This document shows positions 1 through 33,293 of a DNA stretch of 33,293 nucleotides, piece by piece. The notes under the pieces were generated by a model. The model made no database searches, was not told where the DNA came from, and was given only the letters and a program-made list of their open reading frames with translations. The position numbers and the translations under genes were made by a program. Position 1 is the stretch's first letter. Each line of letters opens with the position of its first letter. The DNA comes from Verrucomicrobiota bacterium (GTDB lineage: Bacteria; Verrucomicrobiota; Verrucomicrobiia; Opitutales; Opitutaceae): the NCBI GenBank assembly GCA_018239675.1, contig JAFEGX010000093.1:1-33293 (forward strand). Reading direction: 5' to 3'.

Positions 1-362
1 GAAATACCATCGAAGGGTTTGAGGACTTGATTGTCTGGCAGCAGGCGATCGAGCTGGCGGCGGACGTCTACGCCCACTCCGAGCCGCAGCGCGATTTTAC
101 CCTGAAGAATCAGATCCAGCGGGCGGCCATTTCGATCTCGTCGAACATCGCCGAGGGATACGAACGCGGATCGAACAGGGAATTCATCCAATTTCTCTAC
201 TACGCGAAGGGTTCATGCGGCGAAGTCCGCTCGCAGACCCAGCTGGCCCGGCGGGTGAAGCTGATTCCGGATGCCTCCGCCGAGCGGATTATTGCCGCCT
301 CCCGGGAGCTTTCGGCCAAGCTTGGCGCCTACATCCACACCCGGAGCACCCGATTCAACTGA
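1..362 (+). CDS. Four-helix-bundle protein, 23S rRNA IVP (S23) family, 5' end missing
   Basis: The open frame is already coding at base 3, reading NTIEGFEDLIVWQQA, so the gene starts left of the window. The TTG at 27 lies inside the conserved GFEDLIVWQ block and is not the start. Family marks are that opening block, ISSNIAEGYERGS and FIQFLYYAKGS; these proteins fold as a short antiparallel four-helix bundle of about 115-125 residues, and at least 119 are visible here. The family was first seen in 23S rRNA intervening sequences, but most members, like this one, stand alone and their function is unsettled. The stop lies 26 bases before the lolD ATG on the same strand, so the two may be co-transcribed. 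Family assignment is confident; role is unknown. Confidence 0.88.
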   Translation, partial: NTIEGFEDLIVWQQAIELAADVYAHSEPQRDFTLKNQIQRAAISISSNIAEGYERGSNREFIQFLYYAKGSCGEVRSQTQLARRVKLIPDASAERIIAASRELSAKLGAYIHTRSTRFN

Positions 363-388
363 GCAAATCCGTCCCTGCCCCTGCTCCC

Positions 389-1120
389 ATGAGCGCCTCT
401 CCTTCCTCCGTTCTCCCTTCTCCCGGTTCCAGCGCCGGCGCCGGCACCGACACGGTGCTGCGCTGCGAGGACCTGCACCGTTACCTCGGGCAGGGGGAGG
501 GCAGGGTGCACGTGCTCAAGGGGGTTTCCTTTGAGGCCAAGCGGGGTCAGATCTACGCCATTGTCGGGCCGTCGGGCTGCGGCAAGAGCACGCTGCTCTA
601 CCTGCTGGGCCTGCTGGACCAGCCCGATGCCGGCCAGATTTCGATCAACGGCCAGCTGATGTCGAACAACGACGATGCCGCCCGGACCGCCGCCCGGGGC
701 GCGAACATCGGCTTCGTTTTCCAGTTTCACTTCCTGATGCTGGAGTTCTCGGCGCTCGAGAATGTCATGATGCCCATGCGAAAGCTGGGCCAGCTGACCC
801 CGCCCCAGATGGTCGAGCGGGCGCACCAGCTCCTTTCGGCGGTGGGATTGGGCGACAAGACCCACCGGCTCGGCACCCAGCTGTCCGGCGGCGAACAGCA
901 GCGCGTCGCCATCGCCCGGGCGCTGGCCAACCAGCCCTCGATCATCCTGGCGGACGAGCCGACCGGCAACCTGGACGTGAAGAATTCCGGCATGGTGTTC
1001 GACCTGCTCACGCGCCTCGCCAAGGACCATGGCCAGGCCGTGGTGCTCGTGACGCACAATCCCGAGATCGCCCACCGCTGCGACGCCGTCAGGCCGATGC
1101 GGGACGGCGTCTTCATTTGA
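389..1120 (+). CDS. lolD: Lipoprotein-releasing ABC transporter ATPase LolD
   Basis: The 243-aa product is a stand-alone ABC ATPase of the LolD/MacB group. It would power the LolC/E membrane partner in extracting lipoproteins from the inner membrane. Walker A is GPSGCGKST (60-68), the Q-loop glutamine is Q112, the signature is LSGGEQQR (165-172), Walker B is IILADE (185-190) and the H-loop histidine is H223. The stretch FQFHFLMLEFSALENV (111-126) follows the LolD pattern FQFHHLLPEFTALENV. The permease is not in the window and is probably upstream. The first 15 residues (Ser/Pro rich) are encoded by a run of 7-base CTCCNNN units that resembles the intergenic repeats elsewhere in the window; the conserved domain begins near T22, so a GTG start at 455 is also possible. 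Confidence 0.9.
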   Translation: MSASPSSVLPSPGSSAGAGTDTVLRCEDLHRYLGQGEGRVHVLKGVSFEAKRGQIYAIVGPSGCGKSTLLYLLGLLDQPDAGQISINGQLMSNNDDAARTAARGANIGFVFQFHFLMLEFSALENVMMPMRKLGQLTPPQMVERAHQLLSAVGLGDKTHRLGTQLSGGEQQRVAIARALANQPSIILADEPTGNLDVKNSGMVFDLLTRLAKDHGQAVVLVTHNPEIAHRCDAVRPMRDGVFI

Positions 1121-1192
1121 ATGCGGCCGGGGCGGGTGGGGCGGATAAGCCGGAGTCTTGCGGCCGGAGTCTCGATCAATTAAGCAAAACTT

Positions 1193-1337
1193 GTAGCCGC
1201 AAGGATGCGCAATAAGCGCAAGAACTCGTTGCCCCAGCGTTTCGCCCTGTTTTGGCAATAATCCGTGGTCAACGATCCCTCTGCCGCTGGAGCTGGAATC
1301 GGATAGATCTGCGCTTTTTTCGCATCTTTGCGGCTAC
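1193..1337. repeat. 145-bp inverted-repeat element with 28-bp arms
   Basis: Bases 1193-1220 and the reverse complement of 1310-1337 match at 25 of 28 positions; both begin GTAGCCGCAA. An 89-bp spacer with no gene separates them. The arms are built on a CGCAA word repeated every 9-10 bases, a style of intergenic repeat seen in several bacterial phyla. No transposase or target duplication is obvious, so a miniature element mobilised in trans is possible but unproven. As RNA it would form one long hairpin downstream of lolD. Confidence 0.75.
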
Positions 1338-1438
1338 ACCATTTTTGAATGCGCTCGAGCAACCGAAAGACGAAGGGCTGATGGTCTGCTACCTCTGCCG
1401 CGCGACCGACGCAGGTGATGCTTCACTGCGTCTGGCGA

Positions 1439-1474
1439 TTCGACTCCTCGACCCTCGGCGTTCGACCGCGTGAT
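1439..1474. repeat. Heptamer repeat, copy of the element at 32413-32448
   Basis: This stretch reads in 7-base steps (TCGACTC, CTCGACC and variants). It matches 32413-32448 at 30 of 36 positions in direct orientation, 31 kb away. The copy near 32.4 kb has a facing arm; no equally clear partner is visible here. Confidence 0.6.
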
Positions 1475-1538
1475 TCCGGATAAGCCCTTTCGGCGCGACG
1501 GTTTCCGCGGTCGGGGCGCGGCCGGCCGGCGCGTATGA

Positions 1539-1639
1539 CAGCCTTCGCGGCTGGTGTAAGTTCGGGGGCTGGGTAGCGGTCCAGACGGGCGACAAAGCGT
1601 CCGGACCAAGGAGCGGGAAACCCTTCGGCGGGGATTCCC
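1539..1639 (+). other. Cluster of three hairpins upstream of the act operon; possible structured leader
   Basis: Three stems follow one another. CAGCC/GGCTG spans 1539-1553. GGTCCAGACG pairs with CGTCCGGACC (1578-1607, 9 of 10 pairs, 10-nt loop). GGGAA-A-CCC pairs with GGG-A-TTCCC (1615-1639, one A-A mismatch, 7-nt loop). An imperfect dyad GGTTTAC-ATCG-GTAAAACC lies at 1649-1667, 48 bases before the first start codon. The sequence does not match a riboswitch class I can recall. It could be a 5' leader of the act transcript, a weak terminator, or another repeat remnant. Apart from the two repeats listed at 1193 and 1439, I see nothing else in the 1121-1714 gap, and no convincing -35/-10 pair. 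Confidence 0.35.
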
Positions 1640-1714
1640 GGAAATTTTGGTTTACATCGGTAAAACCGCCTTCTTCTTTCGACCCTGAGTTTTCACCAAC
1701 TTCACTGACGAACC

Positions 1715-1900
1715 GTGAGCCACGACCCAGCGCGAAAGCACTTTTTAGCCAAACTGATCGGGCTAGCTGCCGTTGCCGGCATCGCCCCGAGACTGCTCGC
1801 GAAACCTTCCGCGTCGGCGCCCAGCCCGGCCCCCGCCGGCCCCTCGCTCACCCTTCGAACCGATCCCCGCGCGGTTGCCCGCCGCGGTGAGACGGTCTGA
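1715..1900 (+). CDS. Small exported or membrane peptide at the head of the act operon
   Basis: A GTG-started frame of 61 codons ends 26 bases before actA. It has a basic start (ARKHFLAK), a hydrophobic core (LIGLAAVAGIAPRLL) and then an Ala/Pro/Ser-rich stretch, which looks like a signal peptide or anchor. The tail ends DPRAVARRGETV. There is no cysteine and no haem motif. No Shine-Dalgarno is seen before the GTG. The export-like N-terminus and the position favour a real gene, but the length and rare start make this tentative; I do not recognise a named family. Confidence 0.45.
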   Translation: MSHDPARKHFLAKLIGLAAVAGIAPRLLAKPSASAPSPAPAGPSLTLRTDPRAVARRGETV

Positions 1901-1926
1901 CCAGCGGCCCTCGGATCTTCCGGACC

Positions 1927-2580
1927 ATGTCGAAACTATTTCCCAAATCGGCCAACAAGCTGCCGCTCCAGATCATCGTTTACCTGGTGGTCCTTGCCGG
2001 AGTGGTGACCGCCGGCGCGACGTACTACATGACGCCGAAGTACACGCGCGTGGGCTATGCGCCGGTGCAGCCGGTGCCCTACAGCCACGCCCTGCACGCC
2101 GGCCAGCTCGGCATCGATTGCCGCTACTGCCACAGCAACGTCGAGAAGTCCGGCGTGGCCAACCTGCCGACCTCCCAGACGTGCATGAACTGTCACAACC
2201 AGGTGAAGAAGGACAGCCCGCTTCTCGCCGTGGTGCGCCACAGTTACGAGACCGGTGAGGCCGTGCCGTGGGTGAAGGTCCACCAGACCCCGGATTACGT
2301 CTATTTCAACCACGCCATCCACGTGAACCGCGGCGTCAGCTGCGTCGAGTGCCATGGCAAGATCAACGAGATGGAGGTCGTGACCCATGCCCAGCCGCTG
2401 AGCATGGGTTTCTGCCTCGACTGCCACCGCAATCCGGCCCCGCGCGTCCGCGAGCCCGGTGACGTGTTCAACCTGGATTCGGCGACGATCGCCCAGAAAT
2501 CGGGCCTCGAGGCCGCCCACAAGTTCCTGAAAGACCGGAACATCAAACCTCCGCAAAGCTGCTCCGGCTGCCATCGATGA
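1927..2580 (+). CDS. actA: Alternative complex III pentahaem cytochrome c subunit ActA
   Basis: The 217-aa protein has one N-terminal membrane segment (about 14-34) and five CxxCH haem sites: C65-H69, C86-H90, C139-H143, C163-H167 and C212-H216. A membrane-anchored pentahaem cytochrome as first gene of a set followed by an Fe-S/molybdopterin-like protein and NrfD proteins is the signature of alternative complex III, the quinol:cytochrome c oxidoreductase that replaces bc1. ActA faces the periplasm and carries electrons from ActB toward soluble or attached cytochrome c. Its TGA overlaps the actB ATG by four bases (2577-2580), so the two are translationally coupled. The last haem site sits one residue from the C-terminus. 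Confidence 0.95.
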   Translation: MSKLFPKSANKLPLQIIVYLVVLAGVVTAGATYYMTPKYTRVGYAPVQPVPYSHALHAGQLGIDCRYCHSNVEKSGVANLPTSQTCMNCHNQVKKDSPLLAVVRHSYETGEAVPWVKVHQTPDYVYFNHAIHVNRGVSCVECHGKINEMEVVTHAQPLSMGFCLDCHRNPAPRVREPGDVFNLDSATIAQKSGLEAAHKFLKDRNIKPPQSCSGCHR

Positions 2581-5500
2581 AACGCGAATTTCACCATCCC
2601 GCACCGTCCGAACGCGAACTCGCCGGTCCCAAGTACTGGCGGAGTCTCGACGAGCTCGCCGAGACTCCCGGCTTCAAGGCTCAGCTTGAGCGCGAGTTCC
2701 CCGAGGGCGCCTCGGAGCTCGCCGGCGTGGATCGCCGCCAGTTCGCCAAGATCATGGCGGCCTCGTTCGCCCTCGGCGGCCTCGGCCTCGCCGGCTGCCG
2801 CCGTCCCGAGCAGTACGTCCTCCCGTATGGCAAGTCCGTCGAGGGGGTCATCCAGGGCCTGCCGCTCTATTTCGCCACGGCGATGCCGCTGCGCAACTCC
2901 GCCATCCCGCTGCTCGCCGAGACCCACCAGGGCCGGCCGACCAAGCTCGAGGGCAACCCGACCTACGCGCCGCACGGCGGCGCCACGTCGCTCGTCGCCC
3001 AGGCGTCCATCCTCGACCTTTACGATCCGGACCGGGCCACGACGCACACCGTGAAGGGCGCGCCGGCCACCTCGGCCGACATCGCCGCCCGGCTCGCCGC
3101 CGTGGGGCAGGGGGCCGCCGCCAATGACGGCGAGGGCCTCGCGTTCCTTGCCGAGGAATCGTCGTCCCCGACCCGCGCCCGCCTGCTCGCCCAGCTCCGC
3201 CGCAAGTTCCCGCGCGCCATCTGGGCCGAGTACGAGCCCGTGCGCGACGAGCCCCCGGCCGTCGCCGCCCGCGCCTGCTTCGGCCGCGACGTCAAGCCGC
3301 TGTACCGCTTCGCCAAGGCCAAGCGCATCGTCAGCCTCGACGCCGATTTTTTCCACGCCGAGTCCGGCAGCCTCTACTATGCCCGCGAGTTCGCCAAGGG
3401 GCGCCGCGTGACGAAGCCGGAGGACCCGATGAACCGCCTCTACGTCGTGGAGAGCGGCCTGTCCCTCACCGGCAGCATGGCGGACCACCGCCTGCGCCTC
3501 GCCTCGAGCCACCTGACCGCCTTTGCCGCCGCCCTCGCGAAGCACGTCATGGGCTCGTCGGCGCTCGACAGCCTGGCGCTGGGCCTCGAGTTCAAGGACC
3601 AGGACAAGTGGCTCGCGGCGTGCGCCAAGGATCTCGCGGACCATCGCGGCGAGTGCCTCGTGGTCGCCGGCGCGCACCAGCCGCCGGTCGTGCACGCGAT
3701 CGTCTACGCGCTGAACTCCTTCCTCGGCAATTTCGGCTCCACGGTCGATTTCGTGGCCGTCCCCGCCAATCCCGCCTCCAGCATCGAGGCCCTTGCCACC
3801 GCGATCCGCGGCGGCGTCGTGAAGACCCTCGTCATCCTCGGCGGCAATCCGGCCTACAACGCCCCGGCGGACCTGGACTGGCCCGCGCTGCAGAAGTCGG
3901 TCGCCGAGGTCTTCCGCTACGGGTACTACGCCGACGAGACCTCGGCCCTGGCCGGCACGCACATCGCGGCCACGCACTATCTCGAGTCGTGGGGCGACGC
4001 CCGCACGGTGGACGGCACCATCGTCCCGGTGCAGCCGATGATCCTCCCGCTCTTCAACGGGCTGACCGAGCTCGAGGTGCTCGCGCACCTGCTCGGCGAG
4101 GCGAAGACCGACCCGTACGGCCAGGTTTACACGACCATCACGGCGCTCGCCGGCACGGCCGACCCGGATAAGTTCTTCCGGCAGTTCCTGCATGACGGCC
4201 TGCTGGCCGACAGCTCGTACGAGAAGGTTGCGGTCAGCTACGACCCCAACGGCGCCGCGGCGCTGATGGCCTCCGTTCCGAAGGTCGAGACGCTGTCCCG
4301 CGACCATCTTGAGGTCCGCTTCGTCACGGACCACAAGATGGACGACGGCCGCTTCGCCAACAACGGCTGGCTGCAGGAGTGCCCGGATCCGATCACGAAG
4401 ATCGCCTGGGACAACGCCATCCTGGTCAGCCCGAAGCTAGGCAAGGAGCTGGGCGTCGACCCGAAGGGCTCGCTGCTCGAGGTCGCCCGCAAGGAGGAGA
4501 ACGAGTTCTTCATCGGCAAGGAAAACAGCCACATCTACGAGCTGACCGTGAACGGCCGGAAGGTCCGCGGCCCGGTGCACATCCAGCCCGGCCTCGCGAA
4601 CTACACCGTGGTGGTGGCGCTGGGCTACGGCCGCAGCGTCACGGGCCGGGTCGGCACCGGGGCGGGTTTCAGCGGCTACGCGATCCGCACGAGCGGCGGG
4701 ATGGGCTTCGCCACCGGCGCCAAGCTCGCCGACTCGGGTGAGCGCCGCCTGCTGGCCAACGTCCAGGAACACTGGTCGATGGAGGGCCGCGACATCGTGC
4801 GCGAGGCCAATTACGACGAGTACCGAGAGAATCCCGGCTACGTCGACGAGATGGGCATCGAGTCCCATTCGCCGGCGATCTACGGCGCGGACAACACCCC
4901 GGCGAATGACGACAAGCTCTCGCCGGAGGAACGCGCCAAGGTCGCCGCCCAGCGCTCGAAGGACATCCCGCGCGGCGGCTCCCTCTACACGACGCCGAAG
5001 TTCGACGGCGTGCACCAGTGGGGCATGTCGATCGACCTCAACACCTGCATCGGCTGCAACGCCTGCGTGGTGGCCTGCCAGGCCGAGAACAACATCCCGA
5101 TCGTCGGCCGGGACCAGGTCCAGCGCGGCCGCGAGATGCAGTGGATCCGGCTCGACCGGTACTATTCGGACGGCCTGGCCGACGCCGCGGCCTTTGGCGG
5201 GCCGGGCAACGCCGAGCTGCCCGAGGATCCGCAGATTTCCCTGCAGCCCGTCGCCTGCCAGCAATGCGAGCTGGCCCCGTGCGAGGTGGTGTGCCCGGTC
5301 AACGCGACCGTGCACGACGACGAGGGCATCAACACGATGGCCTACAACCGCTGCATCGGCACCCGTTATTGCGCGAACAACTGCCCGTACAAGGTGCGGC
5401 GCTTCAACTTCTTTGACTTCAACCAGCGCCAGCTGGACAGCCTCTACCTCAGCCAGCTCGGCCCGAAGGGGATGCCCGAGCTCGTGCAGATGGTGAAGAA

Positions 5501-5968
5501 CCCGGAGGTCACCGTGCGCATGCGCGGCGTGATGGAGAAGTGCACGTACTGCGTGCAGCGCATCCAGAACGGCAAGATCCAGTACAAGGTGAAGATGGCC
5601 CAGGCGGGCATGCCCGGCGAGGTGGCCGTCCCGGATGGCACGATCAAGACCGCCTGCCAGCAGGTCTGCCCGGTCGAGGCCATCGTGTTCGGCAACATCC
5701 TGGACACCGAGAGCGCCGTCTCCAAGGCCAAGGCCCGCGAGCAGGACTACGCGCTGCTGGGCTACCTGAACATCCGCCCGCGCACGACCTACCTGGGCAA
5801 GCTTCGCAATCCGAACCGCGACATGCCGGACTATACCGCCCTCCCGCTCAGCCGGGTCGAGTACAACCGGAAGAACGGGCACGGCGAGCATGGCGCCGGG
5901 CCCGGCGCGCATCATGAAGGGGGACACGCGCTGCGCGATGCGGCCAAACGTTTCGGAGGACTTAGCTA

Positions 5969-5969
<1 letters not shown>
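2577..5969 (+). CDS. actB: Alternative complex III iron-sulfur subunit ActB (molybdopterin-like plus ferredoxin-like fusion)
   Basis: The 1130-aa protein has an unusually placed Tat-type signal: RRQF at 53-56 and a lipobox LAGC ending at C74. Residues from about 90 to 700 resemble the molybdopterin oxidoreductase fold; in characterised ACIII this part binds no molybdenum cofactor. The C-terminal part carries the Fe-S ligands: C824, C827, C830, C834; C894, C897, C902, C906; C926, C932, C936; C989, C992, C1027, C1031. These 15 cysteines fit three [4Fe-4S] and one [3Fe-4S] cluster, as known for ACIII. The C-terminus is His/Gly rich ([16 protein letters not shown]). Stop and next start overlap as TAATG. 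Confidence 0.95.
5955..5960 (+). promoter_or_regulatory. Ribosome binding site of actC
   Basis: GGAGGA lies eight bases before the actC ATG at 5969. It is one of few strong Shine-Dalgarno matches in the window, sits inside the end of actB, and supports the ATG that overlaps the actB stop. Confidence 0.75.
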
Positions 5970-7396
<1,427 letters not shown>

Positions 7397-7408
7397 TCTC
7401 CCCCGACC

Positions 7409-7942
7409 ATGGCTGCCTCCTCCTATGGCCTGATCGCCACCTTCGAGACGCCCGCGGCGCTGTACCACGCGGCGGAGAAGGTGCGCGACGCCGGTTACAA
7501 GAACTGGGACTGCATCACGCCGTTCCCCGTGCACGGCCTGGACAAGGCGATGGGCCTCCGGCGTTCCATCGTGCCGCGGATCTCGCTCGCGGGCGGCATC
7601 ACCGGCTTCTGCACCGGCATGACGATGATCTGGTGGACGGGTGCGGTCGACTACACCCTCACGGTCGGCGGCAAGCCGCTGTTCAGCCCGATGTTCGCCT
7701 TCCCGATCAGCTATGAGCTGACGATCCTGTTCACCGCGTTCGCGACGATCGGCGGCATGTTCTTCCTGAACGGCCTCCCGATGCACTACCACCCGGTGCT
7801 GAAGTACGACCAGATCAAGCGGGGCATGGACGACACGTTCTTCATCGTCATCGAGGCGCGCGACCCGCGCTTCAACCTCGCCAACACCCGGACCCTGCTC
7901 GAGCAGGCCGGCGGAACGGAAGTCAAGGAGCTGGAAGCCTGA
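7409..7942 (+). CDS. actD: Alternative complex III subunit ActD (DUF3341)
   Basis: The 177-aa membrane protein begins with a short soluble domain (GLIATFETPAALYHAAEKV, then CITPFPVHGLDKAMGLRRS). Two hydrophobic hairpin segments follow around residues 55-75 and 98-118, the second reading LTILFTAFATIGGMFFLNGL. The third part ends in a soluble tail. This is the DUF3341 architecture of ActD, a small non-cofactor subunit that contacts ActC and ActF. It lies between actC and actE with gaps of 12 and 3 bases. The family match is clear from sequence and order. Confidence 0.93.
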   Translation: MAASSYGLIATFETPAALYHAAEKVRDAGYKNWDCITPFPVHGLDKAMGLRRSIVPRISLAGGITGFCTGMTMIWWTGAVDYTLTVGGKPLFSPMFAFPISYELTILFTAFATIGGMFFLNGLPMHYHPVLKYDQIKRGMDDTFFIVIEARDPRFNLANTRTLLEQAGGTEVKELEA

Positions 7943-7945
7943 GCC

Positions 7946-8578
7946 ATGCGCAACGTCTACCTCGTCACTGCGTTCGTCGTGGTCCTCGCGGTCTCCATCC
8001 TCGGGTTCCGCGGCACGCCTTTCACCAAGCCGCCGATCGACGTCTTCCCGGAGTGGGCCTTCCCCGGCATGAAGCGCCAGCCGAAGCCCTATCCGCAGGG
8101 CGCGAGCAGGTTCTTCGCCGACGGCCGCGCCGACCGTCCGCTGCCGCCCGGCGTCGTCTCCCGCGACCCGCTGCGCAACGACTACGCCCTCTACGAAGGC
8201 AAGGCCGCCGACGGTTCCTGGCTTCGCGGCTTCCCGTCGGCCCTCACCGTCGACGCCAAACTCATGGCCCGCGGCAAGGAGCGTTTCACCATCTACTGCG
8301 CGCCCTGCCACGGCGCCGTCGGCGACGGGAACGGCATCACGAAGCAGTACGGCATGGGCGCCACGCCGACCTACCACGACCCGCGCCTGCGCGACATGGC
8401 CGAGGGCGAGATCTTCAACACCATCACGCACGGCAAGAACAACATGCTCTCGTATGCGGACAAGCTCCTCCCCGAGGACCGCTGGGCCGTGATCCTCTAC
8501 GTCCGCGCCCTCCAGCGCGCGCAGACCGGGACCGTGTCCGACGTGCCGGCTGACCATCGAAAGGAGCTCGGCCTCTAA
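7946..8578 (+). CDS. actE: Alternative complex III monohaem cytochrome c subunit ActE
   Basis: The 210-aa protein has an N-terminal membrane or signal segment (YLVTAFVVVLAVSILGF, 5-21), a linker containing the TPFTKPPIDVFPEW-type motif usual for ActE, and one haem site C118-A-P-C121-H122. KQYGMGATPTYHD and NMLSYADKL offer candidate methionine axial ligands. ActE is one of the two c-type cytochrome subunits of ACIII on the periplasmic side. The stop TAA overlaps the actF ATG by one base. Confidence 0.94.
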   Translation: MRNVYLVTAFVVVLAVSILGFRGTPFTKPPIDVFPEWAFPGMKRQPKPYPQGASRFFADGRADRPLPPGVVSRDPLRNDYALYEGKAADGSWLRGFPSALTVDAKLMARGKERFTIYCAPCHGAVGDGNGITKQYGMGATPTYHDPRLRDMAEGEIFNTITHGKNNMLSYADKLLPEDRWAVILYVRALQRAQTGTVSDVPADHRKELGL

Positions 8579-9852
8579 TGACCTCCCAAGCTGCCACCGC
8601 CCCCGCCGCGCTCGCGCCGGAAGCCGCCAACGCCTCGGCGGCCACGAAGGCCCTCACGGCCGGCCTCGTCGGCCTCGCGCTCACCGCGCTCGGCGTCGCC
8701 TTCTCGCCTGACAAGCACGGGCCCGTGATGTCGTACCTCGTCGGCGTCTGCTACTGGACCGCCATTGCGATCGGCATGCTCCTGATGGTGATGATCCACC
8801 ACATCGTCGACGCCTCCTGGTCGGTGGTGATCCGCCGCCAGTGGGAGCACGGCCTCGCGGCCTTCAAGTGGCTCGGCCTGCTGTTCGTGCCGCTGCTCAT
8901 CCTCGCCTGGATGAAGCCGGGCTACGTCTGGCCGTGGATGGACCTCAATCACCCGCTGCACGGCCACGGCACGGTCGGCGCGGACGTCCTTTACCAGAAG
9001 AAGTCCGGCTTCCTGAACCTGCCCATGTTCACCGGCATGACGGCTGGTTTCTACCTCATTTGGATCTGGCTGTCGGCCCGCCTCCGCAAGGCGTCATTCA
9101 CCCAGGACGCCGACGGCAATGCCGGCTGGACCAGCACCAACCGCGTGACGTCGGCCTTCGGCATCCCGCTGGCGGCGCTCTCGCTGACGTTTGCCGCGAT
9201 CTACTGGATGAAGAGCCTCGAGTACCACTGGTTCTCGACCATGTACGGCGTGTGGTTCTTCGCGAACTGCGTCCGCGGCGCGCTCTGCAGCGCCGTGGTC
9301 ATCATGGTCTGGCTCTACCGCCGCGGCGACCTCAAGGGCGTCCTCAACACCAATCATTTTCACAGCATCGGCCAGCTGATGCTCGCGTTCACGGTGTTCT
9401 GGGCGTACGTGACCTTCTCGCAGTACTTCCTGATCTGGAACGCCAACGTGCCCGAGGAGACCTTCTGGTACAACATCCGCGAGCTGAATCACGACGGCTC
9501 GACGAACCAGTGGTGGTGGGTCGGCCTCGCTCTGCTCTTTGGCCACTTCGTGCTGCCGTTCTGCGCGCTGCTCTCGTACCGCTACAAGGTCACGCACCAC
9601 ATCATCCGCCGCATCGCGTTCTGGGTGCTGACCGTGATCCTCGTCGACATCTGCTACAACACCCTGCCGGCCCTCAAGGACGCGCACGGCGACGCCCAGC
9701 CGTTCCTCTCGCTCAATCTCCTGTGGGTGCTGACGTCCGTCCTCGGCGTCGGCGGCGTCTGCGTCTGGGCCTTCCTCCGCAGCCTGGGCACCACGAAACT
9801 CATTCCGATCCGCGACCCGCGGATCACCGAATGCCTGACTCACCATGAGTGA
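8578..9852 (+). CDS. actF: Alternative complex III second NrfD-like membrane subunit ActF
   Basis: The 424-aa protein has about ten predicted membrane segments and is the shorter NrfD homologue of ACIII. Recognisable parts are MLLMVMIHHIVDASWSVVIR, GHGTVGADVLYQKKSGFLN, LMLAFTVFWAYVTFSQYF and GHFVLPFCALLSYR. ActF pairs with ActC in the membrane and has been proposed to provide a proton path. No haem-binding motif is expected or seen. It starts inside the actE stop (TAATG) and overlaps the next gene by eight bases, consistent with a single transcript. Confidence 0.94.
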   Translation: MTSQAATAPAALAPEAANASAATKALTAGLVGLALTALGVAFSPDKHGPVMSYLVGVCYWTAIAIGMLLMVMIHHIVDASWSVVIRRQWEHGLAAFKWLGLLFVPLLILAWMKPGYVWPWMDLNHPLHGHGTVGADVLYQKKSGFLNLPMFTGMTAGFYLIWIWLSARLRKASFTQDADGNAGWTSTNRVTSAFGIPLAALSLTFAAIYWMKSLEYHWFSTMYGVWFFANCVRGALCSAVVIMVWLYRRGDLKGVLNTNHFHSIGQLMLAFTVFWAYVTFSQYFLIWNANVPEETFWYNIRELNHDGSTNQWWWVGLALLFGHFVLPFCALLSYRYKVTHHIIRRIAFWVLTVILVDICYNTLPALKDAHGDAQPFLSLNLLWVLTSVLGVGGVCVWAFLRSLGTTKLIPIRDPRITECLTHHE

Positions 9853-10141
9853 TTCCCCCGCCAAGTCCGCCCCGCTCATCACCGTCCTGACGGTGCTGGC
9901 CGGATTCGCGCTGTTCGTGCTGGTCGTGGACAAGTTCTACCTGCCGCACCAGACCGGGGCCTTCACCGGTGACGGCATCCGCACGGCCGAGCAGCGCAAG
10001 GAGAACCTCGCCAAGCTGCACGAGAAGCAGGGCCGGCAGGCGGTCACCTACGCGTGGGTCGACCAGAAGGCCGGCGTCGTCCAGCTCCCGCTGGACCGCG
10101 CGATGGAGCTGACGCTCCAGCACTACGCGTCGAAGCCCTAA
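9845..10141 (+). CDS. 98-aa single-span membrane protein in the ACIII operon (possible ActG-like or assembly factor)
   Basis: The protein has one membrane segment near the N-terminus (LITVLTVLAGFALFVLVVD, 11-29), then a charged helix (TAEQRKENLAKLHEKQGRQ) and a conserved-looking tail, YAWVDQKAGVVQLPLDRAME. I recall WVD..AGVV.IP..RAM tails on small proteins of ACIII/oxidase clusters, next to SCO-type or CoxB genes. ActG of characterised ACIII is also a small single-span subunit, but I cannot confirm homology. It overlaps actF by eight bases and precedes the CcoN-like gene by 24 bases. Reality of the gene is nearly certain; the function is inferred from context only. Confidence 0.8.
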   Translation: MSDSPAKSAPLITVLTVLAGFALFVLVVDKFYLPHQTGAFTGDGIRTAEQRKENLAKLHEKQGRQAVTYAWVDQKAGVVQLPLDRAMELTLQHYASKP

Positions 10142-10165
10142 CCGCGCCCGCCAATCCTTTTCGAG

Positions 10166-11593
10166 ATGACCACCGCTTCCACTGCCGCCCCGACGGCCGA
10201 AGTCACGGAGATCGACGCCACGGCGCGTTGCCCGCTGCTTCTGCTCCTCGGCTTCGCGCTCCTCTGGCTCCTCGTGAGCGGGGCGCTCGCGCTTGTCAAC
10301 CTGGTCCAGCTGACCACGCCGACCTTTGCCGCCGCCTGCCCGGTCATGACCTACGGCCGGGCGCAGGCGATGCAGGAGTCCGCCTTCATCTACGGCTGGG
10401 CCGCCAATGCCGGCCTCGCGGTCACGCTCTGGATCCTCGGCCGCCTCAGCGGTGCGCCGCTCCGCTCGCTCAACTGGACGACCGCCGGCGCGGTCTTCTG
10501 GAACCTCGCGCTGCTCCTCGGCCTGGTCGGCATCGCCACCGGCGACGCCACGGTGCACGGCTGGATCCAGCTTCCGCGCTACGTGCTGCCGCTGCTCCTC
10601 GTCGCCTACGGCGCGATGGCGGTGCCGGGCGTCCTCGCCTGGACCGGCCGCCGGCAGGACACGACCTTCGCCTCCCAGTGGTACGGCGTCGCGGCGCTGT
10701 TCCTCTTTCCCTGGCTCTTCTCGATCGCCCAGATGATGCTGGTGTTCTTCCCGACCCGCGGCGTGCTGCAGCCGCTGATTGCCGGCTGGTTTGTCCAGGG
10801 CGCCTGGACGCTGTGGCTCGCGCCGCTGATGCTGGCCGCCGCCTACTACCTGCTGCCGAAGATCTCGGGCAAGGCGATCCGGCACTATGAGTTTGCCGCG
10901 CTGAGCTTCTGGACGCTGCTCTTTGTCGGCGCCTGGACCGGCGGCCGCCATTTCGTCGGCGGGCCGATCCCGGCCTGGGTGGCCACCGTCGCCGGCGTCT
11001 CCTGCGCGCTGCTGCTCTTCCACTACATCGTGGTCGCCCTAAACCTGGGCGGGGCCTTCCGCCCGGCGGGCAGCACGGTGCTCTGGTTCGTGGGTGCGGG
11101 CCTCGGCGCCTATCTTCTCGGCGGCGTGCTTGACGCGGTGACCTCGATCCGCGGGGTCGCGATGATCACGCAGTTCACGCACTTCAGCACGGCGCAGACC
11201 CAGCTGGCGGTCAGCGGCGCGTTCTCGCTCACGCTCTTCGGCGCGATCTACTTCCTCGTGCCCCGCCTCACGGGCCGGGCCTGGCCGTCGCTCTCCCTGA
11301 TCCGCGGCCACTTCTTTGCCGCGCTGCTCGGCACCGCGGCGCTGGTCCTCGCGCTCGCGGTGGCCGGCCTCATCCAGGGCCGCGAGCAGAACAACGCCAC
11401 GGTGGAATTTTCGGCCATCGCCGTCCACGTGAAGCCGTGGCTGCTCGTCGCCACCGCCGGCCAGGCGGTGCTCCTGATCGGCAATCTGCTGCTGGCCGTC
11501 CACCTGCTGCGCGCCGTCTGCCCGTTCCGGCAGGCCGCGACTGCGCCCGCGACTTTCCGCCAGCCTCCGACGATGGAGGCGTCCGTGTCATGA
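10166..11593 (+). CDS. CcoN-like cbb3 oxidase subunit I homologue lacking the haem/CuB histidines
   Basis: The 475-aa, roughly 12-span protein aligns with CcoN along much of its length; the helix around the last ligands aligns without gaps over about 41 residues, ending in IYFLVPRLTGR. Against the ligand positions of Pseudomonas stutzeri CcoN, as I remember them: H60 is Q70 (GRAQAMQESAF), H207 is Q211 (WFVQGAW), H257 is R261, H258 is kept as H262 (GGRHF), H347 is Q344 and H349 is Q346 (STAQTQLA). The cross-linked tyrosine position is G255. The protein therefore should bind neither haem b, haem b3 nor CuB in the normal way and cannot reduce oxygen like cbb3. The frame is intact with normal codon use, so it is not decaying. 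It overlaps the CcoO-like gene by four bases. A structural or scaffold role is inferred. Confidence 0.88.
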   Translation: MTTASTAAPTAEVTEIDATARCPLLLLLGFALLWLLVSGALALVNLVQLTTPTFAAACPVMTYGRAQAMQESAFIYGWAANAGLAVTLWILGRLSGAPLRSLNWTTAGAVFWNLALLLGLVGIATGDATVHGWIQLPRYVLPLLLVAYGAMAVPGVLAWTGRRQDTTFASQWYGVAALFLFPWLFSIAQMMLVFFPTRGVLQPLIAGWFVQGAWTLWLAPLMLAAAYYLLPKISGKAIRHYEFAALSFWTLLFVGAWTGGRHFVGGPIPAWVATVAGVSCALLLFHYIVVALNLGGAFRPAGSTVLWFVGAGLGAYLLGGVLDAVTSIRGVAMITQFTHFSTAQTQLAVSGAFSLTLFGAIYFLVPRLTGRAWPSLSLIRGHFFAALLGTAALVLALAVAGLIQGREQNNATVEFSAIAVHVKPWLLVATAGQAVLLIGNLLLAVHLLRAVCPFRQAATAPATFRQPPTMEASVS

Positions 11594-12219
11594 AAAACGG
11601 CCTAACGTTCTTCCTCGGTCTGTTCCTCGCGCTTGCGCTTGCGTTCACCGGCATCGTGCTGGGCTCGCACGCGCAGCTCGGCAACCTCGCGCCCTATTAC
11701 GACGAGAATGAGGGCAAGGCCTTCCCGGAGCGCATGCCCGGTATCGCCGCCCGCGGCCAGCTGGTCTACCAGGACCTCGGCTGCGCCGCCTGCCACACGC
11801 AGCAGGTGCGCCGCCCGGACTTCGGTTCCGACAAGGCCCGCGGCTGGGGCGACCGCCAGAGCGTGGCCCGCGATTATGTCAGCCAGGCGGCCGTGCAGCT
11901 CGGCGACAACCGCGTCGGCCCGGACCTGGCCACGTTCGGCTCCCGTCCGCTGGCCGTCGACGCCGACCGCCTCGCCAAGTATCTTTACGAGGGCCATGGC
12001 GGCATGCCGGGCTACCCGTTCCTCTTTGCCGACCGGAAGATCGTCGGCGAGCGCGCGGCCAACGCCCTCAATGTCCCGGCCAAGCCCGGCCGCGAGATCG
12101 TGCCGACCCCGCGGGCCGTGGCGCTGGTGGCCTACCTCCAGAGCTTGAACAACGCCTACGAATACCCTGAAGCCCGCCCGGTGGAACCCGAGGCGGAGAA
12201 GAAGGAGGGTGGGAAATGA
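11590..12219 (+). CDS. ccoO: CcoO-like monohaem cytochrome c (cbb3 subunit II homologue)
   Basis: The 209-aa protein has an N-terminal anchor (LTFFLGLFLALALAFTGIVLG, about 5-24), a haem site C65-A-A-C68-H69 followed by TQQVRRPDFGSDKARGWGD, then RVGPDLATFGSR and GGMPGYPFLF with M139 as likely axial ligand. These are CcoO/FixO landmarks (CxxCHxQxxRP, GPDLxxxG, MPxYP). Unlike its membrane partner upstream, the cofactor site here is intact. It starts at the ATG overlapping the previous stop and itself overlaps the next gene by four bases. It probably docks on the CcoN-like protein and carries one haem c in the periplasm. Confidence 0.92.
   Translation: MKNGLTFFLGLFLALALAFTGIVLGSHAQLGNLAPYYDENEGKAFPERMPGIAARGQLVYQDLGCAACHTQQVRRPDFGSDKARGWGDRQSVARDYVSQAAVQLGDNRVGPDLATFGSRPLAVDADRLAKYLYEGHGGMPGYPFLFADRKIVGERAANALNVPAKPGREIVPTPRAVALVAYLQSLNNAYEYPEARPVEPEAEKKEGGK
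12202..12208 (+). promoter_or_regulatory. Ribosome binding site of the terminal cytochrome c gene
   Basis: AAGGAGG lies seven bases before the ATG at 12216, inside the end of the CcoO-like gene. It is a full anti-SD match and supports the overlapping start. Confidence 0.75.
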
Positions 12220-12878
12220 GCGACCAGCTTCCCCCCGACCCGCGCCTCGAGCAGGCCGGCGCCTCCGACGAGAGCCTGCTGGCCGTCCACGAGAAGGCCC
12301 TCGGCAAGAAGCCCGAGGATGGCGCGCATTACCGCCTGCTGCCGCTCATGCTGCTCTTCGTGTTCAGCGGCCTGATCTTCTACGCGGGCACGTACCTGAA
12401 TCACTTCTCGGGCCATTACAGCGCGGCCATCTTCAACGAGAACGCCCATCCGGCCAAGGCCGGCGCCGTCGCCAAGGTCGACCCGCTCGTCCTCGGCAAG
12501 AAGAACTACGACCTCGTCTGCACGACCTGCCACCAGGCCACGGGCATGGGCGTCCCCGGCGTCTATCCGCCGCTGGGCGGCTCCGAGTGGGTCAACGGTT
12601 CGGACGAGCGCCTGATCCGCATCGTCCTCTATGGGCTCAAGGGACCGATCAAGGTCAAGGGCGCGGACTTCGGCGCCGCCGCTATGCCCGTCTTCGGCCA
12701 GGTGGCCGGCTCAGGTTACAACTGGAGCGACGAGAAGATCGCCGCCGTGCTGACCTATGTCCGCCAGTCCTTCGGCAACAACTCCCCGGCCATCACCGCC
12801 GAGCATGTGTCCGCCATCCGCGCCAAGGAAGGCGACCGCAAGGAATGGTCGCAGGAAGAACTGCTGAAGATTCCGTAA
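12216..12878 (+). CDS. Membrane-anchored monohaem cytochrome c, CcoP-like position
   Basis: The 220-aa protein has a cytoplasmic N-terminus of about 40 residues, one membrane span (LLPLMLLFVFSGLIFYAGTY, 41-60) and one cytochrome c domain with C102-T-T-C105-H106 and likely axial M157 (AAMPVFG). CcoP normally has two haems; here only one CxxCH is present, with MGVPGVYPPLGGSEWV after it as in oxidase-attached cytochrome c domains. It is the last gene of the respiratory operon and is followed by a strong terminator. It may shuttle electrons from ActA/ActE or the CcoO-like protein to an oxidase encoded elsewhere. The C-terminal tail is charged. Confidence 0.9.
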   Translation: MSDQLPPDPRLEQAGASDESLLAVHEKALGKKPEDGAHYRLLPLMLLFVFSGLIFYAGTYLNHFSGHYSAAIFNENAHPAKAGAVAKVDPLVLGKKNYDLVCTTCHQATGMGVPGVYPPLGGSEWVNGSDERLIRIVLYGLKGPIKVKGADFGAAAMPVFGQVAGSGYNWSDEKIAAVLTYVRQSFGNNSPAITAEHVSAIRAKEGDRKEWSQEELLKIP

Positions 12879-12903
12879 GGCCGGAAGACAGCCAAAGTTT
12901 CGA

Positions 12904-12934
12904 GAAAGCCGCCCGACGGGCGGCTTTCTTTTTT
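12904..12934 (+). terminator. Rho-independent terminator of the act/cco-like operon
   Basis: An 11-bp perfect stem, GAAAGCCGCCC with GGGCGGCTTTC, closes a GAC loop and is followed by six T. It lies 25 bases after the last stop codon. Confidence 0.95.
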
Positions 12935-12946
12935 GGGGCAAAGCCA

Positions 12947-13121
12947 AACGCCGGACGCCGAACGCCCAAGGCGTCGGCTAAACGTTCAACGTTTGGCGCT
13001 CAACTCTCGACGCTCAAGCCCAAGGGGTCCCGCTCGACCTGAGCGTTGGGCGTCAAAAGTTGAATGTTGGGCGTTCGCCCGAAATAGCTTCGGCGTTGGG
13101 CGTTGGACGTTCGGCGTTCGG
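12947..13121. repeat. Facing heptamer arms between convergent genes
   Basis: The left arm steps in sevens (AACGCCG, GACGCCG, AACGCCC at 12947-12967). The right arm steps in sevens on the complementary word (GCGTTGG, GCGTTGG, ACGTTCG, GCGTTCG at 13093-13120). Further degenerate CGTT heptamers lie between them on both strands. The region fills the gap between the operon terminator and the end of hldD and codes for nothing convincing. Confidence 0.75.
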
Positions 13122-13142
13122 CTCGAATCCCCGCCGCGCCGC

Positions 13143-14141
13143 TCAGTCCCCGAGCTTCTTCCCCGTGACCAGATAGCCCTGCACGTAGTCCCGGACCGCT
13201 TCCGGAAGCGGCGTCATGGCCCGCTGGTAGCCGGACTCGCGCAGCTTGGAGGTGTCGGCCTGGGTAAAATACTGGTACTTGCCCCGCAGCACCTCGGGCA
13301 TCTCGATGAACTCGATCTTCGGCTCGCGGTTGAGCGCGGCGAAGATCGCCCGGGTCAGCGTCAGCCAGGTGTTCGCCTGGCCCGAGCCGAGGTTGTACAG
13401 GCCGGCGGCGGTCGGCGCCTGCTCGGCAAAGTGGATCGTCATTTCGACCGCGTCCTTCACGTAGAGGAAGTCGCGCATCTGCTCGCCGTCCTTGTACTCG
13501 GGCTTGTGGCTCCGGAAGAGCTGCACCTGGCCGGTTGCCTGGATCTGCTGGTAGGCCTTGTTCACGAGCGAGCGCATGTCGCCCTTGTGATCCTCGTTCG
13601 GCCCGAAGACGTTGAAGTACTTCACGCCGACGATCCGCTGCAGCCAGCCCACGCGCTGCGCATGCAGGTCGAAGAGGTGCTTCGAGTAGCCGTACATGTT
13701 CAGCGGCCGCAGGCGGCCGAGGTCCTCGGACTTGTCGTCCATGCCCTGGGCTCCGTCGCCGTAGGTTGCGGCCGAGGAGGCGTAGATGAAGCGCGCGCTG
13801 TGCTCGAGGGACCAGGCGGCGAGCTCCTTCGTGACATTGTAGTTGTTGTCGATCAGGTACCCGGCGTTCTTCTCGGTCGTGGAGGAGCAGGCCCCGAGGT
13901 GGAACACGGTCGTGAACCGGCCGAACGCGAGCGGATTCGCCGCCAGATGCCGGCGGAACTGGTCGGCCTCGACGTAGTCGGCGAAGCGCAGCGGCACCAG
14001 GTTCTTCCACTTCTCGTCGGAACCCAGCACATCCGTCACGACGATGTCGCTGAGCCCGCGGCGATTGAGGGCCCAGACCAGCGCGCTGCCGATGAAGCCG
14101 GCGCCGCCCGTGACAAGAATCCGGCCGTGCAGGGTGCTCAT
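13143..14141 (-). CDS. hldD: ADP-L-glycero-D-manno-heptose 6-epimerase
   Basis: The 332-aa short-chain epimerase converts ADP-D-glycero- to ADP-L-glycero-heptose for the LPS inner core. The nucleotide-binding motif is GGAGFIG (12-18). The catalytic group is S123 in ASSAATYGDG and Y150-x3-K154 in MYGYSKHLFD. VKYFNVFGPNEDHKG, MRSLVNK and EYKDGEQMRDFLYVKD are typical of RfaD/HldD and separate it from GalE. Its ATG overlaps the end of proC by four bases, so the pair is co-transcribed. Presence of the gene supports an outer membrane with heptose-containing LPS. Confidence 0.93.
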   Translation of the reverse strand: MSTLHGRILVTGGAGFIGSALVWALNRRGLSDIVVTDVLGSDEKWKNLVPLRFADYVEADQFRRHLAANPLAFGRFTTVFHLGACSSTTEKNAGYLIDNNYNVTKELAAWSLEHSARFIYASSAATYGDGAQGMDDKSEDLGRLRPLNMYGYSKHLFDLHAQRVGWLQRIVGVKYFNVFGPNEDHKGDMRSLVNKAYQQIQATGQVQLFRSHKPEYKDGEQMRDFLYVKDAVEMTIHFAEQAPTAAGLYNLGSGQANTWLTLTRAIFAALNREPKIEFIEMPEVLRGKYQYFTQADTSKLRESGYQRAMTPLPEAVRDYVQGYLVTGKKLGD

Positions 14142-14950
14142 GAGTCCCTTGACATCTCCTCGGAGCGGGCCTTGGCCGCAAGCACGGTTTCGCGGAGGGT
14201 GCCGCGGAAATCCCGCGCCTCCATCCGGGTCAGGCCAGCCAGGGTCATGCCCTTCGGCGAGGTCACCTGACGACGCAATTCCTCCGGATCCGTTCCGGTG
14301 CGCGCGAGCAGCCGGGCGGCCCCGAGCACGGTCTCGACGGCGAGCGCCTTGGCGGTCTCGGGCGGCAATCCCGCGGCCAGGCCGCCGTCGCGGAGGGCGG
14401 CGGCGAATTCGAACAGGAAGGCCGGCCCGCTGGCACTCACCGCCGCGGCGGCGTCCATGAGCGCCTCGTCAATCTCGACGGCCCGGCCGAGCGCGGCCAG
14501 CAGCGTCTCGACCGTGGCCCGGTCGGCCGGCGACAGGGGACGCAGGCTGCACCAGGCCGTCATGCCGGCCCCGATCCGCGCCGGGGTGTTCGGCATGGCC
14601 CAGACGATGGCCCGCGCCTGGGGAAAGGTCTGGGCGAGGCGGGCGAGCCGCTTGCCCGCCAGCACCGACACGACGAGCTTGCCGGCGGTCAGGGAGGCCA
14701 AGCGCGGGTCGGCGCCGGCCAGCTGCTGCGGCTTGAAGGCCACCACCAGGGTGTCCGCGGCCGCCACCAGGTCCGGCAGCGAAGGCGCCAGCCTGATGCC
14801 GGTGCGGGCGGCCAAGGCCGGGGCCGTGGGTCCGCCGGCGCCGAGACAAGTCAGATCCGCGGCCGTGACCACGCGCTTGGCCAGCAATCCGTCGACCATG
14901 GCCGAGGCCATGTTGCCGGCGCCGAGGAATGCAAACTTCGGGGAGGACAC
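14138..14950 (-). CDS. proC: Pyrroline-5-carboxylate reductase
   Basis: The 270-aa cytosolic enzyme performs the last step of proline synthesis, reducing pyrroline-5-carboxylate with NAD(P)H. Visible motifs are the Rossmann start FAFLGAGNM, MPNTPARIGAGM, the SASGPAFLFEF substrate helix and the C-terminal signature VTSPKGMTLAGL (usual VTSPGGTT). The length is normal for ProC. The gene overlaps hldD downstream by four bases. Its start lies next to an 8-base tandem repeat that fills the space to the upstream kinase gene. Confidence 0.93.
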   Translation of the reverse strand: MSSPKFAFLGAGNMASAMVDGLLAKRVVTAADLTCLGAGGPTAPALAARTGIRLAPSLPDLVAAADTLVVAFKPQQLAGADPRLASLTAGKLVVSVLAGKRLARLAQTFPQARAIVWAMPNTPARIGAGMTAWCSLRPLSPADRATVETLLAALGRAVEIDEALMDAAAAVSASGPAFLFEFAAALRDGGLAAGLPPETAKALAVETVLGAARLLARTGTDPEELRRQVTSPKGMTLAGLTRMEARDFRGTLRETVLAAKARSEEMSRDS

Positions 14951-14961
14951 GGGAGGAGATC

Positions 14962-15009
14962 GGAAAATTGGAAAATTGGGAAAGCGGGAAACTGAGAAAA
15001 CGGGAAACT
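14962..15009. repeat. Octamer tandem repeat between the histidine kinase gene and proC
   Basis: Six units of eight bases follow each other: GGAAAATT twice, then GGGAAAGC, GGGAAACT, GAGAAAAC and GGGAAACT. The region is A/G rich and unlike the coding DNA around it. It sits 11 bases upstream of the proC start codon, read on the minus strand, so it may form part of the proC leader. No clear facing arm is seen. Confidence 0.7.
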
Positions 15010-15097
15010 CGGCGCTTGGGAGATGGGGGCGCGGAGTGGGGCGGCCGGCGGCGCCGGATCAGGGGAAAACGGGCGTCCCGGGACGGGGCGTCGCGGA

Positions 15098-16225
15098 TCA
15101 GCCGACCCGGTGACCCTTGACCTCAAGCGGGTGGAGCAGCGTGGCGGTCGCACCGCCTCCCTCGCGGTCGGTCAGCGTCACCTCGCCGTCGAGGTTGCGC
15201 AGCGAATGGCGGGCGATCGTGAGGCCCATGCCGACGCCGACCGTGTGCTTGGAACTGATGAACGGCTCGAACACGCGGTCGCGGATCTCGGGATCAATGC
15301 CCCGGCCCTGGTCCTCGACGCGCAGCTGGAGAAAGCGGCGGTTGCCCGGCTTTTCGATGACCTCGGCATGGACCGTGATCGGGCGCGGGCCGGTGTGGTC
15401 CGGGCCGTAGGCCTCGTAGGCGTTGATCAGCACCTTCGACAGCACCTCCTCGAAAATCTCGTAGTTGGTGTCGAAGACGAAATCGCCGAGGGGGTTGTTG
15501 ACCGTGACCGGCGCGTCGAGGGAATTCTCGAGGTGGAAGCGCTGGATGCTGCCCTGGATCAGGTCGGGCAGGTGGCCCTTCGCCACCGGCGGATTGGATT
15601 TCACCAGCAGCAGGCTCAGCTGCTTGATGATCGAGACGATCCGGCCGACGGCGTCCTCGACGTGCTTCACGTTCTTCTTCACCTGGTCCGGCTTGTCGTA
15701 GTACGCCTTGATCAGGTCGAGGTGGCCCATCACGACCCCGAGGAGATTGTTGAGGTTGTGCGCGATGCCCTGCGTGACGGCGCCGATGGTCGAGGCGCGG
15801 CGGGCGTCGACGAGCCGGCGCTGCAGCTCGATCATCTCGCGGTTGATCGCGACGAACCGCAGCTGCGTCTGCACGCGGGCCAGCGTCTCGTCGAGGTCGA
15901 TGGGCTTCGTGATGTAGTCGACCGCGCCGACATTGAGGCCCTCGATCTTGCCCTCCTTCGAGGTGCGGGCGGTGACGAAGATGACGGGGATGGCCTTGGT
16001 GTCCTCGGACGCCTGCAGGCGCTGGCAGACCTCGATGCCATCCATGTCGGGCATCATCACGTCGAGGAGGATCAGGTCGGGCTTCTCCTGCTTGACAGCT
16101 TCGAGGGCCTCGAGGCCGTTGTAGGCCGCCACGACCCGCATGTTCTCGCGCTCCAGCTTTCGCTTGAGCAGCTGCACATTGATGGGCTGGTCGTCGACCA
16201 CGAGGATCGTTGGGGTGGCGCTCAT
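15098..16225 (-). CDS. Receiver-domain histidine kinase (REC-HisKA-HATPase), soluble
   Basis: The 375-aa protein starts with a receiver domain: acidic pair D11-D12, phospho-acceptor D55 in LLDVMMPDMDG, and K107 in TKPID. After a short coiled linker comes a histidine kinase core with H156 in GIAHNLNNLLG. The N-box is near LINAYEAYG, then DQGRGID and GVGMGLTIARH. There is no membrane segment. An N-terminal receiver feeding a C-terminal kinase suggests it relays from another kinase or is gated by phosphorylation; the HNLNN box resembles NtrB/chemotaxis-associated kinases. No partner regulator lies beside it. The gene is followed by the proC-hldD pair after 147 bases. Confidence 0.88.
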   Translation of the reverse strand: MSATPTILVVDDQPINVQLLKRKLERENMRVVAAYNGLEALEAVKQEKPDLILLDVMMPDMDGIEVCQRLQASEDTKAIPVIFVTARTSKEGKIEGLNVGAVDYITKPIDLDETLARVQTQLRFVAINREMIELQRRLVDARRASTIGAVTQGIAHNLNNLLGVVMGHLDLIKAYYDKPDQVKKNVKHVEDAVGRIVSIIKQLSLLLVKSNPPVAKGHLPDLIQGSIQRFHLENSLDAPVTVNNPLGDFVFDTNYEIFEEVLSKVLINAYEAYGPDHTGPRPITVHAEVIEKPGNRRFLQLRVEDQGRGIDPEIRDRVFEPFISSKHTVGVGMGLTIARHSLRNLDGEVTLTDREGGGATATLLHPLEVKGHRVG

Positions 16226-16275
16226 GACTCAATCGAGCAAAACGGTTGGGGACGCCGAGGGCAACTCAATGCTAT

Positions 16276-16446
16276 GGCGCCCTTTTGGGCGCCAAGTTGA
16301 ACGTTGAAGGTTGAAAGTTGGTGTGCCGCGGCCGGCTTTGAACGTTCAACCGCGACCTTTTCACGACGCCCTGCCGTCGCCCGCGACTCTGCTTGCGAGG
16401 CTCGACTTTCAACCTTCGGCGATCAGCTCCAGCGCTTTCGCGCTGG
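16276..16446. repeat. Hairpin-capped heptamer inverted repeat
   Basis: From left to right: a 7-bp hairpin GGCGCCC-TTTT-GGGCGCC (16276-16293); three exact heptamers GTTGAAC, GTTGAAG, GTTGAAA (16296-16316); a central palindrome TTGAACGTTCAA (16338-16349); a facing arm (16404-16417) pairing perfectly over 13 bases with 16306-16318; and a hairpin CCAGCGC-TTTC-GCGCTGG (16429-16446) ending two bases from the folD stop codon. On the minus strand the last hairpin has a GAAA loop and may serve as a folD 3' end. Confidence 0.8.
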
Positions 16447-16447
16447 T

Positions 16448-17323
16448 TCAGGCGGCCACCTGCAGCCGGTACGCCTTGACCGTGTTCTTCATGAGCATGG
16501 CGACGGTCATGGGACCGACGCCGCCGGGGACGGGCGTGATCTTGCTCGCGAGCGGGGAGACGGTGGCGAAGTTGACGTCGCCGGTCAGCCGGTAGCCGGT
16601 CTTCTTGGCGGCGTCGGCCACGCGATTGATGCCGACGTCGATGACGACGGCGCCGGGCTTCACCATGTCGGCGGTGACAAACTCGGCGCGGCCGATCGCG
16701 GCGATCAGCACGTCGGCCTGGCGGGTGATGGCCGGCAGGTCCTTGGTTTGGGAGTGGCAGATCGTGACGGTGCCGTTGGCCCCGGCCTTCTTCTGCAGGG
16801 CCAGCAGGGCGACGGGCTTGCCGACGATGAGCGAGCGGCCGAGCACGACGACGTGCTTGCCCTTCAGGTCCACGCCGCTGCGGGCGAGCAGTTCCATGAT
16901 GCCGGCCGGGGTGCACGCGACAAAGCCGGTCGGATCTTCCTGCGCGATCTTGCCGAGATTGAGGGTGTTGAAACCGTCGACGTCCTTGGCGGCGGACACG
17001 CGGCGGAACACCGCCACCTCGTCAATGTGCTTCGGGAGCGGCGACTGGACCAGGATGCCGTCGACCGTCGGGTCGGCGTTCAGCTGGTCGAGCAGGGCGA
17101 ACAGCTCCTCCTGCGTGATGGTAACCGGGGGAAGAATCACCCGGCTCGTGATGCCGATCTCCGCCGCGGTCTTCTCCTTCTTCTTCACGTACGAGACGGA
17201 AGCGGGATCCTCCCCGACCCGGACGAGCGCAATGCAGGGCTTGCGTCCCCGGAGGGACGCGACCTCGGCCTTGAGTTCGGCGATTATGGCTGCGGCGACT
17301 TGGTTGCCATCGATTAGGTCCAT
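16448..17323 (-). CDS. folD: Bifunctional methylene-THF dehydrogenase / methenyl-THF cyclohydrolase
   Basis: The 291-aa product interconverts 5,10-methylene-, methenyl- and 10-formyl-tetrahydrofolate. Motifs are [14 protein letters not shown] (catalytic lysine region), [25 protein letters not shown] (NADP site), [18 protein letters not shown] and [15 protein letters not shown] chose the ATG at 17323 ([14 protein letters not shown]), where FolD homology starts, over an ATG 39 bases upstream that adds a GC-rich non-conserved stretch. It follows the secreted-protein gene on the minus strand after 46 bases. Confidence 0.95.
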
Positions 17324-17369
17324 AAGAAAGTGCCCGCCGCCCACCGCGCGAGGGCGGCCCAACGGGAGC

Positions 17370-18191
17370 CTATTTCAGCTGGAGGCTCTCGACCTCGATC
17401 ACGAGATCCCTCGTCCCGGCCACGGGCTTGCCCGCGCCGTACACGACGACGACGTGATCGATGTATTTCTCGATCTGCTCCGTGAGCAGGAGCTTGCTGA
17501 CATCGAGATAGGCGTAGCGCACGCCCGCATCGTCATTCAATGCCCAGTCGTACGGCCGGCGGGGCTTGAAGGCGCTGCGGGTCGAGACGAACCGGCCCTG
17601 GAAGAAACGGGGAAGGGTGCTCGAGCCGCCGTCGCCGAGATTCACGACCGGGGCGGGGCGCCCGGCGGTCGTGACGCCGTAGGCGACGGGGGCCACCGGG
17701 GCGACGTCCACCAGCTTCGCCGGCGGCGGCGGGGCGGCCGGCGCGGCGGCGACGGGGGCGCTGACATTCGCGGCGCTCGTGACATGAATGAAGCCGGTCA
17801 GCTTTTTATCCAGGCGGATCTGCGTGAACTTGCCGTGGAGACCGGTGATGTTGGTCTTGTCGGTCGCGTCGAACCGGGTGAACTCCGGCACACCGGCCTT
17901 CGGCGTGAGATAGACGGGCGAACCAGGCTTCACGTCGAGGCTCTTCATGATGTCGCCGTTCTTCACATAACCTTCGAATGGCCCCGCCAGCTCGACCGCC
18001 ATCCAGCCGGCGGGCGTGGTGGCGAGGGCGTCGGCGGCCTGGACCGGTTCGCTGCCGGCCTTGAGGTAGGTGATGACCAGGGAGTTTTCGTCGGGGCGGA
18101 CATGGACGGCCGTGGTCCCGCTGAGAGTGGCGGCGGCCGCGGCAACGGCGCCGGCGAGCAGGAGGGCGGCGAGGCGAAGGTTAGTCTTCAT
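17370..18191 (-). CDS. Secreted protein of unknown function with SH3-like N-terminal part
   Basis: The 273-aa protein has a clear signal peptide ([21 protein letters not shown]). An all-beta looking region follows, with [34 protein letters not shown] and [11 protein letters not shown], similar in style to bacterial SH3 domains. An Ala/Pro linker runs from about 146 to 170. A C-terminal domain contains [22 protein letters not shown] and [15 protein letters not shown]. Its ATG lies 11 bases inside the end of rluB, so it is coupled to that gene. A TTG six bases further upstream is an alternative start. I do not recognise a named family; envelope localisation is inferred from the signal peptide. 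Confidence 0.82.
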
Positions 18192-18981
18192 GTTCAAAAT
18201 CGGCAGGGTGGGCGGAGGCTTCGAGAGGCGCGCGAGGCGTGGACGGCGTTTGGAACAGGAGTTCGATCTCCTTGGTAGTAAGTTGTTTCATCGCGTGCAA
18301 CGGGATTCCCTTCAGGCGAAGCCCGCCGATCTGGTACCGTTTCAGGCGCTTCACGTCGTAGCCGAGCGTGGTGAACAGCTGCCGAATTTCGCGCTTCTTG
18401 CCGTGGTGCATGTGCACGTCGAGGTACGCCGAGCTTTGGCTCGCGCCCGCGTTGACCAGGGCGGCACGCTCGACCTTCAGCCGTTCGCCCTCGATCGTCA
18501 CGCCCTTCACGAGCAGCGGCAGCCGGGCGGCGGGGAACGGCTGCTTGAGAACCACGTAATAGCGCTTCACCACCAGCGTCGACGGATGCATGAGCCGGTG
18601 GGCGAGGTCGCCGTCGGTCGTGAGGATCACGAGCCCCTCGCTGTCGAGGTCGAGCCGCCCCGCGCAGAAGAACCGGAACTTCGCGTACTCCCGCGGGAGG
18701 ACGCTGAAGATGGTCTCGGGATGGTGCGGATCGTCGTTCGAGCACACCAGCCCCCGGGGCTTGTGCATGGCGAGCGTGATGCGGGGCTGCGCGGTGGTGC
18801 GCACGGGCTTGCCGCTGACGGTGACCTTGTCGACGCCGGGGGTGATCTTCTGGCCCAGCGCGGCCTGCTCGCCGTTCACCCAGACTTCGCCCTGCGCAAT
18901 CAGCGCCTCGGCCGCCCGCCGGGAGCACACGCCCGCTTCGGCGATGAACTTCTGCAGGCGGATCGGCTCGTGGGCGCTCAT
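18181..18981 (-). CDS. rluB: Ribosomal RNA pseudouridine synthase, RsuA/RluB family
   Basis: The 266-aa enzyme has an N-terminal S4 RNA-binding domain (RLQKFIAEAGVCSRRAAEAL, 8-27). The catalytic domain contains MHKPRGLVCSNDD and the active-site aspartate D111 in AGRLDLDSEGLVILTTDG. The GKKREIRQLF block is typical of RluB/RluE/RluF. It isomerises a uridine of rRNA; RluB (23S helix 90 region) is the most likely specificity, but RsuA or RluF types cannot be excluded by eye. It is the first gene of the minus-strand run and faces the reductase gene at 19128 across a 146-bp divergent gap. Confidence 0.88.
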   Translation of the reverse strand: MSAHEPIRLQKFIAEAGVCSRRAAEALIAQGEVWVNGEQAALGQKITPGVDKVTVSGKPVRTTAQPRITLAMHKPRGLVCSNDDPHHPETIFSVLPREYAKFRFFCAGRLDLDSEGLVILTTDGDLAHRLMHPSTLVVKRYYVVLKQPFPAARLPLLVKGVTIEGERLKVERAALVNAGASQSSAYLDVHMHHGKKREIRQLFTTLGYDVKRLKRYQIGGLRLKGIPLHAMKQLTTKEIELLFQTPSTPRAPLEASAHPADFEHED

Positions 18982-19087
18982 GGTCGGTCTGCGAGTTGGC
19001 GGGAAGTTGCTCCGCGGTGCAAGCCTGCGCGCGGCGGACCGGCTGTCGCCGAGCCGGACGGTTCGCGCGACCGTGGCGAAACCGGGC

Positions 19088-19117
19088 TTGCCAGCGCGGT
19101 GGCGGGGTGACTTTCAT
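19088..19117 (+). promoter_or_regulatory. Possible promoter of the CysJ-like reductase gene
   Basis: TTGCCA (19088-19093) and TTTCAT (19112-19117) are 18 bases apart; the second matches the -10 consensus at four of six positions. The start codon is only ten bases beyond, so any leader would be very short. Weak evidence, based on consensus and position. Confidence 0.3.
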
Positions 19118-19127
19118 CCCGGGCCCC

Positions 19128-20285
19128 ATGTCCGCGCCCGCCTATTCCAAGGACCATCCGTTTCCCGCCCGCATGACCGAGAGCCGGCTGCTGACGCGTC
19201 CCGGCTCGGCCAAGGAAACCCGGCACTTTGTCATCAGCCTCGCGGGCAGCGGACTGCACTACAAGGCCGGCGACTCCCTTGGCGTCTATCCCGAGAACCG
19301 GACTGCCGACGTCAACGAGATCATTAGCCGCCTCGGCGCGACCGGGGACGAGCTGGTTTCCCCGGCCATGCTCAAGCTCGCGGCGCCGATCCCGCTGCGG
19401 GAGGCCCTGACTAAGCGCCTCGCGCTGGCGGGACCGACCCGGAAGATTGTCGAGACGCTGGCGGGCCGGGCCACCCATCCGGACGAGAAGGCGCGGCTGG
19501 CCGGGATGCTCAAGCCTGAGGCCAAGGATATCCTCACGACCTTCCTGGAACAGCACGAGTACGTTGACCTGCTCGCGGAACATCCCAGCGCGCACTTAAC
19601 GCCCCAGGAACTGGTTGACCACCTGCGCAAGCTGATGCCGCGGCTCTACTCGATCGCGTCGTCGCCCAAGCTTTATCCGGCCGAGGTTCACCTGACGGTG
19701 GCCGTGGTCCGGTACATCACGAATCACCGCGACCGGGCCGGCGTGTGCTCGACCTACATGGCGGACCGCGTGCAGGTCGGGTCGACGGCGATGCCGGTGT
19801 TCATCTCGCACTCGCATTTCGGGCCGCCGGAGGACGGCGCGCGCGACTGCATCATGGTTGGTCCGGGCACCGGCATTGCGCCGTTCCGGGCGTTTGTGCA
19901 GGATCGGGTGGCCGCCGGGGCGCAGGGCCGGAACTGGATCTTCTTCGGCGACCAGCACCGGGCGACGGACTTCCTTTACGAGTCGGAGTGGCGGCAGTAT
20001 CTCGCCGCCGGCCAGGTGGCGCGTGTCGACACCGCGTTCTCCCGCGACCAGGCGACCAAGGTTTACGTGCAGGACCGCCTGCGCGAGCACGCTGCCGAGG
20101 TGTGGGCGTGGATCAAGGGCGGCGCCCATTTCTACGTGTGCGGCGACGCGAAGCGCATGGCGAAGGACGTGGATGTCGCGCTGCACGAAATCGTGGCGCA
20201 GCACGGCGGAATGGACCCCGCGGCCGCCGCGGAGTTCGTCAAGCAGCTCAAAAAGGACAAACGCTACCAGCGCGACGTGTATTAG
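19128..20285 (+). CDS. CysJ-like NADPH flavoreductase without the flavodoxin domain
   Basis: The 385-aa protein corresponds to the FAD/NADPH half of sulfite reductase flavoprotein CysJ. It contains the FAD-binding RLYSIASSP, GVCSTYMAD, the nicotinamide/ribose loop VGPGTGIAPFRAF, FFGDQHRATDFLYESE, YVCGDAKRMAKDVD and the C-terminal KRYQRDVY, nearly identical to the CysJ end. The N-terminal FMN flavodoxin domain is absent and the start region (HPFPARMTESRLLT) is complete, so this is a natural short form and not a fragment. The electron acceptor is unknown; no sulfite reductase haemoprotein is nearby. The ATG at 19128 was chosen because homology begins just after it; longer in-frame extension runs into the rluB promoter side. 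Confidence 0.88.
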   Translation: MSAPAYSKDHPFPARMTESRLLTRPGSAKETRHFVISLAGSGLHYKAGDSLGVYPENRTADVNEIISRLGATGDELVSPAMLKLAAPIPLREALTKRLALAGPTRKIVETLAGRATHPDEKARLAGMLKPEAKDILTTFLEQHEYVDLLAEHPSAHLTPQELVDHLRKLMPRLYSIASSPKLYPAEVHLTVAVVRYITNHRDRAGVCSTYMADRVQVGSTAMPVFISHSHFGPPEDGARDCIMVGPGTGIAPFRAFVQDRVAAGAQGRNWIFFGDQHRATDFLYESEWRQYLAAGQVARVDTAFSRDQATKVYVQDRLREHAAEVWAWIKGGAHFYVCGDAKRMAKDVDVALHEIVAQHGGMDPAAAAEFVKQLKKDKRYQRDVY

Positions 20286-20449
20286 CCGCGCGTTCCGCGC
20301 GGCGGAGAAGGGAGCAGGGAGCGGGGAGCAGGGAAAAGGGAGAAGGCAGAAAGAAGAAACGGGCTGGTGGGCGGAGGAGTGGGTTCGCTGATTTTTTTCT
20401 GTCCCTTCTCCCTTCTCCCTGCTCCTTTCTCCAGCGCGCATCGCGCGCT
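20285..20449. repeat. Long hairpin-capped heptamer inverted repeat before fabG
   Basis: A hairpin GCCGCGCG-TTC-CGCGCGGC (20285-20303) starts at the last base of the reductase stop codon. Six heptamers of the GGAGAAG/GGAGCAG type run from 20304 to 20345. The facing arm at 20399-20432 repeats the complementary heptamers. A second hairpin AGCGCGC-ATC-GCGCGCT (20433-20449) ends four bases before the fabG ATG. The whole could fold into one long stem in the leader of fabG and might limit its translation, or act as a terminator of the reductase gene. Confidence 0.82.
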
Positions 20450-20453
20450 CCCC

Positions 20454-21203
20454 ATGCTCACGTTCAACCAACGCACCGCCCTCGTCACCGGCGCGGGCCG
20501 CGGCATCGGCAAGGCCATTGCCGAGACCCTGGCCAGGCACGGTGTCACCGTCATCTGTGTCTCGAAGTCGGCCGACTCCTGTGGCGCGACGGCCGCCGCC
20601 ATCACCGCGGCGGGCGGCAAGGCGAAGGCCCTGGCCGTGGACGTGGCAAACGGCGCCGCGGTCGCGCAGGCCGCCGAGACGCTGCTGAAGGAGTTCCCGG
20701 CGATCGACATCCTGGTCAACAACGCCGGCATCACGAAGGACGGCCTCCTTTTCCGCATGAGCGATGCGGACTGGAACGACGTGATCGCGACCAACCTCTC
20801 GAGCTGCTTCCATTGGACCAAGCACCTGGCGCGCCCGATGACCCGCACGCGCTGGGGCCGGATCGTGAACATCACCTCGGTCAGCGGCATCATGGGCAAT
20901 GCCGGGCAGGCGAACTACTCGGCCGCGAAGGCGGGCATGATCGGCCTGACCAAGACCCTGGCGCGCGAATTCGCGAGCCGGAATGTGACCGTGAACGCGG
21001 TGGCGCCGGGCTTCATCAAGACCGACATGACGACCGAGTTCGTGAACAATCCCGAGATTTCCGCCAAAGTCCTCGAAGCCGTGCCTTTAAAGCGCTTCGG
21101 CGAAGCCGCCGACATCGCGCAGATGACCGCCTTCCTGTGCTCCGAGGAGGCCAACTACATTACCGGGCAAGTTTTTGCCGTTGACGGCGGCATGGCGATG
21201 TGA
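20454..21203 (+). CDS. fabG: 3-oxoacyl-ACP reductase
   Basis: The 249-aa short-chain dehydrogenase reduces 3-oxoacyl-ACP with NADPH in fatty acid elongation. It has the [10 protein letters not shown] cofactor motif near the N-terminus, NNAGITKDG, the catalytic ITSVSG serine region and YSAAK, plus [14 protein letters not shown] and the C-terminal [14 protein letters not shown]. Its place directly before acpP and fabF is the standard fab order. The ATG at 20454 lies between the repeat hairpin and the conserved [12 protein letters not shown]. No Shine-Dalgarno is visible because the upstream bases belong to the hairpin. Confidence 0.95.
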
Positions 21204-21232
21204 ACCCTCCAAACCACCGGAATTTACCAAAT

Positions 21233-21496
21233 ATGGCTGACCAGAAAACAATCGAACAGCGGGTCAAAGAAATCATCGTTAATCAGCTCAACGTGAACGA
21301 GGAGCAGATTACGCCGACGGCTTCCTTTCTTGATGATCTTGGCGCCGACTCTCTCGACACCGTCGAGCTGATCATGGCCTTCGAGGAAGAGTTCAAGGAT
21401 GAGATTAAGGGCGAGATTCCCGAGTCCGATGCCGAGAAGCTCCAGACGGTCGGCCAGGTGATCGATTACATCAAGGGCAAGGCCGCCAAGGCCTGA
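21233..21496 (+). CDS. acpP: Acyl carrier protein
   Basis: The 87-aa acidic protein carries the phosphopantetheine attachment serine S40 in [11 protein letters not shown] and the usual helices ([34 protein letters not shown]). It holds the growing acyl chain for FabG and FabF, its neighbours. It begins 29 bases after fabG and is followed by a strong terminator. Codons are less GC-biased than those of the neighbours (many GAA, AAA, ATT near the start), a common feature of a highly expressed gene here. Confidence 0.97.
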
Positions 21497-21518
21497 TCCA
21501 GCGTTTCCCCGCTTTCCC

Positions 21519-21570
21519 GGCGTTCTGCCTGTTTCCCCCGCGGAAATGTCTGGCAGAACGCCTTTTTATT
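21519..21570 (+). terminator. Terminator or attenuator after acpP
   Basis: An 11-bp perfect stem GGCGTTCTGCC (21519-21529) with GGCAGAACGCC (21552-21562) encloses a 22-nt loop that can itself pair TTTCC with GGAAA, and is followed by TTTTTATTT. It lies between acpP and fabF and would let acpP be made in excess over fabF. Confidence 0.9.
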
Positions 21571-21598
21571 TCCAGAAAACCAATCGCCCTTCTCGGTC

Positions 21599-22849
21599 AT
21601 GGAAAACTCCCCGACTTTTCCCCGTGTCGTCGTCACCGGCCTCGGTGCCGTGGTTTCCATCGGGCACACCGTTGACGAGTTCTGGGCCAGCCTGCTCGCC
21701 GGCCGCTCCGGCATCGACCGCGTGACTCATTTCGACGCGGCCGCCTATCCGAGCCAGATCGGCGCCGAGGTGCGGAACTGGGATCCCGCGCAGCACATGG
21801 ATCCCAAGGAGGTCCGCCGCAACGACCGCTACACGCATTTCGCGTTCGCCGCCGCCCGCCAGGCGGTCAGGGATGCCGCCCTCGACATCACCCACGAGAA
21901 CGGCGACCGGGTCGGCGTGATCATCGGCTCGGGCATCGGCGGCATGCAGACGATCGAGACCCAGCACGACGTCATGCGCGAGCGCGGCCCGCGCAAGGTC
22001 TCGCCGTTCATGATTCCCGCGCTGATCGGCAACATGGCCAGCGGCCTGATCGCGATCGAGTTCGGCGCCCGCGGTCCCAATTTCGGCGTGGTCTCCGCCT
22101 GCGCCACCGGCACGCACGCCATCGGCGAGGCCTTCCACGCGATCCGCCGCGGCGATGCCGACGTCATGGTCGCCGGTGGCAGCGAGGCCGCCATCACGGA
22201 GCAGTCCTACGCCGGCTTCTGCTCGATGAAGGCGATGAGCACGCGCAACGACGAGCCGCAGAGGGCCTGCCGGCCGTTCGACCGGAACCGCGATGGCTTC
22301 ATCATGGGCGAGGGCTCCGGGATCCTGGTCCTCGAGTCGCTCGAGCACGCCCGGGCGCGGGGCGCCCGCATCTACTGCGAGCTGGCCGGTTATGCGGCCA
22401 CGTGCGACGCGTTTCATATCACCCAACCGGATCCCGACGGCCGCGGACTGTCGCTCGCGATGAAGCGCGCCTTGGCCTGCGCCGGGGCCCGGCCCGAGGA
22501 CGTCGACTACATCAACGCCCACGGCACCTCGACGCCCTACAACGACAAGTTCGAGACGCTCGCGATCAAGAAAGTCTTTGGCGACCACGCCCGCCGGCTG
22601 GCAGTCAGCTCGACGAAATCCATGACCGGACACCTGCTGGGCGCCGCGGGCGGCATTGAGTCGGTCATCTCGGTGAAGACCATCCAGACCGGCATGATCG
22701 CGCCGACGATCAATCTCGAGGATCCCGATCCGGATTGTGACCTCGACTACGTGCCAAACGCCGCCCGGGCGGCGCAGGTCCGCACGGTGCTCAGCAACAA
22801 TCTCGGCTTTGGCGGCCAGAACGCCGCCGTGATTTTCCGCGCCCTGTAG
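21599..22849 (+). CDS. fabF: 3-oxoacyl-ACP synthase II
   Basis: The 416-aa condensing enzyme elongates acyl-ACP with malonyl-ACP. The catalytic triad is C168 in [16 protein letters not shown]308 in [12 protein letters not shown] and H345 in [13 protein letters not shown]. The C-terminal [14 protein letters not shown] glycine loop is present, and the length is normal for FabF. Cys-His-His separates it from KAS III. The ATG at 21599 follows the acpP terminator by about 28 bases, so fabF may be expressed by read-through or from its own promoter. The lipoprotein gene downstream starts ten bases after the stop. Confidence 0.96.
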
Positions 22850-22859
22850 CGCGGCCCGC

Positions 22860-23366
22860 ATGCGTCCGGTCGGCTGGCTTCTGGTCGGGCTCACGCTCGC
22901 CGGCTGCAGCCGGCACCCGGCGCCGCCGCTCGAGCCGCCGCCCACGCGGGCCGACATCTGGCGCGAGCTCCAGCCGCTGGCCGCGCGCTACCGGCTCGAC
23001 GCGGGATTCCTGTACGCCTTGGTGGCGGCCGAATCCGATTTCAATCCGCGGGCCCGCAACGGCGACGCCTGCGGCCTGTTCCAGCTCACGCCGGGCGCCT
23101 GGCGCGCGGTCTCGACCGCTCCGTTTGAACCCACGGTCTGGGACTGGCGCGCCAACCTCACCGCCGGCGTCGACTACCTCGCGTACTCGCGCGCCTTCCT
23201 CTACCGTCACCGCACATTCTCCTATCCGCTCCTGCTGGCCGCCTTCCACTACGGTGTCGACTACGTCGCCCAGCGTGGTTTCGACCCCGGCCGAATCCCG
23301 GCGCCGCCCGGCCCGATCTATCGCCGGATGTGGGACGGAAACCTGGCGCCCGTGCCGCCGCCGTGA
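22860..23366 (+). CDS. Lytic transglycosylase (SLT domain) lipoprotein
   Basis: The 168-aa protein has a lipoprotein signal with lipobox LAGC (C16) and a small SLT/goose-lysozyme-like domain. The catalytic glutamate is E58 in ALVAAESDFNPRARNGDACG, followed by GLFQLTPGAW and, in place of the usual AYNAG, AFHYGVDYV. It would cleave the MurNAc-GlcNAc bond of peptidoglycan from the inner face of the outer membrane. It starts ten bases after fabF and may be co-transcribed with it. A 14-bp hairpin follows the stop directly. Confidence 0.88.
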   Translation: MRPVGWLLVGLTLAGCSRHPAPPLEPPPTRADIWRELQPLAARYRLDAGFLYALVAAESDFNPRARNGDACGLFQLTPGAWRAVSTAPFEPTVWDWRANLTAGVDYLAYSRAFLYRHRTFSYPLLLAAFHYGVDYVAQRGFDPGRIPAPPGPIYRRMWDGNLAPVPPP

Positions 23367-23367
23367 T

Positions 23368-23399
23368 GCCGGTCTCGCCGCGGTGGCGGCGAGACCGGC
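23368..23399 (+). terminator. Strong hairpin after the transglycosylase gene
   Basis: A perfect 14-bp stem GCCGGTCTCGCCGC with GCGGCGAGACCGGC and a GGTG loop starts at the first base after the stop codon. There is no T-tract, so it is either a factor-dependent or mRNA-stabilising 3' end, or the left cap of the adjacent heptamer repeat. Confidence 0.6.
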
Positions 23400-23566
23400 A
23401 GGTCAAAAGTATCAGGTCCGCAGGTCACAGGTCTCGTCCGGCCATCCCGCGGCTCCGTAAGGCGAAGCAGGTCGAAGGTAACAGGTGTCGTCCAGCGGCA
23501 GCACGGCCCGCTAGGCGATCTTCGACGCTTCGACCTTGGACTTTCGACGGGCGGCCGCCGCCCGTC
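23400..23566. repeat. Heptamer repeat with facing arm and right cap hairpin
   Basis: AGGTCNN units step mostly in sevens from 23399 to about 23436 and again near 23469-23490. A facing CTTCGAC heptamer run lies around 23520-23547; AGGTCGAAG and CTTCGACCT pair over nine bases. A 9-bp hairpin GACGGGCGG-CCG-CCGCCCGTC (23546-23566) ends five bases from the stop of the convergent kinase gene. With the hairpin at 23368 this fills the whole convergent gap. Confidence 0.7.
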
Positions 23567-23570
23567 CGCC

Positions 23571-25364
<1,794 letters not shown>

Positions 25365-25421
25365 GGGCAGGGCGTCGGGGCGAACGAAACCTCAGGGTTG
25401 GGCCCCCCCGGCGCGGGGCAA

Positions 25422-25450
25422 GAAAAAGGCCCGCGGGGCAGCCGCGAGCC
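25422..25450 (-). terminator. Terminator of rpmB
   Basis: Read on the minus strand, GCTCGCGG pairs with CCGCGGGC (one G-T pair) around a short loop and is followed by CTTTTTC. It lies about 27 bases after the rpmB stop and upstream of the hybrid kinase gene. Confidence 0.75.
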
Positions 25451-25476
25451 GGAATGGGTTGGGACTGGCAGCGGGA

Positions 25477-25707
25477 TCAGACCTTCGTGATGAGCCCGGC
25501 CTTGATGGCCTTGACCGACACGAGGATGCGCTTCGTGCCGCCATTGGGCAGGCGGACCCGGATGCGCTGCAGGTTCGGACGGAACTTGCGCTTCGTGATG
25601 GTCGTCACGTGCGTGCCGATGCCGCCGCTCTTCTTGGACTGACCCTTGCGGTTGATGATCGAGCCTTTGACGGGGCGACGACCGGTGATAGCACAGATTC
25701 TGGCCAT
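25477..25707 (-). CDS. rpmB: 50S ribosomal protein bL28
   Basis: The 76-aa basic protein begins MARICAITGRRPVKGSIINR and ends IKAGLITKV, the standard bL28 pattern, with THVTTITKRKFRPNLQ and GGTKRILVSVKAI between. Only one cysteine is present, so this is the zinc-free form. It binds 23S rRNA near the E site. The gene stands apart from rpmG, the frequent neighbour in other bacteria, and follows the methyltransferase gene after 61 bases, with its own terminator. Confidence 0.97.
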   Translation of the reverse strand: MARICAITGRRPVKGSIINRKGQSKKSGGIGTHVTTITKRKFRPNLQRIRVRLPNGGTKRILVSVKAIKAGLITKV

Positions 25708-25768
25708 GGTTTTGCGTGGTTAAAGGGTCACACGTAAAAGTCCGGCCGCAGGTGACGCAAGGGGAATC

Positions 25769-26752
25769 TTAAGACCTCGTGGCATGAAGGGCCTGGAACT
25801 TCTGGCCCAGATAGGCCGGATGCAGAAGTTGCTGCAGCGACAGCTTTTTGGGACTGAATCGTCCCGCTTCCGCCGACGTCGTTGCCGCAAGGTAGGCCGT
25901 GGCATGGTGGATGAAGAACGCTTCCTGAGACTCAACCGCCGGGGAGCCGAATCCAGCCTGGACCAGCCGCTCGGTCAGCCAGTCCCAGCAAACATGGCAG
26001 GTCAGGTCCTGTTCGCCCGGTTGGGAAAGCAGGTCGCTGCCCTGCGTGTGCCGGAAATAGGCCCGTGCCGTGCCCGCCGGGGTCGCCTCGGCGATCTCGC
26101 GCCATGACTTTCCATAGTCGAGCGCCAGAAACAGTCCGGTCCAGGGTTCCCCGGCAATCCGTCCCGCCAGATCGGCCGCCGCCACCGGCGCATCGATCAG
26201 GTATCCATCCGGGGCGTCGACCGGCAGGAACCTCGGCACCATTCGTTCCAGCTCCACCTCGGCCAGCCGGCCCGCGTGTTCCGCGACACCCAGCTCCCGC
26301 CAGCGCCCCTCGCGGCGCCGGAACCGCCGGCAAGGTTGCGCGTCGAAGAGCTCGTTGGAAAACACCACGCACCGACCCTCGAGCCGGAGCGGTTCACCCA
26401 GCCGCACGGTTCGCGTGGCGCCGAAGGGATGAGCCACGCCCCGCAACACACCGCCGGACGGCTCGGCGCCGATCTCGACAAAAGTGAAGTCACGCGGATC
26501 CCGTCCCGCCAGCAGCTTCGCCGCCGCCGCCGCCACCAGCTCGCCGAACACGGTCCCACTGGTGCTGGCGGTGAAGAAGTCCGTGTCGCGGCCATACCCG
26601 ACGCGGACGCGGGGCTGCCGGTAGTACCCGAGCTCCCGGTGGTACAAGGCCAGGTCCATGAATTCGTCGAACGGGAGAACGCTGCCGGCGCCCGCGCGGG
26701 CGCGGAAGGCGGCGAGAAATGCGGCCGAGGGAGGAACCGTTGACGAACCCAT
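25769..26752 (-). CDS. MidA/NDUFAF7-type SAM-dependent methyltransferase
   Basis: The 327-aa protein matches the COG1565 family. It has FMDLALYHRELGYY near the N-terminus, DFFTASTSGTVFGELVAA, a shortened SAM loop FVEIGAEPSGG, FSNELFDAQPCRRF, LFLALDYG and GEQDLTCHVCWDWL. The eukaryotic member NDUFAF7 methylates an arginine of a complex I subunit during assembly; the bacterial role is less clear but complex I assembly is a reasonable guess. The glycine-rich loop is less canonical than the family's EIGPGRG. Its start codon lies only 35 bases from that of the divergent protease gene. Confidence 0.82.
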   Translation of the reverse strand: MGSSTVPPSAAFLAAFRARAGAGSVLPFDEFMDLALYHRELGYYRQPRVRVGYGRDTDFFTASTSGTVFGELVAAAAAKLLAGRDPRDFTFVEIGAEPSGGVLRGVAHPFGATRTVRLGEPLRLEGRCVVFSNELFDAQPCRRFRRREGRWRELGVAEHAGRLAEVELERMVPRFLPVDAPDGYLIDAPVAAADLAGRIAGEPWTGLFLALDYGKSWREIAEATPAGTARAYFRHTQGSDLLSQPGEQDLTCHVCWDWLTERLVQAGFGSPAVESQEAFFIHHATAYLAATTSAEAGRFSPKKLSLQQLLHPAYLGQKFQALHATRS

Positions 26753-26787
26753 TTACAAAGCGAAACCAGATGCACACAGTCGCCGGG

Positions 26788-28071
26788 ATGCTCAAACGGA
26801 TTCTCACCCTCGCCGCCGGTGTCGGGCTTGGCCTCGGGCTGGCGTTCGCCGCCGCCCGCGTGTCGCTGGCGTGGGGTCTGTTTCCCAATCGCGACCTCAA
26901 CCGCACCTCGGCGTACTTTCGGGAGGTCCTCGAGCTGGTGAACGAGAACTACGTCGACGCCGGTTCCGCCGCCTACGACAAGCTGGCCCGGTCCGCCATC
27001 CACGGGATGGTCGAGTCGCTCGATCCGCATTCGGAATTCCTCGAGTCCAAGGACTACACGAATCTCGAGGAAGAACTGAGCGGCGATTTCAGCGGTATTG
27101 GCGTCCAGGTCGAAATGCGCAAGGGCCGGGTCGTGGTGATCGCGCCGATCGCCGGTTCGCCCAGCGAGAAGGCGGGCATCGAGCGCGGCGACGAGATCGT
27201 CCGGGTCGACGGCAAGAATCTCGAGAAGGGCCTGCCGATGGACGCCGTGGTTGACCGCCTGCGCGGCAAGCCCGGCACCAAGGTCGCCGTCGGCCTGTAT
27301 AGGCCGAGCACCGGGCGCAACCTCGACTTCACGCTGACGCGCGAGGTGATCAAGCAGGCCAGCGTGCGCGAGGCGCGCGTGCTGCCGCCTCACGTGGGCT
27401 ACATCAACCTCACGGAGTTCTCGGAGCACACCGGGGACGAGTTCATCGAGGCGCTCAACCGCCTCCTGAAGGCCGGCATCGACAGCCTCATCATCGACCT
27501 GCGCGGGAATCCGGGCGGACTGCTCGACGCGGCGGTTGATGTGGCCGATCCGTTCTTCAAGAAAAACGAGCTGATCGTCTACACGCAGGGCCGAAAGCCG
27601 GAGGACCGCGACGAGTATCGCGCGGGGTCCGACGGCGAGCCGCTCGAGCTCCCGATCGTTGTCCTGATCAACGCCGGCACCGCGAGCGCAGCCGAGGTCG
27701 TCACCGGCGCGTTGAAGGACACGGGCCGGGCCGTCGTGGTCGGCGAACGCTCGTTCGGCAAGGGCTCCGTGCAGTCGATCTTCAAGCTGAAGAACGGCGA
27801 GGGCCTCCGGCTCACCACGGCCCGCTACTACACGCCCAGCGGGGTGAGCATCCACGAGAAGGGCATCACGCCCAACGTGGAGGTGGTGATGTCGCCGGAC
27901 GAGGACAGCAAGCTGCGCCTCCAGCACCTGCGGTCGGATGTCACCGACCCGAAGGAATTCAAGGAGCGTTTTGGCTTCGCGCCGATCGAGGATCGCCAGC
28001 TGAACGTCGCGCTCGACGTGCTCAAGGGCCTGAGCGTCCTCGACGACGAGGCGGCGCCGGCGACGCCCTGA
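26788..28071 (+). CDS. C-terminal processing peptidase (S41 family, PDZ)
   Basis: The product is about 427 aa, with an N-terminal signal or anchor (MLKRILTLAAGVGLGLGLAF), a helical region (YFREVLELVNENYVDAGS), a PDZ domain (GIGVQVEMRKGRVVVIAPIA to RGDEIVRVDG), and the S41 protease domain with FRGNPGG-type DLRGNPGGLLD. Catalytic S300 lies in INAGTASAAEVV and K325 in GERSFGKGSVQS. It degrades or trims periplasmic proteins. I prefer the ATG at 26788, which gives a clean signal peptide; an ATG at 26770 is possible. The frame remains open further upstream into the divergent midA start. tsaD follows after four bases. Confidence 0.93.
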   Translation: MLKRILTLAAGVGLGLGLAFAAARVSLAWGLFPNRDLNRTSAYFREVLELVNENYVDAGSAAYDKLARSAIHGMVESLDPHSEFLESKDYTNLEEELSGDFSGIGVQVEMRKGRVVVIAPIAGSPSEKAGIERGDEIVRVDGKNLEKGLPMDAVVDRLRGKPGTKVAVGLYRPSTGRNLDFTLTREVIKQASVREARVLPPHVGYINLTEFSEHTGDEFIEALNRLLKAGIDSLIIDLRGNPGGLLDAAVDVADPFFKKNELIVYTQGRKPEDRDEYRAGSDGEPLELPIVVLINAGTASAAEVVTGALKDTGRAVVVGERSFGKGSVQSIFKLKNGEGLRLTTARYYTPSGVSIHEKGITPNVEVVMSPDEDSKLRLQHLRSDVTDPKEFKERFGFAPIEDRQLNVALDVLKGLSVLDDEAAPATP

Positions 28072-28075
28072 CCCG

Positions 28076-29110
28076 ATGATTCTCGCGCTCGAGAGCTCTT
28101 GCGATGAGACCGCGGTCGCCGCCTTTGACCCCGGACGCGGCCTGGTCGGCGAATGGGTCCATAGCCAGATCGCGCTCCATGGCCGTCACGGCGGCGTGGT
28201 TCCCGACCTCGCCACCCGCGAGCACCTGCGGAATTTTCCGTCGCTGCTGGCCCAGGCGAAGTCCGAGGTGGGATTCGCCGGGGTGCGCACGGTCGCCGTC
28301 ACGCACGGTCCCGGCCTGGCCGCCTGCCTGGCAGTGGGCGTCGCGTCGGCCAAGGCGCTGGGGCTGGCGCTGCGCGTGCCCGTGGTCGGCGTGAATCACC
28401 TGCGGGGCCATGTCTGGTCGCCGTTCATCGCCCTCCATGCCTCGGCGCCGGGCGAGTTTGACGCGAGGCTGGCGAAGCTGCTGCCGCATCTCGGCCTGAT
28501 CGTGTCGGGCGGGAACACCCTGCTGTTCGAGGTCGACCGGGCGCGGCGGGTGAAGGTGTTGTCATCGACGCGCGACGACGCGGCGGGCGAGGCCCTGGAC
28601 AAGGGGGCGAAGCTGCTGGGTCTCGGTTACCCGGGCGGCCCGCTGATCGAGCGGCTGGCGGCCGGCGGCCAGGCCGCCGCGTATGATTTTCCGCGAGGCA
28701 TCGGCCGGCGCGACGAACTCGATTTCAGTTTCTCCGGGCTGAAGACAAGCCTGCGCTACGTGATCGAGAAGCTTTCCCCGGAAGAAGTCCGCGCGCGGAT
28801 GGCGGACCTCTGCGCGAGCTACCAGCAGGCGGTCGTCGATGCCCTCATCCGGAAGACCCGCGGGGCGCTGGAGCAGGGCGGGGGCAAGTATCGCGGTGTG
28901 GGACTGTCGGGCGGCGTGGCGAACAACCGCCCCTTGCGCGCCGCGCTCGAGGCGCTGGCGGATCGCGAGGGCCTTCCCGCCCTGATCGCCGAACCGCGCC
29001 ACACCGGCGACAACGCCGGCATGATCGCCTTTGCCGCGTGGGCCGACCCCGACGGCACCGATCGCTCAAGCGGAATGGAACTGCCGGTCGAGCCGAGCGC
29101 GGCACTCTAG
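28076..29110 (+). CDS. tsaD: tRNA N6-threonylcarbamoyladenosine transferase
   Basis: The 344-aa ASKHA-fold protein transfers the threonylcarbamoyl group to A37 of ANN-decoding tRNAs. Its metal ligands are H108 and H112 in NHLRGHVWSP, and D312 in TGDNAGMIA. Other marks are LALESSCDETA, THGPGLAACLAVG, SFSGLKTSLRY and LSGGVANNRPLR. The loop usually written SGGHT in bacteria is SGGNT here (144-148), the form I associate with archaeal Kae1. The gene begins four bases after the protease stop, so the two are co-transcribed. The partners TsaB, TsaC and TsaE are not in the window. Confidence 0.95.
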   Translation: MILALESSCDETAVAAFDPGRGLVGEWVHSQIALHGRHGGVVPDLATREHLRNFPSLLAQAKSEVGFAGVRTVAVTHGPGLAACLAVGVASAKALGLALRVPVVGVNHLRGHVWSPFIALHASAPGEFDARLAKLLPHLGLIVSGGNTLLFEVDRARRVKVLSSTRDDAAGEALDKGAKLLGLGYPGGPLIERLAAGGQAAAYDFPRGIGRRDELDFSFSGLKTSLRYVIEKLSPEEVRARMADLCASYQQAVVDALIRKTRGALEQGGGKYRGVGLSGGVANNRPLRAALEALADREGLPALIAEPRHTGDNAGMIAFAAWADPDGTDRSSGMELPVEPSAAL

Positions 29111-29112
29111 CA

Positions 29113-29246
29113 ATTGCGGATTGCGGATCGCGGATTGCGGATTGGCAGAGCCGCAATCTTCGCGTCTCGCCTATCCGGTCTGCGGCGCCCCACATCACTA
29201 TCCGGCCAGCCCGGACTCGTGAAATCCGCGATCCGCAATCCGCAAT
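29113..29246. repeat. Heptamer inverted repeat filling the tsaD-rpoN convergent gap
   Basis: Four ATTGCGG-type heptamers plus a partial unit run 29113-29143. The reverse complement of 29223-29246 is identical over 24 of 24 bases to 29113-29136, including the same single variant unit ATCGCGG. The left arm starts two bases after the tsaD stop and the right arm ends on the first base of the rpoN stop codon (TCA on this strand, 29246-29248). RNA from either strand would form a 24-bp stem with an 86-nt loop. Confidence 0.88.
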
Positions 29247-30721
29247 CAAGTATAGTCTCTCCGCAGATTGCTCGGCAGGATGCCCAGCTCCTCGCGGTAT
29301 TTGGCGACGGTGCGGCGGGCGAGGGTGAGGCCCTTTTCCTGGAGCCGGGCGACGAGTTCCTGGTCGCTGAGGGGATTGGAGCGGTCCTCGATCGCGATCA
29401 GGTCGGCGAGCATCTCCTTCACGCTGGTGTTGGACACCGCGGCGCCGCTTTCGGCCTGATAGCCGGTGGTGAAGAAGAACTTGAACTCGAACACCCCGTG
29501 CGGGGTCTGCATGTACTTGTTAGCGATCGCGCGGCTGACGGTCGTCTCGTGCACGCCGACGATTTCCGCGATCTGCGTCATGGTGAGCGGCTGCAGGGAC
29601 GCCACGCCCTTCTCGAAGAACGGCGTCTGGGCCTTGATGATCTCGCGCGTGATCCGCTCGATCGTCCGCTGCCGCTGCTCGATGGAGTCGATCAGGAACT
29701 TGCCCGAGCGCATCCGCTCGGTGAGATAGTCCTTCTCCTGCTTCGAGAGGGTGCCCTTGGCGATGAGGTCGCGGTAGGTGCTGGAGATCCGCAGGCGCGG
29801 GATGTAGTCGGTGTTCAGCTCGATCTTCCACTCCTCGCCGTCCTTCTCGACGATCACGTCGGGCACGACCACGCGGTTGCTGTCGTCGGCAAAGCGCCGC
29901 CCTGGGGCGGGGTCCAGCTTCCCGATTTCCTCGATGGCCAGCTGAATGTCGTCCGGCGCCGCCCCGAGCTTTCGGGCCAGCTCCGGGATCCGCCGGCGGG
30001 AGAGCAGGTCGAAATGGTCGCGGATCATCCGCGCGGCGAGCGAGTCGCCGCGGCCCTTGGCGGTGAGCTGGGCGAGCAGGCAGTCGGCAAGGGTGAGGCT
30101 GGCGATGCCCGGCGGCTCGAACGACTGGATGAGCTTGGTGGCCTCGAGCACGATCTCGTAGGGCAGGCCGGTCTGCAGCGCGATGTCCGCCGGTGCCTGG
30201 GTGAGGTAGCCGCGGTCGTCGAGACTGCCGAGCACCTGTTTCATCGCCTCCTGGACCTGCGGCTTGAGCTCGATCAGCGCGGCCTGCTGGAGGAGGAATT
30301 CCTGCAGCGACATCTCGCTCACGAGCGAGTCGAAGAAATGCTGCCGGCGCTCGGCGTCCTCGGAGGTGAACGGCTGTGCCCCGCCGGCGTGGGCCATGTG
30401 GTCGCGCCAGTCCTGGTCCATCTTCCCGAGGATCTCGAACTGCTTGTTGAAATCCATCTCCTCGTGGCGCGCGCTGTCGTCCGGGTCGCCGGCCGAGCCG
30501 CCCTCGGGATCGGGCGGCGCGTCATTGAGCTTGTCGAGGCTCTCGCCGTCCATCGGCTGCTCCTCGAGCGTCGGATTCGCCTGCAGCTCCTCCTGAATCA
30601 CCGACCGGAGGTCGAGGGCCGCCACCTGCAGGATCTTCAGCGACTGGCGCAGCTGCGGCGCTAGAACAAGGTTTTGAGTCTGGCGCTGGCGGAGATCGTG
30701 ACTAAATCCGGGCCCGCTCAT
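29246..30721 (-). CDS. rpoN: RNA polymerase sigma-54 factor
   Basis: The 491-aa protein shows the three regions of sigma-54. Region I is Gln/Leu rich (RQTQNLVLAPQLRQSLKILQ, then SVIQEELQANPTLEE), which contacts activator ATPases. Region II is acidic (residues about 55-90). Region III contains the core-binding part, a helix-turn-helix (MTQIAEIVGVHETTVSRAIA) and the RpoN box ARRTVAKYREELGI near the C-terminus. It needs AAA+ enhancer-binding proteins, none of which is in the window. It begins 24 bases after a Ser/Thr kinase gene on the same strand. The stop codon touches the inverted repeat shared with tsaD. Confidence 0.96.
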   Translation of the reverse strand: MSGPGFSHDLRQRQTQNLVLAPQLRQSLKILQVAALDLRSVIQEELQANPTLEEQPMDGESLDKLNDAPPDPEGGSAGDPDDSARHEEMDFNKQFEILGKMDQDWRDHMAHAGGAQPFTSEDAERRQHFFDSLVSEMSLQEFLLQQAALIELKPQVQEAMKQVLGSLDDRGYLTQAPADIALQTGLPYEIVLEATKLIQSFEPPGIASLTLADCLLAQLTAKGRGDSLAARMIRDHFDLLSRRRIPELARKLGAAPDDIQLAIEEIGKLDPAPGRRFADDSNRVVVPDVIVEKDGEEWKIELNTDYIPRLRISSTYRDLIAKGTLSKQEKDYLTERMRSGKFLIDSIEQRQRTIERITREIIKAQTPFFEKGVASLQPLTMTQIAEIVGVHETTVSRAIANKYMQTPHGVFEFKFFFTTGYQAESGAAVSNTSVKEMLADLIAIEDRSNPLSDQELVARLQEKGLTLARRTVAKYREELGILPSNLRRDYT

Positions 30722-30745
30722 GAACGGAATTGCGGCGCGGGGTCC

Positions 30746-31735
30746 TCATGCCTTGGGGAGGGGCTGAGGCGGACGGGACGCCGGCGCGGTGCCGCCCGGC
30801 TCGTTGATGCCAAACACTTCCTTGAGGTAAACGCCGAGCTTCTCGTTGGTGGGGCCGTAACGGTCGCTGTAAAGGTACATCTCGAGATCGGTCAGGACCT
30901 CGAAGGCCGACTGGTAACGCTGGTCCCGGTCGCGGGTCAGCGCCTTCTGGATGATCGCCTCGAGTTTCGGATCGATGTCGGGCCGGAGCTTGCCGAACTG
31001 CGGGATCGGCATGGAAAGGATGTTGCGCCGCGACTGGTTGCGGTCGAGCGACCGGAACAGGTTCTTGCCGAGCAGCAACTCGGTGAGGACGATGCCGAGC
31101 GGGAAGAGGTCGGCGCGGGCGTCGGTGACGGCGTAACTGGCCTGCTCGGGCGAGAGGTACTCGTCCTTGCCGGCGATCACCTTGCCCTCCTCGTTGTACA
31201 TCAGGTCGAGGGCCTTCGCGATGCCGAAGTCCGTGAGCTTCACGTCGCCCTCGTAGGCGAGCAGCACGTTCTTCGGGCCGATGTCACGGTGGACGATGTT
31301 GAGATGCCGCCCTTCGCGGTCGCGCTTCTGGTGCGCGTAGGCCAGGCCGCGGGCGATGCGCGAGATGATGAAGGCCGCAAGATCTACCGGGACCGGCTTG
31401 CCGATCTGGCGATGCTTCTCGATGAAGGCCTCGAGATTCACGCCGCGGACGAACTCCATCACCATGAAATACTGCCCGCCGATCTGGCCGAGGTGGTAGG
31501 TCTGGACGATGTTGGTGTGGATGAGGTCCGCCACCAGGCGCGCCTCGCCGATGAAATTCTTCTGGAATTCCTCGATGGCCGAGAACTCCTCGCGGATGAG
31601 CTTCACCGCGACCACCTTCCGGAAATTGCCGGCGCCGAGCTGGACGGCCTCGTACACGAGGCCCATGCCGCCCTCCGCGATCTTGCGGACCATCTCGTAG
31701 TGAATCTCGTTGAAAATGTGTTTGATGGACGCCAC
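30746..31735 (-). CDS. Soluble Ser/Thr protein kinase (Hanks type) upstream of rpoN
   Basis: The 329-aa protein is a near-complete Hanks kinase. It has the glycine loop [11 protein letters not shown] (20-30), K45 in VVAVKLI, E64 in the C-helix, the catalytic loop [19 protein letters not shown] and, for APE, SPEQASY. The HRD loop has glycine where the usual lysine of HRDLKPxN would be, a position that also varies in other bacterial kinases. A short Pro-rich tail follows; there is no membrane segment or sensor domain, unlike PknB. Its 24-base spacing to rpoN suggests an operon, so sigma-54 or its regulators are candidate targets, which is inference only. Confidence 0.9.
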
Positions 31736-31814
31736 GGCCAGTGAGGAAAGGGGGGTAAGGTGCGACTGGCAAGTGCGCAGTCTGAATTCGGCGCGAAATC
31801 TGCTGCGGCGGGAT

Positions 31815-31842
31815 TTGACAGGTCAATGGAGGTTTCTACGGT
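31815..31842 (+). promoter_or_regulatory. Promoter of the A-type carrier gene, with a dyad over the -35
   Basis: TTGACA (31815-31820) is followed after 16 bases by TACGGT (31837-31842). The ATG is six bases further on, so a transcript would be leaderless or nearly so. TTGAC-AG-GTCAA (31815-31826) is a perfect dyad; read on the other strand it offers TTGACC, a possible -35 for the divergent kinase gene. Confidence 0.5.
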
Positions 31843-31848
31843 GCCGGC

Positions 31849-32166
31849 ATGATCATCCTTTCCGCCCGCGCCGCCAACCGGGTCCGCACGATGCAGACCG
31901 AACTGGCTGCACCCACGAAACGCCTGCGGGTGTTTGTCGAGTCGGGCGGTTGCTCCGGATTCCAGTACGGCATGTCGTTTGACGAGCGCAAGGAGGGTGA
32001 CGCCGAACTCGAAAGCGAGGGCGTGCAATTCCTGGTCGATCCGACCAGCCTGGCTTATCTGAACGGTTCGAGCATCGACTTCGACGACGGCCTGCATGGC
32101 AAGGGTTTCGAGATCAAGAACCCCAACGCGCAAAGCACCTGCGGCTGCGGCAAGTCGTTCAATTAG
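31849..32166 (+). CDS. erpA: A-type iron-sulfur carrier protein (IscA/ErpA family)
   Basis: The 105-aa protein carries the three conserved cysteines of the family: C35 in ESGGCSGFQYGMSF, and C98 and C100 in STCGCGKSF. It binds and passes on [2Fe-2S] or [4Fe-4S] clusters to apoproteins; ActB and other Fe-S proteins would be clients. ErpA, IscA and SufA cannot be separated with certainty by eye; a lone gene outside an isc or suf cluster favours ErpA. It is divergent from the kinase-rpoN pair. Confidence 0.9.
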   Translation: MIILSARAANRVRTMQTELAAPTKRLRVFVESGGCSGFQYGMSFDERKEGDAELESEGVQFLVDPTSLAYLNGSSIDFDDGLHGKGFEIKNPNAQSTCGCGKSFN

Positions 32167-32171
32167 TGCCT

Positions 32172-32448
32172 GGCCGCGCCAATCGCGGCCGCGAGGGCAG
32201 GTGAGCACCGAGAGGCAGAGCTGCGCTTGGCTCCGTGTGCCTGGCGCTCTTCGCGGTTAAATCCGGATCGCAATCGCTGGCTACATTGATCCCGACGGAT
32301 TGGCTCGCAGCCAATATCGGTCGAGGGTCGAGCAAACGAAACTCGATTGGTTGATGGTCAGCCACCTCCGCCATGGCGCCGAAGTCGGTAACGATTCGCG
32401 GAGGTCTGGGTACTCGACTCCTCGACCCTCGATTTTCGACCGCATCAT
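32172..32448. repeat. Composite inverted-repeat region between erpA and ubiE
   Basis: Contents in order: hairpin GGCCGCG-CCAAT-CGCGGCC (32172-32190) six bases after the erpA stop; a run of ACCGAGAGGCAGAG/CTTCGCGGTT-type repeat remnants (32199-32262); hairpin ATTGGCT-CGC-AGCCAAT (32299-32315); arm TCGAGGGTCGAG (32321-32332) pairing perfectly with CTCGACCCTCGA (32421-32432); a nested pair ACCTCCGC/GCGGAGGT between them; and a heptamer run 32413-32448 that recurs at 1439. No gene is visible. It ends seven bases from the ubiE stop. Confidence 0.72.
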
Positions 32449-32454
32449 CCTAGC

Positions 32455-33156
32455 TCAGCGCGTGGCCGAGTGCAGCGCCACGGTCCCGCCGCTCAGCCCT
32501 TCCGCCTGCACGTCTGCAAACCCGGCCGAGCGAATTTCTTCGGCGAGGGCGGATCTTCCCGGAAACTCCTCGATCGTCTCATTCAGGTAGACGTACGCGC
32601 CCTTGTCGCCGGTCACCACTCCCGCGATCCGTGGCAGAAGATGACGCAGGTAGAGAAAATAGCAGGGCTTCACCACGGCCCATGGTTGCGAGAACTCGAG
32701 CACGTAAAGCCGGCCGCCGGGCCGGAGCACGCGGCGCATCTCGGTAAGCGAGCGGTGGCGGTCGGCCATGTTCCGCAGCCCGAACGAGATCGTGACCGCG
32801 TCGAAGCTCTCGTCGGCCACGGGCAGCGCCATGCCATCGCCCTGGCGGAACGTGACGAGCGCCTGGCGGTCGGGCGGGAGGACCGCCTTTTTCCTCTCCG
32901 CTTCCTCCAGCATCGGCGCACAGAAATCCATGCCGGTAATCCGGGTGCCGGCGCTCAAACCGCGGTTCAACGCGAACGCGACGTCGCCGCTGCCGGTGGC
33001 GAGGTCGAGCACGTCGCGAGGCGAATGCCGTCTTACCGCCGCCACCAGCCGGCGTCGCCACCAGATGTCCAAGCCAAAGCTCAACAGGTGGTTAGCCAAG
33101 TCATAGCGTCGCGCGATGCGACCGAACATGGAGTTGACGGCAACCGGATCAGGCAT
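32455..33156 (-). CDS. ubiE: Demethylmenaquinone/ubiquinone methyltransferase
   Basis: The 233-aa SAM-dependent enzyme performs the C-methylation of the quinone ring. Motifs are NSMFGRIARRYDLANHLLSFG, split here as NSMFGRIARRYD and NHLLSFGLD, DLATGSGDVAFAL (SAM motif I), GDGMALPVADESFDAVTISFG, GLRNMADR and YVLEFSQP. The start at 33156 (MPDPVAVNSMFG) fits family length; an upstream TTG would add 18 residues that run into the divergent promoter. With ACIII in the same window, menaquinone (menG activity) is the likely product. Confidence 0.93.
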   Translation of the reverse strand: MPDPVAVNSMFGRIARRYDLANHLLSFGLDIWWRRRLVAAVRRHSPRDVLDLATGSGDVAFALNRGLSAGTRITGMDFCAPMLEEAERKKAVLPPDRQALVTFRQGDGMALPVADESFDAVTISFGLRNMADRHRSLTEMRRVLRPGGRLYVLEFSQPWAVVKPCYFLYLRHLLPRIAGVVTGDKGAYVYLNETIEEFPGRSALAEEIRSAGFADVQAEGLSGGTVALHSATR

Positions 33157-33201
33157 GGAAAGTGGCGTTTGGCAGAAGGTTAATAAACCACGCCATAGGT
33201 A

Positions 33202-33229
33202 TTGACGCAATTCAAGATGTGGGAATAGT
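33202..33229 (+). promoter_or_regulatory. Probable promoter of the last, truncated gene
   Basis: TTGACG (33202-33207) and AATAGT (33224-33229, four of six -10 positions) are 16 bases apart, 47 bases before the ATG at 33277. The spacing leaves room for a normal leader containing the ribosome site at 33262-33267. Confidence 0.45.
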
Positions 33230-33276
33230 TTAGGCCCGTCAGGTCGAGGTCTTTACGCAAGAAAGGAAATTATCCC

Positions 33277-33293
33277 ATGTCCACTAACCTCAC
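33277..33293 (+). CDS. Start of an unidentified gene, cut by the window edge
   Basis: ATG at 33277 opens MSTNL and then the window ends. AAAGGA at 33262-33267 is a good Shine-Dalgarno nine bases before the ATG, and a promoter-like pair lies upstream. Five codons are too few to name a product. Confidence 0.6.

Follow-up and report, generated by a model that had tools for sequence, protein, structure and literature searches.

A CcoN-like oxidase core apparently stripped of its metal ligands, and retained behind the ACIII genes, in many Verrucomicrobiota

The stretch of DNA analysed here as a whole (33,293 nucleotides, hereafter "the window") lies on contig C141 of a Verrucomicrobiota genome of 3.85 Mb that is 95.5% complete. 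Its actABCDEF genes, which encode alternative complex III (ACIII), are found directly upstream of a gene for a CcoN-like protein and point in the same direction, and the features on which the present account relies are the following:

1927..2580, + strand: ActA, the pentahaem cytochrome c of ACIII, with five CxxCH motifs
2577..5969, + strand: ActB of ACIII, named from its position, synteny, length (1130 aa) and cysteine motifs
5969..7396, + strand: ActC, the NrfD-like ACIII subunit (PF03916, E 2e-23)
7409..7942, + strand: ActD of ACIII (PF11821, E 1e-65)
7946..8578, + strand: ActE, the monohaem cytochrome c of ACIII
8578..9852, + strand: ActF, an ACIII membrane subunit without a Pfam match above the cut-off, named from position, length and synteny
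9845..10141, + strand: a small protein of 98 aa with one hydrophobic stretch, between actF and ccoN, without a family match
10166..11593, + strand: the CcoN-like subunit, 475 aa with 12 long predicted helices (COX1 Pfam match of 124 bits, altered ligand columns, AlphaFold model)
11590..12219, + strand: a CcoO-like cytochrome c with one CxxCH and a hydrophobic N-terminal helix (FixO, E 1e-8)
12216..12878, + strand: a monohaem cytochrome c with one CxxCH and a hydrophobic stretch, weakly CcoP-like (Cytochrom_C, E 1.7e-9)

The frame at 10166-11593 is open from ATG to TGA and is coupled to what follows it, as the ATGA at 11590 overlaps the ccoN stop with the ccoO start and the ATGA at 12216 does the same for ccoO and the next cytochrome gene, in agreement with the intact frame and coupled operon of a preliminary description of this DNA made from its letters. 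The CcoO-like cytochrome also matches the NCBIfam ccoO and PRK14487 models, and the second monohaem cytochrome c matches TIGR00782 (E 1e-4), in each case under the cut-off; the hydrophobic stretch of the latter is a probable membrane anchor.

When the CcoN-like protein was compared with the solved structures using phmmer, five matches were obtained, every one of them a cbb3 CcoN (9g6b, 6xkw, 3mk7, 9g83 and 8smr; E values of 5e-16 to 4e-14), and the alignment to 3mk7 spans nearly its full length, which bears out the CcoN homology originally proposed. In the printed alignment, H60, H207, Y251, H257, H258, H347 and H349 of 3mk7 stand opposite Q70, Q211, G255, R261, H262, Q344 and Q346 of the window's protein. 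In this P. stutzeri CcoN, we take H60 and H349 to be the low-spin haem b ligands, H347 to be the haem b3 ligand, H207, H257 and H258 to be the CuB ligands and Y251 to be the cross-linked tyrosine. Both of the low-spin haem b histidine positions (Q70 and Q346) are thus changed, as is that of haem b3 (Q344), and a single member of the four-residue CuB/tyrosine set is kept (H262), with Q211, R261 and G255 being changed; these are the same letters that had led to the claim of five altered ligands out of six and a glycine at the tyrosine position. Furthermore, T219 and S244 of the intact relatives, which presumably form part of the cbb3 K proton path, are both alanine in the window's protein, and each of them is seen in 2% of its near clade versus at least 90% of the intact forms.

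Two trivial explanations of such a pattern can be set aside: an alignment artefact is ruled out by the intact members of the same family, 40 of 40 of which show H/H/Y/H/H/H/H in these columns, and an assembly or sequencing error is ruled out by the sister species, which carry the same states. Each of the 11 nearest sequences (L009-L018 from the same genus, plus the named record L005), which share 70-76% identity with the window's protein, carries alterations at six of the seven sites; the letters are exactly the window's in ten of them, and one (L009) has an A at the Q70 position.

Protein searches gave matches in 189 of the 200 genomes sampled from the family and in 124 of the 387 sampled from the phylum, the weaker ones in these sets being ordinary CcoN-type genes; all of these genomes, several of which are MAGs, are Verrucomicrobiota, and one wider contig scan gave three near relatives. 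From 180 loci, 167 distinct matching CcoN-like open frames were retrieved, and the 14 loci that gave none are either repeats of others or more distant COX1 genes (L001, L003). The 167 sequences fall into 119 altered ones and 48 that have all seven residues, a ratio that should not be read as a population estimate, given that the loci were in part selected by the search and that 120 were picked by hand to cover genera. The intact 48 comprise 40 sequences of an ACIII-linked clade and 8 ordinary or other cbb3-type outgroup genes, and more than 50 genera are represented among the altered forms (55 genus labels for the 119 sequences; as many as three of these labels belong to named records and might duplicate coded genera).

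Read in the order 70-211-255-261-262-344-346, the site letters of the altered sequences are QQGRHQQ in 26 and AQGRHQQ in 8 of the 119, and include AHTSRRW, ANTSRRW, HSGQKFL, FEAADVQ and more, although the columns of the most diverged rows (e.g., L138, or L108 with its gap) may sit a residue or two off. Replacement "mostly by glutamine", as it had initially been put, is therefore right for the window's clade and wrong for other lineages, where A, S, N, R, W, F, E and others are found. The equivalents of Y251 and H257 are lost in all 119 altered sequences, whereas H258 remains in 54, H207 in 25, H60 in 14, and H347 and H349 in 6 each. Four of the 119 still have the two low-spin haem b ligands and six the b3 histidine; these make up 8 different sequences, and the other 111 are without the b3 histidine as well as without a complete haem b pair. 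Relatives with histidines at these positions, which the preliminary description had named as grounds against its reading, do exist (the 40 sequences of the ACIII-linked clade, ~32-41% identical to the window's protein), and the altered state is shared by 119; in our view, they do not refute it, as they have the appearance of the functional state that gave rise to the altered forms.

On the strength of these sequence comparisons, the CcoN-like protein is very probably cofactor-free, i.e., it would bind no haem b, haem b3 or CuB. One could argue that one or two haems, or some other metal, are still held by means of unusual ligands (H262, H339, H382 or the glutamines) and that some redox chemistry persists, as 50 of the 56 nearest altered sequences still have H262, H382 is invariant in an 80-row alignment and four altered sequences of other lineages retain both low-spin haem ligands. 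H382 is, however, equally conserved in the intact forms and is not among the six ligand positions, the site letters of other lineages differ and are often non-coordinating (A, S, L, W, F), and the CuB position is taken by R261 in all 56 near relatives, where a positive side chain next to a metal would be unlikely, all of which makes retention of this kind rather improbable in our estimation.

The AlphaFold model of the CcoN-like protein, built with 80 family sequences, has a pLDDT of 93.4, a pTM of 0.92 and twelve long helices, and the top seven Foldseek matches to it are CcoN chains (3mk7_A with TM 0.87/0.89 and an rmsd of 2.7). The superposition of a predicted model, suggested beforehand as a check, has thus returned a confident CcoN fold. 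The model of a differently altered relative, L133 (HSAQKFI), is likewise close to 3mk7_A (pLDDT 87.6, pTM 0.88, TM 0.82/0.90). It would seem that the fold of an oxidase core has been kept, as far as prediction goes, in a protein that, judging by its residues, is no longer an oxidase. NO reductases rank directly behind the CcoN chains as the next structural matches, and non-O2 members of the haem-copper superfamily have altered CuB ligands, both of which might speak for an NO reductase-like or otherwise diverged haem-copper enzyme with a different metal site; NO reductases and such enzymes, however, keep three haem histidines, the positions of which are Q70, Q344 and Q346 here, and we find this alternative scarcely credible.

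The window's protein passes COX1 Pfam with its 124 bits against a cut-off of 34.8 and fails the NCBIfam ccoN equivalog with 98 bits against a cut-off of 583, and the intact ACIII-linked L067 fails the latter as well (250 bits), so that the equivalog model would call neither of them a true CcoN. The Pfam pass constitutes an annotation hazard per se, by which the window's protein could be miscounted as a high-affinity oxidase.

As for selection, Nei-Gojobori dN/dS ratios between altered sequences range from 0.06 to 0.33 (median 0.12, 21 pairs) and those between intact sequences of the ACIII-linked clade from 0.04 to 0.25 (median 0.12, 10 pairs), with one altered pair and three intact pairs giving no ratio owing to saturated dS and three outgroup pairs lying outside the medians. 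The replacement residues are also conserved among the 56 nearest altered sequences (R261 in 56, Q211 and G255 in 53 each, Q346 in 50, Q344 in 47 and Q70 in 36), and 69 positions are common to the intact and altered classes. Low dN/dS and conserved glutamines were what the preliminary description had proposed to look for, and its view of a gene that is maintained and not decaying is sustained by the equal medians and by the conservation of the new residues.

In two altered-intact sister pairs, the ratio rises to 0.46 and 0.34, and in altered-intact pairs the CcoN-like values exceed those of ActF, ActC and CcoO from the same pairs (all frames were read from stop to stop, which leaves their ends approximate, and upstream extensions inflate some of the ActF and CcoO values). 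Such an increase would fit relaxation upon loss that was followed by renewed constraint; given these two ratios, slow decay may be taking place in some lineages. Taken to its extreme, this would make the gene a decaying, translated and functionless remnant of an oxidase operon, and the altered clades do sit on longer branches; the median of 0.12 shared by altered and intact pairs, R261 in 56 of 56 near relatives and the occurrence of altered forms in more than 50 genera nevertheless tell against such a remnant, which we hold to be very improbable. Loss of catalytic residues, purifying selection and wide conservation, the marks by which a pseudoenzyme is recognised, are all found here.

Phylogenies were built without the ligand columns (FastTree for 167 rows and a quick IQ-TREE search for 69 rows), and in both of them altered tips nest within intact clades: L178 (HHSARHH) adjoins the intact L065, L063 (HHQRHHH) adjoins the intact L171, and L118/L120 (HNSQRYH) group with the intact L114, L119 and L127. 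Six state changes are seen in the 69-row tree, at least four of which are forced by the starred branches, and, as histidine ligands, once lost, would hardly be expected to return, these are to be understood as separate losses; several separate losses of the ligand sites are demanded by the trees. Their exact number is loose because the backbone nodes are weak and the two trees disagree on some rows (L089 and L122/L126/L137 are placed differently by FastTree and IQ-TREE); the trees also contain long branches. A single ancient loss was considered as well and is ruled out for the sampled rows, one altered clade having a p-AU of ~1e-45 in an AU test performed with knowledge of the first tree. The intermediates suggest an order of events in which the CuB/tyrosine site was lost first and the haems later, the least altered of them, L178 and L063, coming from MAGs that are 68% and 65% complete.

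ActF is encoded upstream in 75 of the 76 altered loci with enough room and in 34 of the 41 intact-state ones, the seven without it being six outgroup genes and the putative L070 fusion, and the CcoO-like protein and the second cytochrome are encoded downstream in every one of the 68 altered loci that offer room. Each of both cytochromes has its one CxxCH in all 68, so the loss of ligands from the core is not accompanied by a loss of haem c motifs from the cytochromes. A COX1 gene like that of L133 and L134 starts 1.4-2.3 kb past ccoN, after both cytochromes, in 12 of the 16 altered loci of the same class with 5 kb of room; Pfam COX1 and COX2 were confirmed at L133, L134 and L139, and COX3 at two of them. 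Going by gene order, the ligandless trio in those loci stands between ACIII and an ordinary A-type-like oxidase. The downstream COX1 gene is also present at one of the two intact loci of that class, and in the window's own family it is found at a single altered locus out of 41, at a distance of 7 kb, and at none of the 17 intact ones.

A conserved operon would equally be expected of a protein with a regulatory or assembly role, serving the assembly of ACIII or of the cytochromes, binding a quinone or lipid, or acting as a sensor, with no relay of electrons involved, and ACIII does have membrane subunits devoid of redox cofactors in the NrfD-like ActC and ActF, according to PMC8076601. Both cytochromes, however, co-occur with the core, and in none of the 68 altered loci with room has either of them lost CxxCH, and a COX1 gene follows in 12 of 16 loci of the one class; the kept motifs and the following COX1 point toward electron transfer, and we judge a role of this kind unlikely. 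The small protein between actF and ccoN, for which Pfam and NCBIfam searches gave no match, is present in 41 of the 57 altered loci with 8 kb of upstream room and in 25 of the 35 intact-state loci with the same room (outgroup loci included), and it is a candidate for a new subunit.

Three other COX1-family genes are present in the window's genome, including an open frame of 829 aa in which the CcoN-type site is intact, and at least one further COX1-family gene is found in each of the 86 altered genomes tallied (the tally of altered and intact genomes together covers 129 less seven of unread ligand state, namely G017, G172, G020, G040, G331, G346 and G101). Other COX1-family genes also occur in 34 of the 36 intact genomes tallied, so this redundancy does not set the altered genomes apart, and the idea that it permitted the loss is suggestive only; PF00115 covers NO reductases too, and another family member is not always an oxidase. 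G200 and G083 are the only tallied genomes with a single COX1-family gene, and both have the intact ACIII-linked form, which weakly suggests that this form is a real oxidase; G331, outside the tally, likewise has a single such gene. The intact group of L105, L067, L177 and their relatives seems to constitute an ACIII-linked cbb3-like oxidase of its own.

The reading that we favour as a whole, with moderate confidence, is that of a dead oxidase core acting as a membrane scaffold in a relay from ACIII to other oxidases. The ancestor would have been a working cbb3-type oxidase, encoded with ACIII and probably bound to it, the CcoO and membrane cytochrome c of which received electrons from ActE. 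Another oxidase would then have taken over the reduction of oxygen, and the CcoN active site would have eroded, with the 12-helix body being retained and anchoring the two cytochromes beside ACIII. The resulting subcomplex might comprise the CcoN body, the CcoO-like protein, the second monohaem cytochrome and perhaps the small single-helix protein, and electrons would pass from menaquinol to ActC/ActB, ActA, ActE, the haem c of the CcoO-like protein, the membrane cytochrome c and, finally, the other oxidase. The gene for the latter would lie immediately downstream in related families and at some other place in the remainder, the window's own family included, where the electrons would need to reach separately encoded oxidases. 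What we infer from the evidence above is that no cofactors are bound, that the protein is physically assembled with ACIII and that electrons flow in this direction. Put more broadly, we are inclined to think that the haem-copper oxidase (HCO) superfamily holds a large, repeatedly evolved cofactor-free class serving as the hub of an ACIII-cytochrome relay, in which the CuB/tyrosine site was lost first and docking was kept.

Among characterised systems, cbb3 CcoN (3mk7, 6xkw, 8smr, 9g6b) has the same 12-helix fold and a CcoO-like gene next to it, but the window's protein is devoid of five of the six ligands, of the cross-linked tyrosine and of the two residues that we take to belong to the K path, and its genes lie behind those of ACIII. 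The intact ACIII-linked CcoN-like proteins of the window's family and order (e.g., L067 and L105) share the operon order and fall into the same larger clade as the window's protein; unlike the window's protein, they have all six histidines and the tyrosine. ACIII gene clusters often precede oxidase genes, and a direct passage of electrons from the cytochromes of ACIII to an oxidase has been proposed or supported, as set out in PMC5928083. In the ACIII-caa3/aa3 supercomplexes of Rhodothermus marinus and Flavobacterium johnsoniae, the partner is a working A-family oxidase, whereas here, at the level of genes, its place, or the place between it and ACIII, is taken by two cytochromes and a ligandless C-family-like core. 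A precedent for a lost cofactor within ACIII is offered by the ActB1 domain, which is molybdoenzyme-like and has no prosthetic group (PMC5928083), although its fold is unrelated and it is periplasmic.

As for operons of this type, acidobacterial ACIII-caa3 superoperons are described in PMC8407424, and the genes following ACIII in Verruconatronum are given as "caa3 (2)" in PMC13274419. No account of a ligandless CcoN was found in the open-access literature, a body from which reviews on HCO evolution and on ACIII may be missing; what is presented here is a pseudoenzyme from the haem-copper superfamily within a known type of ACIII operon, the use of which was not found described. Among respiratory enzymes, haem-copper oxidases belong to the best studied, and it is the metal sites that define them; a fold that occurs without the metal ligands in more than 50 genera, having arrived there several times, separates the structural role of an oxidase core from catalysis. 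The sequences also make up a natural series, from the working enzyme through half-dismantled intermediates to an apparent cofactor-free scaffold, and, if the relay reading is true, yet another way of wiring ACIII to an oxidase would be added to those already known.

Several individual loci and genomes are worth mentioning in their own right. In several genomes of the genus label f10/g67, the phylum search apparently returned no CcoN-like match, and those listed have only weak ActD-like matches (E 1e-9 to 1e-19); ACIII may be reduced or replaced there. L070 (genome G013) is a 999-aa open frame with an intact CcoN-like domain, possibly a fusion, and no ACIII genes were recognised in the stretch fetched around it. 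One in-frame TGA lies inside the matched stretch at each of G094 (L150) and G547 (L122); near-normal-length frames are present there as well, and the TGA may sit at one end of the stretch or be an assembly slip. Two ligandless copies, L073 and L074 (CRGRHQQ and AQGRHLQ), are found in the same genome, G148, and a one-sequence search of the L073 flanks found no separate ActB, ActD or ActF frame. Finally, the genus labels g20 and g41 each include intact and fully altered forms that are far apart in the tree (L056 versus L072/L172/L176 for g20, and L069 versus L050/L164/L169 for g41), hinting at the replacement of the operon or its transfer between lineages.
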